NCBI GenBank assembly: GCA_012728915.1
Contig: JAAYEC010000003.1
Span: 1-64,000, forward strand
DNA length: 64,000 nucleotides
DNA from: Deltaproteobacteria bacterium
Lineage (GTDB): Bacteria > Desulfobacterota > Syntrophia > Syntrophales > UBA2192
Direction of reading: 5' to 3'
The notes under the pieces are model-generated. The model saw only the letters and a program-made list of their open reading frames with translations, searched no databases and was not told the DNA's origin. Below, piece after piece: positions 1 through 64,000 of this stretch (the first letter of the stretch is position 1; each line of letters opens with the position of its first letter). The position numbers and the translations under genes were made by a program.

Positions 1-292
1 AACCGCCTGCGCTGGCCGAACCCTTCCTGAAGAAATGGTACTTCTGGGCGACCCACAGCCGCCTGGAGCCCATCAAGCAGTGCGCGAAAACCATTAAAAA
101 GCACTGGCAAGGGATCCTCAATTGGTTCCAGTCCCTCGTCAACAACGGCATCCTCGAAGGCATCAACAGCATGATCCAGGCCGCCAAAGCCAGGGCCCGA
201 GGTTACCGCACCATTAAGAACTTCATCACGATGATCTATCTCATCAGCGGCAAACTGGACTTCAGGCCACCCACTTGAAACAGCGAGGAACC
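1..292 (+). mobile_element. ISL3-type insertion sequence, right end
   Basis: The transposase tail ends at 278 and is followed by a possible terminal repeat at 285-292. Immediately beyond it lies the C-terminal end of a second, oppositely oriented transposase. This fits an ISL3 element that inserted into, or recombined with, the 3' end of the IS5-type element. The junction is inferred from where family resemblance stops on each side; no target duplication can be checked because the left end is missing. Confidence 0.5.
3..278 (+). pseudogene. ISL3-family transposase, C-terminal part (cut by window edge)
   Basis: An open frame from the first bases to a TGA at 276-278 encodes a C-terminal transposase tail. 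It contains TIKKHWQGILNWF, NGILEGINSMIQAAKARARG and YRTIKNFITMIYL, the typical end of ISL3-family DDE transposases. The family cuts and pastes IS elements with short inverted ends. The start lies outside the window, so intactness of the whole gene cannot be judged. A GAGGAACC at 285-292 resembles the complement of the GGCTCTT-type ISL3 terminal repeat and may mark the element's right end. Confidence 0.8.
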
Positions 293-293
293 T

Positions 294-1571
294 ATTGGTG
301 TTCCAAGCTAGGGTGGCCCACACCACGTTGACCGTATCCCCGGCTTTCCCCTTGTAACGGCAGCAGTCCATCCGGTGGTCATGCTTGAGATGCCCGATGA
401 TCGGCTCGATTTTGACGCGCCGCTTCTGGGCTTTCCGGAACCAGCTCTGGCGGTGATCCGGATGCCGGGTCTTGCCCTTGCGGGGAATGGCCAGGCGCCG
501 GATCTTGAGACGCTTTCGCATGCGCTCCTGCTTTTTGAGCGATTGCGAAAAACCCCGGTCAGATCCCAACTCCTGGGGACGTCTGCCCGTGTTGGCTTCC
601 ATGCCGGCCGTGACGTCATCAAGGGTCTTGAAGTCCGCTCGGTTTTCCTGATACTCCGCATGGGAGAGCACCAGGTTGTCCTCGTTGACCACCAGCGAGA
701 CCACAGAGCCGAACTCGCAGTCGATGTGGGCCTTGCCCTTGCGGATGGCCGCCACATCCGGTTCGTGCAAAGAGTAGATCCGGCGTCGCGGCTTCTCGCC
801 TCGGAGCACCTGAGCCGTCTGCTCGGTGATCTTCTTTCCCAGGGAAACAAGGCGGTTGAGACTTCGGCCCGCATCCTTGCGCCCTCGGGCATAAAGCGTA
901 TTGACGACACCGGCGGCTTGGTGGAGGAGCCGGTTCACGATCTTCTGGAGCGCTTCGGTCGTCTCTTTGCGCTTCTCCGGGTTGCCCCGGCAGAGCCGCT
1001 TGATCCCGAAGAGCAGCCGCTTGGCCGTTCGCTTGTGGCTCCGAAAGGGCTTTCGGAGGGTCAGCTCCTCGCGGAGCCGCTCGATCCGATGAACGATCTT
1101 CTCCTTGATGCGGTGCAAAAGATCCGCGTCCGTAGGATAGGCGATGTTCTTGGGCTGCGAGGTGCTGTCCACGGTGACCCGCCTGGTCTTCACCAGGCCC
1201 ATCTCGCTCCAGGCCTGCAGGAGCACCTGCTCGACCTTGAGCATCCCCTCGGCCCCGATGCGCTCCCGGAACCTCACCAGCGTGCTGGCCTCCAGGATCG
1301 CTTCCTTCTGCAGGGTCTCGAACCCGCAGAAGCATTGCCAGTAGGCGTTCTCGTGGAGCATCTCCACGGCCCGCTCATCCGAGCAGTTGTGGCGGTGCTT
1401 CAGCAGGTGGATGCCGACCATCAGCCGAATAGGCTTGCCCGTCCGCCCCAGGGGGCTGTAGTACATCGAAAGAGCATCGTGGAGCCCCTCCCAATCGATC
1501 AGGCGGGCGGCGCGCATCAGTTCATGCTCCGCGCGAAGATACTCCGACAGGGGAATCTCGAACATAAGCAT
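294..1571 (-). CDS. IS5-family (DDE) transposase, C-terminus fused to foreign sequence
   Basis: Reading leftward from ATG at 1571 gives a transposase with an N-terminal DUF772-type region (residues about 1-110). It has the DDE motifs TVDSTSQPKNIAYPTDA (Asp135), ELGSDRGF and KIEPIIGHLKHDHR, followed by GDTVNVVWATLAWNTNR. The frame is uninterrupted but has no stop near the expected end: after NTNR it continues through the ISL3 fragment to the window edge. The two frames are codon-aligned, and no TTA, CTA or TCA codon of the ISL3 gene supplies a reverse stop. The native C-terminus is therefore replaced. Whether the protein still works is unknown. Confidence 0.85.
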
Positions 1572-1692
1572 CTGCCTTTCCGTTGTGGGCCTTGACATGA
1601 CTGCGTTGTAGCAGATCGGCCGCCTCGGAACAAGCAACTTTCATCGGTTTTCAATGAGCAATTGCAGATTTTACGCTGGTTTCACGCCGAAT

Positions 1693-1968
1693 TTATCAGG
1701 GCGGACTACTTACAAAATCGTTCTCCATCGACAACGGATCGATATTGGCGTGCAGATTCTATGCGCTCGCCCCCGGATTGCCCTTCTTGCCATTGTCGAC
1801 GATCACCGATGCACGCTCCAAAAGAGGCTTCCTGCACTCTAAAATCTAGTGCGGGAGGACCTGATATCTCCCTGCAAGCCCAATGATCGTCTACTCGTCA
1901 TTCGGGGCCTCCATAGCCGCCTTGGCCTTGTAGGCTGGTACACGTTTCCTCTTGAGCCTCTTTTACAT
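1693..1968 (-). pseudogene. Decayed IS3-family orfA transposase
   Basis: The minus-strand reading begins with a GGAGGAG ribosome site and ATG at 1968, but codon 2 is TAA. It then reads RLKRKRVPAYKAKAAMEAP, TIIGLAGRYQVLPH, GNP and LSMENDF, the recognisable order of an IS3-family OrfA (helix-turn-helix transposase subunit, AELAGRYQVHP and LTMENDFL motifs). Further in-frame stops occur after NDE, after LPH, after GASA and at the end. At least four nonsense codons with no frameshift needed mean it is dead. It sits just upstream of the IS5-type transposase, so this corner collects IS remnants. A C-rich segment at 2010-2040 may be the remaining IS3 end. Confidence 0.75.
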
Positions 1969-2063
1969 CTGGCGCTCCTCCTCAAATCATTTTAGTGCAG
2001 TATCCCCACTTATGCCCCTGTCCAGATTTGCCAGACCTACTCCATTCACCAAGGAGTCGGCAT

Positions 2064-3446
2064 CTAAGACATGTGGATGGCCCCATCCGAGACAGCCATG
2101 GCGGCCTCCATGATGGCCTCGGCAAGCGTTGGATGCGGGTGGATCGCACGGGAAAAATCTGCCGCGGTCATCCTCCTCCGGATGCCGAGAACCGCCTCGG
2201 CGATGAGGTCCGTGGCGTGGGGCCCGACGATGTGCACGCCCAGCACCTCCCCCGCGGCGGCATCCGAGACGATCTTCACGAGCCCTTCCGTCTCGTCGAG
2301 AATCACCGCCTTGCCGTTGGCCCGGAAGGGGAAGCGGCCGATGCGGACCTCGCCCCGCTCCCGGGCGGCCTCCTCCGTGAGCCCCACCGAGGCTGCCTCG
2401 GGGTTCGTGTAGATGCAACTCGGTACGGCCTTGTCGTTCAAGGCTTCCCGGCGCCCCAGGATGTTCCGTACGGCGCACTCGCCCTGCGCCGAGGCGAGGT
2501 GCGCGAGCATGAGGCCGCCGACCACATCCCCTGCGGCGTAGATGCCGGGGACGTTCGTCTCCATGAATTCGTCGACGACGATCGCGCCGCTTTCGTGCCG
2601 GACGCCGACCCTGTCGAGGCCGAGGAGCGAGAGGTCCGGTTTGCGCCCGACGGACAGCAGCACCTTTTCCGCGCTGACCGTCCCGGTCCTGTCCCCGGCC
2701 GAAAAGGTGACGAGGTTTTCCGGCCCGCGCCGCGCGATGCCCGTCACGGCTGCGCCGGTGACGACCGTCACGCCCGCCGCGGCGATCTGTTTCTGGAGGA
2801 CCGCGGCGATCTCCCGGTCCGTGCCGGGAACGAGCCCGGGCATCCTTTCGAGGATCGTGATCTCGGTGCCCATGGCCGAGAGAAACTGGGCGAATTCCAC
2901 ACCGATGACGCCCCCGCCGACGATGACGGCGCTTTTCGGCAGCGCACTCATCGCAAGCACCTGGCTGGAGTCCAGCACGTCGGGGCCGTCGATTCCCTCG
3001 ATGGGAATCCGTTCGGGTTTGGAGCCCGAGGCAATCAGGACGGCATCGCCCCGGACCGTTTCCCCCGACTCACGGATCTGCACGGTCCTGGGATCCACAA
3101 AGGAGGCCGTCCCCCGGATGACGTTCACCTTCTTGGCTTTCAGCAGGGCGCCCACCCCGCGGGCGAGTCTCGCCACCACCAAGTCCTTTCGGGCCATCAC
3201 GGCGCCGAAATCCACGTCGAACCCCTTGCACGTCACGCCGAACGTCCCGGCTTCTTTCATCGTCCGGACGACAGCGGCGGACTGGAGCAGGGACTTGGCG
3301 GGGATGCATCCCCGGTTGAGGCACGTACCCCCGAGAGCGTCTTTCTCGATGAGGGTCACCTCTGCGCCCAGGCGTGCCGCGCGGATCGCGGCGGGGTAGC
3401 CGCCCACCCCTGCGCCGATGATGGTGATCCGGGCTCTATCTGCCAT
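2064..3446 (-). CDS. lpdA: Dihydrolipoyl dehydrogenase
   Basis: This 460-residue flavoprotein disulfide reductase reoxidises dihydrolipoamide with NAD+ in 2-oxoacid dehydrogenase or glycine cleavage complexes. The N-terminal FAD site is ITIIGAGVGGYPAA; the redox-active disulfide is in GGTCLNRGCIPAK. An NAD-binding GGGVIGVEFAQ lies mid-protein, the second FAD motif is GIYAAGDVVGG, and the C-terminal catalytic base is in HPHPTLAE. The length is normal for the family. The start ATG at 3446 directly precedes the FAD motif. No E1, E2 or GcvH gene lies beside it, so its complex is encoded elsewhere. The same-strand metallophosphoesterase is 238 bases upstream. Confidence 0.95.
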   Translation of the reverse strand: MADRARITIIGAGVGGYPAAIRAARLGAEVTLIEKDALGGTCLNRGCIPAKSLLQSAAVVRTMKEAGTFGVTCKGFDVDFGAVMARKDLVVARLARGVGALLKAKKVNVIRGTASFVDPRTVQIRESGETVRGDAVLIASGSKPERIPIEGIDGPDVLDSSQVLAMSALPKSAVIVGGGVIGVEFAQFLSAMGTEITILERMPGLVPGTDREIAAVLQKQIAAAGVTVVTGAAVTGIARRGPENLVTFSAGDRTGTVSAEKVLLSVGRKPDLSLLGLDRVGVRHESGAIVVDEFMETNVPGIYAAGDVVGGLMLAHLASAQGECAVRNILGRREALNDKAVPSCIYTNPEAASVGLTEEAARERGEVRIGRFPFRANGKAVILDETEGLVKIVSDAAAGEVLGVHIVGPHATDLIAEAVLGIRRRMTAADFSRAIHPHPTLAEAIMEAAMAVSDGAIHMS

Positions 3447-3684
3447 GGGGGTCTTCCCCGTCCTTCATCGTTTCCCTTCCCTTCACGGCCCGGTCCCCGG
3501 TTTCGGTCCGGCCGGGTTCGGCCATCGTCATATCGATGGGAATGTTGCGCCTCCGGAGGGATGTCGGCGAAGGGGCCGGAGCTTGACGCCGAGGGGGAAC
3601 GCAACCCCGTCTCTTCAGCGAGGCGCAAACGCTTCTTCATAAGCGATCTCTCGACGGATCGCAACAGAAAAGCGGGTACCGGGC

Positions 3685-4488
3685 TCAGGATCCCACCGCG
3701 GACCAGGTTTTCTTGATCTCCCGGAATCGGGTCTTGCGGGCCGTGACGAACCGCTTTCCGTTCCAGGACCGGACGACGAGCGTCAGGACGGGCGGGTCGA
3801 TCGTGTAGACGTTGTATGCCGCCGGCTCGTGCCGGAGCCTCGTGGAGAGTGTCGGGGCCTGGGAGACGAGGATGCGGGAACGGATGGTTTCGTGGTGGCT
3901 GCGGATGTCGTCCGAGTAGCCCAGGTGATAGTGGCCCGCCAGCAGCAGATCGACGCCGCACTCCTCGAGGACGGCGAGGGCCTTCGCGGCGCGGCCCACG
4001 ATGGAGTAGGGCGGGATAGGCGGCGGGATGAAGGGGTGGTGCGTGACAACGATCTTGAAGGTGCGATCGGGGATGCTGCAGAGCCGGTTGCGCAGCAGAG
4101 TGATCTGCCGGTCCGAGATCCGTCCGTTCACGAAGGCAAGCGACCGGGCCGTGTTGACGCCCAGCACGGCCATCTCGGCATCCCTGTAGAAGGGGTCCAT
4201 GTCCGCGGTGATATAGCGGCGCCAGCGGTGAAGGGGAAGCAGGAAGCGGCGCACGGGATCGTACAGGGGGATGTCGTGGTTGCCGGGAACGACGATCTTG
4301 GGGCAGGGGATCCGTTCGAGGAAGGCCCGCGCGGCCAGGAACTGCCGTCTCCGGGCCCGCTGGGTGAGATCGCCGCTCACGGCGACCAGCGTCGGTTCGA
4401 GTTTCCGAAGGTCAGCCAGGAGCTCTCGGATGAGCGCGGGGTCTTCTCGTCCAAAGTGAAGATCCGAGATGTGGGCAAGAGTCCTCAT
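3685..4488 (-). CDS. Metallophosphoesterase (calcineurin-like)
   Basis: This 267-residue cytoplasmic phosphoesterase carries all the two-metal motifs in order: DLHFG near residue 10, SGDLTQR, GNHD, THHP and AGHYH. It is likely a cyclic-nucleotide or phosphodiester hydrolase of the CpdA/Icc type, but the substrate cannot be told from sequence. There is no signal peptide or membrane segment. ATG at 4488 precedes the first motif by only eight residues, which fixes the start. A promoter-like pair lies upstream on the same strand. It is divergent from the UDP-sugar dehydrogenase. Confidence 0.9.
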   Translation of the reverse strand: MRTLAHISDLHFGREDPALIRELLADLRKLEPTLVAVSGDLTQRARRRQFLAARAFLERIPCPKIVVPGNHDIPLYDPVRRFLLPLHRWRRYITADMDPFYRDAEMAVLGVNTARSLAFVNGRISDRQITLLRNRLCSIPDRTFKIVVTHHPFIPPPIPPYSIVGRAAKALAVLEECGVDLLLAGHYHLGYSDDIRSHHETIRSRILVSQAPTLSTRLRHEPAAYNVYTIDPPVLTLVVRSWNGKRFVTARKTRFREIKKTWSAVGS

Positions 4489-4983
4489 CCATCCTTCCCG
4501 TTGAAACGGGGTTCACAAGGTGTTCGGTTCGTAGTATAAGAACGCGGATGGAAAAAATCAATCTTGTCCGATTGGCTCCGTCGGTTCGGGTTTCTCCCGT
4601 TCAGCCATGCGCCCTGTCCCAACCCATTCCCTTTGCGAAGGTCCGCGGCATGAAGCACAATGAACAGGATCGGCTCGTCGAGAGTACGGAAAAACGATGC
4701 CCGGCCGGTTCGGATCCGGGAGCGGCGGCGACCTCCCGGCAGGCAATGCCGTCGTGGAGGCCGCGGACCGGCTGCCGGTCCGGGAGGGCCGCGTCGCGGC
4801 GTTCCACATCCTGTTGCCCGCGACGGGACGGAAGCGCGGAAGTGAGGAAGGGCGGACGAGCCAGATCAGCAGGGAAGGGTCCCGAGTCAACGGGGGGCTT
4901 CCTCCCGCGGTGAAGCACAGAATTTGCAGGCCCTGTTCAGCCGCCGGGATGCCGGCGGTTCATGGATACGAAGGGAACCCGTT
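4489..4983. other. Divergent intergenic spacer
   Basis: About 495 bases separate the two divergent genes. Apart from the minus-strand promoter near 4533-4561, I see no gene, RNA or repeat. The open frames here lack ribosome sites and resemble no protein I recognise. Confidence 0.5.
4533..4561 (-). promoter_or_regulatory. Sigma-70-like promoter for the metallophosphoesterase
   Basis: On the minus strand TTGATT (4561-4556) and TATACT (4538-4533) are separated by 17 bases, 45 bases upstream of the start codon. A small CCCG-N6-CGGG hairpin lies in the leader just before the gene. Confidence 0.55.
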
Positions 4984-6276
4984 ATGCCGCTTATCGATAA
5001 GATCAACGCCAAGCATGCCCGCGTGGGCGTCATCGGCCTGGGCTACGTGGGCCTGCCTCTCGTCATCGAGTTCTGCCGGGCCGGTTTCCAGGTCACCGGG
5101 TTCGATGTCGACGAAAAGAAAATCGAGGCCCTGCGCAGGCGGGAAAGCTACATCCGGCACATCGACGCGTCTGTGCTTCGGAAGGAGATCAACGGGAACT
5201 TCACCCCCACGTCGGACTTCGGCCTTCTAGCCCGGGTCGACTGCATCCTCATCTGCGTGCCCACCCCCCTGAACCGCAACCGCGAACCGGACATGCGCTA
5301 CGTGTTCAACACGGGCAGGACCATCGCCCGCCACCTTCGCAGGGGGCAGCTCGTCATTCTCGAGTCCACCACCTACCCCGGCACCACCGACGGCGACCTC
5401 CGGGAGATCCTCGAAGCCTCGGGGCTGAAGGCAGGAGAGGACTTCCACCTGGCCTACTCCCCTGAACGGGAAGACCCGAACAACCAGGACTTCAGCCTCC
5501 GGACCGTGCCCAAGGTCGTCGGGGGGCTGACACCGGCCTGTCTTGCCGCCGCCGCGGCCCTCTACGGCCACGTGGTCGCCAGGACCATTGCCGTCTCGTC
5601 GCCGAAGGTGGCCGAGGCGGCGAAGCTGCTCGAGAACATCTACCGCTCCGTCAACATCGCCCTCGTCAATGAGATGAAGATCTGTTTCGACCGCATGGGG
5701 ATCGACGTCTGGGAGGTGATCGAGGCTGCTGCGACCAAGCCCTTCGGCTTTCAGCCCTTCTTCCCTGGACCGGGCCTCGGCGGGCACTGCATACCCATCG
5801 ATCCCTTCTACCTGACGTGGAAGGCAAGGGAATACGAGTTCAACACGCGCTTCATCGAGCTGGCGGGCGAGATCAACACGTCCATGCCGGACTACGTGGT
5901 CTCGAAGGTCCTGGAGGCCCTCAACGAGCACGGCAAGCACGTGAAGGGCTCGAAGATCCTCATTCTGGGGCTGGCCTACAAGGCCAACGTCGACGACGAC
6001 CGCGAGTCGCCCTCGTACCGGCTCATGGAGAAGCTCGAGCGCCTGGGGGCCGAGGTGTCCTACCATGACCCCTGCATCCCCGTCATACGCCCCTCGCGGG
6101 AGTATGCCCGGTTCGCGGGCAGAAAATCCGCGCCGATTTCAAAGGACTTCGACCTCCTCCTGATCGCCACCCCGCACGACGAGTACCGGGCGATCGATTT
6201 CGCGTCCCTCGGCGTGCCCGTGGTGGACACGCGCAACATCGTGCGTACAAAGGGGGAATTTCTTTTCCGCGCCTAG
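4984..6276 (+). CDS. UDP-N-acetylglucosamine/UDP-glucose 6-dehydrogenase (WbpA type)
   Basis: This 430-residue NAD-dependent nucleotide-sugar dehydrogenase makes a UDP-uronic acid for cell-surface polysaccharide. The N-terminal Rossmann motif is VGVIGLGYVGLP. STTYPGTT and AYSPEREDPNN follow, with FNT substrate-site sequences. The catalytic cysteine is Cys269 in GPGLGGHCIPIDPFYL, and the C-terminal domain has GLAYKANVDDDRESPS. GHCIPIDPFYL and the DVWEVIEAA helix favour the WbpA/UDP-GlcNAc branch over UDP-glucose, but this is inference. ATG at 4984 places the Rossmann fold at the usual distance. An in-frame extension to 4924 is not needed. No other polysaccharide gene is adjacent. Confidence 0.9.
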   Translation: MPLIDKINAKHARVGVIGLGYVGLPLVIEFCRAGFQVTGFDVDEKKIEALRRRESYIRHIDASVLRKEINGNFTPTSDFGLLARVDCILICVPTPLNRNREPDMRYVFNTGRTIARHLRRGQLVILESTTYPGTTDGDLREILEASGLKAGEDFHLAYSPEREDPNNQDFSLRTVPKVVGGLTPACLAAAAALYGHVVARTIAVSSPKVAEAAKLLENIYRSVNIALVNEMKICFDRMGIDVWEVIEAAATKPFGFQPFFPGPGLGGHCIPIDPFYLTWKAREYEFNTRFIELAGEINTSMPDYVVSKVLEALNEHGKHVKGSKILILGLAYKANVDDDRESPSYRLMEKLERLGAEVSYHDPCIPVIRPSREYARFAGRKSAPISKDFDLLLIATPHDEYRAIDFASLGVPVVDTRNIVRTKGEFLFRA

Positions 6277-6373
6277 CGGTGTCCCTTTGCCCCCCGCCGG
6301 AGGCATGAGCCGATTCGACGGGTTTGCAATCCCTCGTCGGGCGAAGGGACGCGGACGAGGACGGCGAAAGGGC

Positions 6374-7855
6374 CTACGGCGCGATTTCGTGCACCGCAAA
6401 TTCGGGGCCCGCGGCCCCCTCTCCCGGCTCCCCTGCCGACCGGCCGATCCGCGCCGGCTTCGTCGGCATCCTTCCCTCCAGGTCCTTGACGAACCGCTGG
6501 AAATCCCTGTTGCCGTACAGGAGTCTCGAGGCGACCTCACGGAGCTTGTCCACCTGATCGGGCTCGAGGGAGAGACTCGTGGGGATGCTGTTGAAGTAGT
6601 CTCTCTCGGTCGCGTCGGGCAGTGCGTCAAAGGCCACGTGCACGATGTAGAAATCGATGGGCTGCTGCCCGTGGATCTCGTCGTCGCGCGCCCAGTCGCG
6701 GGCGACGTGATGCAGCAGCTCGATCGTCTCGAAGTTGTACTTGTTGATCATGATCGTCGAAGACGCCCCCAGGATGGCCCCGATGCCGGGGATCTCGTCG
6801 AGCAGCTGCCAGCGGGCCTTCTCCCGGGTTTTCGCGTCGACGATGACAATGGCCACCCTTCGGGTATTCTGCAGCCCCAGCTCGCGCAGCGATTCGTGAA
6901 TGCCACCCCGTGAGATGAGGGACTCGAGGATCCCCCGGATGCCGAGGTTGTCCGAGACGCCCCCGTCGATGAGGTGGACGTAGGGTTTGCGCCGGCCGTC
7001 GAGGTAGGTCTTCATCCGCAGGGCATTGTAATAGGCCCGGCTGGCGAGGTCCGGGCTCGCCAGCGCCTTTTCGATCCAGGGCGGCGTCTGGATGTCGCAT
7101 TGCCCCGCATAGTTCTTGAGGACGATCGGGGAGAGGGCCCCCGGGAATGCCGCCGAGGCCGCGACGGCGCGGGAGACGGGGAACCTGTCGAAGTCGGAGC
7201 AGAGCAGCGCGAACTGGCTCGGCGTGAAGGCGAAGCTGATCCCCTCGATGGCCTCCGTGGCGAGGACCACGATGACGGGGCCGGGTTTCTTCGCGATGTC
7301 TCCCAGGGTTGCACCCTTGAACAGTCTGGAATCGTAGTATTCCTGGGCGAGGTCGCTTCGGCCGAACCGCGGGGACCACAGGCGAACCCAGTTGACGGGG
7401 TTCGCGAGCCCCCAGAGGAGCGAGCCCTGAAAATCGTCGTAGAGAAATTCGGAGCGGAAGTCGTTGAAGATTTCGCGACCGCGCAGGCCGTAGTACGATG
7501 CGGTGAAGCTGCCGCCGGAGACGCCCGAGATGAGATCCACCTCGTCGAGCAGGGTATGCCGCTTGCCCTTGTTTTCCGGGGGGGCGGGGACCTCCACGAG
7601 GTCGAGGGCCTCGAGGATGCCGTAAGACAGGGCCGCGGCTCGGGTGCCACCGCCCGAGAAGGCCAGGATGAGAAGCGTGTCCCGGGAACGGCTGCGGTCC
7701 GCGAGTTTGACCCTGTAGGGCTCCAGGCGGTCGATCTTTTCCACGCCGGGATTCAGGGGGTACTGGGCCGTGCAGGCGGAAAGGAACAGCCCGGCCAGGA
7801 ACACCAGGGCGACCGGCCAGTGCGGATTCCGGCGATTGCGGGAAGCGTGTTGCAT
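6374..7855 (-). CDS. Patatin-like phospholipase, lipoprotein
   Basis: This 493-residue protein starts with a lipoprotein signal: basic QHASRNRRNPH, a hydrophobic core and the lipobox LSAC. It should be an acylated envelope protein. The patatin domain has an oxyanion loop SGGGTRAAALS, nucleophile elbow GVSGG (Ser) and the aspartate in DGGVSDNLG, so the Ser-Asp dyad is intact. ATG at 7855 is chosen over an upstream in-frame start at 8068: it has an AAGGGG ribosome site and gives a clean signal peptide. Family members hydrolyse acyl lipids; the substrate is unknown. It converges with the UDP-sugar dehydrogenase. Confidence 0.85.
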   Translation of the reverse strand: MQHASRNRRNPHWPVALVFLAGLFLSACTAQYPLNPGVEKIDRLEPYRVKLADRSRSRDTLLILAFSGGGTRAAALSYGILEALDLVEVPAPPENKGKRHTLLDEVDLISGVSGGSFTASYYGLRGREIFNDFRSEFLYDDFQGSLLWGLANPVNWVRLWSPRFGRSDLAQEYYDSRLFKGATLGDIAKKPGPVIVVLATEAIEGISFAFTPSQFALLCSDFDRFPVSRAVAASAAFPGALSPIVLKNYAGQCDIQTPPWIEKALASPDLASRAYYNALRMKTYLDGRRKPYVHLIDGGVSDNLGIRGILESLISRGGIHESLRELGLQNTRRVAIVIVDAKTREKARWQLLDEIPGIGAILGASSTIMINKYNFETIELLHHVARDWARDDEIHGQQPIDFYIVHVAFDALPDATERDYFNSIPTSLSLEPDQVDKLREVASRLLYGNRDFQRFVKDLEGRMPTKPARIGRSAGEPGEGAAGPEFAVHEIAP

Positions 7856-8061
7856 GGGGGTCCCCTTGAGCGCTCGAATTCGTCGATTTCCCGATGGCTG
7901 CACGGGTTCTACCACACATTCGTCCGAAACGGCAAGATTGCGGCCTCGGATGTCGGACGGAGCCCCGGAGCCCGCAACCCGAAACGAATCCCCGGAGGCT
8001 ATGTCATTTATGAAATAGGCTCCTGGAGCGGGTTTCAGGCCATCCTGCCGGCCGAATTCCG

Positions 8062-8090
8062 TTGACATCGCACTCCTTATTTCCTACTAT
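8062..8090 (+). promoter_or_regulatory. Strong sigma-70-like promoter
   Basis: TTGACA at 8062-8067 and TACTAT at 8085-8090 with a 17-base spacer. They lie about 55 bases before the start of the GlcG/HbpS-like gene. Confidence 0.75.
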
Positions 8091-8145
8091 GGTACGCAAT
8101 CCCGTGAGGGTTGTCTTGAAAGAATAAGCCCAAGGAGGAAGAACG

Positions 8146-8625
8146 ATGCGTTCTCTGAAGTTTGCAGCGGTACTGTGTGCAGTCGCGCTTTTCGTCGCCG
8201 GAGCGGCCTTTGCCCAGCAGATGCCCAACCCCTACGGGCCGAACATCAGCCTGGAGAAGGCCAAGGCAGTGGCGGCGGCGGCAGCGGCCAAGGCGAAAGA
8301 AATGAAGGTGAACATGTGCATTGCCGTCGTGGACACGGGCGGACAGCTCGTGTATTTCGAGCGTTTCGACGTGGTCCAGTGGGGAAGCATTGACGTGGCC
8401 GTTCACAAGGCCAAGGCGTCCGTCCAGTACAAGCGCGCGACCCTGGCCCTCGAGAATGCCGTGAAGTCGAACGTCCATTACCTGACCCTGGACGGCATCA
8501 GCGCTATCGAAGGCGGCGTGCCCATCATCGAGGGCGGCAGGATCATCGGCGCCATCGGCGCCTCCGGCGGCTCGTCCGTGCAGGACGGCCAGGTCGCACA
8601 GGCCGGCGCCGCGGTGATCAAGTAA
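8146..8625 (+). CDS. GlcG/HbpS-family secreted protein
   Basis: This 159-residue protein has an N-terminal signal peptide ending AGAAFAQQ, so it is likely periplasmic. The rest is one GlcG/HbpS domain: LEKAKAVAAAAAAKAKE helix, CIAVVDTGGQLVYFERFD strand, and the glycine-rich end GGVPIIEGGRIIGAIG. Family members such as HbpS bind haem or act as accessory proteins; a function here is not evident. An ideal AAGGAGG site precedes the ATG. It has its own promoter and terminator and so is probably a single-gene unit. Confidence 0.85.
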   Translation: MRSLKFAAVLCAVALFVAGAAFAQQMPNPYGPNISLEKAKAVAAAAAAKAKEMKVNMCIAVVDTGGQLVYFERFDVVQWGSIDVAVHKAKASVQYKRATLALENAVKSNVHYLTLDGISAIEGGVPIIEGGRIIGAIGASGGSSVQDGQVAQAGAAVIK

Positions 8626-8653
8626 CCGGGAATCTGGTCCGCACGACATGCGA

Positions 8654-8688
8654 AAGGGCCTCCGCGAACATGGCGGAGGCCCTTTTCA
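8654..8688 (+). terminator. Rho-independent terminator
   Basis: A GGGCCTCCGC / GCGGAGGCCC type stem with a short loop, followed by TTTTC, lies 30 bases after the GlcG/HbpS-like gene. It also faces the tRNA-Lys from the other side. Confidence 0.75.
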
Positions 8689-8692
8689 TTTC

Positions 8693-8769
8693 TGGTGGGC
8701 CGTGCGGGATTCGGACCCGCGACCAACGGATTAAAAGTCCGCTGCTCTACCGGGCTGAGCTAACGGCCC
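8693..8769 (-). tRNA. tRNA-Lys (TTT)
   Basis: The minus strand reads GGGCCGT at the 5' end pairing with ACGGCCC near the 3' end, followed by A and an encoded CCA. The D-loop has AGCTCAGCCCGGTAGAGC, the anticodon loop is CTTTTAA (anticodon TTT), and the T-arm is GCGGGTCCGAATCCCGC. It lies downstream of purA on the same strand and may be co-transcribed. Confidence 0.95.
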
Positions 8770-8858
8770 CCGGGCGGCCTGGGCCGCGCGATGCTTGCAG
8801 GGAGGGATGGGACAGGGACGAGACCCCGGCATTCTCCGGTCCCCGCGCGCGGTCGTGA

Positions 8859-11763
<2,905 letters not shown>

Positions 11764-11834
11764 GTCCTTTTTCCCTTTCCGTTGTGCCGGCATCCCTTTC
11801 ATCCTTGCAGGCCCGTGCCGCGGGTCTTGAGGCG

Positions 11835-12959
11835 TTACCGGATCGTTTGCAGGTAAACCTTTTCCAGGGCCTCCAGGGCCTGCTTCACGTCCCCCGGTTC
11901 GATCGTGGGGCCGCACCAGAAGCGGAACCCCGGGGGGGCGTCCCGGTAGGCGCTCACGTCATGGGCCGCCCCTTCCTTGCTCAACCGGCTTGCAACGGCC
12001 TTGATGAAGTCGCCCCGTTCCTTCTCGCCCATGGCCCGGAACTTCTCGCTGACGACCTTCAGGCAGACGGACGTGCTGGACCGGACGGCCCTGTCCTCGG
12101 CCAGGAAGTCGATCCAGTCGCGCCCGGCGACCCAGTCCTCGACGACCTTCAGGTTGGCCTGGCTGCGCCGGAAGAGGCCTTCGAGGCCGATCGACTCGGC
12201 CCAGGCGAGGGCATCGAGGTAGTCCTCTACGCAGAGCATCGAGGGCGTGTTGATCGTGTCACCCTCGAAGATGGCTTTGTCCACGGCGCCCTTTTTCTTC
12301 AGGCGGAAGACCTTCGGCAGGGGCCACGGCGGATCGTAGCTCGCGATCCTCTCCTGCGCGCGCGGGCCGAGCACGAGGACCCCGTGGGCCCCCTCCCCGC
12401 CCAGGCATTTCTGCCAGGAGTAGGTCAGGGCGTCCACCTTCGACCAGTCCACGGGCATCGCGAACACGGCGCTCGTGGCATCGCACAGCGCAAGGCCCTC
12501 GCGGTTGGCCGGGATCCAGTCCCAGTCGGGGATCTTCACGCCGCTCGTCGTTCCGTTGGCCACGAAGACCACGTCGTTCGACCAGTCGACGGCCCTGAGG
12601 TCGGGCAGCTTTCCGTAGGGCGCCTCTGACACCGTCGGGTTCAGCTTCAGTTCCTTCTGAAGGTCCTTGGCCCACTCGCCGCCGAAACTCTCCCAGACGA
12701 GCGCCGTGACCGGCCGGGGACCCAGGAGGGTCCACATGGCCGCCTCGAAGGCGCCCGTGTCGGAGCCGGGCAGGATCCCGAGCAGGTAGTTGTCGGGGAG
12801 TCCGAGAAGTTTTTTGCTCCGGGTGATCGCCTCGCCCAGCTTGCTCTTGCCGAGCGTCGAGCGGTGGGAGCGACCGAGGGCGGCGTCTTTCAGTCCCTCG
12901 AGATTCCAACCGGGCCGCTTGCTGCAGGGACCTGAGCTGAAGTTCGGATTGTGCGCCAT
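11835..12959 (-). CDS. serC: Phosphoserine aminotransferase
   Basis: This 374-residue PLP enzyme makes O-phosphoserine from phosphohydroxypyruvate and glutamate, the second serine step. It is the shorter-branch SerC type: NFSSGPCSKRPGW at the N-terminus, GILPGSDTGAFEAAMW, and the PLP-lysine region DALTYSWQKCLGGEGAHGVLVL. A second active-site area is FEGDTINTPSMLCVEDY. ATG at 12959 has GAGG just before it. As first gene on the minus strand it likely leads the serC-serA-purA operon, linking serine and AMP synthesis. Confidence 0.95.
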   Translation of the reverse strand: MAHNPNFSSGPCSKRPGWNLEGLKDAALGRSHRSTLGKSKLGEAITRSKKLLGLPDNYLLGILPGSDTGAFEAAMWTLLGPRPVTALVWESFGGEWAKDLQKELKLNPTVSEAPYGKLPDLRAVDWSNDVVFVANGTTSGVKIPDWDWIPANREGLALCDATSAVFAMPVDWSKVDALTYSWQKCLGGEGAHGVLVLGPRAQERIASYDPPWPLPKVFRLKKKGAVDKAIFEGDTINTPSMLCVEDYLDALAWAESIGLEGLFRRSQANLKVVEDWVAGRDWIDFLAEDRAVRSSTSVCLKVVSEKFRAMGEKERGDFIKAVASRLSKEGAAHDVSAYRDAPPGFRFWCGPTIEPGDVKQALEALEKVYLQTIR

Positions 12960-13194
12960 CGTTCGTTACCTCATGGTCGAAAATCAGAAAAAATTTTCTT
13001 ATCAGAAACGGACTGACAAGACAAGAACTTTCCAAGGGCTTTCGGCCTGGCCGCCGACCCTTTGGGATTGACGCAGAGGGCAAAACACTATACGAACAAC
13101 AGGCGTAAGGCGTGAGGCAACCGCTGGAGGGACGAGGACGTCTTCACCCCCGGAAGCCTGTTGTCCTGCGCCGACGCCCCAAGCCGGTTGGACC

Positions 13195-14556
13195 ATGAAA
13201 AGACAGCAGAAAACCGCTTTTTTTTGCCAGAATTGCGGCTACGAGTCGCCCAAGTGGGTCGGGAAATGCCCCGGATGCGGGGAGTGGAACCGCTTTGCCG
13301 AGGAGCCGGTGAAGTCGGCCGACTCACGCCTGCCCCCCGAGTTCCGGTTCGACGGGAAGCCACGCCCCATCGATGCCGTCGAGGCCGACGAAAAGGCCCG
13401 CGTGAAAACGGGCATCGGGGAGATGGACCGGGTCCTCGGGGGTGGCATCGTCGCCGGCTCGGCCATCCTCGTGGGCGGAGACCCGGGCATCGGCAAGTCG
13501 ACGCTGCTGCTGCAGGTTATGCACCGTCTCGCCTCGGCGGGGAAAAAGGTCCTCTACGTATCGGGAGAGGAATCGGCAAGCCAGATCCGGCTGCGTGCCG
13601 ACCGGGTCGGGGCCTCGTCGAAGAGCCTCTACGTCCTGGTGGAGGTCTCCCTGGAAAACATTCTCACCCATATAAAGGAGGTGGCCCCCGACGCCATCGT
13701 CATCGACTCCATCCAGACCGTCTGCAGCTCCATGCTGACCTCGGCCCCCGGGAGCGTGGGACAGGTGAGGGAGGCTTCGGAGCGGCTCATCGTCCTGTCG
13801 AAGAAGACGGGGATTCCCGTCTTCCTCGTGGGCCATGTCACCAAGGACGGCTCCATCGCGGGCCCCAAAGTCCTGGAGCACATGGTCGATACGGTCCTCT
13901 ACTTCGAAGGCGACTCGGGCCATTCCTACCGGATCATCCGCGGCATCAAGAACCGCTTCGGCCCCACCAACGAGATCGGCGTCTTCGAGATGCGGGACCG
14001 GGGGCTCGTGGAGGTGTCGAATCCCTCGGAATATTTCCTCACGGAGCGGCCCGAGGGGATGGCCGGCTCCGTCGTGGTGGCGGCCATCGAGGGCACCCGG
14101 CCCATCCTGGTGGAGATCCAGTCGCTCGTGGCGAGCACGAGCTTCGGCATGCCCCGGCGGACGGCCATCGGCGTCGATGGAAACCGACTCTCCCTGCTGG
14201 TGGCGGTGCTCGACAAGATCGGCGGGCTGCACCTGGGAAACCACGACATCTTCCTGAACGTCGCAGGCGGCGTGAAGCTCGCCGAACCGGCGGCGGACCT
14301 GGGGGTCGTGGCGGCCGTGGCCTCGAGCTTCCTCGATCGGCCCATCTCCCCGAAGACGGTCGTCTTCGGGGAGATGGGTCTCACGGGCGAGATCCGCGGA
14401 ATCAACCAGATGGAGATCCGGGTCCGCGAAGCGGCGCGAATGGGGTTCAAGCGCTGCGTCCTGCCGCGTACACAGCTGCGGGGGCTCGACAGGGCCGCGC
14501 CCATCGAGCTGGTTCGCGTGGGACACCTGAAGGATCTGCTGGGCGAGATTTTCTGA
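13195..14556 (+). CDS. radA: DNA repair protein RadA
   Basis: This 453-residue branch-migration ATPase acts in recombinational repair. The N-terminal C4 zinc finger is CQNCGYESPKWVGKCPGCGEW. The RecA-like domain has Walker A GGDPGIGKST and the RadA signature KNRFG. The C-terminal Lon-protease-like domain (GVDGNRLSLLVAVLD, GLTGEIRGI) lacks protease function in the family. Length is normal. ATG at 13195 lies just ahead of the zinc finger. It is divergent from serC across a 235-base spacer. Confidence 0.96.
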   Translation: MKRQQKTAFFCQNCGYESPKWVGKCPGCGEWNRFAEEPVKSADSRLPPEFRFDGKPRPIDAVEADEKARVKTGIGEMDRVLGGGIVAGSAILVGGDPGIGKSTLLLQVMHRLASAGKKVLYVSGEESASQIRLRADRVGASSKSLYVLVEVSLENILTHIKEVAPDAIVIDSIQTVCSSMLTSAPGSVGQVREASERLIVLSKKTGIPVFLVGHVTKDGSIAGPKVLEHMVDTVLYFEGDSGHSYRIIRGIKNRFGPTNEIGVFEMRDRGLVEVSNPSEYFLTERPEGMAGSVVVAAIEGTRPILVEIQSLVASTSFGMPRRTAIGVDGNRLSLLVAVLDKIGGLHLGNHDIFLNVAGGVKLAEPAADLGVVAAVASSFLDRPISPKTVVFGEMGLTGEIRGINQMEIRVREAARMGFKRCVLPRTQLRGLDRAAPIELVRVGHLKDLLGEIF

Positions 14557-14891
14557 TGACCCCGCGGGCCGGGGACGGAACCGCGGGCGTCGGAGGCCGA
14601 AAGACAGGAAATCCTTGACAAACCGGGCCCCGCTCGCTATGAAGGAGCCGCCGCCTGCCGCGGCATTTCGAGCACGATCATCCGAGCGCCGGACGGGACC
14701 GGCGTGAAAGACAGGAGGAGCATCCTGCAATCGGATCCGACCCGCGAACCCCGCCTGACGGTCCTGTTTCGGCCAGACGTTTTAACCCGGTGGACAGCGA
14801 TTGCCGTAACCCGCCCGGGACCTTTCCTCGCGGCGGGCGACGCGTATGCGGAAGGGCATCAGACGGAACCTCGACGGAGGAGCATGAACCG
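14557..14891. other. Spacer between radA and the PIN-PhoH gene
   Basis: It holds a good promoter (separate entry) and otherwise no gene, RNA fold or repeat that I can recognise. Short open frames here have no ribosome sites. Confidence 0.5.
14615..14643 (+). promoter_or_regulatory. Sigma-70-like promoter upstream of the PIN-PhoH gene
   Basis: TTGACA (14615-14620) and TATGAA (14638-14643) with a 17-base spacer. The implied 5' leader is about 240 bases. Confidence 0.55.
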
Positions 14892-16196
14892 ATGATCAAG
14901 ACCTACATCCTGGACACCAACGTGCTGCTTCACAACCCCGGCGCCCTCTTCGCCTTCGAGGACAACCAGATCGTGATCCCCATGGCCGTCATCGAAGAGA
15001 TCGACAATCAGAAGAGGCGGCAGGACGAGGTCGGCCGCAACGCCCGGCTCGTCTCCCAGGAACTCGACAAGCTGCGCGAGACGGGCTGCCTGTCGACGGG
15101 CGTTCCCCTCCCGTCGGGCGGCCGGCTGCGCATCGAGCTCAACCATCAGGACGACGTGGCGGATTTTCCGCCGGGCTTCGACCCCCACAAGACAGACAAC
15201 CGGATCCTGGCCATCGCCTGCAGCCTCAACCGCCAGCTGCCCGGGAGGGTCTTTCTCGTCTCGAAGGACCTGAACCTTCGGGTCAAGGCCGACGTCATGG
15301 GCGTGCCGGCCCAGGACTTCTACAACGACAAGGTCAACTACCACGAGCTCTACACGGGCTCCGGCATGGTGGACGTGACGGCGGAGGAGATGGATGCATT
15401 TTTCAGGGACGGGCGCCTGATGATGAACGGGCGCGGCCCCGCAAGGCCCCACGAGTTCTTCGTTCTGAAGAATCACGCCGCGTCCTCCCGGTCGGCCCTG
15501 GCGAGGCACTTTCGGGGGGAGCTGCGGTCGCTCGTTCACGGCGAGAGCGCCAACCAGGGCATCAAGGCCCGGAACAAGGAGCAGCGCTTCGCCCTGGAGA
15601 TCCTGCTCAACGACCAGATCCGCGTGGCAACTCTCGTGGGCCGCGCCGGGACGGGAAAAACGCTTCTGGCCATTGCCGTGGGTCTCGAGAAGGTCATGGA
15701 GCAGAAGAACTACTCCCGCCTCCTCATCACCCGGCCCGTCATCCCGCTGGGAAACGACCTGGGGTTCCTCCCGGGCTCCAAGGAGGAAAAGCTCAGGCCC
15801 TGGATGCAGCCCATCTACGACAACCTGGAGTTCATCTTCAGCGGCAACCCCGAGCCGCACCGGATCATCGAGCATCTCGTGGACCGGGGGATTCTCGAGA
15901 TGGAGGCCCTGGCCTACATCCGCGGCCGGAGCATCCCCAGGCAGTTCATCATCTGCGACGAGGCCCAGAACCTGACGCCGCACATGATCAAGACGCTCAT
16001 CACCCGTGTGGGCGAGGGCACCAAGATCGTCTTCACGGGCGACCCCGAGCAGATCGACCACCCCTACCTCGATGCCAGCAGCAACGGCCTGACCTATCTC
16101 GTGGAACACCTCAAGGACGAGGAGATTGCCGGGCACGTGACGCTCTTCAAGGGGGAGCGATCCGCGGTGGCCGAGATGGGGGCGAGGCTGCTTTAG
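14892..16196 (+). CDS. PIN-domain PhoH-type ATPase (YlaK/PhoH2-like)
   Basis: This 434-residue two-domain protein has an N-terminal PIN ribonuclease-like domain (residues about 1-140). Acidic positions are in LDTNVLLHNP, AVIEEIDNQK and TDNRILAIA. The C-terminal PhoH ATPase (about 215-434) has Walker A GRAGTGKT, RPVIPLGNDLGFLPG and Walker B FIICDEAQNLTPH. Such PhoH2 proteins are RNA-unwinding and cleaving factors in characterised relatives. ATG at 14892 has GGAGGAG about ten bases upstream. A palindromic repeat sits right after the stop. Confidence 0.9.
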   Translation: MIKTYILDTNVLLHNPGALFAFEDNQIVIPMAVIEEIDNQKRRQDEVGRNARLVSQELDKLRETGCLSTGVPLPSGGRLRIELNHQDDVADFPPGFDPHKTDNRILAIACSLNRQLPGRVFLVSKDLNLRVKADVMGVPAQDFYNDKVNYHELYTGSGMVDVTAEEMDAFFRDGRLMMNGRGPARPHEFFVLKNHAASSRSALARHFRGELRSLVHGESANQGIKARNKEQRFALEILLNDQIRVATLVGRAGTGKTLLAIAVGLEKVMEQKNYSRLLITRPVIPLGNDLGFLPGSKEEKLRPWMQPIYDNLEFIFSGNPEPHRIIEHLVDRGILEMEALAYIRGRSIPRQFIICDEAQNLTPHMIKTLITRVGEGTKIVFTGDPEQIDHPYLDASSNGLTYLVEHLKDEEIAGHVTLFKGERSAVAEMGARLL

Positions 16197-16200
16197 CATC

Positions 16201-16281
16201 AGGGACGTTGTTTACTCATTAGAATAACTTCTGTCGTTGAGCCTCTGTGTCGAGTTATTCCAATTAGTAAACAACGTCCCT
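16201..16281. repeat. Long imperfect palindrome (REP/MITE-like)
   Basis: Arms at 16201-16229 and 16253-16281 are reverse complements over 29 bases with two mismatches; each begins with AGGGACGTTGTTTACT on its own strand. The 23-base loop is not self-complementary. It fills the gap between the convergent PIN-PhoH and patatin genes. Its AT-rich arms differ from the surrounding DNA. It could be a non-autonomous element mobilised by an IS200-like transposase, or a bidirectional terminator. Confidence 0.85.
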
Positions 16282-16292
16282 CTTCCTGGAAA

Positions 16293-17363
16293 TCAGGTTG
16301 TACGGGTGAGCGGCCTGTCACTGCCCCGCTGGAGGTAAGCCGTCCGAACGTCGATGCTGGAGCGCTGGCCGAGGCAGTCGAAGTTCTCGGCGAGCCAGCG
16401 TCCCGCCGTCTCCCGCCCGCGGTCGCGCAGGTCCGTGAGGAATTCCCAGTTGCTGACGAACTTGGTGGCCACTCCCAGGTCCTTCAGCGCCTCGTCGGCC
16501 CGGACAGAGTGGATGAGCACGTGCTTGAGCTTTTCCCGGTATTCGTCGCGGATCCATTTCTCCTCCAGCAGCTTGACCACGAAGGCGATCGCGCGAAGCT
16601 CCTTCAGCAGGGAGGCGTTGAAGGTGATCTCGTTGAGGCGGTTCTCGATGTCCATGGCCGTCCGGGGGATCTCGTCTCGCTCGATTGGGTTGATATGGAC
16701 GATGATGATGTCACGGGAGCGCGTGTAGTAAAAGAGAGGAAAGAGCGATGGGTTTCCCATGTAGCCCCCGTCCCAGTAGTGCTCTCCGTCGATCTCCACG
16801 GCCTGAAAGAGGTCGGGAAGGCACGCGGAGGCCAGAACGACCTCGGGCGTGATCTCCTCGTTGCGGAACACGCGGACCTGGCCCGTGCGGACGTTCGTGG
16901 CGCTCACGAAGAGGTCGACGCAATCGCAGCGGACGAGTTCCTCGAAATCGATGCAGTTGCGGAGCATCTCCCGCAGGGGGTTGAAATCGAGAGGGTTGAA
17001 CTGGTAGGGCGAAAGGAGCCTCGTCCACGCGCTGAACAGCCCGAAGGTCAGGCCGGAGAACGCCATCGCGCCGGGCCATGATCGATCCAGGGGCAACTGA
17101 CGGACCGGGCTGTACAGCGCGCCCGCCCTGCTCACTTCCCGCCACAGGTCTTCGAGGGCCTCGCGCGCCCCCTCGGGGCCTCCGCGCATGGCGCCCCAGC
17201 CGTAGGCGATCGCATTCAGCGTGCCCGCACTTGTCGCCGAGATCCCCTCGATCTCGATCCGCCCGTCCTCGAGGAACCGGTCCATGACACCCCAGGCGAA
17301 GGCCCCGTGGGCCCCTCCGCCCTGGAGAGCGAGATTCACGGTCTTCGTTCTTTTTTTTCTCAT
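16293..17363 (-). CDS. Patatin-like phospholipase
   Basis: This 356-residue protein has an oxyanion loop LQGGGAHGAFAWG, a nucleophile elbow ATSAG within GISATSAGTLNA, and a DGG aspartate in DGGYMGNPS. The first glycine of GxSxG is replaced by alanine, as I recall for one proteobacterial subgroup, so activity is still likely. No signal peptide is present, so a cytoplasmic location is expected, unlike the lipoprotein patatin at 6374-7855. ATG at 17363 has AGGA nearby and starts just before the oxyanion loop; an in-frame start at 17408 lacks support. It is divergent from the phosphate-uptake pair. Confidence 0.88.
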   Translation of the reverse strand: MRKKRTKTVNLALQGGGAHGAFAWGVMDRFLEDGRIEIEGISATSAGTLNAIAYGWGAMRGGPEGAREALEDLWREVSRAGALYSPVRQLPLDRSWPGAMAFSGLTFGLFSAWTRLLSPYQFNPLDFNPLREMLRNCIDFEELVRCDCVDLFVSATNVRTGQVRVFRNEEITPEVVLASACLPDLFQAVEIDGEHYWDGGYMGNPSLFPLFYYTRSRDIIIVHINPIERDEIPRTAMDIENRLNEITFNASLLKELRAIAFVVKLLEEKWIRDEYREKLKHVLIHSVRADEALKDLGVATKFVSNWEFLTDLRDRGRETAGRWLAENFDCLGQRSSIDVRTAYLQRGSDRPLTRTT

Positions 17364-17470
17364 GATCCCTGTCCTTTCCGTCGGAGGCGTCCCGCCGCCG
17401 CCCGACACTAAGGGAAAATCCCGTGGCTGTCAATGCGGAAAGACAGGCCGGCCGGCCGTCCCCAACCGCC

Positions 17471-17499
17471 TTGAAGTGGCGGTCGGATTGTGCTACAAG
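17471..17499 (+). promoter_or_regulatory. Promoter for the DUF47-PiT operon
   Basis: TTGAAG (17471-17476) and TACAAG (17494-17499) with a 17-base spacer lie 30 bases before the DUF47 start codon. No clear Pho box is seen. Confidence 0.5.
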
Positions 17500-17529
17500 G
17501 GGCACCGAATCCGAAGGAGGGATCCGGCC

Positions 17530-18150
17530 ATGAAATTCGTCCCCAAGGATGAGAAGTTCTACGATCTCTTCGAGGAACTCGCCTGCAAGATCGAGGAAGG
17601 CGGCAGGCTCTTCATGGACATCCTGAACAACTATCAGGACAGCGAGCCGAAGCTGGCAAAGCTCAAGGAGATCGAGCACGAGGCCGACGAGATTACCCAC
17701 CGGGCCTACGAGCGCATGCACAAGACCTTCCTCACCCCCCTGGACCGCGAGGACATCTACGCGCTCGTCAACAAGATGGACAGCATCCTCGACATGATCG
17801 AGGCCTCGGCGGTGCGGATGTACCTCTACAAGGTGAAGACCCCGGCGGAGGAGCTATTCGTCCTGATGCGGATCCTGACAGAGGCCATCGCCAAGGTGAA
17901 GGGGGTCGTCCACGCGCTGCGGGACAAGAAGAATTCCAAGATGATCCTCGAGGCCTGCGTGGAGATCAACACCCTGGAGAACGAGGGGGACTACGTCCTT
18001 CGGACGGCCATGGCACGCCTGTTCGAGCGGGAAAAGGACCCCATCGAGCTCATCAAGTGGAAGGAGATCTTCGAGCGGATCGAGGAATCCATCGACGTGT
18101 GCGAGGATGTCTCCAACATCATCGAAGGAATCGTCCTGAAGCATGCCTGA
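17530..18150 (+). CDS. DUF47/PhoU-like protein, PiT accessory
   Basis: This 206-residue all-helical protein belongs to the DUF47 family, relatives of PhoU. It has the LAKLKEIEHEADEITHRAYERM helix region and a LDREDIYALVNKMDSILDMIEAS metal-binding-like stretch. Proteins of this type are encoded beside PiT carriers and are thought to modulate phosphate uptake. AAGGAGG precedes the ATG at 17530. The gene overlaps the next one by 8 bases, so the two are translationally coupled. A long upstream frame extension is not supported. Confidence 0.9.
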   Translation: MKFVPKDEKFYDLFEELACKIEEGGRLFMDILNNYQDSEPKLAKLKEIEHEADEITHRAYERMHKTFLTPLDREDIYALVNKMDSILDMIEASAVRMYLYKVKTPAEELFVLMRILTEAIAKVKGVVHALRDKKNSKMILEACVEINTLENEGDYVLRTAMARLFEREKDPIELIKWKEIFERIEESIDVCEDVSNIIEGIVLKHA

Positions 18151-19135
18151 CCCGGTGCTCGTCTCCGTTGTCTTTCTGATCGCCATTGCGCTGGCCTTCG
18201 ACTTCATCAACGGCTTCCACGATGCGGCCAACTCCATATCCTGCATCGTCTCCACCCGGGTCCTCTCCCCGAAGCACGCTGTCTACTGGGCCGCGTTTTT
18301 CAATTTCGTTGCGGCGTTCATCGTGGGCACCCCCGTGGCCAAGACGATCGGCGTGGGGATCATCGACCCCGCCATCATCGACTACGAGGTCCTGCTCTGC
18401 GCGCTCATCGCCGCGATCGGCTGGAACCTCATCACCTGGTGGTTCGGCCTCCCCAGCAGTTCCTCCCACGCGCTGATCGGCGGCCTGATCGGGGCGGGCC
18501 TCGCGAAGGGCGGCATGTGGGTTCTCGTCTGGCAGGGAATCATCAAGACGGCCGCCTTCATCATCCTGTCGCCCACGATCGGGTTCGCGCTCGGGTTTGT
18601 CTACATGCTGACGGTTCTCAACCTCACGAAGAAATTCACCGTCACCGAGGGGAACAACGTCTTTCGCCGGCTACAGCTCGTCTCCTCGGCCATCCACAGC
18701 ATGGGACACGGCATGAACGACGCCCAGAAGACCATGGGCATCATCACCATGGTCCTCTTCAGTTCGGGATACCTGCACGGGGAGTTCCACGTGCCCCTGT
18801 GGGTCGTCTTTGCCTGCTATGTCACGATCGCCCTGGGGACCATGGCCGGGGGCTGGCGGATCGTCAAGACCATGGGGACGAAGATCACGAAGCTCCACCC
18901 CATGGGCGGGTTCTGCGCCGAGACGGCGGCGGCCAGCTCCCTGATCGGCGCCACCCTGTTCGGCATCCCCGTGAGCACGACCCATACGATCACGGGCGCC
19001 ATCATGGGGGTGGGCGCCACGCGCCGGGTGACGGCCGTGCGGTGGGGAATTGCGGGAACGATCCTCTGGGCCTGGGTCCTGACCATCCCCGTCAGCGCCC
19101 TCATCTCGGCAGCCATTCACCTCGTCATCGACTGA
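18143..19135 (+). CDS. Low-affinity inorganic phosphate transporter, PiT family
   Basis: This 330-residue integral membrane protein has about ten hydrophobic segments. It carries both PiT signature repeats: FDFINGFHDAANS near the N-terminus and SMGHGMNDAQKTMGI in the second half. FGLPSSSSHALIGG and FGIPVSTTHTITGAI form the matching inverted pair. It moves phosphate with a cation, probably H+ or Na+. The 8-base overlap with the DUF47 gene argues for joint function. Confidence 0.95.
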   Translation: MPDPVLVSVVFLIAIALAFDFINGFHDAANSISCIVSTRVLSPKHAVYWAAFFNFVAAFIVGTPVAKTIGVGIIDPAIIDYEVLLCALIAAIGWNLITWWFGLPSSSSHALIGGLIGAGLAKGGMWVLVWQGIIKTAAFIILSPTIGFALGFVYMLTVLNLTKKFTVTEGNNVFRRLQLVSSAIHSMGHGMNDAQKTMGIITMVLFSSGYLHGEFHVPLWVVFACYVTIALGTMAGGWRIVKTMGTKITKLHPMGGFCAETAAASSLIGATLFGIPVSTTHTITGAIMGVGATRRVTAVRWGIAGTILWAWVLTIPVSALISAAIHLVID

Positions 19136-19173
19136 GCGGGCCAGCGGCGGCACGCCCTGAAAGGAGGAACGCC

Positions 19174-19785
19174 ATGCTGGAGAAGATCTTCTGGCTGGGC
19201 CACTCGACCATCCGGATCGACACGGAGCCCGTCATCTACATCGACCCCTGGAAGGTGAGGAAACCGAAGAAGGCGGGCCTCGTCCTCATCAGCCACGGCC
19301 ACTATGACCACCTCTCCCCGGAGGACGTCGGGAAGGTCTCCGGGCCTGATACGGTGATTCTGGCCCCGGCCGACTGCCTGGAGGCCCTCCCGGCAGGGGC
19401 ACGGGCGGTGAAGGCGGGAGACCGCGTCGAGTTGCCGGGCATCGTCGTAGAGGCCGTGCCGGCCTACAACCGGAACAAGACCTTCCACCCGAAGGCGAGC
19501 GGCTGGGTGGGGTACGTGATCGTGGCCGAAGGCCGGAGGATCTACTATCCGGGCGACACGGATCTCATACCCGAAATGGACGCGATCCGGGCGGATATCG
19601 TCCTGATGCCCGTGGGGGGCACCTACACGATGACGGCTGCCGAGGCGGCCGATGCCGTCAACCGGATCAAGCCCGTTGTCGCCGTGCCCATCCACTGGGG
19701 CGACATCGTCGGCTCCGAGGCGGATGCGAAGAAATTCAAGGAATATTCAATCGTTCCGGTTGAGATCAAGCCGGTCACCGAGTGA
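19174..19785 (+). CDS. UlaG-like metallo-beta-lactamase-fold hydrolase
   Basis: This 203-residue protein has the single-domain MBL fold of the UPF0173/UlaG type. It shows WLGHSTIRI at the start, the metal motif [24 protein letters not shown], and a late PIHWGD histidine. It is probably a metal-dependent hydrolase of a small substrate, not identifiable here. AAAGGAGG precedes ATG at 19174. It follows the PiT gene by 38 bases on the same strand and may share its transcript, though a phosphate role is only suggestive. Confidence 0.85.
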
Positions 19786-19829
19786 GGGCGGCCCGGGGGA
19801 CGGCGAAAAAAATTTTTTCAACACGTCCC

Positions 19830-19857
19830 TTGACACGCTGAAATCCGTGCATATAGT
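19830..19857 (+). promoter_or_regulatory. Promoter for groES-groEL
   Basis: TTGACA (19830-19835) and TATAGT (19852-19857) with a 16-base spacer, about 90 bases before groES. No CIRCE inverted repeat (TTAGCACTC type) and no clear sigma-32 hexamers are seen, so heat control is not evident from sequence. Confidence 0.6.
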
Positions 19858-19947
19858 TATTTCTGATTTCCCGCAGACAAAACCGCTACCGACAGGGTCA
19901 GCAAAAAAATCCATAAACATATCAATATCAAAAAGGGAGGTTTGAGG

Positions 19948-20241
19948 ATGAAGATCAGGCCATTGTACGACAGACTTATCGTGAGGCGCGTTGCGGAAGA
20001 GGAGAAGACCAAGGGGGGGATCATCATTCCCGATACCGCAAAGGACAAGCCGACCGAAGGCGAGGTCGTGGCGGCAGGCAAGGGAAGGCTCCTCGAGGAC
20101 GGCAAGGTCATCCCCATGGACGTCAAGCAGGGCGACCGGATCCTCTTCAGCAAGTATGCGGGCAACGAAGTCAAGATCGACGGCGTCGAGTACCTCATCA
20201 TGAGGGAAGAGGACGTGCTCGGAATCATCGAGAAAAAGTAA
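19948..20241 (+). CDS. groES: Co-chaperonin GroES
   Basis: This 97-residue protein forms the heptameric lid on GroEL. It begins [14 protein letters not shown] and has the mobile loop around [19 protein letters not shown], the VVAAGKGR turn and the C-terminal [11 protein letters not shown] at 19948 is used instead of a TTG two codons earlier, because GGGAGG lies seven bases before the ATG. groEL follows after 22 bases. Confidence 0.97.
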
Positions 20242-20263
20242 CAAAGCAAGGAGGAACCTATAG

Positions 20264-21904
<1,641 letters not shown>

Positions 21905-21931
21905 GACAGGACGTTTCTCGTCCTCTGCAGC

Positions 21932-21968
21932 AAAAAAGGCCTCCCGTTTCGGCGGGAGGCCTTTTTTA
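21932..21968 (+). terminator. Rho-independent terminator of groESL
   Basis: GGCCTCCCG / CGGGAGGCC stem with a 6-base loop, flanked by A6 and T6 runs, 28 bases after groEL. Confidence 0.9.
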
Positions 21969-22036
21969 TCGTGTCATCCATCCTTGAAACTCATCGTGCA
22001 ATGTGGTAAGTGCACAGAATTAAAATGCGAAACGAC

Positions 22037-22123
22037 GGCTTAGGGCATAAGGCTAAAGGCTTCTGCCCCTTATCCTTGAACCGTTCTCACTCACCATCAG
22101 CCCTTGGCCCTAGGCCCTAAGCC
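22037..22123. repeat. Word-repeat quasi-palindrome, site A
   Basis: Outer arms GGCTTAGGGC (22037-22046) and GCCCTAAGCC (22114-22123) are perfectly complementary. An inner ATAAGG / CCTTAT pair (22047-22052, 22068-22073) and GGCTAAAGGC words lie between. It ends 11 bases before the ileS start codon. Confidence 0.8.
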
Positions 22124-22134
22124 TCGGAGGTACC

Positions 22135-24927
22135 ATGGATTACAAGTCCACCCTCAATCTGCCCAAGACCGATTTCCCCATGAAGGCGAGCCTCTCCAGA
22201 AAGGAGCCCGAGACGCTCCGGTGGTGGGAGCAGATCCGTATCTACGAGAAGATCCGGGAGGTCTCCAGGGGGCGTCCCACCTACATCCTGCACGACGGCC
22301 CCCCTTATGCCAACGGCAACATCCATCTCGGGACGGCCCTCAACAAGATCATCAAGGACCTCGTCATCAAGTCGAAGAATATGGCGGGCTACGACAGCAT
22401 CTACGTGCCGGGCTGGGACTGCCACGGTCTGCCCATCGAGCACCAGGTGGACAAGGAGCTGGGCGACCGCAAGGGCAGCCTCTCGCAGGCCGAGAAGAGG
22501 CGGTACTGCCGCAAGTACGCAGAGCGTTTTGTCGACATCCAGCGCAGCGAATTCAAACGGCTCGGGGTGTTCGGCGAGTGGGACAATCCCTACCTGACCA
22601 TGCATTACGAGTACGAGGCGATCACGGCGGCCGAGTTCGCCCGGCTGATGCTTGCAGGCGACGTCTACAAGGGCAAGAAGCCCGTCTACTGGTGCGCCAC
22701 CTGCAAGACGGCGCTGGCCGAGGCGGAGGTGGAGTACGGCGACCACGTCACGCCGGCCATCTACGTCAAGTTTCCCATGATCTCGGACATCTCGGCCCTG
22801 CGGCCGAAATTGAAGGGCGAGAAGGTCTTCGCCGTCATCTGGACGACGACCCCCTGGACGATCCCGGCCAACCTGGCCATCGCCTTCCACAAGGAATTCC
22901 TCTACGCCGCCGTGAAGGTGAAGAAGACGGGCGAGGTCCTCATCATGGCGAAGGACCTCGTGGACTATTGCATGGACGCCTTCGAGCTGAAGGAATACGA
23001 GATCGTCGACGAGTTCCCCGGCGAGGTCGTGGAAGGCCTCAAGGCGAAGCACCCCTTCATCGATCGCGAGAGTGTCTTCATCCTGGCGCCCTTCGTGACC
23101 CTCGACGCCGGCACGGGCATGGTCCACATCGCCCCGGGCCACGGTGCCGAGGACTACGAGATCGGCATGGAGTACGGCCTCGACAACTACGCCCCCGTCG
23201 ACGAGGACGGCAATTTTACGAAGGACGTGGAGTTTTTCGCGGGCCAGTTCGTCTTCGACGCCAACGGCGCCGTGAATGACAAGCTCAGGGAAGTGGGGGC
23301 CCTGCTGGGCGTGGGGGACATCGAGCACTCCTACCCGCACTGCTGGCGATGCAAGAAGCCCATCATCTTCCGTTCCACCGAGCAGTGGTTCATCTCCATG
23401 GAGAAGAACGGGCTGCGGAAAAAAGCCCTCGAGAGCATCAACAGCGTCCGGTGGATCCCGGGCTGGGGCCGCGACCGGATCTACGGCATGGTGGAAAACC
23501 GGCCCGACTGGTGCATCTCGCGCCAACGGCTCTGGGGCGTGCCCATCATCCTCTTTTACTGCAAGGACTGCGACGCCGTCGTGTACTCGAAGGAGATCCT
23601 CGATCACGTGGTCGGGCTCATGCGCGAGCACGGCGCCGACGTCTGGTTCGAGCGCGAGCCCAAGGACCTGATGCCGGCCGGCGCCGCGTGCCCGGCCTGC
23701 AAGGGCACGGCGTTCCGCAAGGAGACGAACATCCTCGACGTCTGGTTCGACTCGGGGGTGAGTCACGCCGCCGTCCTCGAGACGAGGAGCACCCTCCGGT
23801 CGCCCTGCGACATGTACCTCGAGGGCAGCGACCAGCATCGCGGCTGGTTCCACTCGTCGCTGCTGGAGTCGGTGGCGACCCGGGGCCGGGCACCCTACAC
23901 GTCGGTGCTCACCCACGGCTTCGTCGTCGACGGCGAGGGCAGGAAGATGTCCAAGTCCGTGGGCAACGTCATCGAGCCCCAGCCGATCATCGACGAGTTC
24001 GGAGCCGAGATCCTGCGCCTGTGGGTGGCCGCCGAGGACTACACCGTCGACATCCGGATCTCCGACGAGATCCTGGAGCGGCTCGTCGAGGCCTACCGCC
24101 GCATCCGGAACACGAGCCGCTTCATCCTGGGCAACCTCTACGACTTCGACCCGAAGCAGGACCTGGTCCCCTACGCCGAGATGGAGGAGCTCGACCGGTG
24201 GGCCCTGTACCGCCTGCAGGCGGTCATCGAACGGACCCGGAAGGCCTACGAGACCTTCCAGTTCCACATCGTCTACTACACACTGTACAACTTCTGCACC
24301 GTGGACCTGAGCGCGCTCTACCTCGACGTCCTCAAGGACCGTCTCTACACGTCCGGCAGGGTCTCGAAGAGCCGGCGATCGGCCCAGAGCGCCATGTTCG
24401 TCATCCTCGACGCCGTCACGCGGATGCTCGCGCCCGTCCTCACCTTCACGGCGGAGGAAGTCTGGCAGAGCCTGCCCGCTGGGGAAGGGAAGCCCGTCAG
24501 CGTGCACCTGACGCAGTTCCCGGAGGTCAACCCGGCCTGGGCCGACGAGAAGCTGGGCGATGCCTGGAAGACGCTCATCGCCGTTCGCGGCGAGATCTCC
24601 AAGGCCATGGAGACGGCCCGGAAGAACAAGGTCATCGGTCACCCGCTCGATGCCGCCGTGGCGCTGACAGGCCCGGAGAAGCTCGTCGATCTGCTGGCAG
24701 CGCACGAGGAGGACCTGCGGGCGCTCTGCATCGTCTCGGCCTTGCGCGTCCGGAAGGGCGGCGAGCTCAAGGACGCCTTCGAAAGCGCCGAACTTCCGGG
24801 CCTCAAGGTCGCCGTGACGAAGGCCGGCGGCGAGAAGTGCCAGCGCTGCTGGGTCTTCAGCGAAGAACTGGGCCGCGACGCGGATCACCCGAAGATCTGC
24901 CCGCGGTGTCTGAAGAATCTGGGATAG
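22135..24927 (+). CDS. ileS: Isoleucyl-tRNA synthetase
   Basis: This 930-residue class I synthetase charges tRNA-Ile. The HIGH-type motif is in [14 protein letters not shown], and the KMSKS motif is RKMSKSVGN. The editing domain has [14 protein letters not shown]. The C-terminal zinc site is CQRCWVF...CPRC. Length and end are typical of the bacterial zinc-containing type. CTCGGAGG precedes ATG at 22135. lspA follows on the same strand. Confidence 0.97.
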
Positions 24928-24933
24928 GCTTAA

Positions 24934-24972
24934 GGCTAAAGGCTCTTACCCTTTGTGATTAGCCTTTTTGCC
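24934..24972. repeat. Word-repeat quasi-palindrome, site B
   Basis: GGCTAAAGGCT (24934-24944) faces AGCCTTTTTGCC (24961-24972), whose complement is GGCAAAAAGGCT. It lies between ileS and lspA. Confidence 0.65.
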
Positions 24973-25021
24973 GTTTGCCGCAACCGGTATCGAGATCCAC
25001 TGTCTCTGATCATGAGGACCC

Positions 25022-25498
25022 ATGAAACGACACCACCTGTTGTTCGTGATGACCGTGCTCGTGATCGTTGTGCTCGACCAGATCTCGAAGGTCTACATCG
25101 ACACGCACATGACCCTGCATGACTCGATTCCCGTCGTTCAGGGGTTCTTCAACATCACCTACGTGCGAAACCCGGGCGCGGCTTTCGGTTTTCTGGCCGA
25201 TTCAACGCCCCTGGTGCGGGCGTTCTTCCTCATCGGGGTGTCGATCTTCGCCTCCGGTCTCATTGTGTACTACGTCATGAAAATGAAAACGGAGGACATC
25301 CTGCTCACCTACGGGATGTCGCTCATCATGGGCGGCGCGGTGGGAAACCTCATCGACCGTGTCCGCCTGGGCGAGGTGATCGATTTTCTCGACGTCTACA
25401 TCTCCACCTATCACTGGCCCGCATTCAACGTGGCAGACTCGGCTGTCTCGATCGGGGCGGTGATCCTTTTCTACAAGCTCATCCGGGGACAGGTCTGA
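25022..25498 (+). CDS. lspA: Lipoprotein signal peptidase
   Basis: This 158-residue inner-membrane aspartyl peptidase removes signal peptides from prolipoproteins; at least four lipobox-like proteins occur or are likely in this genome, two of them in this window. It has four hydrophobic helices, the motif VVLDQISKVY, NPGAAFGFL, GGAVGNLIDRVRLGEVIDF with one catalytic Asp, and FNVADSAVSIG with the other. The ileS-lspA order is common. GAGGACC lies before the ATG. Confidence 0.95.
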   Translation: MKRHHLLFVMTVLVIVVLDQISKVYIDTHMTLHDSIPVVQGFFNITYVRNPGAAFGFLADSTPLVRAFFLIGVSIFASGLIVYYVMKMKTEDILLTYGMSLIMGGAVGNLIDRVRLGEVIDFLDVYISTYHWPAFNVADSAVSIGAVILFYKLIRGQV

Positions 25499-25506
25499 GG
25501 GGCAGA

Positions 25507-25526
25507 TGACCGGGGGCGTATCCCGT
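25507..25526. repeat. Shared hairpin module, copy 1
   Basis: A 20-base segment (TGACCGGGGGCG then TATCCCGT) starts 8 bases after the lspA stop. It matches 40515-40534, located 8 bases after the hisG stop, with three pyrimidine-for-pyrimidine differences. Both copies precede word-repeat sites. Confidence 0.7.
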
Positions 25527-25563
25527 CAGGAGGCCTTGGGCGGCTCTCAGGCAACGAGTTTGT

Positions 25564-25648
25564 GAAGTTAGGAAGAGCAGGAGTTATGAGGAGCGGATCA
25601 AGAAAGAATATTCTCCACCCACTCCACTCTGCTTAACTTCCTGACTTC
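25564..25648. repeat. Word-repeat quasi-palindrome, site C
   Basis: GAAGTTAGGAAG (25564-25575) faces CTTCCTGACTTC (25637-25648), complementary with one mismatch. The right arm overlaps the last codons of the TreZ-like gene. Confidence 0.7.
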
Positions 25649-27267
25649 TCAACTTCTGTCTGTTCGCCGTGCTTCCTCAGGTAGACCGCGCAGGAAAGGG
25701 GGGTGAGGCGAAGGGGGATGTCGCGGCCGTCCCCCCGCAGCAGCCCGGGCAGGGCGCTTCCCGGCCCGTCCCACCGGCGTTCGGCCGAATCGAAGCACAG
25801 CGTCCATGCGCCGCCTGGAACGGGCAGCGGCAGGCGCACCGCCTTCGTGCCGAAATGGAAGAGGACGATGAGGTCCGCGTCCTCTTTCCAGTATCTCAGG
25901 AGAAGGGCCCTCTGCCTGTCGTAGCCCAGCACGCCCATGCACTGCTTGTCCAGAAGACCGAGGCCGCGCAGCTTCTTGCGCAGCCGCACCAATTCGGCCG
26001 TGCAGGCAGGAGGCGCCTGATCCGGGAGCAGAACCGGAAGGGAAGGGGAAAGGAGCAGACAGGCGACCAGAAGTTTTCGCGCCTCGAAATTTCCGCGCCC
26101 CTGGTCCTCTGGCGCCGGAAGGGGTCGCGCGCGGACCATGAAGCGCTCCCCGGGCAGGATTCGTGATGTGCGGCCGTGCCGGTGCCGGCGGGCCGGCGAG
26201 TAGCCGCCGGAGCAGACGAATCCTTCGAGGAACGCTTTCTGGACGTGCTCGAGCCTGCCGAAATCGCCGCCTGTCGCCGAGGCGTCGTCGCCGCTCAGCA
26301 GGGCGAGCAGCGCCTCTTCGAAATCCGCGTTCCAGAGAGCATCGAGCCCGATTCCACCATCCTCCCGCCGTCGGATCAGCCGCGGGTCGTTTCGCGCGCT
26401 TCGACCAACGAGGTGCAGGGGCCGGCCGGCCCGCTTCGACGCGGACTGGACGGCCAGCCCCATTTCTTCGAGCAGCGGCAGCGGGGATGGGTCCGCGATG
26501 CCGTCTGCCGCGCCGAAGTCGAGAGTGTCGATGCGGTAGTCCCGGAACCACGACAGGGCGCAATCGATGAAAAACCGGCGGACCTCGTCGCTGACGGCGC
26601 CGTCCAGATTGAAACACCGGCTGCGGTCGGTGAAATAGGGCCCGAAGAATACGAGGGGCTCCCGCTCGATTCCGACTCCGAAAAGATCGACGGCCAGCAT
26701 CACCGCTAGGCGCCTTCGGTGGCAGGCATCGACGAGATGTGCCAGGTCCGCCGGCCCTCCCAGCGAAGAGGGGACGGAAAAGGGAAACCCCGGTGCAGGC
26801 GGGAAGCCCTGTTGCGGGCAGTCTGGAGCCAGCGGGACCCGCAGGGCGGTGAACCCGATAGCCTTCCACTCATCGAGGCGGGCCAGGATCTCGCTGGCGG
26901 CGGGATGGCTTCCGGCGGGTTCCGCGATGATGTAATCGCCAAGGGGCGGTCCGCGCCAAGGGATCCTGTTCGAAGGGGGGCGAAGATCGCAGACTTGGGA
27001 GGGTCCGGCGCCGCCCGCGGGCTGGGATCGCGAAGCCGGGTCGGGCCGCTCGATCAGCCCGTCGAGACGATACACATAGAGCGCCCCCGGCCGGATAACG
27101 CTGATCTCGACGCCGTGATATCCTCCGCCAAGCCGCCGCATCGGGATGAGACGGCCGTCGGGGGGCAGGATGCGCAGGTCAACCCTCTCTGCGGCCGGCG
27201 CCCAGATCAGGAAAGAGGTTTTCCTTTTTCCCCTGCGCACGGCACCCAGCGGCAGCGTTCTGTTCAT
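25633..27267 (-). CDS. TreZ-like GH13 protein lacking catalytic residues
   Basis: This 544-residue protein aligns by motif order with maltooligosyltrehalose trehalohydrolase (TreZ). It has FLIWAPAAERVDL (CBM48-like), RPDPASRSQPAGGAGPSQV, SLGGPADLAHLVDACHRRRLAVML, PYFTDRSRCFNLDG and FLEGFVCSGGYSP. The catalytic positions have changed. The strand-4 nucleophile Asp is Gly252 (LDFGA instead of LRLDA). The strand-5 acid Glu is Arg289 (LVGRSARND instead of LIAESDLND). The NH of DVVYNH is lost. It is probably an inactive glycan-binding homologue. ATG at 27267 is 93 bases after marR on the same strand. Its last residues come from a word-repeat. Confidence 0.8.
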   Translation of the reverse strand: MNRTLPLGAVRRGKRKTSFLIWAPAAERVDLRILPPDGRLIPMRRLGGGYHGVEISVIRPGALYVYRLDGLIERPDPASRSQPAGGAGPSQVCDLRPPSNRIPWRGPPLGDYIIAEPAGSHPAASEILARLDEWKAIGFTALRVPLAPDCPQQGFPPAPGFPFSVPSSLGGPADLAHLVDACHRRRLAVMLAVDLFGVGIEREPLVFFGPYFTDRSRCFNLDGAVSDEVRRFFIDCALSWFRDYRIDTLDFGAADGIADPSPLPLLEEMGLAVQSASKRAGRPLHLVGRSARNDPRLIRRREDGGIGLDALWNADFEEALLALLSGDDASATGGDFGRLEHVQKAFLEGFVCSGGYSPARRHRHGRTSRILPGERFMVRARPLPAPEDQGRGNFEARKLLVACLLLSPSLPVLLPDQAPPACTAELVRLRKKLRGLGLLDKQCMGVLGYDRQRALLLRYWKEDADLIVLFHFGTKAVRLPLPVPGGAWTLCFDSAERRWDGPGSALPGLLRGDGRDIPLRLTPLSCAVYLRKHGEQTEVEKSGS

Positions 27268-27360
27268 AGTCGACCTCCGCGGCCCGTTCTTCCCCGGCGG
27301 GGAACAGGCGGCTCGCCGTTGCGAACATGCACCGGATCGTCGACAGGGACGGCGCAGGCG

Positions 27361-27885
27361 TTACGCCGGCTTTCCGGCGCGCCGCTTCTTCGGCAGGGAC
27401 TCTTCCTTGCGGGGTCTGCCGCGGCGCCGCTTGGGGGCTGGGCCCTTCGCGTGGGTCTCCAGGACCTTGACGATTTTCGAGAGGTTGACGGCGAGGCGTT
27501 TGAGCTTCTTGTCCGGCAGGGCCTCCAGCCCGGCTAGCATCGGGTCCTGGGCCGAGACCGGCGTCTTCCGCAGGGCGCCTTTTCCGGCGCGCGTGAGCTT
27601 GAGGTTGACCTGCCGCCGGTCCTTCTTGGACGGGGTGCGCTCGACGAGGCCATGTCCCTCGAGCCGATCCACGATGCCGACCACCGTGGCCGGGTGGAGG
27701 TAGATCCGCCGGGCGAGTTCCGAGATACTGAGGTTTGGCGAATCGGCCAGTGTCTTCATCGCGAGCAACTGCGGCCCCGTGATCCCCGTCTCCTTGCGGA
27801 TTTTTTTTGAGCGGGTCTGGGACAGTTGCATGAGCTGCCTCAGGGAGGCGTTTACGTCTGCGAGATGGGGTCGGTCGGCGGACAT
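27361..27885 (-). CDS. MarR-family regulator with basic AT-hook-like tail
   Basis: This 174-residue regulator has a winged helix: GITGPQLLAMKTLADSPNLSISELARRIYLHPATVVGIVDRLEGHGLVERTPSKKDRR spans the recognition helix and wing. The C-terminal 25 residues are strongly basic and contain RRGRPRK, an AT-hook-like GRP core, unusual for MarR proteins. ATG at 27885 with AAAAGGAG upstream is preferred over the open extension. Its promoter contains a near-palindrome between -35 and -10, suggesting autorepression. It likely forms an operon with the TreZ-like gene and is divergent from the branching enzyme. Confidence 0.85.
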   Translation of the reverse strand: MSADRPHLADVNASLRQLMQLSQTRSKKIRKETGITGPQLLAMKTLADSPNLSISELARRIYLHPATVVGIVDRLEGHGLVERTPSKKDRRQVNLKLTRAGKGALRKTPVSAQDPMLAGLEALPDKKLKRLAVNLSKIVKVLETHAKGPAPKRRRGRPRKEESLPKKRRAGKPA

Positions 27886-27921
27886 GGCTTCTCCTTTTCG
27901 ACTGAACGGGATTTGCTTTTT

Positions 27922-27950
27922 CGTATACAAATAATTTGTTCGTTTGTCAA
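27922..27950 (-). promoter_or_regulatory. marR promoter with embedded operator
   Basis: On the minus strand TTGACA (27950-27945) and TATACG (27927-27922) have a 17-base spacer. Inside lies ACAAA-N3-TTTGT (27927-27939), the likely MarR binding site. Occupancy would block RNA polymerase, so autorepression is inferred. Confidence 0.7.
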
Positions 27951-27980
27951 CTCGGGGATCGTCCGGCGGCCGCCGAGGCC

Positions 27981-28008
27981 TTGCACAAAAACGCATTTGC
28001 GGTATGAT
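27981..28008 (+). promoter_or_regulatory. Promoter for the branching enzyme gene
   Basis: TTGCAC (27981-27986) and TATGAT (28003-28008) with a 16-base spacer, 50 bases before the start codon. It starts about 40 bases from the putative MarR operator. Confidence 0.55.
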
Positions 28009-28058
28009 GCGGACAGGACGCCTGACCGCTGAAACGGCATCGATGAGGCACGGCCGGA

Positions 28059-30116
28059 ATGGCAACGCAACAGGGATCGAAACCTCCTTCACCGGACCGC
28101 GAAACGACGCTTGCGGAGAGGCTCGTCGCGGCAGACCCACTGCTGGGCCCCTGGCGGGAAACGATCGAGAGGCGCCTGCGGCGGGCGGCCGAGTTGGAGG
28201 CTCGGCTCACGGGAGGGCGGATGACCCTTGCCGATTTCTCCAGCGGCCATGAGTATTTCGGGCTTCACCGCCGCGGCGGCGAGTGGGTGCTGCGCGAGTG
28301 GGCCCCGAACGCCACGCGGATCGATCTCGTGGGCCAGATGACCGACTGGAAGGAGCGGTCCGGATTTGCCCTGGATCGGCTTGACGGTGCCGGGGGCGTC
28401 TGGGAGGTCCGGCTGCCGGGCGATGCCATGGCCCACGGTGATCTGTACCGACTGAGGGTCCGCTGGAACGGGGGCGAGGGGGAGCGAATCCCCGCCTGGG
28501 CCCGCCGCGTCGTCCAGGACCCTCACACGCTAATCTTCAACGCCCAGGTCTGGGAGCCGGAAACTCCCTATCGCTGGACGCAGGAGGGTTTCCGCTGCAG
28601 AGCGCAGGCCCCGCTCATCTACGAGGCCCACGCCGGCATGGCGCAGGAGAAGGAAGGCGTGGGCACCTGGCGGGAGTTCACGGAAACGGTCCTCCCGCGG
28701 ATCGTGCGCGCGGGCTACAACGTCCTCCAGCTCATGGCCGTCCAGGAACATCCCTACTACGGCTCCTTCGGGTATCAGGTAAGCAGCTATTTCGCCGCCT
28801 CTTCGAGATTCGGCACACCGGAGGATCTCAAGCAGCTCATTGACGCCGCCCATGCCGAAGGTCTCTGCGTGATCATGGACCTCATCCACTCGCACGCCGC
28901 CTCCAACGAGGTGGAGGGGCTCGGCCGGTTCGACGGCACGCGCCACCAGTACTTCCACCGCGGGGCCCGGGGCCGGCACGAAGCGTGGGATTCGCGCTGT
29001 TTCGACTACGGCAAACCCCCGGTCCTGCACTTTCTGCTGTCCAACTGCCGGTTCTGGCTCGACGAGTACCGCTTCGACGGCTTTCGCTTCGACGGCGTGA
29101 CGAGCATGCTCTACCTGCACCACGGCCTGGGGAAAGCCTTCCTGTCCTATGCCGACTACTTCGACGGAAGCGTCGATGAAGACGCCCTGGCCTATCTGGC
29201 GCTGGCGAATCGCGTCATCCATGACGTCCGCCCCGATGCCCTCACGGTTGCCGAGGATGTGAGCGGTATGCCCGGGCTGGCCGTCCCCGCCGCGCAGGGA
29301 GGGACAGGGTTCGACTACCGCTTTGCCATGGGCGTCCCCGATACCTGGATCCGGCTGCTGAAGGAGTGCGCCGACGAAGACTGGCCCCTGGGGCACCTGT
29401 GGCACGAGCTCAACAACCGCAGGCGGGACGAGAAGACGATCAGCTACGCCGAGTCGCACGACCAGGCCCTCGTGGGAGACAAGACCCTCATCTTCCGGAT
29501 GATCGATGCAGAGATGTACACGGACATGAGCGTCTTCCGGCAGAGCATCCGCGTAGACCGGGGGGTGGCCCTCCACAAGATGATCCGCCTCGTGACCCTG
29601 GCCACGGCGGGGAACGGCTACCTGAATTTCATGGGGAATGAGTTCGGCCACCCGGAATGGATCGACTTCCCGAGGGAGGGCAACGGGTGGTCCTACAAGT
29701 TTGCCCGGCGGCAGTGGAGCCTGGCCGATGACGGGACGCTGCGCTATGGGCGGCTCGCCCGATTCGATGCGGATATGATCGGTTTTGCCCGGTGCTCAAA
29801 TCTCCTCGGGTCCGGCGATCCGCATCTCCTCCACGAGCACAACGAGTACAAGGTCCTCGCCTTCGAGAGGGCGGGGCACCTCCTGGTCTTCAACTTCCAC
29901 CCGTCACGGTCCTACGACGGCTACCGGGTCGACGCAGCGCCCGGCAAGTACCGGCTCGTCCTCGACAGCGACGGCGAGGTCTACGGGGGCCACGGGCGCC
30001 TCGGACCCGACGAAGTCCACTTCACGCAACCGGACGGGAAGGGGCCCTTCACGCGCCACATCCTAAGCCTCTATCTGCCCACACGCACCGCCCTCGTGCT
30101 TCGAAGAATCGACTAG
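28059..30116 (+). CDS. 1,4-alpha-glucan branching enzyme (eukaryotic-type GH13_8)
   Basis: This 685-residue enzyme introduces alpha-1,6 branches in glycogen. A CBM48 region (REWAPNATRIDLVGQMTDW) leads into the barrel. Motifs are APLIYEAHAGMAQE, GSFGYQVSSYFAASSRFGTPEDLK, and VIMDLIHSHAASN. The nucleophile is Asp345 in DGFRFDGVTSM, the acid Glu399 in TVAEDVSGMP, and YAESHDQALVGDKT completes the site. MGNEFGHPEW is typical of the eukaryotic-like branch. All catalytic residues are present, unlike the divergent TreZ-like neighbour. Confidence 0.92.
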   Translation: MATQQGSKPPSPDRETTLAERLVAADPLLGPWRETIERRLRRAAELEARLTGGRMTLADFSSGHEYFGLHRRGGEWVLREWAPNATRIDLVGQMTDWKERSGFALDRLDGAGGVWEVRLPGDAMAHGDLYRLRVRWNGGEGERIPAWARRVVQDPHTLIFNAQVWEPETPYRWTQEGFRCRAQAPLIYEAHAGMAQEKEGVGTWREFTETVLPRIVRAGYNVLQLMAVQEHPYYGSFGYQVSSYFAASSRFGTPEDLKQLIDAAHAEGLCVIMDLIHSHAASNEVEGLGRFDGTRHQYFHRGARGRHEAWDSRCFDYGKPPVLHFLLSNCRFWLDEYRFDGFRFDGVTSMLYLHHGLGKAFLSYADYFDGSVDEDALAYLALANRVIHDVRPDALTVAEDVSGMPGLAVPAAQGGTGFDYRFAMGVPDTWIRLLKECADEDWPLGHLWHELNNRRRDEKTISYAESHDQALVGDKTLIFRMIDAEMYTDMSVFRQSIRVDRGVALHKMIRLVTLATAGNGYLNFMGNEFGHPEWIDFPREGNGWSYKFARRQWSLADDGTLRYGRLARFDADMIGFARCSNLLGSGDPHLLHEHNEYKVLAFERAGHLLVFNFHPSRSYDGYRVDAAPGKYRLVLDSDGEVYGGHGRLGPDEVHFTQPDGKGPFTRHILSLYLPTRTALVLRRID

Positions 30117-30193
30117 CTCCCGGCTTCGCCGATCCTGCCGGCTCCCGGCGGGTTTCGGGCTCGGGCCCGCGGGTGGCCCGGGGCCCCGCTTTG

Positions 30194-32224
30194 TCAATCG
30201 GCCGGTTCGATGCTGCCCGCCCGCCGGGCGGTACCCCTTGTGCCGCGGGATGGGCCCCGGAAGAGTTCCTCCACCAGGGCGATCCGATCGGGCTGGCCGA
30301 CGGTGAAGAGCAGATCCTGCGCCTCGAACCGGATGTTGGGGTCGGGGATCGTCGTGATCTCACTCCCTCGACGGACTGCAAGGAGGGTGACGCCGTACTT
30401 TTTGCGCATCTGCGTTTCGGCCAGGCTCTTTCCGACGGCCTCGGAGCGGTCCTGAACCCGAATGGAGCGGATCTCCACGTCCGGCAGACAGGTCTCGATC
30501 CCCGGGCAGGTCGTCGCCTCGCGAGACAGGCTTCGCAGCATCTCGTAGCCTCCCGCGCGGATCTCGCCGGCGAACCTCTCGATTTCGTCCTTCGGCAGCA
30601 TGTAGGTGGCCATCAGGCGGCTGAAGATCTCTACGGAGGTCTCGAATTCCTCGGGAATGACCTCGTTGGCGCCGAGTTCCTTCAGCGGGCCCATTTCCTG
30701 GATGAACCGCGTCCGGACGATGATGTACGCCCTGGCGTTGAGCCTCCGTGCAAGCTCCGTGATCCGGCGCGTGGCCGCCGGATCGTTGATCACGACGGCG
30801 AGCGAGCGCGCGCGGCCGATGTTGACGTGCTGCAGGACAGCCTCCTGGGTGGCGTCGCCGTAGAAAATGGGTTCGCCCTTTGCCCTCTCCGCGATCACGA
30901 CGTCGGGATTCATCTCAATGACGGCATAGGGGATGCCCATGGTCCTGGCGGCTTGGGCCAGGTTGCGTCCGTTGAAGCCGAATCCGACAATGACCAAGTG
31001 GTCTGTTTCGCGGAACGCTTTCAACCCGGACCCGTGAAATCGTTCCCCCTTCAGCCTCCCGGAAAAAGGGAGACGGGAGAGCGCCTCGGCGAGGTGCGGC
31101 GCTCCGCGGACGATGAACGGGGTGGCCATCATGGTGAGCACGGAGATGGCGAGAAACTGCTGGTAGCCGTTTCCCGTGAAGACGGCGTACTTGTTTCCCG
31201 CCTCGGCCAGGATGAAGGAGAATTCCCCGATCTGGCAGAGGGCCAGCCCCACGAGGAGAGAGGTCCGGAGGGGGAGGCCGACGATCAGGGTGGCACCCGT
31301 GGCGGCCAGGGCCTTGACGGCGATGATGCCGAGGGTCATCCACGCGATCTCGACGGGGTTTACCGCGAGATCGCGCAGGTCGAGGAGCATGCCGATGGAG
31401 ACAAAGAAAAAGCCGGTGAAGACATCCCGGAAGGGAAGGATGTTGCCGAGGGCCTGGTGGCTGTATTCGGACTCGGAGATGACGAGTCCGGCCATGAACG
31501 CCCCCAGGGCGAGCGAGAGTCCTGCCGCCTGGGTCAGCCAGGCCACGGCGAGGCCGATCATGATGATGGCCAGAAGGAAGAGTTCCCGGCTGCGGGTCTG
31601 GGTGACCCGCAGGAGGGCCCAGGGTACGAGCCACTTGGCGCCTACGACGATCAGCACGATCACGCCGATCTCCTCGGCGACGAGTTGCAGGATCGATTCC
31701 GGGCTCTCCTGGATGATGCCGCCCAGCAGAGGCAGGACGAGCATCATGGGCACGACGATGAGATCCTGGAAGATGAGAATTCCCAGGGTGCTCATTCCGT
31801 GTGGGGTGTCGATCTCGGCGCGGTCCTGCAGGAGCTTCATGACGATGGCGGTACTGCTCAGCGCCGTCAGGAACCCGATGAGGATCGCCTCCCCGGGGGG
31901 CCGTTCGAAAAACTGGGCTGCGACCGCGGCGATGAAAAACGTCAGGATGACCTGGAGCGATCCCCCCAGCAGAGCGGTACGCCTGAGCTGAAGGAGATTC
32001 CGGAAGGAGAATTCCAGGCCGATGGTGAAGAGCAGGGCGACGATGCCAAGCTCGGCGAGGACCCGGACGGCCTCGATTTCCCGCACGAGGCGAAACCCGT
32101 AGGGGCCCGCGACGATGCCCGTGAAAAGGTAGCCGACGACGACGGGGATTCCCGCCCGGTGGCACAGGTAGAGCACGACGGCGGAGAGCCCGATAATGAT
32201 GAGGATGTCTCCGAGGAACGGCAT
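30194..32224 (-). CDS. Monovalent cation:proton antiporter with RCK domains (CPA2/KefB type)
   Basis: This 676-residue protein has about twelve membrane segments (residues about 1-390). It carries the CPA2 motif FQDLIVVPMM and conserved LSSTAIVMKLL and SESEYSHQALGNILPFRDVF. A TrkA-N domain follows (LVIVGFGFNGRNLAQAARTMGIPYAVIE) with a TrkA-C domain near the end (VGKSLAETQMRKKYGVTLLAV). It likely exports K+ or Na+ for H+ under nucleotide control. ATG at 32224 with GAGG upstream fits the first helix. A broken paralogue lies directly upstream on the same strand. Confidence 0.92.
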   Translation of the reverse strand: MPFLGDILIIIGLSAVVLYLCHRAGIPVVVGYLFTGIVAGPYGFRLVREIEAVRVLAELGIVALLFTIGLEFSFRNLLQLRRTALLGGSLQVILTFFIAAVAAQFFERPPGEAILIGFLTALSSTAIVMKLLQDRAEIDTPHGMSTLGILIFQDLIVVPMMLVLPLLGGIIQESPESILQLVAEEIGVIVLIVVGAKWLVPWALLRVTQTRSRELFLLAIIMIGLAVAWLTQAAGLSLALGAFMAGLVISESEYSHQALGNILPFRDVFTGFFFVSIGMLLDLRDLAVNPVEIAWMTLGIIAVKALAATGATLIVGLPLRTSLLVGLALCQIGEFSFILAEAGNKYAVFTGNGYQQFLAISVLTMMATPFIVRGAPHLAEALSRLPFSGRLKGERFHGSGLKAFRETDHLVIVGFGFNGRNLAQAARTMGIPYAVIEMNPDVVIAERAKGEPIFYGDATQEAVLQHVNIGRARSLAVVINDPAATRRITELARRLNARAYIIVRTRFIQEMGPLKELGANEVIPEEFETSVEIFSRLMATYMLPKDEIERFAGEIRAGGYEMLRSLSREATTCPGIETCLPDVEIRSIRVQDRSEAVGKSLAETQMRKKYGVTLLAVRRGSEITTIPDPNIRFEAQDLLFTVGQPDRIALVEELFRGPSRGTRGTARRAGSIEPAD

Positions 32225-32387
32225 TGCGGAAGCCTCTTCCCTGGATCGGGGCACAGCGTTCGGGCGGCCTGTCTGCGGCCCGGGCGAAAAGGCCGCCGCT
32301 GCCCCCGGGCAGGCGGCGGCCCGACCGCACGACCGGTCCTCCGGGGGCCCGGAGGCGCCCACAGTCTAGTTGTCTTTCCCTTCCGTT

Positions 32388-33878
32388 TCAACCCTTTTTC
32401 GGCGCCGCTTCGGCGTCGTCCCCGGAAGGCCTTCGCAGGACCGTCTCCAGCTCCGCGATCCGCGCGGGCGGGCCGGCGACGTGGCGCAGGATGGCCTCGT
32501 GCGTCGCGTCCCCATAGTGGACCGGTTCGCCCTTCTGCCTGTGCTCGTGAACCCAATCCGCGTTCATATCGAGGGCGGCGTAGGGGATCTTCGCCTCCCG
32601 GGCGGCCCAGGCGATGTTCTGACCGTAGACGCCAAACCCGACGATGATCAGGTGGTCCTTCTCGTGAAGCTGCGCCGTCCCCGGCGACGGGACGCTGCCT
32701 CGCTTGAGGCGCCGGGGCAGCGGCAGACGGGCCGCGGCGTCGGCGACGGGATGGGCGATCCGGAACAGAAAGGGCGTTGCCATCATCGTGATGACCGAAT
32801 AGGCCAGAAACTCCTGGATGATGGCCTCCGAGAGCAGACCGTACGTCCTTCCCGCCTCGGCCAGGATGAAGGAGAATTCGCCGATCTGGCCGAGGCAGAG
32901 GCCCGCCAGCGCAGCGACACGGATCGGCAGGCCCACGAACAGGAAGGCCGCCGCGGCGGCGAGGCTCTTGATGAGCATGATCCCGGCGGCCAGAAGGAAG
33001 ATGGTGCCCGGCTCGTCGCCGAGGAAGCGCAGATCCGGGAGCATGCCGACGGAGACGAAGAAAAAGCTCGCGAAGACGTCGCGAAAGGGGATGACGTTGC
33101 CCATGGCCTGGTGGCTTTATTCGGACTCGGAGATGAGCAGGCCCACCAGGAACGCCCCGACGGACAGCAAGAGGCCCGCGACGTGGGTGAGCCACGCCAC
33201 AGCCAGGACGATCATGACGATCGTCAGCTGGAACAGTTCCCGGCTGCCCGTCCGGGTGACCCGGGACAGCGCCCAGGGGACGCCCCACTTGGCTGCGCCG
33301 ACCAGGGTCAGGATGACCCCGATCTCCTTCCCCAGCAGGGCAAGCAGGCCGTCGGACGATCCCTCGGCGACCCCGCCAAGGAAGGGGAGCAGCAGCATCA
33401 TGGGAACGACGATGAGGTCCTGGTAGATGAGAATGCCCAGCGCGCTGCCCCCGTGCGGCGTTTCCACCTCGGCGCGGTCCTACAGGAGCCTCATGACGAT
33501 GGCGGTGCTGCTCAGGGCCGTCAGGAAACCGATGAAGATCGACTGTCCTGCGGGCCGTCCGAGACCGTGGGAGATGGCCGCCGCGATGAGCAGCGTGAGC
33601 AGCACCTGCAGGGTTCCGCCCAGCAGCGCCGTCCGGCGCAGCTGCACGAGGTTTCGAAAGGAGAACTCGAGGCCGATCGTGAAGAGCAGCGCAACGACCC
33701 CGATTTCAGCCAGCTTCATCACGGCCTCCGGGTTGCCGACCAGCTTGAACCCGTAGGGGCCGGTCAGGAGGCCCGTGAGGAGGTAGCCCACGATGGTCGG
33801 CAGCTCGAGCCGGTGGCACAGGTAAAGCACGGCGGCGGACAGCCCAATGATGATGACAATATCGTCCAGAAAGAACAT
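32388..33878 (-). pseudogene. CPA2-type antiporter interrupted by two stop codons
   Basis: Read from ATG at 33878, the frame encodes a paralogue of the preceding antiporter. It stops at TAG (33480-33482), exactly where the neighbour has Gln in MKLLQDRAEID, and again at TAA (33117-33119), where the neighbour has Tyr in SESEYSHQA. Each is a one-base change, and the three pieces stay in one frame. It also ends inside the TrkA-N domain after YGDATHEAILRHV, so the RCK half is incomplete. A recent pseudogene is most likely; sequencing error cannot be excluded. Confidence 0.88.
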
Positions 33879-33963
33879 GTCGCTCCTTTGCGCCCGGCCC
33901 GGAGGCCGTGCCGCCGCCGGTCTGCCGGCAGCGGCACGATTCAGCGAGGAGACCCAAGGCCGT

Positions 33964-35478
33964 TCACCCAGCGCGAGGCCGTGCCCGTGCGTCCGTCTCC
34001 GGGTTCGGTTGTTCCCGCGGAGCCTCGACGATGGCGCGCGCCTCGTCGAGAGGCGCGGCCACCGCCAGGAACAGGAGGCGGTCCCCGGGATTCAGGACCG
34101 TGCCCCCCGTGGGGATGATGAATTCCTCGCCCCGGTTGATGAGAACGACGAGGGCCCCTTCGGGCAGGCTCAGATCCACGAGCTGTTTTCCTGCCGCCGC
34201 CGAGTCCGGCCTGACTTCCACGTCGACGAGATCGCAGGGCGCCCGTGACCCCGGCTCGCATTCGATGGGATAGACCGGCGCCCGTACCATCGGGGCATCC
34301 ACGCCGAGCCAGCGCGCCACCGGCGGGATGGACGTCCCCTGCAGCAGGGCCGAGGCGAGCACGACGAAGAAGACGATGTCGAAGATCCTGTCCGCCTCCG
34401 CAACGCCTGCCACGAGGGGGAATGTCGCCAGAACGACCGGCACGGCGCCGCGAAGCCCCACCCAGGCCACCATCACCCGTTCCCGGTACGACATGCCGGA
34501 CCCGACGAGGGTCAGAAAGGCCGCCGCCGGCCGGGCGGCGAACATCAGAAACGCCGCGACGATGAGTCCTGTACCTGCGATGTCCGGGAGCCGTGACGGG
34601 AAGACGAGAAGCCCCAGAACGAGGAACATGGAAATTTGCATGAGCCAGGCCAGGCCGTCGTGGAAGCGCATGAGGCTTCTCTTGTGAATGAAGTTGTGGT
34701 TCCCCATCACGATGCCTGCGACGTATACGGCAAGGAATCCGTTTGCCTGAACGATCGTCGAGAGACCGTACGCGAAGAGGACCATGGCGAGGCTCAGGAC
34801 CGGGTAGAGCCCGTCGTACTCCAGACGGATGCCGTTGACGAGGAAGACCATCGCGCGGCCGAACAGGTAGCCGAGTCCCGCCCCGAGAATCAGCTGGAGC
34901 AGCATTATGGGGACGAGGCCCGCCACGGTTTCCCCGGGGTGCTGCAGCAGGCTGATGCAGCCTATCGTCAGGAGCACGGCCATGGGGTCGTTGCTCCCCG
35001 ATTCGAGTTCCAGCAGGGGCTTGAGGTTTCCCCGGAGGCTGACGTGCCGGGACCGGAGAACGGAAAAAACGGCCGCCGCATCCGTCGAGGAGATGATCGA
35101 GCCCAGGAGGAACCCCACGAGGGGGGGGAGCCCCACGATCCACGAGGCGAACCAGCCCGCCAGCGCGGCGGTAATGAGGACTCCCAGCGTGGCTAGGAGG
35201 CCACCCTGCCATAGAATCGGCCGCACGCTGGTCCAGCCGGTCGACAGGCCTCCGGCAAAGAGGATGTAGGAAAGCGCGATGATCCCGAGGGTCTGCGCCA
35301 GGGAGGGGTCGTCGAAGTGGATGCCGCCGATCCCGTCCGACCCGGCCAGCATGCCGATCCCGAGAAAGATCAGAAGAGAGGGGATCCCGAGGCGGTCCGA
35401 GACCTTGCTCGCGAGGACGCTCGCGAGGAGGAGAACCGCTACGGCCAGAAGCGTCCATTCCATGGAGGTCAGGTTCAT
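33964..35478 (-). CDS. K+/H+ antiporter, NhaP2/CvrA type (CPA1)
   Basis: This 504-residue protein has about twelve hydrophobic segments: LLIFLGIGMLAGSDG, the core motif STDAAAVFSVL, and ELESGSNDPMAVLLT with the ND pair typical of NhaP. WVGLRGAVPVVLATFPL follows. A C-terminal TrkA-C/RCK-C domain (about 400-490: GKQLVDLSLPEGALVVLI, GDRLLFLA) suggests ligand control. ATG at 35478 with AGGAAGG upstream. It is followed downstream on the same strand by the broken and intact CPA2 antiporters, giving a three-antiporter block. Confidence 0.93.
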   Translation of the reverse strand: MNLTSMEWTLLAVAVLLLASVLASKVSDRLGIPSLLIFLGIGMLAGSDGIGGIHFDDPSLAQTLGIIALSYILFAGGLSTGWTSVRPILWQGGLLATLGVLITAALAGWFASWIVGLPPLVGFLLGSIISSTDAAAVFSVLRSRHVSLRGNLKPLLELESGSNDPMAVLLTIGCISLLQHPGETVAGLVPIMLLQLILGAGLGYLFGRAMVFLVNGIRLEYDGLYPVLSLAMVLFAYGLSTIVQANGFLAVYVAGIVMGNHNFIHKRSLMRFHDGLAWLMQISMFLVLGLLVFPSRLPDIAGTGLIVAAFLMFAARPAAAFLTLVGSGMSYRERVMVAWVGLRGAVPVVLATFPLVAGVAEADRIFDIVFFVVLASALLQGTSIPPVARWLGVDAPMVRAPVYPIECEPGSRAPCDLVDVEVRPDSAAAGKQLVDLSLPEGALVVLINRGEEFIIPTGGTVLNPGDRLLFLAVAAPLDEARAIVEAPREQPNPETDARARPRAG

Positions 35479-35589
35479 GAAATCCTTCCTGGGCGATTTT
35501 CCCGCATCCCCGGAAGCCGCCCGGGGATCCACCGCACACTATGCGAGGTTTTCATGCTCGGCGCAACGGAAAAAGCGGCCAAGAGGGCC

Positions 35590-36891
35590 TCAGTGCATGA
35601 GCTGCGGAAGCCACAGGGCGATCTGCGGGAAGAGGACGAGGAGGGCGGCCGTCACGATCTGCGCGGCCAGCAGCTTGACGGCCCCCCTGAAGATGGTGTG
35701 CAGCGGAACGTCGCGGGCCACGCCGGCGACGACGTAGACGTTGATGCCCACGGGAGGCGTGATGACGCCCATCCCGGTGACGAGCACGATGATCACGCCG
35801 AACCAGATGGGATCGAACCCGAGCGACGTGATGACGGGAAAGAAGATCGGGATCGTCAGCATGATCATGGCCAGGGAGTCCATGAGACAGCCCAGGAGGA
35901 GGTAGACCAGGAGGATGAGACTCATGACGGCCCAGGGGTGGATCTGGAGCCCCATGACCCAGGTGCCCACGTCGAAGGGAATCCGGGTGACGGCGAGGAA
36001 GTGCCCGAACACCGTGGCCCCCGCAACGATGACGAGAATCATGCAGGTGACTCGCGTGGTTTCCACGAGGGACTGGACGAAGCCGTTCCAGGACAGATGC
36101 CGCCCCGCGACGGCGATCAGCAGGGTGCCGAAGGCACCCACGGCGGCCGCCTCGGTGGGCGTGAAGACCCCGCTGAAAAGTCCTCCCATGACGGCGACGA
36201 AGAGGATGAGGGTCTCGACGACGCCTGTCAGAGAGGCGATCTTCTCCCGCAGGCTGAAGCGTGCCCCCGGCATGGCCAGCTCCGGCCGGTTCCAGGTCCA
36301 GATGAAGACGGTCGCGATGAAAAGGATGGTCATGAGGATGCCCGGCATGACACCGGCCAGAAAGAGCTTGCCGACGGACTGCTCCGTCATGACCCCGTAG
36401 ACGATGAAGATCGTGCTGGGCGGGATCAGGATTCCGAGGCTTCCGCCCGCTGCGACCACCCCGGTTGCCAGCGAAGGGTCGTAGTTGTATTTCTTCATCT
36501 CCGGCAGGGCCACAGCGGCCATCGTGGCCGCCGTGGCGCTCGTGGAGCCGCAGATCGCCGAGAATCCGGCGCAGGCCCCGATCGTGGCGACGGCGAGGCC
36601 GCCAGGCAGGCTTCCGAAAAAGCGGTATGCGGCATGGAAGAGCCTTCCGCTCATCCCCGAGTGGTGCGCCAGCTGCCCCATGAGGACGAACAGGGGGATC
36701 ACGGTAAGGTTGTAGGACCCGAAGACGGAGGTGAAATCCTGCGCCATCAGGTGCAGCGCCGCATCCCAGGACACCAGGAAGGAGAACCCCACCAAGCCCA
36801 CGAGGGCCATGACAAAGCCGACGGGAACCTTCAGAAACATGAGCGCGACAAGGGCGAGGAACCCGTAGATGCCGGCTTCGGTGGGCGTCAT
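35590..36891 (-). CDS. dctM: TRAP transporter large permease (DctM)
   Basis: This 433-residue protein has about twelve membrane segments and DctM hallmarks: KVPVGFVMALVG, FGSYNLTVIPLFVLMGQL, SGMSGRLFHAAYRFFGSLPGGLAVATI, and CGSTSATAATMAAVALPEM. It is the ion-driven transport subunit. Its start codon overlaps the dctQ stop by four bases (ATGA). The order on the minus strand is dctP-dctQ-dctM, a complete tripartite uptake system for an organic acid-type solute. Confidence 0.95.
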   Translation of the reverse strand: MTPTEAGIYGFLALVALMFLKVPVGFVMALVGLVGFSFLVSWDAALHLMAQDFTSVFGSYNLTVIPLFVLMGQLAHHSGMSGRLFHAAYRFFGSLPGGLAVATIGACAGFSAICGSTSATAATMAAVALPEMKKYNYDPSLATGVVAAGGSLGILIPPSTIFIVYGVMTEQSVGKLFLAGVMPGILMTILFIATVFIWTWNRPELAMPGARFSLREKIASLTGVVETLILFVAVMGGLFSGVFTPTEAAAVGAFGTLLIAVAGRHLSWNGFVQSLVETTRVTCMILVIVAGATVFGHFLAVTRIPFDVGTWVMGLQIHPWAVMSLILLVYLLLGCLMDSLAMIMLTIPIFFPVITSLGFDPIWFGVIIVLVTGMGVITPPVGINVYVVAGVARDVPLHTIFRGAVKLLAAQIVTAALLVLFPQIALWLPQLMH

Positions 36892-37376
36892 GGATGAAGC
36901 CCCTTTCTGAATTCCCGGAAAGCATCAACAAAAAGCACGACGGACAGCAGGGCCGAACCCAGGGCGATGCAGCCGACAAAGGGCCATGTCGCCACCCCGA
37001 GCGTCGGCGAAACCTCGCCGCTTTCCATCAGGTCGGCGGCGTAAATCCGGCACTGCCAGGCGAGCAGGCCGAACAGGGCGGACCCCGCCGCGGCGCCCAG
37101 GGCTTCTACGGCGTGCCTCGCCCTGCGGGGCAGTCGGTCGACGATCATCTCCACGGCGATGTGGCCCCGCTCGACGGAGGTCCAGGCCATGGCGAAGGCG
37201 ACGATGACGGCCCCGAAATACCCTACCAGCTCGTAGGTCCCGGGGATCGGCCTGCCGAACAGGCGCAGGACAACGTCAGCGCAGGTCAGGAGCATGACCA
37301 GCGCAATGGCCGCCGCCGAAACCCCGTTGAGCCCGGCCGAGACCTGATGGATCCGTTTTGTGATCGTGCGGAGCAA
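36888..37376 (-). CDS. dctQ: TRAP transporter small permease (DctQ)
   Basis: This 162-residue protein has four hydrophobic segments and the DctQ-type AWTSVERGHIAVEMIVDRLP. It supports the large permease. The start is TTG at 37376 with AGGAG seven to eleven bases before; no ATG is available ahead of the first membrane segment. It lies 20 bases after dctP and overlaps dctM by four bases. Confidence 0.9.
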   Translation of the reverse strand: MLRTITKRIHQVSAGLNGVSAAAIALVMLLTCADVVLRLFGRPIPGTYELVGYFGAVIVAFAMAWTSVERGHIAVEMIVDRLPRRARHAVEALGAAAGSALFGLLAWQCRIYAADLMESGEVSPTLGVATWPFVGCIALGSALLSVVLFVDAFREFRKGLHP

Positions 37377-37396
37377 CGCCCGGCTCCTCGCGTCGA

Positions 37397-38428
37397 TTAC
37401 CTCGACGGCTTCTTGTATTTCGCGATGAGGGATTCAGCCTCCTTCACCGACTTGCCGCCCGGGACCCCCTTCTTTTCCGCCGTCTTGATGTACTCCTCGA
37501 TGGCGGGCCGCACCGCTTTCTTCCAGCGGGCGCTTTCCTGGGGCGACAGCGTGATGATCTGGTTGCCCAGGCTCTTCGTGAAGGCACGGCCTTCCCTGTC
37601 GGCCTCATCCCAGGCCTTCCCGTGCACGTCGATCCACTCGCGGCTCACGTCCTCAAAGGTCTTGCGGACATCGGGGGGGAGGGAGTTCCACTTCCTGAGG
37701 TTCATGACGACGAAGAACGCCGTGGTGTACCCCACGTCGAAGCAGTCCGTCGTGGACTTGATCACCTCGCCCTGCTTCCAGCCCTTGAGCACCTCGATGG
37801 GGCCGATCGTCCCGTCAGCGATTCCCTTGCTCAGGGCCTCGTAGGTCTCGCCCTGGGGCATCGCCACGGGCACGCCCCCCAGCATCTCGACCACCTTTGC
37901 GCTGAAGCCCGTCGAGCGGATCTTCATCCCCTTGAGGTCCTCCAGGCTCTTGACGGGTTTCTTGGTGTGGAGCAGCCCCGGCCCGTGTGCATGCAGGTAG
38001 AGGACCTTCACGTTGTCCAGGGCCTTCGGGTTCAGGATCCGGTAGAACTCGTTCGCGACCCGCGTGGCCACAAGGCCGTTCGGGTACCCCAGCGGCAGGT
38101 CGAGCGTCTCCATCTGGGGGAATCGGCCACGGGTGTACGCGAAGGCGGACATGCCGATATCCGAGATGCCCTTCACGACGCCGTCGTAGCACTGATCAGC
38201 CGGTGTCAGCGTCCCTCCCGGAAACAGGGAGATCTTGATCTTGCCGGCGCTTCGCTTCTCGACTTCCCTGGCCCAGGTCTCGGCGGCCTTCGTTTGTGCG
38301 TGCGTGGGAGGAAAGAAGATGCTGTAGGTCAGGCTGGTCGCCGCCCAGGCCGCCGCCCCCCAGAGCAGGGTGAATGCCGCTGCAAGCGCGATGATGAATG
38401 ACAGGTGCCCCGACGTCGTCTTTTTCAT
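37397..38428 (-). CDS. dctP: TRAP transporter substrate-binding protein (DctP)
   Basis: This 343-residue periplasmic receptor has a signal peptide ([18 protein letters not shown]... AWAA). The DctP/TAXI-type fold shows [55 protein letters not shown], and [11 protein letters not shown] with the solute-contacting Arg. The solute is likely a carboxylate but not defined. ATG at 38428 is chosen over ATG at 38434 because GGAGGG sits seven bases from it. Confidence 0.93.
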
Positions 38429-38745
38429 GGCCATACCCTCCGTTGATTGTCTGTTGCCAACAGCATGGTTTGCGGATTCCCGCGCCTGCCGGACACGGTG
38501 CTCCTCGTCGGCGGGCCTGTTGCGGGATGGACAGGGGGAAACGCGGTGTAGCGGGGAAGCCTGCATGCCCACCCGGGCGGGTGAACTGCAGGCATCAATA
38601 CAGGTAGGGGTATTGACGCAGGCGGGACGAAAGGACCGGGATGCGGACGAAACCGATATGCATGTCATTCTCACCCTGGCGGTTTTCGACAGGCTTTTCT
38701 GGTTATTGGATTTTGCCGTTCCTGTCAAGAGGCTTTTTTGTTTCG
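38429..38745. other. Spacer upstream of dctP
   Basis: 317 bases. On the minus strand TTGACA occurs near 38734-38729, but the matching -10 (TAACCA-like) is weak and 300 bases from dctP. No clear sigma-54 site or gene is seen. Confidence 0.35.
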
Positions 38746-39033
38746 CTATTTGACGTCCTTGAGCTTTTCCAGCTCCTCGCGGTACTTGTCGGCTTCCGCC
38801 TTGGCCCTCTCGAGTTCGGCCCGGGCCTTGTTGAGTTCCTCCTTCTCCTTCTCCTGGGTCTCGCGGATCTTGTCCTTGAGCTCGTCGAGGCCCACGTAGA
38901 CGGCCAGCGCCCCCCCCATGATGAGCAGGACCGGAACGGCCCCCATGAGCAGGGCCAGGAAGTGCTTGTACCAGAAGACCAGCAGAACGAGGCCCAGCAT
39001 GACCGATATGCCGCCGCCGATTAGGACCGACAT
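38746..39033 (-). CDS. Small membrane protein with C-terminal coiled coil
   Basis: This 95-residue protein has two hydrophobic segments (about residues 3-20 and 28-47) followed by a long charged heptad-rich helix ([30 protein letters not shown]). The tail should be cytoplasmic or periplasmic and could oligomerise. ATG at 39033 has an AGGAGG site. I do not recognise the family. It is divergent from the his cluster. Confidence 0.7.
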
Positions 39034-39159
39034 GACCCCCGACCTCCTGAAGCGGGAAATGGTCCGGGTCGCATTCCGCAGGTGAGCGCAACCCGGAGAA
39101 ATGACGGCCAAATTCCTAACATAAAAAGAGGGGGCAGGCAAGACGAAAAGAAAAAAAGC

Positions 39160-39188
39160 TTGCGAAAACCGGCCCCATTCCTTAGTAT
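39160..39188 (+). promoter_or_regulatory. Promoter for the his cluster
   Basis: TTGCGA (39160-39165) and TAGTAT (39183-39188) with a 17-base spacer, 75 bases before hisI. Confidence 0.6.
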
Positions 39189-39262
39189 TGGCCGCTATTC
39201 AGCGTGCCGCTCGGGGCCGACGGCACCGGGGTGCGGCAGAGCAGCGAGGGGGAGAATCGGTC

Positions 39263-39637
39263 ATGGTGCAACCCGATTTCAAGAAGAGCGGCGGGCTCGT
39301 TCCCGTCGTCGTGCAGGACGCCGGCACGAAGGAAGTCCTCATGCTTGCCTACATGAACGAGCCGTCCTGGCGGAAAACGCTCGAGACGGGGAAGGCCACG
39401 TACTGGAGCCGCTCCCGAAAGGAGCTGTGGGTCAAGGGGGAAACCTCCGGAAACGTGCAGGTGGTCAAGGAGATCCGGATCGACTGCGACAACGACACGA
39501 TCCTGCTTCTGGTGGACCAGGTCGGCAGGGCGGCCTGCCACACGGGATACCGTTCCTGCTTCTACCGAAGGCTCACCGGCGGGGCCGAGGAGATCGTGGG
39601 CGAGCTCATATTCAACCCGAAGGATGTTTACAAATGA
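39263..39637 (+). CDS. hisI: Phosphoribosyl-AMP cyclohydrolase
   Basis: This 124-residue enzyme opens the purine ring of phosphoribosyl-AMP in histidine synthesis. Motifs are [30 protein letters not shown], and the metal-binding [15 protein letters not shown] plus [11 protein letters not shown]. It is the stand-alone form without the HisE pyrophosphohydrolase. ATG at 39263 has GGGGGAG upstream. Its TGA overlaps the hisG ATG. Confidence 0.95.
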
Positions 39638-40506
39638 AGAAACTGAAGCTGGGGATCCCGAAGGGGAGCCTCGAAACCAGCACGGTGGACCTGTTCAAGA
39701 GGGCGGGGTGGCGGATCAGCTACGATAGCCGGAGCTACTTCCCGGACATCGACGACGAGGAGATCTCCTGCTCCCTCGTCCGGGCCCAGGAGATGTCCAA
39801 GTACATCGAGGCGGGAACGCTGGATCTCGGCCTCACGGGCCACGACTGGGTCATCGAGAATGAATCGGACGTGGTCGTGGTGGAGGACCTGGTCTATTCC
39901 AAGGTGCTCGCGAAGCCCGCCCGCTGGGTTCTCGTCGTGCGCGAGGATTCGCCCATCACGAAGATCGAGGATCTCCAGGGCAGGAAGATCTCCACGGAGC
40001 TGGTCAGCTTCACGAAGCGCTATTTCAAGGAGCGCAACATCGACGTGAAGGTCGAATTCTCCTGGGGCGCCACCGAGGCGAAGGTCGTCGAAGAATTGGT
40101 GGATGCCGTCGTGGAAGTCACCGAGACGGGAAGCACCATCAAGGCCAACCGCCTGCGCATCGTGCACGAGCTGATGAGGACCAACACGCAGCTCATCGCC
40201 AACCGGGAGGCCTGGGACGATCCCTGGAAACGGCGCAAGATCGAGCAGATCCGGACGATGCTCAAGGGATCGCTGCTCGGCATGGGCAAGGTCGTCATCA
40301 AGATGAACGTCTCGAAGGAGAACCTGGGACGCGTGATCCTGCTGCTTCCGTCCCTCAAGGCGCCCACCATCTCGAACCTGTACAACGAGGAGTGGTTCGC
40401 CGTGGAGACGGTGGTGGACAGCAACGTGATCCGGGACCTGATTCCGCTGTTGCAGGAGGCGGGCGCGGAGGGGATCATCGAGTATGCGCTGAACAAAGTG
40501 GTGTGA
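39634..40506 (+). CDS. hisG: ATP phosphoribosyltransferase, long form
   Basis: This 290-residue enzyme condenses ATP with PRPP, the first histidine step. The catalytic part has [20 protein letters not shown], and a [16 protein letters not shown] phosphate-binding loop. The C-terminal 80 residues ([20 protein letters not shown]) form the ACT-like regulatory domain, so it is the self-contained, histidine-inhibited hexameric type that needs no HisZ. It starts on the ATGA overlap with hisI. Confidence 0.96.
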
Positions 40507-40514
40507 TGGGCTGG

Positions 40515-40534
40515 TGATCGGGGGCGCACCCCGT
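40515..40534. repeat. Shared hairpin module, copy 2
   Basis: This copy reads TGATCGGGGGCG then CACCCCGT, 8 bases after the hisG stop. It matches 25507-25526 at 17 of 20 positions, and immediately precedes word-repeat site D. Confidence 0.7.
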
Positions 40535-40540
40535 GAGCAA

Positions 40541-40646
40541 AAGAAGGTAAGAAGGTGAGAGGGTGAGAAAGTTGGATTGGCCGCAGGCCGAATGGTCACG
40601 CGATCACTATTCCAACCTTCTCACCTTCAAACCCTCTCACCCTCTT
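40541..40646. repeat. Word-repeat quasi-palindrome, site D
   Basis: Two 36-base arms (40541-40576 and 40611-40646) are reverse complements with about seven mismatches. The left arm consists of words such as AAGGTAAG, AAGGTGAG and AGGGTGAG; the right arm carries their pyrimidine complements. The loop contains a small TTGGCC / GGCCGAA fold. It lies between hisG and hisB. Confidence 0.88.
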
Positions 40647-40707
40647 GATGAGAAGACACTGCATCCGGACTGATTCAGGGCAAGAAAAGATCGCGACGGG
40701 GGAGGGT

Positions 40708-41295
40708 ATGGCACGGAAGGCCAGGGTCGAGCGGAAGACATCGGAGACGAACATCCGGATCCTCCTGGATCTCGACGGGACGGGGAAAGGCAGGATCGAC
40801 ACGACGATCCCCTTCCTGGACCACATGCTGACGCTCACAGCCCGTCACGGCCTCTTCGACCTCACAGTGAAGGGCAGCGGGGACACGGACGTCGATGACC
40901 ATCACCTGGTGGAGGACATCGGCATCTGCCTGGGCCGGGCCTTCAGGGAGGCCCTTGCCGGGAAGCAGGGGATCAGCCGGTACGGCTCCGCCACGGTCCC
41001 CATGGACGAGAGCCTTGCCTCGGTCCACCTGGATATCTCCGGCCGGTCGTGCCTGGCTTACGACGCCCGTTTCGGTACGCGCCGGATCAAGACATTCGAC
41101 CTGGCGCTGATCCGTGAATTCTTCCACGCCTTTGCCGACGCGGGCGGAATCACCTTGCACGTCAGGGTCCTGTATGGTAAGAACAACCATCACATGGCGG
41201 AGGCGATCTTCAAGGCCTTTGCCCGCGCCCTGCGCGAAGCGGTCGCAGTGAACACCCGTATCCGCGGGGTCCTCTCCACGAAAGGGACCCTTTGA
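40708..41295 (+). CDS. hisB: Imidazoleglycerol-phosphate dehydratase
   Basis: This 195-residue enzyme dehydrates imidazole glycerol phosphate. It has both metal-binding histidine motifs, DDHHLVEDIGI and KNNHHMAEAIFKA, and the early FLDHMLTLTARHGLFDL. It is monofunctional, without the HAD phosphatase. ATG at 40708 follows GGGGGAGGG closely; an in-frame ATG at 40648 has no ribosome site. Confidence 0.95.
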   Translation: MARKARVERKTSETNIRILLDLDGTGKGRIDTTIPFLDHMLTLTARHGLFDLTVKGSGDTDVDDHHLVEDIGICLGRAFREALAGKQGISRYGSATVPMDESLASVHLDISGRSCLAYDARFGTRRIKTFDLALIREFFHAFADAGGITLHVRVLYGKNNHHMAEAIFKAFARALREAVAVNTRIRGVLSTKGTL

Positions 41296-41383
41296 TTTGA
41301 TTCCAGATCCGGCGACAGCCGCCTTTCCGTTCTTTGTGTTTCCGGCCAGGCAGCGTCCTCATTTCACCCGGGCGGGGGGCAGA

Positions 41384-42073
41384 GTGAAACCCTTTTCGAA
41401 ATCCGTTATGGCCCATCTGGCGGCGTTCTGCGCGGTGCTGCCTCTCCTGGCCGGTTGTGCCTCGAGCACGCCGGTGCGCACGGCCGCGTCCTCGAAGGAG
41501 CCTGTCGTGCTCAAGAGGGTCGCCGTCGTGCCCTTCGAGAAACTCACCTCGGACGATGCGAGCCGCATGGCCCGCTGTCCGGTCAGCGGTACCGTTTTCA
41601 CGACCTGTGATGTGCCGCAGAATGCCGATTTGACCGTCCAGGAATTCTTTCTGGAAAGGCTGGAAAAGTCGGGCAGGTACTCCGTCATTCCTCCTTACCA
41701 GAGCGATACCGTATACCGGAAGGTGAAGGTCGACAGCCCCAAGGCTCCAGCGGCGCAGCAGCTGCGGGAGACCGGAAAGGCCCTCGAAGTCGACGGGGTC
41801 GTGGCCGGCTACGTGGCCTGCTTCCGGGAGCGTGTAGGGTACAAGTACTCGGCTGAGCGGCCCGCGTCGGTCGCCCTCGGCATCTACCTGATTCGCGTCA
41901 GTGACGGCGAGCTGGTCTGGGGGAGCGTCTACGAGAAGACGCAGCAGTCGCTCTCCGAGAACATCCTGCAGGCCTCGACCTTCTTCGGCAGGGGGCTGAA
42001 GTGGGTGACGGCCGGGGAGCTGGCCGAAGACGGCGTCGACGAGATGCTGAAAACCTTCCCCGGGTACCGGTAG
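41384..42073 (+). CDS. Putative lipoprotein (CsgG/GNA1162-like fold)
   Basis: This 229-residue protein starts at GTG 41384, with a GGGGGG run four bases upstream. The signal has KPFSK then a hydrophobic stretch and lipobox LLAGC. The mature part reads KRVAVVPFEKLTSD and LTVQEFFLERLEKSGRYSVIPP, then GKALEVDGVVAGYVACFRERVG, and ends with GIYLIRVSDGELVWGSVYEKTQQSL. That pattern resembles envelope lipoproteins of the CsgG or GNA1162 kind. The function is unknown. It sits within the his cluster, 88 bases after hisB and 71 bases before hisA. Confidence 0.7.
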   Translation: MKPFSKSVMAHLAAFCAVLPLLAGCASSTPVRTAASSKEPVVLKRVAVVPFEKLTSDDASRMARCPVSGTVFTTCDVPQNADLTVQEFFLERLEKSGRYSVIPPYQSDTVYRKVKVDSPKAPAAQQLRETGKALEVDGVVAGYVACFRERVGYKYSAERPASVALGIYLIRVSDGELVWGSVYEKTQQSLSENILQASTFFGRGLKWVTAGELAEDGVDEMLKTFPGYR

Positions 42074-42144
42074 GCGGCCCGACCGGGCGGGGACTGGATT
42101 TTGTATGAGTCAGAACCGGGCTCCCGGTTCCGGAGTCGCATTCC

Positions 42145-42927
42145 TTGATCATCATTCCAGCCATTGACATCCGCGGCGGCAGGTGCGTACGGCTCCTCCA
42201 GGGGGATTTCCGGCGCGAGACCGTCTACAGCGGCGATCCCGTGGAGGTGGCGCGCCGGTGGGCCGGTGCGGGAGCCGAGCGGATCCACATCGTCGATCTC
42301 GACGGCTCCCGCGAGGGGCGCCCCGTCAACGACGCCGTCATCCGTCGCATCCTTTCCGCCATCGACGTGCCCGTCGAGCTGGGGGGCGGCATCCGGGACC
42401 TTGCCACGGTGGACACCTACCTCGGCCTGGGTGTCCGCTGGGTCATTCTGGGCACGGCGGCGCTCAAGAACCGCGGGTTTGTCGTCGAGGCCTGCCGGCG
42501 CCACCCGGGACGGGTGATCCTGGGCATCGACGCGAAGGACGGGAAGGTCGCCGTCGAGGGATGGACGGAGGCCACGGGGGCGGACGCGCTCGAGGTCGCG
42601 AAACGCTACGAGGGACTCGGGCTCGCGGCGCTGGTCTACACGGATATCAGCCGCGACGGCATGGAGACGGGCGTCAATGTGCCCGCCACCGAGCGCCTGG
42701 CCCGGTCCGCGGGGATCCCCGTCATCGCCTCGGGCGGCGTTGCCGGGATCGGGGACATCGAACGGCTGCTGACCGTGGCGGCCTCCGGCATTCTCGGTGT
42801 GATCACGGGCAAGGCCCTCTACACGGGCGCGTTGGACCTTGCGGAGGCCATCGCACGGACGAAAGAAGAGGGTAAGAGGGTAAATAGGGTTGAATTGCCT
42901 GGTGACATGAATCCGGCTGGAAGCTGA
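42145..42927 (+). CDS. hisA: ProFAR isomerase (HisA) with repeat-derived tail
   Basis: This TIM-barrel enzyme isomerises ProFAR to PRFAR in histidine synthesis. The two phosphate-binding half-barrel repeats show IIIPAIDIRGGRCVRL, VELGGGIRD, YTDISRDGMETGVN and IASGGVAGIGD. The start must be TTG at 42145: it precedes the first beta strand and no ATG is available. The enzyme normally ends near AEAIARTK; here about 20 more residues are encoded by the purine words of repeat site E. HisF and HisH genes are not nearby. Confidence 0.93.
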   Translation: MIIIPAIDIRGGRCVRLLQGDFRRETVYSGDPVEVARRWAGAGAERIHIVDLDGSREGRPVNDAVIRRILSAIDVPVELGGGIRDLATVDTYLGLGVRWVILGTAALKNRGFVVEACRRHPGRVILGIDAKDGKVAVEGWTEATGADALEVAKRYEGLGLAALVYTDISRDGMETGVNVPATERLARSAGIPVIASGGVAGIGDIERLLTVAASGILGVITGKALYTGALDLAEAIARTKEEGKRVNRVELPGDMNPAGS

Positions 42928-42954
42928 CCCAACCGTCTTTCCCTCTCACCCTGT
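42867..42954. repeat. Word-repeat quasi-palindrome, site E
   Basis: AGAGGGTAAGAGGGTAAATAGGGTTG-type words (42867-42892) are matched by pyrimidine sequence at 42930-42954, complementary with several mismatches. The left arm and part of the loop lie inside the end of the hisA reading frame. Confidence 0.7.
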
Positions 42955-43045
42955 CCACTTCGCGCCCGGGGTATGGACGGGCGCGGGAGCCGCGGAGCAG
43001 GCACATGGAAAAGAACTCTTCCGAACGGAAACAGGGGGTGAAGAG

Positions 43046-43390
43046 ATGAGCGACTGTATCTTCTGCAAGATCGTCAAAGGGGAGATCCCCTGCAGCAAGG
43101 TCATGGAAACGGACCGGATCCTCGCCTTCAACGACATCCACCCGGTTGCGCCCGTCCACGTCCTCATTGTCCCGAAGGAACACGTCGCGACCTTCAACGA
43201 CGTCGGGGAGAGCCGGGGGGAGGTGCTGGCCGAGATGTACCGGGCCGCGCAGACGATCGCCCGGGAAAAAGGGATCGCCGAGACGGGGTACCGGGTCACC
43301 GTCAACGTCAACCCCGACGGGGGACAGATCATCTTCCACCTCCACATGCACGTTTTCGGGGGCCGGAAACTCACGGATGCCATGGGCTGA
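43046..43390 (+). CDS. HIT-family nucleotide phosphoramidase (HINT type)
   Basis: This 114-residue protein begins CIFCKIVKGEIPC and carries AFNDIHPVAPVHVLIVPKEH and the histidine triad HLHMHVFGG. It hydrolyses purine nucleotide phosphoramidates in characterised members. ATG at 43046 has GGGGGTG upstream. It stands between hisA and the PEP synthase on the same strand. Confidence 0.93.
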   Translation: MSDCIFCKIVKGEIPCSKVMETDRILAFNDIHPVAPVHVLIVPKEHVATFNDVGESRGEVLAEMYRAAQTIAREKGIAETGYRVTVNVNPDGGQIIFHLHMHVFGGRKLTDAMG

Positions 43391-43490
43391 AAAGAGCTTT
43401 CCCGTTGACTCACCGGGGCAAACCTGATAGGGATTTTGCGGCCGCGGGGCGGGTGGACACAGGGCATCAACATCTTCGGGGAGGATGGAC

Positions 43491-45899
43491 ATGAATAAAA
43501 AAAGACTGGTCATCTGGTTTGACGAGCTTCAGCTGAAAGACATACCCGAGGTGGGGGGGAAGAACGCCTCGCTCGGCGAGATGAGGCAGAACCTGCAGAA
43601 AAAGGGGGTCAACATCCCCGACGGGTATGCCGTCACGGCCCACGCGTACCGGTACCTGATCGAATCGGCCGGGATCTGGGACAAGATCAAGGAGATCCTG
43701 AAGGATCTGGACACCCACGACATCCGAAACCTCAGCGCCCGGGGCAGGAAGGTGCGCAGCCTGATCTACAACGCGAAAATGCCCGGGGATCTCCGGGATG
43801 AGATCGTCAAGGCCTACAGGCGGCTCTGCGAGGAGTACGGCGAGAACACCGACGTAGCCGTCCGAAGCTCCGCAACGGCGGAGGACCTCCCCGACGCGAG
43901 CTTTGCGGGCCAGCAGGAGACCTTCCTGAACATCCGGGGCGAGGAGGCCCTCATCGACGCCTGCAAGCGCTGCTTCGCCTCCCTCTTCACGGACCGCGCC
44001 ATCTCCTACCGCTTCGACAAGGGCTTTGACCACGAGAGCGTGTTCCTCTCTATCGGCGTTCAGAAGATGGTCCGTTCCGACATCGGCGCCTCGGGTGTCA
44101 TCTTCTCCATCGACACCGAGAGCGGCTTCAAGAATGCCGTGCTCATCACGTCGTCCTACGGTCTCGGCGAGACGGTCGTCCAGGGGACCGTCAACCCCGA
44201 CGAGTTCTACGTCTTCAAGCCGACGCTCAGACAGGGCTTCCGGCCCATCGTCCAGAAGAAGCTCGGGACGAAGGAGATCAAGATGATCTACTCGAGGAAG
44301 AAGGGCCTCGAATCGACGGAGATCAAGCCCGTCCCCCGTGCGCAGCGCGACGTCTTCAGCATCAGCGACGACGAGATCATCACGCTGGCCCAGTGGGCAT
44401 GCATCATCGAGGACCACTACTCCGCCGAGGCCGGCTACTTCAAGCCCATGGACATCGAGTGGGGCCGCGACGGCGTGACCGGGGAGCTCTTCATCCTCCA
44501 GGCCCGGCCCGAGACCGTTCAGTCCCAGAAGGACGCCAACGTCCTTGAGAGCTACGTGTTGCTCGAGCAGAGGAAACCGCTCGTAACGGGCACGGCCGTA
44601 GGTTCCAAGATCGGCTCCGGCCGCGTCAACGTCATCCACTCCGTGGCGGACATCAAGAACTTCAGGAAGGGCGAGGTGCTGGTGACGGACATGACCGACC
44701 CGGACTGGGAGCCCATCATGAAGATTGCCGCCGCCATCGTGACCAACAAGGGTGGTCGGACCTGCCACGCGGCCATCGTGAGCCGCGAGCTCGGCGTTCC
44801 CTGCATCGTCGGGACCGGCCGGGGCACCGAGGCCCTGAAGAAGTCCGTGGAGGCCACCGTTTCCTGCGCCGAGGGCGAGACGGGCAACGTCTATGACGGC
44901 CTGCTGAAATACGATGTGCGGCGCGTCAACCTCCAGAACCTACAGCGGCCCAGGACGAAGATCATGATGAACGTGGGCAATCCCGAAAACGCCTTCGACA
45001 TCGCCAACATCCCCAACGACGGCGTCGGCCTTGCGCGGCTCGAGTTCATCATCAATCAGTACGTCCGCATCCACCCGATGGCGCTGGTGCAGTTCGAGAA
45101 GGTGAAGGACCGGAAGGTCCGCAGGGAAATCGAGGCGCTCACGAAGGGCTACGAGAACCGCACGGACTTTTTCGTCGACAAGCTCGCCCAGGGCATCGCG
45201 AAGATCGCCGCGGCCTTCTACCCCAACGACGTCATCACCCGCATGAGCGACTTCAAGAGCAACGAGTATGCGAACCTCATCGGCGGCAAGTACTTCGAGC
45301 CCGTCGAGGAGAACCCGATGATCGGCTGGCGCGGCGCCTCCCGGTACTACGACGACAAGTATCGCGACGGCTTCGCGCTGGAGTGCCGGGCCATCAAGAA
45401 GGTCCGCGGCGAGATGGGCCTCAAGAACGTCAAGCCCATGATCCCCTTCTGCCGGACCGTGGAGGAAGGCAAGCGGGTGATCGAGGTCATGCGCGACAAC
45501 GGGATCGTGCAGGGCGAGGACGGTCTGGAGATCTACATGATGGTGGAGATCCCGAGCAACGTGATCCTCGTGGAGGAGTTCGCGAAGATCTTTGACGGCT
45601 TCTCCATCGGCTCCAACGATCTCACGCAGCTCACCCTCGGCCTCGACCGCGACTCGGCGCAGGTGTCCCACATCTTCAACGAACGCAACCAGGCCGTGCT
45701 GACGCTGGTGCGGGACGTCATCACGAAAGCCCGGAAGCTGGGGAAGAAGATCGGCATCTGCGGGCAGGCGCCCAGCGATTACCCCGAGTTCGCCCGGTTC
45801 ATCGTCGAGTGCGGGATCGACAGCATGTCGCTCAACGCCGACACGGTGATCAAAACCACGCTCGACATCATCGAGACGGAGAAGAATCTGGGGAAATGA
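43491..45899 (+). CDS. ppsA: Phosphoenolpyruvate synthase
   Basis: This 802-residue enzyme makes PEP from pyruvate and ATP, a gluconeogenic step suited to growth on small acids. The N-terminal ATP-grasp part has VGGKNASLGEM and AVRSSATAEDLPDASFAGQQ. The phosphohistidine is in GGRTCHAAIVSRELGVP. The C-terminal PEP/pyruvate barrel has GLARLEFI, GSNDLTQLTLGLDRDS and the end motif ICGQAPSDYPEFA. ATG at 43491 is spaced six bases from GGGGAGG; an ATG two codons earlier abuts that site. Confidence 0.95.
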   Translation: MNKKRLVIWFDELQLKDIPEVGGKNASLGEMRQNLQKKGVNIPDGYAVTAHAYRYLIESAGIWDKIKEILKDLDTHDIRNLSARGRKVRSLIYNAKMPGDLRDEIVKAYRRLCEEYGENTDVAVRSSATAEDLPDASFAGQQETFLNIRGEEALIDACKRCFASLFTDRAISYRFDKGFDHESVFLSIGVQKMVRSDIGASGVIFSIDTESGFKNAVLITSSYGLGETVVQGTVNPDEFYVFKPTLRQGFRPIVQKKLGTKEIKMIYSRKKGLESTEIKPVPRAQRDVFSISDDEIITLAQWACIIEDHYSAEAGYFKPMDIEWGRDGVTGELFILQARPETVQSQKDANVLESYVLLEQRKPLVTGTAVGSKIGSGRVNVIHSVADIKNFRKGEVLVTDMTDPDWEPIMKIAAAIVTNKGGRTCHAAIVSRELGVPCIVGTGRGTEALKKSVEATVSCAEGETGNVYDGLLKYDVRRVNLQNLQRPRTKIMMNVGNPENAFDIANIPNDGVGLARLEFIINQYVRIHPMALVQFEKVKDRKVRREIEALTKGYENRTDFFVDKLAQGIAKIAAAFYPNDVITRMSDFKSNEYANLIGGKYFEPVEENPMIGWRGASRYYDDKYRDGFALECRAIKKVRGEMGLKNVKPMIPFCRTVEEGKRVIEVMRDNGIVQGEDGLEIYMMVEIPSNVILVEEFAKIFDGFSIGSNDLTQLTLGLDRDSAQVSHIFNERNQAVLTLVRDVITKARKLGKKIGICGQAPSDYPEFARFIVECGIDSMSLNADTVIKTTLDIIETEKNLGK

Positions 45900-45900
45900 C

Positions 45901-45943
45901 AAGGGCAGGCTAAGGGCAAAAGGCTGAAGGCGAAGGGCAGGAC
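45901..45943. repeat. Purine word-repeat, site F (one arm)
   Basis: After the ppsA stop, GGC words alternate with purine runs: GGCAGGCTAAGGGC, AAAAGGCTGAAGGCG, AAGGGCAGG. No pyrimidine partner is evident within the short gap, so this may be a half-site or decayed copy. Confidence 0.5.
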
Positions 45944-45953
45944 GCAACTCGGA

Positions 45954-47540
45954 TCAATTCAGGTCGAGACCTTTATAGTAGTGGAGGAGGATCTCCCGGT
46001 AGGGGGATCCTCCTTCTGCCATCATGCGGGCCCCCCACTGGCTCAACCCCACCCCGTGGCCGGAACCCCGGCCTTCGAAGCGGATTCCCGGTCCGATGCT
46101 CCCGGCCGTGAAGAGGGTGCTTTTGATCAGGGCCGGATCCGTCGAGGTGCGGAACTGGTTTCCGCTGAGAATGGTCGTTCCCGAGCTGTGATCGATCCTG
46201 ACTTTCGTGACGCGGCCCGAGGGGCTGACCGATGAAAGCTCAACGCCGCGGATCTCGCCGACCTTGAATCCATTGCGGTTCAGGGCATCCCGGATCTGCG
46301 CGTAGGTGAGGAATGCCGTCCAGGACGACCCGGGGGCACGGGCGCTGGGCTCGTCGGGGATGGACAGCAGGTAGGGGATGGCAACCCTCCATACGTGGCG
46401 GGCATCTTCCGTCACCCCGCCGCTGTTGGCGTGAAAGTACGTCAGGGCGGGCCGGCCGCCATGGGCAAGGAACCGGCCCCGCGTGGCGTCGACGGCCCGG
46501 CGGGTCCGATCCGTTTCCGCGGGGACCCCGCCGTACACCTGGGAGGAGGTGGTGGCGCAGATGTCGTAGTCGCGGGCGGCGTTGGCTTCCTTCTGGTATC
46601 GGGCAAACGTCCTCGACACCACGGCCTGTGCCTTCAGGGCCTCGTCGGGCCATGCCGGGGGCATTTCCTTCGGGACGACACCGTACAGGTACTCTTCCAG
46701 ATCGACGAGGTTGTGGGCGGCAAGCCGCCCCTGGCCGGATGCCGCGATCCGCCACGTCCCTCGGTAGAGGGTCCCATTGACGCGCAGCATGCCGCCCTTC
46801 CCCGCCGAGAGGAGGCATTCCGCGAGGGGGTAGGGCTGCCCGCCGATGAACAGGAGCCCGCCGTCGAAACGGAGTCGCGTTTCCTGCCGGGGGGCGATCG
46901 TGGAGAGAACCCCGCCGCCCGAAGGGTTTCGAACCTCGATGCGCGAAGAGGAAGCCACGCGGATCTCCCCGGCATTTTCCAGGACGAGAACCCGGATCGC
47001 GTTGCCGCGTTCCCGGCGGGCCGCCTGTTCGCGGGCTTTCCGGTCGGCCTCGCCGGGCGGGTGGTCGCTGGCATCCCGCATGAAGGCGGCCACGTCGCGC
47101 CGGCTCCCGAAAGGGAATTTCGCGAGGTAAAGCCCGAAGAGACGGGAGGCCTCCCGGTAGCGTTCCCTCTCGTATTCCACCCTGGCGGATTCGAAGATGG
47201 CGTCGGCCTCGTAGACCGAACCGCGGCATCTCTCGCGGACCTGGCCGTAAAGCGCCAGCGCGGTCTCGGGGTCCTTCAGGAAGGCGCTGTGAATGGCGGC
47301 CGACATCATCAGCGCCTTCGCCCGATGATCGCCGGCCCCGGGCTGCTCCAGGACGTCCTGGTAATCGGCAAGGGCCTCGAGGTACTCCCCGCGGCTGAAA
47401 TGGGTCTCTGCCTCGCGGAGTTTCCTCGCCGTCTCGTCGGCGGAAAATGCCGGCCCTGCGAAGGGAAGGCAGCAGAGCAGGAACAGCCCGGCGAAGAAGA
47501 GGGCCTTGGAATCCCGCGGCTGGACAACCCCGGGAGGCAT
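45954..47540 (-). CDS. SpoIID/LytB-domain protein with TPR-like N-terminus
   Basis: This 528-residue exported protein has a signal peptide (LFFAGLFLLCCLPFAGPAFSA) and TPR-like helices (about 35-160: AETHFSRGEYLEALADYQDVL, ESARVEYERERYREASRLF). The SpoIID domain follows: LRVNGTLYRGTWRI, LVDLEEYLYGVVPKEMPPAWPDEALKAQAVVSRTFA, HANSGGVTE and GRGSGHGVGLSQWGA. SpoIID relatives are peptidoglycan lytic enzymes; in non-spore-formers they likely act on the wall. Both catalytic-region motifs are present. The gene ends close to the convergent ppsA. Confidence 0.88.
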   Translation of the reverse strand: MPPGVVQPRDSKALFFAGLFLLCCLPFAGPAFSADETARKLREAETHFSRGEYLEALADYQDVLEQPGAGDHRAKALMMSAAIHSAFLKDPETALALYGQVRERCRGSVYEADAIFESARVEYERERYREASRLFGLYLAKFPFGSRRDVAAFMRDASDHPPGEADRKAREQAARRERGNAIRVLVLENAGEIRVASSSRIEVRNPSGGGVLSTIAPRQETRLRFDGGLLFIGGQPYPLAECLLSAGKGGMLRVNGTLYRGTWRIAASGQGRLAAHNLVDLEEYLYGVVPKEMPPAWPDEALKAQAVVSRTFARYQKEANAARDYDICATTSSQVYGGVPAETDRTRRAVDATRGRFLAHGGRPALTYFHANSGGVTEDARHVWRVAIPYLLSIPDEPSARAPGSSWTAFLTYAQIRDALNRNGFKVGEIRGVELSSVSPSGRVTKVRIDHSSGTTILSGNQFRTSTDPALIKSTLFTAGSIGPGIRFEGRGSGHGVGLSQWGARMMAEGGSPYREILLHYYKGLDLN

Positions 47541-47612
47541 TGCAGAGCGTCTTGCTGCTGTTCCGTTTCCCAGCTTCTTACCTACTGACCTTCCGGACTT
47601 CTTCCTGACATT

Positions 47613-47998
47613 GGTGTGTCGGAGCAGGCTGTAAGCCGAGTCCTGTTCCCCCCTTCGGTCACCCTCCGGGGAGCGATGATCATTACTCTGGGGCGGCAGT
47701 TGCCTGACGCCTCAAGCGACCTACCCGGGAGCTCGGGCGGGCCGCCCTCGAGCGCTCCCCTATGCGGTCTTGCTCCGGATGGGGTTTGCCTAGCTTCCCC
47801 GGTCACCCGGGGAACTGGTGAGCTCTTACCTCGCCTTTTCACCCTTACCCCTCGACAAGCTCGGGGCGGTATGTTTTCTGTGGCACTTTCCCTGGGGTCG
47901 CCCCCGGTCGCTGTTAGCGACCATCCTGCCCTGTGGAGCTCGGACTTTCCTCCGGCCCGGTGAGGGGCCCGCGATCATCCCGCCTGCTCCGACACGCC
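47613..47998 (-). ncRNA. rnpB: RNase P RNA, bacterial class A
   Basis: The minus strand begins GTGTCGGAGCAGGC, which pairs with GCCTGCTCCGACAC at the 3' end to form P1. It contains the universal GAGGAAAGTCCGAGCTCC and ACAGGGCAGGATGG signatures. Near the end it carries the CGGCTTACAG element. It provides the catalytic subunit that matures tRNA 5' ends. Length (about 385 bases) and order fit type A. It lies between rnhA and the SpoIID-like gene. Confidence 0.95.
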
Positions 47999-48129
47999 CT
48001 ATTCTCCGATGGCGCCAACGAATTTGCAATGATTATTTGGAGTTGTCGGCGCAAGACAGCCGTGTGCATTCGATGACGGCGTGCCTCAACGATCGTTTCG
48101 CTTTCCGTTCTTCCCGACTTTCCATCTTC

Positions 48130-48555
48130 CTAGGTGCCGCTTTTCCCGAGCGCCTCGTCGAGCGCCTCGTTGGCAAGCCGGTCGGCCAGCACGTTTTCGC
48201 TGCGGCGGACATGCTCCACGCGCCATGTGTCGAACCGTGAAAGCAGGGCCCGCGCGTCTGCCATGAGGGGCTGAAGGTCGGGCTTCTTGACGCGATAGAT
48301 TCCCTGCAGCTGGCGCACGAGGAGCTCGGAGTCCATGAAGACGGAGATCGAGCGGCAGCCCTGCTTGAGGGCTTCCTCGAGCCCCAGGAGCAGGGCGCGA
48401 TACTCGGCGATGTTGTTGGTGCAGTGGCCCAGAAACTTCTTTGCCCGGGCGATCTCCCGTCCGTCGACGGACAGGAGGACGGCGCCGGCCCCCCCGAAGC
48501 CGGGATTGCCGCGGCAGGCCCCGTCGGTGAAGAGAAGGAGGGTCTTATTCTCCAT
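48130..48555 (-). CDS. rnhA: Ribonuclease HI-family protein
   Basis: This 141-residue enzyme cleaves RNA in RNA-DNA hybrids. The four acidic residues are seen in LFTDGACRGNPG, NNIAEYRALLLGLE, FMDSELLVRQL and VLADRLANEAL. It is the short YpdQ/archaeal-like type with the basic handle region absent. ATG at 48555 overlaps the end of the zinc-ribbon gene by 11 bases, so they are translationally coupled. Confidence 0.92.
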   Translation of the reverse strand: MENKTLLLFTDGACRGNPGFGGAGAVLLSVDGREIARAKKFLGHCTNNIAEYRALLLGLEEALKQGCRSISVFMDSELLVRQLQGIYRVKKPDLQPLMADARALLSRFDTWRVEHVRRSENVLADRLANEALDEALGKSGT

Positions 48556-49264
48556 TGGCGCCTTCTTCCCAATACAGGATCCGGTTGCAGTTCGGGCAGC
48601 ACAGGATCTGCTCAGAACGTTGAAGCTCGTTGTAGAGCTGAGGCGGGATGTTCATGTTGCAGCCGCTGCAGATCCCCTTTCGTGCGGCCACAATGGCGAT
48701 TCCGTTCCGCCGGACCTTGATCATTTCGTACCGGCGGCGCAGGCTGGGCTCCAGATTCCCGATGAGGGCGTCGAACCGCGCCTTTTGCTCCTGCAGGGCC
48801 CCGTCGAGGGAGGCCATGTCTTCGTCGATTTTTTTCCGCTCCGCCTCGAACGTCGCGCGGACCTGCTCGAATTCCCTCTCGTGGACCCTGAGGGCCCCCC
48901 GCCTCTCGTCGATGCGGTCATAGAGGACCAGGATTTCCTCCTCGATCCTTCCATTTGCCTGTTCGAGGGTTTCGATCTCCGTGAGCATCGCCTGGTATTC
49001 CTTGTTGGTCTTGACCTCGAGGAGACGTTCCTTCGCTTTCCGGAGCCTGTCCTGGCCCGTTTTCAGCTCCGATTCCCTTTCCCGGTGCAGCTTGTTGAGC
49101 CCCTCGAGCCCCGTTCGCTCTTCCTCGATCCGTTCCTTGCTGAGCCGGAACGACTGATCGAGTTCGGCGGCTTTCTCGGGAAGGGTTTGCTTTCGGTTGT
49201 TCAGGGTTCGGACGTTCTGGTCGATTTTCTGGATGTCGACAAGCAGGGTGATCTGGTCTTTCAA
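48545..49264 (-). CDS. Coiled-coil protein with C4-type zinc ribbon
   Basis: This 239-residue protein is a long antiparallel coiled coil (about 1-190) followed by CSGCNMNIPPQLYNEL and CCPNCNRILYW, a C4 zinc ribbon. It matches the widespread bacterial zf-RING_7/CT398-like family, implicated in nucleic-acid or secretion-related roles in some species. It starts at TTG 49264 with a GGGAG site; the longer frame to 49531 runs through the tRNA and is discarded. It is coupled to the RNase H gene. Confidence 0.85.
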   Translation of the reverse strand: MKDQITLLVDIQKIDQNVRTLNNRKQTLPEKAAELDQSFRLSKERIEEERTGLEGLNKLHRERESELKTGQDRLRKAKERLLEVKTNKEYQAMLTEIETLEQANGRIEEEILVLYDRIDERRGALRVHEREFEQVRATFEAERKKIDEDMASLDGALQEQKARFDALIGNLEPSLRRRYEMIKVRRNGIAIVAARKGICSGCNMNIPPQLYNELQRSEQILCCPNCNRILYWEEGANGE

Positions 49265-49470
49265 TCTCGTTCTCCCGCGTTTCCGTGATGTGAGGCCGAA
49301 CAGGCCGGTTGGCCGGAATAAAAAAAATGCACCGGCTTCGGTGCATCGTTCAGGGGTATCCCGCTGTCGGGCGTGGCTGCGCATCCCGTGTGTATTGAGT
49401 GACTTGCGACGGCTCTGTCCAAGGCTCCGCTCCGCTTTCTGCAGGGGCCTGCGTGCCGGTCCCTGTGAAA

Positions 49471-49546
49471 TGGTGGGCCCACCTGGGTTCGAACCAGGGA
49501 CCTGCCGGTTATGAGCCGGTGGCTCTGCCAATTGAGCTATGGGCCC
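49471..49546 (-). tRNA. tRNA-Met (CAT), elongator type
   Basis: The minus strand has acceptor GGGCCCA pairing with TGGGCCC, D-arm AGCTCAATTGGCAGAGC, anticodon loop CTCATAA, T-arm CCTGGTTCGAACCCAGG, and encoded ACCA. The anticodon CAT could also belong to an Ile tRNA modified by TilS; the body resembles elongator tRNA-Met of related genomes as I recall, so that call is preferred. Confidence 0.85.
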
Positions 49547-49575
49547 CGTAAAAGAAAAATATTATAGAAATCGTA

Positions 49576-49604
49576 TACCTACATTCATTCGGCTGTTTTG
49601 TCAA
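49576..49604 (-). promoter_or_regulatory. Promoter-like pair upstream of the tRNA (CAT)
   Basis: On the minus strand TTGACA (49604-49599) is followed after 17 bases by TAGGTA (49581-49576). It is 30 bases upstream of the mature tRNA end and just after the rpoD stop. Confidence 0.45.
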
Positions 49605-49608
49605 GCCT

Positions 49609-51420
49609 TTATTTCACGGCCGACTTCAATTCCCGGCGGCGCGAGGGGTTCCTCAGGTTCTTGAGGACGTTTTCCTCGATCTGTCGGGCCCGTTCGACAT
49701 TGATGTCGACGTTCTCGATGACGGCCCCCTCGAGCATCAAGTCCACACGCTCGCCGATGCCGAACCGCATGCGCAGGACCTTCTCTTCCCTCGGAGTCAG
49801 GGTGGAGAGAATCTTTCGGGTCTGTTCCGCGAGGTCCATGCTGATGGCCGCCTCGGAAGGCGACATGATCTTCTTGTCCTCGATGAAGTCGCCCAGGTGG
49901 CTGTCCTCCTCCTCGCCGATCGGCGTTTCGAGGGATATGGGCTCCTTGGCGATCTTGAGCACTTTCCGCACCTTCTCGAGGGGGAACTCCATCTTGTCAG
50001 CGATCTCCTCGGGGGAGGGCTCGCGGCCGAGCTCCTGCACGAGGTAGCGGGACGTGCGGATCAGCTTGTTGATCGTCTCGATCATGTGCACGGGGATGCG
50101 GATCGTGCGCGCCTGGTCCGCAATCGCACGGGTGATGGCCTGGCGGATCCACCAGGTGGCGTAGGTGGAAAACTTGTAGCCCCTCTGGTACTCGAACTTG
50201 TCGACGGCCTTCATGAGGCCGATGTTGCCCTCCTGGATGAGGTCCAGGAACTGGAGCCCCCGGTTCGTGTATTTCTTGGCGATGCTCACGACGAGACGCA
50301 GGTTGGCCTCGACGAGCTTGCGCTTTGCGGATCCGGCCTTCTTCTCGCCCGCCTCGATGATCTCGACGATTTTCCGGAGATCGGCGGCGGTCAGCCCCGT
50401 CTCGCCCTGGATCCGTTTCAGGGACTTCCGGGCCTCCTTCAGGCGCTCCTCGTATTCCTTGAGCCGTACGGCGGAAATGCGAAGCTCCTTCGTGACCTTT
50501 CGCTCGTCCTGCTTGCTCTTGCGCATCTGCGCGAAGGTGCTGTCGAGAGACTTCAGGGGCCGCTTCGTCTTCATGCGGATGAGCCGGATCGCGGCCTCGG
50601 CGGCGTCGACCTCGGAGCGGTAGTCCTTGAGCCTCGAGGCCATCCGCTGGATCCGCTTCTTGCTCAGGTTGATCTCCCTGCAGGCCTTCACGATATTCCT
50701 GTCGTTCCTCACGATCCTGGTTTCCAGGTCCCTGCGGTCGTTCTCGCCGAGGCCTTTCTCCCGCAGCTTCCTGCGAAGGGTTTCGTTGCGGCGGTCGATC
50801 TCGGTGACCTTGTCAATGAGTTTGATCACGCGTTCACTGTGGATCTCCTCCTCGACGAACCCGTCCTCGTCCTCGATGTTGTCCACAATGCTCTTGACGC
50901 GCAAGTCGCCCTGCTTGAGCTCCCGGCCCATCCCGACGATGTCCTTCACCGAGGTCAGCACGCTGAAGACGGCATCGGTGATCTCCCACTCGCCTTCCTC
51001 GATCTTCTTGGCGATCTCCACCTCCTCGTCACGGCTCAGCAGCGACACGAGGCCCATCTCCCGGAGGTACATCTTCACCGGGTCGCCCGTCCGGGCGACG
51101 CCGGGCAGCAGGGACAGCAGCTCGTCCTCCTCTTCCTCCTTGGCCTCGGCCGCCTCATCGACCGTTTTCTTGAGAATGATCTTCTCTCCCTTGTCGGTGT
51201 CGATGATGTCGATGTTCTTCTCCCCGAAGAGCATGATGATCTCGTCGATCTGGTCCGATGACACGATGTCCGAGGGAAGCATCTCGTTGACGTCATCGTA
51301 GGTCAGAAACCCCTTTTCCTCACCGAGCGAGATGAGTTTCTTGACCCCGTCGGACTGGATCTCCTTCGACAGGTGGGTTTGCCCCCGCCGCTGATTATCC
51401 TTCACGTTCTTTTTGCTCAT
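49609..51420 (-). CDS. rpoD: RNA polymerase primary sigma factor
   Basis: This 603-residue housekeeping sigma factor has region 1.1 ([21 protein letters not shown]), region 1.2 ([22 protein letters not shown]) and a non-conserved region. Region 2 follows with [37 protein letters not shown] and [11 protein letters not shown], then region 3, and a region 4 helix-turn-helix near [16 protein letters not shown]. The start at 51420 lies inside dnaG (26-base overlap), and AAAAGGA upstream serves as ribosome site. It is last in the yqeY-dnaG-rpoD operon. Confidence 0.97.
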
Positions 51421-53167
51421 GGCGCAATCGTTCCTTTTCGTCTAGAAGGCGTTTGCACAAGTCCTGGTCGCCGGCTTCCTGCGCGCGCAGGAGCCGGACC
51501 CGCAGGTCCCGCTGCTTCTCCCGATACCATCGTTGCCGGATCCTGCGCACCGTATCGCCGAAGATACGGTTCCGAAGGGCCTCGTCCGGCGAGCCCGCGG
51601 ACAGGCTCGACTCGAGCAGCTTCTCCCGGATCGTCTTGTCCTGCACTCGATCGATGAACTCGGCCAGCCGTACGGGCCGTGCACGGCGGCTGTGTTCCAC
51701 GACCGATTCCCCCAGGCTCTTCAGCGCGTCGCTCGTGAAGCACGCCAGGACGTTGCCCCGTTCGATTTCTCGAGCCCGCTCCGGGTTCTCGATCATCATC
51801 CGGATGAGGCTCAGCTCCACGGGGTCGACGATGCCCGTCGCGGGCCGGGACGGGAGCGCCGAGGGACTCCGCTGCGGCGCCACGATGCGGGTCACCTCCT
51901 GCCGGAGCAGACCCTCGTCGACGCCGAGACGCTCGGCGACGCGCCGCATGAACTGGCCGCGCTCCGCGGGCTCGGCGATTCCCGCGATGAACGGCAGGGC
52001 CGCTTTCAGGGCATCCCGGCGCTCGTCGATGTTGCGGCCCGTTCCGATCACCTCGTCGATGTAGTAATCCACGAGGGGTCTGGCGCGGCGGATCTCGTCG
52101 AGGAACGCGTCCTTCCCGTGGCGGGAGACGAACTCGTCGGGGTCTTTCCCGTCGGGGAGCACCACCGCCCTGGCCTTCATGCCCCTCTCCAGGAAGAGGG
52201 ACATGCTGCGTTCCAAGGCGGACTTTCCGCCCGCGTCGGTGTCGAAGGTGACGGCCACGGAAGCGGTGTATCGCCGGATCAGGTCCACCTGCTCCCGCGT
52301 GAGCGCCGTGCCGAGCGTGGCCGCCGCATTCGCGACCCCGGCATTCCACAGGGCCAGCAGGTCGAAGTAGCCTTCGACGATGATCAGGGTTTCGTCCTTC
52401 CGGATGGCGTTCTTGGCCCGGGAAAGCCCGTAGAGATGTCTGCCCTTGACGTAAAGGGCTGACTCGGGCGAGTTGAGGTACTTCGGCTCTCCCTCCCCGA
52501 TGATCCTTCCCCCGAAGGCGATGACGTTGCCGTGGATGTCCTCGATGGGAAACATCAACCGGCCCCGGAAGCGATCGTAAGCGTCACCGTCGCCCCGGGG
52601 CACGAGGAGGCCTGCCTGCTCGGCGTGCTTCAGGGCAATCCGTTCCCTTTGCAGGTGGTCCCGCAGGGCTCTCCAGCCCTCCGGCGCGTAACCGAGACGG
52701 AACGCGTCGACGACGGCGGGCCGGAGTCCCCTTCTTTCGAGGTAGGCCCGTCCCCCCGAGCCCGCAGCCGTCTGCAGCATTTTGGCGTAGAAGGCGGCGG
52801 CCACCCGGTTCACCCGGACCAGGCTTTCCCGTGAATCGTGGCGGGATTTTTCCTCCGGTGTGAAGTCCCGGGCGGGAAGGGCGATGCCCAGTTTCCCGGC
52901 CAGGTGACGCACGGCCTCCGGAAACGTCATGTTGTCGATCTTCATCAGGAAGGAGAAGACATTTCCCCCCTCGCCGCAGCCGAAGCAGTGGTAGATCTGT
53001 TTCTCCGCATTGACCGTGAACGAGGGGGTCTTCTCCTTGTGGAAGGGGCAGGAGCCGAGGTAGTTCCGGCCCGCCTTCTTCAGCGTGACGTATTCCGAAA
53101 CCAGATCGACGATGTTGATCCGGTTTCGGACTTCCTCGATCCGGTCCTCGGGAATGTAACCCTTCAA
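51395..53167 (-). CDS. dnaG: DNA primase
   Basis: This 590-residue primase synthesises RNA primers for replication. The N-terminal CHC2 zinc finger is [11 protein letters not shown]...[11 protein letters not shown]. The TOPRIM domain has [13 protein letters not shown] and [14 protein letters not shown], with [10 protein letters not shown]. The C-terminal helicase-binding part is less conserved. The start is TTG at 53167 with AAAGGG upstream; no ATG fits before the finger. Its 3' end overlaps rpoD by 26 bases, implying coupling. Confidence 0.95.
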
Positions 53168-53323
53168 GATTCGGCACCCTTTTTCAAGGCCTCATCCCTA
53201 ATATAAGGAAGATCGGGAATGTGTAAAGGCTTGATCCGTCTTTTTTTCGGCCGGACAGGGCCTTGCCGCGGGCCGTGACGGCACGGTCATCTCCCCGGAG
53301 GGGGGAAGCCGGCTGTCGGCTGC

Positions 53324-53770
53324 TCAGCCCGTGAGCTTTGCCTTGACCGTGTCGCTCACCAGCTTGCCGTCGGCCTTGCCGGCCACGCGGGGCATGAGAA
53401 CCTTCATGACCTTCCCCATGTCCCGGGGGCCCGCGGCGCCGGACTCGGCGATGGCCTTGAGGACCTCCGCCTCGACCTCCTCCGCGGTCATCTGTTGGGG
53501 CAGGAAGGCCTGGATGACCTTCAGCTCGTACTCTTCCTTGTCGACGAGATCCTGGCGGTTTCCGGCCTTGAACTGCTCGATGGAGTCCCGGCGCTGCTTG
53601 ACGAGGGAGCCCAGCACCTGCAGGATCTCCTCCTCCTTCAGCTCGCGCCTGGCGTCGATCTCCTTGTTGTGCAGCGACGTCTTGATCATCCGGATCGCAC
53701 CCAGCTTGATCGAATCCTTCGCCTTTGCCGCTGCAACCATTTCACTGTTGATCTTTTCTTTCAGGCTCAT
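53324..53770 (-). CDS. yqeY: GatB/YqeY domain protein
   Basis: This 148-residue protein is a stand-alone copy of the tRNA-binding domain found at the C-terminus of GatB: LKEKINSEMVAAAKAKDSIKLGAIRMIKTSL, LVKQRRDSIEQFKAGNRQDLVDKE, LPQQMTAEEVEAEV and GKVMKVLMPRVAGKADGKLV. Its exact role is uncertain. ATG at 53770 follows a G-rich ribosome site. It is first in the operon with dnaG and rpoD. Confidence 0.93.
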   Translation of the reverse strand: MSLKEKINSEMVAAAKAKDSIKLGAIRMIKTSLHNKEIDARRELKEEEILQVLGSLVKQRRDSIEQFKAGNRQDLVDKEEYELKVIQAFLPQQMTAEEVEAEVLKAIAESGAAGPRDMGKVMKVLMPRVAGKADGKLVSDTVKAKLTG

Positions 53771-53889
53771 GGACCCCCCCATCGTTCGATTGGTTTCGGT
53801 CAGGGACCCGCCGCAGGGGCGGACATGCGAAAGCAAGCGCGGCCCCGGCCATGGCGGCGGAGGCTGTTTTGATCTTTAAAATTTTTCTT

Positions 53890-53917
53890 CTTATAGGATA
53901 ACCGGATAATTTGTCAA
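53890..53917 (-). promoter_or_regulatory. Promoter of the yqeY-dnaG-rpoD operon
   Basis: On the minus strand TTGACA (53917-53912) and TATAAG (53895-53890), 16-base spacer, 120 bases before yqeY. Confidence 0.7.
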
Positions 53918-53938
53918 TGAAATTTTCGGAAACGGAAA

Positions 53939-53963
53939 GGGCCCGGATCGGCGATCCGGGCCC
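53939..53963 (-). terminator. Terminator after the Cache-domain gene
   Basis: Two perfect 11-base arms (GGGCCCGGATC and its complement) with a 3-base loop, followed on the minus strand by TTTCC. The stem is strong but the T-run weak. Confidence 0.65.
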
Positions 53964-53988
53964 CGGGAACGTGCGGGTTCAAAGAGGG

Positions 53989-55305
53989 CTACTTGTCCTC
54001 CTCGTCGTCGTAGAGGTCGTCCTTCGGGGTTTCCGCGCCGGCCGGCACCTCCGCCTCGAGCGAGCGGCTGATGCCGCGGGCCAGCAGGGCGGAGATCCCG
54101 AACAGCAGGATCACGGACGCGATGATGATGATGACGATCGTCGACGTCCAGCCCTTGACTTCCTGGTTGATCTTCTCCGCCGTGGCCGTCGCCATCTCCT
54201 GGAACTTCGCGATGTCGACGCCCATTCCGATCCAGCCGAAGCCGGCCGGTTCGGGGTAGGTCTTGCTGTAGAACTTGATGGGCGCGTAGGCGACGAACTT
54301 CTCATGGCCGGCGAACTTGTAATTCTTGATCCCGGCCTTGCCGGCGGCCGCTTCCTTGGCGACTTCGGCGAGGCCCGCATCCATGAACCCGAGCTGGTTG
54401 AGGTTCAGGACCTCCTTGCCTTCTTTCGTCAGGGTTTCAGCCGTGTCCTTCGTCAGCGGCTGCACGGCCGTCCCGTCGGGGTTCAGGCCCGCGATGTGGT
54501 AGTCGTTGGGGTGCGAGATGATGAAGCCCTTGTTGTCCACCATGTAGGCGTAATTGCCCGTCGAGGCATCGGCCTCATAGACGTAGTCGGCCTGCGTCGG
54601 AATCACGTGGTCCGTGAAGGCCGCCAGGTGACGATAGTCGAGGCTCAGTACCACGACGCCCGAGAGGCCCCCCTTGTCGAAAATCGGGGTGGCATAACGA
54701 ACGAGCCCCGAAAACCTCTTCCCCTTTTCGAACTCCTGCTTCGTCACATACCAGCCGGTCACGTGAGAGACATAGACCTCACCCTTGCCGAGTCCGACGG
54801 CCTTCGAAAAGTAATCCTCGGACTTGTAGGTCGTGCCGGCGGGTGCTGCCACGTTTTTCAGCTGGTTCTTCCCTGCAACGGCGCCGTTCGCGATCCGCAC
54901 GATCTCGTTGCCGGACCGGTCAATCAAGGACATCTCCGAGTAGAGCGGCGCTGCCACCTTCTGAATTTTGCCGTCTCTGTCCTTCACCCAGAGATTCCGT
55001 TTCTTCTGATCCACGAAGGCCTTGTAGGCGGCCTCCGTGCCCGGGAGGATGGAGGCGACGAGGACGTCATTCTCCCTCTCACGGAGGAAATTGGCCACTT
55101 CCTCCGCCGTGTTGATCGCCCGGATTTTGATCTCTTCCTGGGATTTCAGGTCCAGAACGGTGGTTGCGCGCTCTCTCGCGGTATCCCCAACCTTGAAGAT
55201 GCCGTTGGCAATCAGGAACGCCATGAGAGACAGGGGAATGACGATAAGCAGGAAGAAAATCCTTCCGATAGAGAAGAACTGCTTATCTTTCTTAGTCTCT
55301 GCCAT
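53989..55305 (-). CDS. Membrane protein with extracytoplasmic Cache domain and no output domain
   Basis: This 438-residue protein has one membrane helix near residues 15-35 and another near 385-410. Between them is an extracytoplasmic double-Cache-like sensing region: LYSEMSLIDRSGNEIVRIANG, YFSKAVGLGKGEVYVSHVTG, RYATPIFDKGGLSGVVVLSLDY and MVDNKGFIISHP. The second helix is followed by a short acidic tail only. There is no HAMP, kinase, cyclase or chemotaxis domain. It ends at a terminator and lies 42 bases after atpE on the same strand. Confidence 0.82.
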   Translation of the reverse strand: MAETKKDKQFFSIGRIFFLLIVIPLSLMAFLIANGIFKVGDTARERATTVLDLKSQEEIKIRAINTAEEVANFLRERENDVLVASILPGTEAAYKAFVDQKKRNLWVKDRDGKIQKVAAPLYSEMSLIDRSGNEIVRIANGAVAGKNQLKNVAAPAGTTYKSEDYFSKAVGLGKGEVYVSHVTGWYVTKQEFEKGKRFSGLVRYATPIFDKGGLSGVVVLSLDYRHLAAFTDHVIPTQADYVYEADASTGNYAYMVDNKGFIISHPNDYHIAGLNPDGTAVQPLTKDTAETLTKEGKEVLNLNQLGFMDAGLAEVAKEAAAGKAGIKNYKFAGHEKFVAYAPIKFYSKTYPEPAGFGWIGMGVDIAKFQEMATATAEKINQEVKGWTSTIVIIIIASVILLFGISALLARGISRSLEAEVPAGAETPKDDLYDDEEDK

Positions 55306-55347
55306 TATCTTTTCCCCCTATTCTGTTGGATTTTTTCGGAGCGGATC

Positions 55348-55713
55348 TTACTTCAGGATCATCGCCGCGTAGGGGTTCGCATAGAGAATGACAAGACCGA
55401 TAACGAGTGCGTAAATGACGCAGGATTCCGCCATGGCCATGCCGACGAGCATGGTCGTCATGATTTTGCCCTGTACGCCGGGGTTGCGGCCGACCGCCAT
55501 ACAGGCGCCGTTGGCGGCATTGCCGATGCCCGCGCCGGCACCGATCGCACCGAGGCCGACACCGATACCGGCTGCCAGCATGGCGCCGACGGCAAAGAAC
55601 ACCTTGTTATAGCCGTCTCCGGAGGGAAGAGCCTCCGCCGCGAAGACCACGGGGGCGGACACCAGAAGGGTGAACAGTGCTGAACAAATGGTTAAGAACG
55701 TCTTCTTGAACAT
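55348..55713 (-). CDS. atpE: F-type ATP synthase c subunit
   Basis: This 121-residue protein begins with a cleavable or extra hydrophobic leader (about 1-26, ending VVFAAEA), then two helices. The loop is GRNPGVQGK (RNP in place of RQP) and the ion-binding carboxylate is Glu96 in GMAMAESCVIYAL. At the helix-1 position where Na+-type c subunits have Gln there is Ile63, although AES is present; this favours H+ but is not decisive. AAAGGAG precedes the ATG. No other ATP synthase gene adjoins it. Confidence 0.92.
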   Translation of the reverse strand: MFKKTFLTICSALFTLLVSAPVVFAAEALPSGDGYNKVFFAVGAMLAAGIGVGLGAIGAGAGIGNAANGACMAVGRNPGVQGKIMTTMLVGMAMAESCVIYALVIGLVILYANPYAAMILK

Positions 55714-56221
55714 AACCTCTTTCTCCTTTCATCGTATATTGATGCTGGTAATTTTGTCCCCTGAGTAGCACAAGCGGCTCTCGAGTAAAAGGGAAATCTG
55801 CTCAAAACGGCGAAAGAATCTGCAACCGATATGCCACGGGGTCCGCGAGGATTGAATTTCTCCCAACCTGTTGAAATCAAATGATTTGCCGTAACGGAGC
55901 GCCCGGGGGAAATGCCGGCCGCCGCCCCGTTCGTTTAACGTTTCTTTCAATTCCCGGCTGAAATTGAACGAATCGTGGAATGACGCCCGGCAGAACGCCT
56001 ATGGCGAATGGCGCCAGGCAAAAACCGTGACGGCGCGGCGGACGTTTTCTGTCTTTCCTGCCTTGCGCCCTTCGCCCCGGGTCATGCGCCAGCCATATAT
56101 TTTTATTGAAATATTCCGCCCGGGACGGTAGTATCGGGCGACTGTCGGTCCGGCAGGGCGCCGCGGCGGGCGGCCCCTGATTACGGGCCGGACTCGGTCT
56201 TCGAGGGGAGGGAGGTCTGCG
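55714..56221. other. Divergent spacer between atpE and the kinase operon
   Basis: 508 bases. On its right it holds a promoter (separate entry). On the minus strand TATACG near the atpE ribosome site could be a -10 with only a weak -35. No gene, no fold resembling a known riboswitch, and no repeat is seen. Confidence 0.5.
56106..56134 (+). promoter_or_regulatory. Promoter for the kinase-regulator operon
   Basis: TTGAAA (56106-56111) and TAGTAT (56129-56134), 17-base spacer, about 90 bases before the small membrane protein gene. Confidence 0.6.
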
Positions 56222-56407
56222 ATGCAGGAGCTATTAACGGCCGTTACCTATGTCGTTGCCTGGCTGGTTCTCGAAAAGGTCATCGGCATCGAGAGCGGCC
56301 TCATCAAGCTGATCATCTCGCTGGCGCTGGCCATTGCCGTGTACGTGGCCTGCTGGTACGAGGAGAAAAGGAGAAAGAAGGCAGGACAAGAGGACGAAGA
56401 GTCGTGA
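56222..56407 (+). CDS. Small two-helix membrane protein
   Basis: This 61-residue protein has two hydrophobic segments (about 4-20 and 27-46) joined by EKVIGIESG, then a charged tail EEKRRKKAGQEDEES that should be cytoplasmic. AGGGAGG before ATG is a strong ribosome site. Its TGA overlaps the GTG of the histidine kinase (GTGA), so the two should be made together. The kinase has no membrane segment of its own; this protein may tether or modulate it. I recognise no family. Confidence 0.8.
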   Translation: MQELLTAVTYVVAWLVLEKVIGIESGLIKLIISLALAIAVYVACWYEEKRRKKAGQEDEES

Positions 56408-58935
56408 CGGTGCCCCGGACCGACAAGAAGAAGCGCGACCGCCCGGCCAGGAACCGGACGGGCCTCTCCATCGAGAGCATTCTCGAAGGGTCTCCCATTC
56501 CCACCTTTGTCATCGACCGCAATCACAAGATCATTCTCTGGAACAAGGCCTGTGCGGAGCTGACGGGATATCACGCCCGGAACATGATCGGCACGGGTGA
56601 TCACCACAAGCCTCTCTACCCCGAAAAAAGGCCCCTCATCGCGGATCTCATCGTGGATCAGGACCTGGAGGCGCTCGAGCGGTACTACGGGACCAAGCAA
56701 ATCCAGAAGTCCTCCGTCATCGAGGGGGCCTACGAGGCAACGGATTTCTTCGAGAACCTCGGCGGGAAACCCCGCTACCTGTACTTCCTGGCCGCCCCGG
56801 TCTATGACGACGACGGGGAGGTGATCGCGGCCATTGAAACCCTGCAGGACGTCACGCGGGAGCGGGAACTGGCTCGCCACCTCCGGGAGAACGCCGAAAC
56901 GCTCCGCCGGGAACTCGACGAGAATATCCGCCTGCGCAAGACGATCGAGGGGATCATCGAGGGTTCCCCCATCCCGACCTTCGTCATCGACCGCAACCAC
57001 CGGATCCTTCTCTGGAACCGGGCCTTCACGGAGATGAGCGGCTTCGACGGCCACAGGATGATCGGGACGAAGAAACAGTGGATGCCCTTTTATCCCGAGA
57101 AGCGCCCCGTCATCGCCGACCTGATCGTGGACGGCGACGCCGACGGTCTCGAGGCGTTCTACGGGAAGAAGAAGGTGCAGAAGTCTTCCGTCATCGAGGG
57201 GGCCTACGAGGCGTCGGACTTCTACGAGAACATCGGGGGCCGGAGCCGCCACCTCTACTTCCTGGCCGCCCCGATCCGCAACGAGAAGGGCGAGATCATC
57301 GCGGCCGTTGAGACCCTCCAGGACGTGACCCGCGAGCGCGAACTCGGGCGCTCTCTCAAGGAGCAGACCGAGACGCTCAGGCGGGAACTCGAGGCGAACA
57401 TCCGCCTGCGCAAGACGATCGAGGGGATCAGCGAGGGCTCGCCCATCCCGACCTTCGTCATCGACCGCGACCATCGGATCATCCTCTGGAACCGGGCCCT
57501 CACGGAGATGAGCGGGTTCCCGGGCGAGGCGATGATCGGCACGGACAACCAGTGGATTCCCTTCTATCCCGAAAAGCGTCCCGTCATCGCCGATCTCATC
57601 ATGGACGGCGACCTGGGCGGGCTGGAGAGATTCTACGGGAAGAAGAAGGTGCAGAAGTCCTCCGTTATCGAGGGGGCCTACGAGGCGATGGACTTCTACG
57701 AGAACCTCGGTGGGAAGAGGCGCCACCTCTACTTCCTGGCCGCCCCGATCCTCGACGAGAAGGGCGAGGTGATCGCGGCGATCGAGACCCTGCAGGACGT
57801 GACCCGCGAGCGCGAGATGGAGCTGAGCCTCAAGGAATACGCCGAGACGATGAAGAACGAACTGGAGGAGAACATCTGCCTCCGGAAGAACATGGAGGAG
57901 CTCTTCAACTTTCACCAATCCGTGCTCGACGCATCGCCCGACCTCATCCTCGTTCTGGATTCCGACGGGACCCTCCGCTACATGAGCCGCGACATCGATC
58001 CCGAGGGGGGGCTCACGGCCGGCAATCTCAAGGGGAAGCATTTCTCCGAATTCGTGGCCCCGCAGAGGCGGGAATTCCTCGAGGAGCGCTGGGCGGAGAT
58101 CCGCCGGGGCGTCTTCACGCCCTTCGAGATCGAGATGGCCGAGAAGGACGGATCGAAACGCAGCCTGCTGCTGACGGCGCGGCCCATCAAGGGGACGGAC
58201 CGGTTCCTGGTACTGCAGCGCGACATCACCGAGTTCAAGGAACTTGAGAACCGCTACTACGAGAGCCAGAAACTGGCCGCGGTGGGCCAGCTCTCGGCGG
58301 GCATCGCCCACGAGGTGCGCAACCCCCTGTCATCCATCAAGATGAGCCTGCAGATCCTCGAGAAGCGGATGAACCCCGAGGGCAACGACCTGAAACGCTT
58401 TCACATCGCCCGCAAGGAGGTGGAACACCTTGAGAAGCTCGTGAGTGACATCCTCGTCTTCGCGCGGCCCACGGAGCCGGACGCCCATCCGTCCGATCTG
58501 AACATGTGCGTCGAATCGTCTCTCGCCATGGCGGAGCGCGGGGTGGAGGAAAAGAGCATCCGGGTCCAGACCCGGTTCGACGACCGGATTCCGCCCGTGT
58601 CCTTCGATGCGGCCATGCTCCAGCAGGCCTTCCTGAACATCTACCTGAACGCCGTCGACGCCATGGCCGAAGGGGGGACCCTGGCGATCCGGACGCGACT
58701 CGAGGAGACGAAAGGGGAAGCGGTTGTCGAGATCGAGGACAACGGAAACGGGATCGACGAGGAGTCCCTCACGCACGTGTTCAACCCGTTCTTCACGACG
58801 AAGAAGTACGGAACGGGACTGGGACTGTCGCAGGTCAAGAAGATCATCGACCAGCACAGGGGCTCGATCGAGATCCTGTCGCGCAGGGGCGAGGGGACAT
58901 GCGTGATCATCGCGCTGCCGCTGCACCGGGCGTGA
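56404..58935 (+). CDS. Cytoplasmic histidine kinase with three repeated PAS modules
   Basis: This 843-residue kinase starts at GTG 56404. Residues 28-185, 186-343 and 344-501 are three tandem copies of a PAS-plus-linker unit, each 158 residues. Each shares EGSPIPTFVIDR, YPEKRP.IADLI, QKSSVIEGAYEA.DF, YLYFLAAP-type and ETLQDVTRERE. A fourth, different PAS follows (SVLDASPDLILVLDSDGTL). HisKA has His636 in GIAHEVRNPLSSIK, then HATPase motifs IYLNAVDAM, IEDNGNGID and GTGLGLSQVKKI. It pairs with the next gene. The ligand (haem, flavin or other) is not predictable from sequence. Confidence 0.93.
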   Translation: MTVPRTDKKKRDRPARNRTGLSIESILEGSPIPTFVIDRNHKIILWNKACAELTGYHARNMIGTGDHHKPLYPEKRPLIADLIVDQDLEALERYYGTKQIQKSSVIEGAYEATDFFENLGGKPRYLYFLAAPVYDDDGEVIAAIETLQDVTRERELARHLRENAETLRRELDENIRLRKTIEGIIEGSPIPTFVIDRNHRILLWNRAFTEMSGFDGHRMIGTKKQWMPFYPEKRPVIADLIVDGDADGLEAFYGKKKVQKSSVIEGAYEASDFYENIGGRSRHLYFLAAPIRNEKGEIIAAVETLQDVTRERELGRSLKEQTETLRRELEANIRLRKTIEGISEGSPIPTFVIDRDHRIILWNRALTEMSGFPGEAMIGTDNQWIPFYPEKRPVIADLIMDGDLGGLERFYGKKKVQKSSVIEGAYEAMDFYENLGGKRRHLYFLAAPILDEKGEVIAAIETLQDVTREREMELSLKEYAETMKNELEENICLRKNMEELFNFHQSVLDASPDLILVLDSDGTLRYMSRDIDPEGGLTAGNLKGKHFSEFVAPQRREFLEERWAEIRRGVFTPFEIEMAEKDGSKRSLLLTARPIKGTDRFLVLQRDITEFKELENRYYESQKLAAVGQLSAGIAHEVRNPLSSIKMSLQILEKRMNPEGNDLKRFHIARKEVEHLEKLVSDILVFARPTEPDAHPSDLNMCVESSLAMAERGVEEKSIRVQTRFDDRIPPVSFDAAMLQQAFLNIYLNAVDAMAEGGTLAIRTRLEETKGEAVVEIEDNGNGIDEESLTHVFNPFFTTKKYGTGLGLSQVKKIIDQHRGSIEILSRRGEGTCVIIALPLHRA
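56485..57906 (+). repeat. Three tandem 474-base PAS repeats
   Basis: Units start at 56485, 56959 and 57433, exactly 474 bases apart. Each begins with a GAGGGTTCCCCCATCCC-like segment and ends with the coiled-coil linker (RRELEANIRLRKTIEGI type). Units 2 and 3 are closest (GKKKVQKSSVIEGAYEA in both). Confidence 0.9.
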
Positions 58936-58959
58936 GGGACGGGAGGGGGTAGGTTCGGT

Positions 58960-60339
58960 ATGGCCAAGATACTCGTCATCGACGATGACCGCTCCATCTG
59001 CGAGACGCTCGAGCTCTACCTCACCGAGGAGGGCTACGAGGTTCACACGGCCCTGACGGGGACCGACGGCCTCAACAAGTTCGTCCAGGTCCAGCCCGAC
59101 CTCGTCATCCTCGATATCCGCCTTCCCGACATCGACGGGTTCACCGTCCTGGAGGAGATCCGAGAGGACGACGAGGACGCGAAGGTCATCATGATCACGG
59201 CCTTCCACGACATGGAGACGACGATCCGCGCCATGAAGGCGGGAGCGTACGACTACATCCACAAGCCCATCAACATCGACGAACTCGAGGTCTCCCTGCA
59301 GAAGGCCCTGAAGACCCTCGAGACGGAGAAGAAGATCGGCGGTCTGCTCACGGAGTCTTCCCGCGACTACAAGGTCGGGGACATCATCGGCGCCACGCGG
59401 GCCATGCGGGAGATCTTCAAGACGATCGGCGTCGTCTCCCAGAGCCGGGCCACCGTGCTCATCCAGGGGGAGAGCGGCACGGGGAAGGAACTCATCGCCA
59501 AGGTCATCCACAACAACACGGCCAAAAACGAACCGTACATCGCCGTCAACTGTTCGGCCATCGTGGAGACGCTCCTCGAATCGGAGCTCTTCGGGCACGA
59601 GAAGGGTTCCTTCACGGGAGCGATCGGCCGGAAGCTGGGCAAATTCGAGCTGGCCGGCACGGGGACGGTGTTTCTCGACGAGATCAGCGAGATGTCCGTG
59701 AACCTCCAGGCAAAGCTGCTGCGGGTCCTGCAGGAGATGGAGTTCGAGCGTGTCGGGGGCAAGGACCGCGTCAAGGTCCGCGCCCGGATCATCGCGGCCA
59801 CGAACCGCGATCTCAGGATGCTGGTCAAAGAAGGGAAGTTCCGCGACGACCTCTACTACCGCCTCAACATCGTGACGATCACCCTGCCGCCGCTGCGGGA
59901 GAGGCGCGAGGACATCCCCGTGCTGGTGGACTTTCTCGTCAAGAAGATCAACAAGGACCTTCACAAGAACATCGCCGGCGTGTCCAAGGAGATGATGGAA
60001 ATCTTCCTGCAGTACCGGTGGCCCGGCAACATCCGGGAGCTCGAGAATCTGCTGGTGCGCGCCTCCGTCATCGCCCGGGGCCAGATCCTGGGAAAGGTGG
60101 ACTTTCCCGACCTGCTCGGCGGGGCCTCGGTCGAGGCGCCGGGCGGGGAGGGGGGGGAGGCAAAGCCCGGCATGGACGCTTCGGGGCGGCTTCTCACGCT
60201 CGACGAGGTGGAGGAGCGCCAGATCCGCCTGGTCATCACGAAAATCGGCCGTAACAAGGGGGAGATCTGCGAAGCCCTCGGCATCTCACGCCCCACGCTG
60301 GAGCGCAAGCTGGAGAAGTACGGGATCACGTTTGAATAA
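58960..60339 (+). CDS. NtrC-family sigma-54 response regulator
   Basis: This 459-residue activator has a receiver domain with Asp52 in LVILDIRLPD. The sigma-54 AAA+ domain has Walker A GESGTGKE, a GSFTGA loop (usual form GAFTGA; the Ser variant occurs), Walker B GTVFLDEI and RWPGNIRELENLL. The C-terminal Fis-type helix-turn-helix is NKGEICEALGISRPTLERKLEKYG. It lies 24 bases after the kinase, so it is very likely its partner. No sigma-54 target site is recognised in the window. Confidence 0.95.
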   Translation: MAKILVIDDDRSICETLELYLTEEGYEVHTALTGTDGLNKFVQVQPDLVILDIRLPDIDGFTVLEEIREDDEDAKVIMITAFHDMETTIRAMKAGAYDYIHKPINIDELEVSLQKALKTLETEKKIGGLLTESSRDYKVGDIIGATRAMREIFKTIGVVSQSRATVLIQGESGTGKELIAKVIHNNTAKNEPYIAVNCSAIVETLLESELFGHEKGSFTGAIGRKLGKFELAGTGTVFLDEISEMSVNLQAKLLRVLQEMEFERVGGKDRVKVRARIIAATNRDLRMLVKEGKFRDDLYYRLNIVTITLPPLRERREDIPVLVDFLVKKINKDLHKNIAGVSKEMMEIFLQYRWPGNIRELENLLVRASVIARGQILGKVDFPDLLGGASVEAPGGEGGEAKPGMDASGRLLTLDEVEERQIRLVITKIGRNKGEICEALGISRPTLERKLEKYGITFE

Positions 60340-60341
60340 TG

Positions 60342-60381
60342 GGCGAAAGGCAAAGGCTAAAGGTTTTTCGGCCCTTTCGCC
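60342..60381. repeat. Word-repeat quasi-palindrome, site G
   Basis: GGCGAAAGG (60342-60350) and CCTTTCGCC (60373-60381) are perfectly complementary; GGCAAAGGCTAAAGG words lie in the loop. It occupies the gap between the regulator stop and the engB start. Confidence 0.75.
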
Positions 60382-60395
60382 ATGAGCCATCTGAC

Positions 60396-60989
60396 ATGAA
60401 GGTCGTCTCAGCCGAGTTCATCAAGAGCGCCGTCAGGCCGGAGCAGTACCCGAAGACGGGCCTCCCCGAGATCGCCTTTGCGGGGCGCTCCAACGTGGGC
60501 AAATCCTCCCTGATCAACGCCCTGGTGGGCCGAAGGAAGCTTGCCCAGACGAGCGCGACCCCCGGCAAGACGCGGCTCGTTAATTTCTTCTCCGTCAACG
60601 GCAGGCTCTGCTTTGTCGATCTTCCCGGGTACGGTTTCGCCCGGGTATCCCGTGCCGAGAAAGAAAGCTGGGGCCCCATGGTCGAGACCTACCTCCGGGA
60701 CAGCGTCCAGTTGCGCCTGGTGATCTCCATCCTTGACGTCCGCCATGACCCGACCTCACAGGACCGCGACCTGATCGAATGGCTCCGGCATTACGGGCGA
60801 AGGCATGTGATCGTCCTGACAAAATCGGACAAGCTCTCCCGCGGAGAATCCATGAAGCGGCGCCGGCAGATCGCCTCTCTGCTCGGGCTCGAGGGTGCCG
60901 AGGCCCCTGTCCTGTTTTCGGCCCGGACGGGGGACGGGAAGGACGAGATCTGGAGGTCCATCCGGCAGGCTCTCGCCGAAAAGACATGA
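60396..60989 (+). CDS. engB: Ribosome-biogenesis GTPase EngB (YihA/YsxC)
   Basis: This 197-residue GTPase is needed for 50S assembly in characterised bacteria. G1 is GRSNVGKSSLINAL, G2 SATPGKTRLVNFF, G3 DLPGYGFA, G4 LTKSDKLS and G5 near FSARTGDG. ATG at 60396 gives the typical VSAEFIKSAVRPEQYP leader; a start at 60339 would add residues encoded by repeat site G. No strong ribosome site is visible for either, so translation may depend on the upstream gene. Confidence 0.93.
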   Translation: MKVVSAEFIKSAVRPEQYPKTGLPEIAFAGRSNVGKSSLINALVGRRKLAQTSATPGKTRLVNFFSVNGRLCFVDLPGYGFARVSRAEKESWGPMVETYLRDSVQLRLVISILDVRHDPTSQDRDLIEWLRHYGRRHVIVLTKSDKLSRGESMKRRRQIASLLGLEGAEAPVLFSARTGDGKDEIWRSIRQALAEKT

Positions 60990-61362
60990 GCGGCCCTCTT
61001 TGTGCGCTCCCTGGTCTTTTCCCTTCCCGTGCTTACATTACGAATAGGAAAAACACGATATCCGGGCCCCCGGCCGCCCGAAAGACCGCGAGGTCCCATG
61101 GCGCGCGTCGAGGCTGCGGGAGGGAAAATCATGGAATGAGTCCGGATGGTTGAAAGCCTTGCGGGGCAGGGACGAAGCCCCACTCCGAGGGGCGGGCCGG
61201 AGCCGCGGGTTTTCCTTTGACAAGGTGTGAAACCATTGGCGTTTACGTCCCTCGAATACACCTTGACAGGGTATTGGTTTTTTGTTACGGAGCTTGCGGT
61301 TTGGCCTGTGTCGCTCTGTGAAATAAACGTTTCAGCTTTGACTCAAAGACCGAGGTGGTAAC
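60990..61362. other. Spacer before the HdrA-like gene
   Basis: 373 bases. Two TTGACA hexamers (near 61217 and 61263) are present on the plus strand, but neither has a good -10 at 16-18 bases. No gene is supported. Confidence 0.4.
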
Positions 61363-64000
61363 GTGTCGGAACATAAGAAGAATGGAAAAGTCGGCGCCGT
61401 GATGGTGGTGGGATCCGGGATCGCCGGGATCCAGGCCGCCCTGGACCTCGCCAATTCCGGGATGAAGGTCTACATGGTAGAAAACGGGATCAGCATTGGC
61501 GGGGTCATGGCCCAGCTCGACAAGACGTTCCCCACCAACGACTGTTCGGCCTGCATTCTCTCCCCGAAACTCGTCGAGGTCGGCCGGCATCCCAACGTGG
61601 AGATCCTGACCCGCCGGACGGTGGAGTCCGTCGAGGGCGAGCCGGGCCGCTTCACCGTCAAGCTCACGAAGGCGCCCCGGTTCATCGATCTCTCCAAGTG
61701 CACGGGCTGCGGCGACTGTGCCGCCGTCTGTCCCATCACGGTCAAGGCCGATTTCAACGAGAACCTGAGCGACCGAAAGGCCACCTACCGGCATTTCCCC
61801 CAGGCCATCCCCAGCGGGTTCGCCATCGACAAGCTGGGTACGGCCCCCTGCAAGGCGGCCTGCCCCACCCACATCAGCGTCCAGGGCTACGTGGCCCTCA
61901 TCGCAGCCGGCAAATACAAGGAAGCCCTCAGGCTCATCAAGCAGGAGAACCCCTTCCCGAGCGTCTGCGGCCGGGTCTGCAACCATCCCTGCGAGGAGGC
62001 CTGCATGCGCGGCAGGGTCGAGCAGCCCATCGACATCATGCACCTCAAGCGCTTTGTCGCCGATCTCGACCTCAACGATGCCACCAAGTACATCCCCGAG
62101 ATCAAGGAAAAGAAGGGCAAGAAGGTCGCCGTCGTCGGGGCCGGCCCCGCGGGCCTGACCTGCGCCTACTACCTGACGATCGAGGGCTACGACGTCACCG
62201 TCTACGAGAAGGCCCCCATCCCCGGCGGCTGGATGACCCTCGGCATCCCCGAGTACCGCCTGCCCCGCGACGTCCTCAATGCCGAGATCCAGACCATGAC
62301 CGACATGGGCGTGAAGATCCTCTGCAACCAGGAGGTGGGCAGGGACATCACCCTGGAGCAGCTCCGCAAGGACTACGATGCCCTGTTTCTCGGCGTGGGC
62401 GCGCAGCTCTCGAGCAAGCTCGACATCCCCGGCGAGGAGATGCAGGGCGTCATCCACGGCGTCGACTACCTCAAGCGTGTCAACCTGGGCGAGAAGGTCT
62501 TCCTGGGCGAGAAGGTCGCCGTCATCGGCGGCGGCAACGTGGCCATGGACGCCGTCCGAACGGCCATCCGCACGGGATCGAAGGACGTCTTCATCCTCTA
62601 CCGCCGCTCGCGGGCCGAGATGCCCGCCTCCCCAGAGGAGATCGAGGAGGCCGAGGAGGAAGGGATCCGCTTCGAATTCCTCGTGGCCCCCACCCGCGTC
62701 GTGGGCCGGGACGGCAAGGTGACGGGTATCGAGTGCCTCCGCATGGAGCTGGGCGAGCCCGACGCCAGCGGCCGGCGCCGCCCCGTCCCCATCAAGGGCT
62801 CCGAGTTCATCGTCGAGTGCAACGCCGTCGTCCCGGCGATCGGCCAGGCCTGTGACCTGGGCTTCGTGTCGAAGGACAGCGGCATCTCCATCAACAAGTG
62901 GATCAACTTCGACGTCGACGAGGTGACCTTCCAGACGACAGCGCCCGGCGTGTTCGCTGGCGGTGACGCCGTGACGGGCCCCGCCACGGTCATCAAGGCC
63001 GTCAACGCCGGCAAGGAGGCGGCCAAGTCCATCGACCGGTATCTGCGCGGCGAGGACGTGAAGGCCGGCCGTGCCAAGGACTGGACGAAGGGGCTCGCCG
63101 ATCAGGCCGACCTGAGAGACGTTCCAAAGATGCCCCGCGTGAAGTACCCTCACGCCGATCCGGCCGAGCGCCGTACGGACTGGCGGGAGGTGGGGCTCGG
63201 CTTCAGCGAGGCCCAGGCCGTCGCCGAGGCGAACCGCTGCCTCAAGTGCGGGATCTGCTGCGAGTGCTACCAGTGCGTCGAGGCCTGCATCGCCAAGGCC
63301 ATCAACCATGACGACACCTACGCCGAGGAGACCCTCGAGGTCGGGGCCGTCATCGCCGCCCCCGGGTTCGAGATCTTCGACCCGAAGCTGCGCGGCGAGT
63401 ACGGCTTCGGCGTCTACGAGAACGTCGTGACGAGCATCCAGTTCGAGCGCATTCTCTCGGCCTCGGGGCCCTATTTCGGCCATGTCCAGAGGCTCTCCGA
63501 CGGCAAGGAGCCGCGCAAGATCGCCTTCATCCAGTGCGTGGGTTCCCGCGACACCTCCTGCGGCAACTCCTGGTGCTCCTCCGTGTGCTGCATGTACGCC
63601 ACGAAGGAGGCCATCATCGGCAAAGAGCACCTGAAGACCCTCGAACCCACGATCTTCTTCATGGACATCCGCGCCCACGGAAAGGACTTCGACCGCTTCG
63701 TCAACCGCGCCAAGTCCGAGTACGGGATCCGCTACATCCGCTCCATTCCCTCGGCGGTCAAGGAGCTCCAGGGGTCGAAGAACCTTCTCATGACCTACGT
63801 CACCGAGGACGGCAGGCTCGTCGAGGAGGAGTTCGAGATGGTCGTTCTCTCCGTGGGGCTCACCCCTCCGAAGGAGGCGGCGAAACTGGCCGGGGCCCTC
63901 GGCATCGAACTCGAGGAGCACGGCTTCGCGAAGACCCTGCTCGAGAATCCGGTCCAGACGACCCGCGACGGCGTCTTCGTGTGCGGAGCCTTCGCCGGCC
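61363..64000 (+). CDS. HdrA-like flavoprotein fused to a GltD/NfnB-type NAD(P)H module (3' cut)
   Basis: Starts at GTG 61363 with GAGGTGG upstream and runs off the window (879 codons seen). Domains: HdrA-type FAD site VVGSGIAGIQAALDLANSG with FPTNDCSACILSPKLVEV; a ferredoxin motif CTGCGDCAAVCP; then an inserted GltD-like unit. That unit carries CKAACPTHISVQGYVALI, VCGRVCNHPCEEACMRGR, the FAD site VVGAGPAGLTCAYYL, NADPH-site GGGNVAMDAVRTA and GVFAGGDAVTGPATVI. HdrA then resumes with CLKCGICCECYQCVEAC, IQCVGSRD and CSSVCCMYATKEA. Such HdrL-like fusions may couple NAD(P)H, ferredoxin and disulfide reduction. Partners HdrB/C would lie beyond the window. Confidence 0.9.
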   Translation, partial: MSEHKKNGKVGAVMVVGSGIAGIQAALDLANSGMKVYMVENGISIGGVMAQLDKTFPTNDCSACILSPKLVEVGRHPNVEILTRRTVESVEGEPGRFTVKLTKAPRFIDLSKCTGCGDCAAVCPITVKADFNENLSDRKATYRHFPQAIPSGFAIDKLGTAPCKAACPTHISVQGYVALIAAGKYKEALRLIKQENPFPSVCGRVCNHPCEEACMRGRVEQPIDIMHLKRFVADLDLNDATKYIPEIKEKKGKKVAVVGAGPAGLTCAYYLTIEGYDVTVYEKAPIPGGWMTLGIPEYRLPRDVLNAEIQTMTDMGVKILCNQEVGRDITLEQLRKDYDALFLGVGAQLSSKLDIPGEEMQGVIHGVDYLKRVNLGEKVFLGEKVAVIGGGNVAMDAVRTAIRTGSKDVFILYRRSRAEMPASPEEIEEAEEEGIRFEFLVAPTRVVGRDGKVTGIECLRMELGEPDASGRRRPVPIKGSEFIVECNAVVPAIGQACDLGFVSKDSGISINKWINFDVDEVTFQTTAPGVFAGGDAVTGPATVIKAVNAGKEAAKSIDRYLRGEDVKAGRAKDWTKGLADQADLRDVPKMPRVKYPHADPAERRTDWREVGLGFSEAQAVAEANRCLKCGICCECYQCVEACIAKAINHDDTYAEETLEVGAVIAAPGFEIFDPKLRGEYGFGVYENVVTSIQFERILSASGPYFGHVQRLSDGKEPRKIAFIQCVGSRDTSCGNSWCSSVCCMYATKEAIIGKEHLKTLEPTIFFMDIRAHGKDFDRFVNRAKSEYGIRYIRSIPSAVKELQGSKNLLMTYVTEDGRLVEEEFEMVVLSVGLTPPKEAAKLAGALGIELEEHGFAKTLLENPVQTTRDGVFVCGAFAG

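Follow-up and report, generated by a model that had tools for sequence, protein, structure and literature searches.

A trehalohydrolase-like protein without its catalytic residues, very probably a maintained pseudoenzyme, encoded beside a branching enzyme gene in a Syntrophales genus

The window analysed in our study, the whole stretch of 64,000 nucleotides at positions 1-64,000 of contig JAAYEC010000003.1 (Deltaproteobacteria bacterium; Syntrophales; UBA2192; GCA_012728915.1), carries a gene for a homologue of trehalohydrolase (TreZ), here called pseudo-TreZ, together with a marR gene and a divergent glgB gene (Table 1). The arrangement of glgB opposite marR and pseudo-treZ was found in 6/6 genomes. 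A convergent lspA lies next to pseudo-treZ, and the order lspA-ileS follows in those genomes where the stretch was recovered. The pseudo-treZ frame, described as long and intact over 544 residues in an earlier sequence-only reading, is indeed open, with an ATG start, 544 codons and a GGAGG Shine-Dalgarno sequence upstream; the start is aligned in most relatives and the ribosome-binding site is conserved. No transmembrane segment or signal peptide was apparent by eye in the protein. Elsewhere in the window, a second copy of a KefB-type antiporter gene (32388-33878, minus strand) lies beside an intact one and has two in-frame stops, with about 190 C-terminal residues missing; one congener (G006) holds an intact version of this second copy.

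Table 1. Features of the pseudo-treZ locus, in coordinates of the window
Feature	Position	Strand	Basis
Pseudo-TreZ, homologue of trehalohydrolase with a dead active site, 544 aa	25633..27267	-	Reading frame, TIGR02402, 3vge, alignments
CBM48-like N-terminal domain, residues 6-70	27058..27252	-	Pfam PF02922, 25.4 bits, above cut-off
C-terminal beta domain, residues 420-535	25663..26010	-	Omega 0.154
Region I: YNH of active enzymes changed to L195-F196-G197, of which the L and the F are the same in 6/6	26677..26685	-	Alignments
Beta-4 site: R-x-D-x-x-H of active enzymes replaced by D250-x-G252-x-x-D255, invariant in 6/6	26503..26520	-	Alignments
General-acid position: E replaced by R289; R/H/P across the clade	26401..26403	-	Alignments
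Region in which NHDQVGN (third catalytic Asp) is lost	26104..26127	-	Alignments
Deletion, in all six, of about 70 residues that follow strand 8 of the barrel (FMGEEYGE...)	point at 26010..26025	-	Alignments
MarR-family regulator, separated by 93 nt from the downstream pseudo-treZ	27361..27885	-	PF01047 E=3e-18; synteny 6/6
Candidate MarR operator: near-palindromic 15-bp box, TTATTTGTATACGAA, overlapping the marR -10	27920..27934	-	Six-genome alignment; one exact copy per genome
Predicted marR/pseudo-treZ promoter, TTGACA-17-TATACG	27922..27950	-	Six-genome alignment
Predicted glgB promoter, TTGCAC-16-TATGAT	27981..28008	+	Conserved, six-genome alignment
Glycogen branching enzyme, eukaryotic type, catalytic residues intact (FRFDG, AED, SHD)	28059..30116	+	Sequence, structure matches, synteny

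The divergent neighbour had been read as a functional branching enzyme, and its predicted catalytic apparatus is intact, with a match to human GBE1 (4bzy) at E=1e-206. The enzyme matches the structures of human GBE1 and plant BEI at E ~1e-200, against E ~1e-56 for bacterial GlgB structures, and it scores below the NCBIfam cut-offs for bacterial GlgB. A transcript shared by marR and pseudo-treZ, proposed in the same reading, is supported as a prediction by the same-strand layout, the 93-nt gap, in which no terminator-like site was found, and the conserved predicted promoter; the stricter promoter scan did not include this TTGACA-17-TATACG promoter among its predictions. The 15-bp box is identical in all six genomes, none of which holds a second exact copy, and this suggests a MarR circuit dedicated to this locus. 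The predicted glgB promoter starts about 30-50 bp beyond the box.

Pseudo-TreZ matched the NCBIfam family for TreZ, TIGR02402, at E=2e-68, with a score of 231 bits that lies below the curated equivalog cut-off of 538.8 bits; four of its orthologues scored 224-243 bits and three active relatives 699-723 bits. The closest solved structures were those of the Sulfolobus solfataricus TreZ (PDB 3vge, E=3e-48), which a profile of the genus matched at E=3.5e-73, and a profile-profile comparison (hhalign) with active TreZs gave a probability of 100% and E=1e-128 over 529 columns. CBM48 was the sole Pfam domain above cut-off, DUF3459 was sub-threshold and the GH13 domain PF00128 gave no match at all. 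Pseudo-TreZ has the full-length homology of a TreZ but neither the equivalog score, the catalytic triad nor the TreY partner, so that the fitting annotation is TreZ-like pseudoenzyme and not trehalohydrolase. AlphaFold2 returned a mean pLDDT of 44.8 with three alignment rows and 54.9 with six rows that included branching enzymes, and Foldseek placed TreZ structures at the top for this low-confidence model (E=1e-23) with a TM of only ~0.3; the superposition was thus unusable and no conclusion here rests on the model.

The catalytic residues of the reference TreZ of S. solfataricus are D252, E283 and D377 (PMC3716775). Three independent alignments (phmmer, MAFFT and profile-profile) concur in placing the nucleophile D252 against Gly252 of pseudo-TreZ and the general acid E283 against Arg289, as the sequence-only reading had it, while the third catalytic Asp, D377, falls in a stretch without the HDQ motif. 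The region-I NH was likewise correctly called as gone, YNH having become LFG. An alternative alignment restoring an Asp and a Glu at the catalytic positions, which had been named as evidence that would speak against the reading, was sought with the same three methods and ruled out. The reading went too far, however, in finding all structural landmarks of a trehalohydrolase present: in addition to the lack of a PF00128 match, all six orthologues have lost the YNH and HDQVGN motifs, the QFPGxRNWGYDG loop, the TPWG insertion and about 70 residues after beta-8. Among 140 columns that are invariant in 18 active TreZs, the six pseudo-TreZs kept 50, replaced 43, deleted 16 and were mixed at 31. Judged from the alignment against the known barrel, counterparts of its eight strands appear to be retained, with the loops of the catalytic face as the part that was lost. 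Near beta-4 the clade has invariant carboxylates of its own, D250, D255 and D259, in the motif D-x-G-x-x-D-x(3)-D.

The genus is a group of uncultured anaerobes, and six of its seven genomes (the present one and G003-G007) yielded an intact pseudo-TreZ orthologue. Their aligned frames are free of internal stops, and all six share the change of D to G, the change of E to R, H or P and the absence of HDQ and YNH. A sequencing or assembly error in a single genome is ruled out by this agreement. In the seventh genome (G002), which is 77% complete, neither pseudo-TreZ nor glgB was detected, and a gap in the assembly is the probable reason for the absence of the locus. The three catalytic acids, both His and the Arg are kept in 30/30 relatives from the phylum, an active copy in a congener included, and none of them in the six orthologues. 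Four other TreZs of the order, outside the genus, hold all catalytic motifs (4/4), and among 155 genomes of the order the pseudo form was found in none besides those of the clade. No TreZ relatives were found in viral contigs, and among the plasmid matches listed all were below 40% identity, with no close pseudo-TreZ orthologue.

Phylogenetic inference recovered the six pseudo-TreZs as monophyletic (support 100/100) on a long stem (0.52). The tree is unrooted, and in it the active TreZ of congener G003, which shares about 44% identity with pseudo-TreZ, joins the six (97/95). Single origin of pseudo-TreZ as a catalytically dead TreZ paralogue is well supported by these sequence comparisons. TreY scored above cut-off in G003 only, in which it belongs to a cassette mgtE-glgA-treZ-GH57-treY (G003:C144:259-10225); G004 and G006 have the same mgtE-glgA pair, but the three next genes of the cassette (treZ, GH57 and treY) are absent. 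The other five genomes with pseudo-TreZ lack both TreY and an active TreZ, which indicates that the role of pseudo-TreZ is independent of the TreYZ pathway. The simplest history that we infer is a duplication in the ancestor of the genus, after which one copy died and was remodelled and the active pathway was lost in most descendants, although the active cassette may instead have been acquired by G003.

Selection on the gene was strongly purifying, as found by the dN/dS comparison across orthologues that had been suggested as a check. A codon model gave an omega of 0.192, with lnL -7855.4 compared to -8219.9 at omega 1 (a gain of 364), and pairwise values among orthologues (Nei-Gojobori) were 0.27-0.37; for comparison, omega was 0.09-0.16 in active TreZs of other families, 0.058 in glgB, 0.082 in marR and 0.032 in lspA. 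The tightest segment, residues 201-325 (omega 0.128), covers the dead beta-4 to beta-6 face, followed by the C-terminal domain (0.154), and the first part of the barrel is loose (0.30). Constraint on pseudo-TreZ is almost that of active TreZ, except at the catalytic positions. The protein evolves fast, with 54-73% identity among orthologues compared to about 67-93% for neighbouring genes, as might be seen in a gene heading for loss whose frames are open by chance. We consider this most improbable, since omega is 0.19 and not 1, six frames are intact with start and ribosome-binding site conserved, and in neutral simulations the frame stayed open in 7/500 runs at 0.1 substitutions per site and in 0/500 at 0.2. 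Decay in relatives, the other finding that had been put forward as counting against the reading, was thus looked for and ruled out. Conserved catalytic residues are missing from a protein that is kept by selection, the losses are shared and of one origin, and there is little doubt that pseudo-TreZ is a maintained pseudoenzyme, as had been proposed. Between G005 and G006, pseudo-TreZ showed a dS of 0.67 and a dN of 0.22, compared to a dS of 0.22-0.27 and a dN of 0.04-0.06 for glgB, marR, lspA and ileS; this gene-specific excess possibly reflects allele replacement.

GlgA-like and phosphorylase genes occur in nearly all genomes of the genus, so alpha-glucan metabolism exists there. In G005, an assembly of 5 contigs that is 100% complete, no strong match to a GlgA-type GT5 was seen, with weaker GT5-like matches near a phosphorylase gene, and the genome retains glgB and pseudo-TreZ despite this. 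In the sister genus, genome G001 encodes the branching enzyme and no pseudo-TreZ, which means that the enzyme does not depend on pseudo-TreZ, and no tight co-evolution is visible between the two, glgB evolving far more slowly.

A dead TreZ that is kept by strong selection, always beside the branching enzyme, probably contributes to glycogen metabolism in some way other than catalysis; both the linkage to glgB and the retained CBM48 point to alpha-glucans. We tentatively propose that it acts as a partner of the glucan or of the branching enzyme, a reading that in its full form we hold to be possible, at somewhat less than even chances. Pseudo-TreZ would use its CBM48, its C-terminal beta domain and the remodelled side of the dead barrel to bind alpha-glucan, the neighbouring branching enzyme or both, and would thereby tune glycogen branching, as the dead ISA2 does for ISA1 in plants; a physical partnership with the enzyme or with glycogen is suggested by this analogy (PMC12510319). 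The probably co-transcribed MarR may control pseudo-TreZ, setting its level via a candidate dedicated operator at the marR promoter. Gene neighbourhood is weak evidence for an interaction between pseudo-TreZ and the branching enzyme, and CBM48 domains do not always bind glucan, which counts against the partner role. The idea of a glycan sensor, offered in the sequence-only reading, is weakened in its simplest form, since pseudo-TreZ has lost by deletion the loops and residues with which TreZ holds maltooligosaccharide. That deletion also weighs against a sensing or co-regulatory partnership with MarR, in which pseudo-TreZ would bind a sugar or the regulator and adjust its own locus and perhaps glgB. 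Gene order and strand, kept across 6/6 genomes with a 93-nt gap, and the single operator-like box of a circuit that looks dedicated to the locus are in its favour, yet co-transcription alone does not imply contact and MarR proteins normally sense small ligands unaided; we regard this partnership as improbable.

It is also doubtful, slightly more so, that the protein is an enzyme again, its former active site rebuilt to use D250, D255 and D259 around beta-4 on a different substrate. The changes R to D and H to D that flank the dead nucleophile are invariant in 6/6, the most constrained segment lies here, and other pseudoenzymes offer examples of catalytic residues that have migrated (PMC10211241). 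However, the substrate loops are deleted, members of the clade have R, H or P in place of the general acid, and the position of the third Asp is not conserved either, which leaves these sites without a fixed pair of substitute acids. The broader version, in which the dead site became a new functional centre for a new activity or a small-molecule ligand within a one-locus MarR circuit, is about as improbable as the MarR partnership. That the fold is retained for something other than glycogen metabolism or regulation, for instance as part of an unrelated protein complex, is unlikely, if less so than these readings: animals have non-catalytic GH13 barrels as the heavy chains of transporters (4F2hc; PMC8537225), but pseudo-TreZ has no membrane segment or signal peptide apparent by eye and the linkage to glgB points to alpha-glucans. 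A decoy or inhibitory subunit of active TreZ or TreY is conceivable in G003, which has both the active treZ-treY cassette and pseudo-TreZ; this is very unlikely and is disfavoured as a general role, with TreY missing from 5/6 genomes, none of which has an active TreZ.

Pseudoenzymes have been much studied in eukaryotic signalling and far less among bacterial carbohydrate enzymes. Pseudo-TreZ arose once, one congener has an active sister paralogue, synteny with a branching enzyme is conserved and the regulator is apparently dedicated; with these features, the reason why selection keeps a dead glycoside hydrolase becomes directly testable. Such proteins also set an annotation trap, as they could pass for trehalose synthesis in genomes without TreY. 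If the rebuilt-centre reading were true, this would be a bacterial GH13 barrel with a complete change of function, beside a branching enzyme of eukaryotic type.

Among the papers listed on trehalohydrolase, none mentions pseudoenzymes. In the literature searched, nothing specific was found on bacterial glycoside-hydrolase pseudoenzymes, nor a dead TreZ lineage in bacteria with such a locus, although dead GH13 proteins such as ISA2 and 4F2hc mean that the kind of protein is already known. Compared to TreZ (TIGR02402; S. solfataricus 1eh9/3vgb and D. radiodurans 2bhu), pseudo-TreZ is alike in its full-length homology and in its order of CBM48, barrel and C-domain. It differs in the absence of the three catalytic acids, YNH, the Arg before the nucleophile, both His after beta-6, the loops of the active site and the stretch of about 70 residues that follows beta-8, and in the lack of TreY in 5/6 genomes. 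In the 4F2hc ectodomain, too, a GH13-type barrel is retained with none of the three catalytic acids left (PMC8537225), but this is an animal membrane protein of an alpha-glucosidase-like lineage and the heavy subunit of amino-acid transporters. ISA2, the non-catalytic plant isoamylase for which ISA1 has been demonstrated as the partner (PMC12510319), resembles pseudo-TreZ as a GH13 paralogue with changed catalytic positions that is kept by selection and associated with alpha-glucan synthesis, an association that the glgB linkage suggests for pseudo-TreZ. ISA2 is eukaryotic and of isoamylase (GH13_11) descent, whereas the best family for pseudo-TreZ is TreZ and its putative partner is indicated by linkage to glgB in 6/6 genomes.
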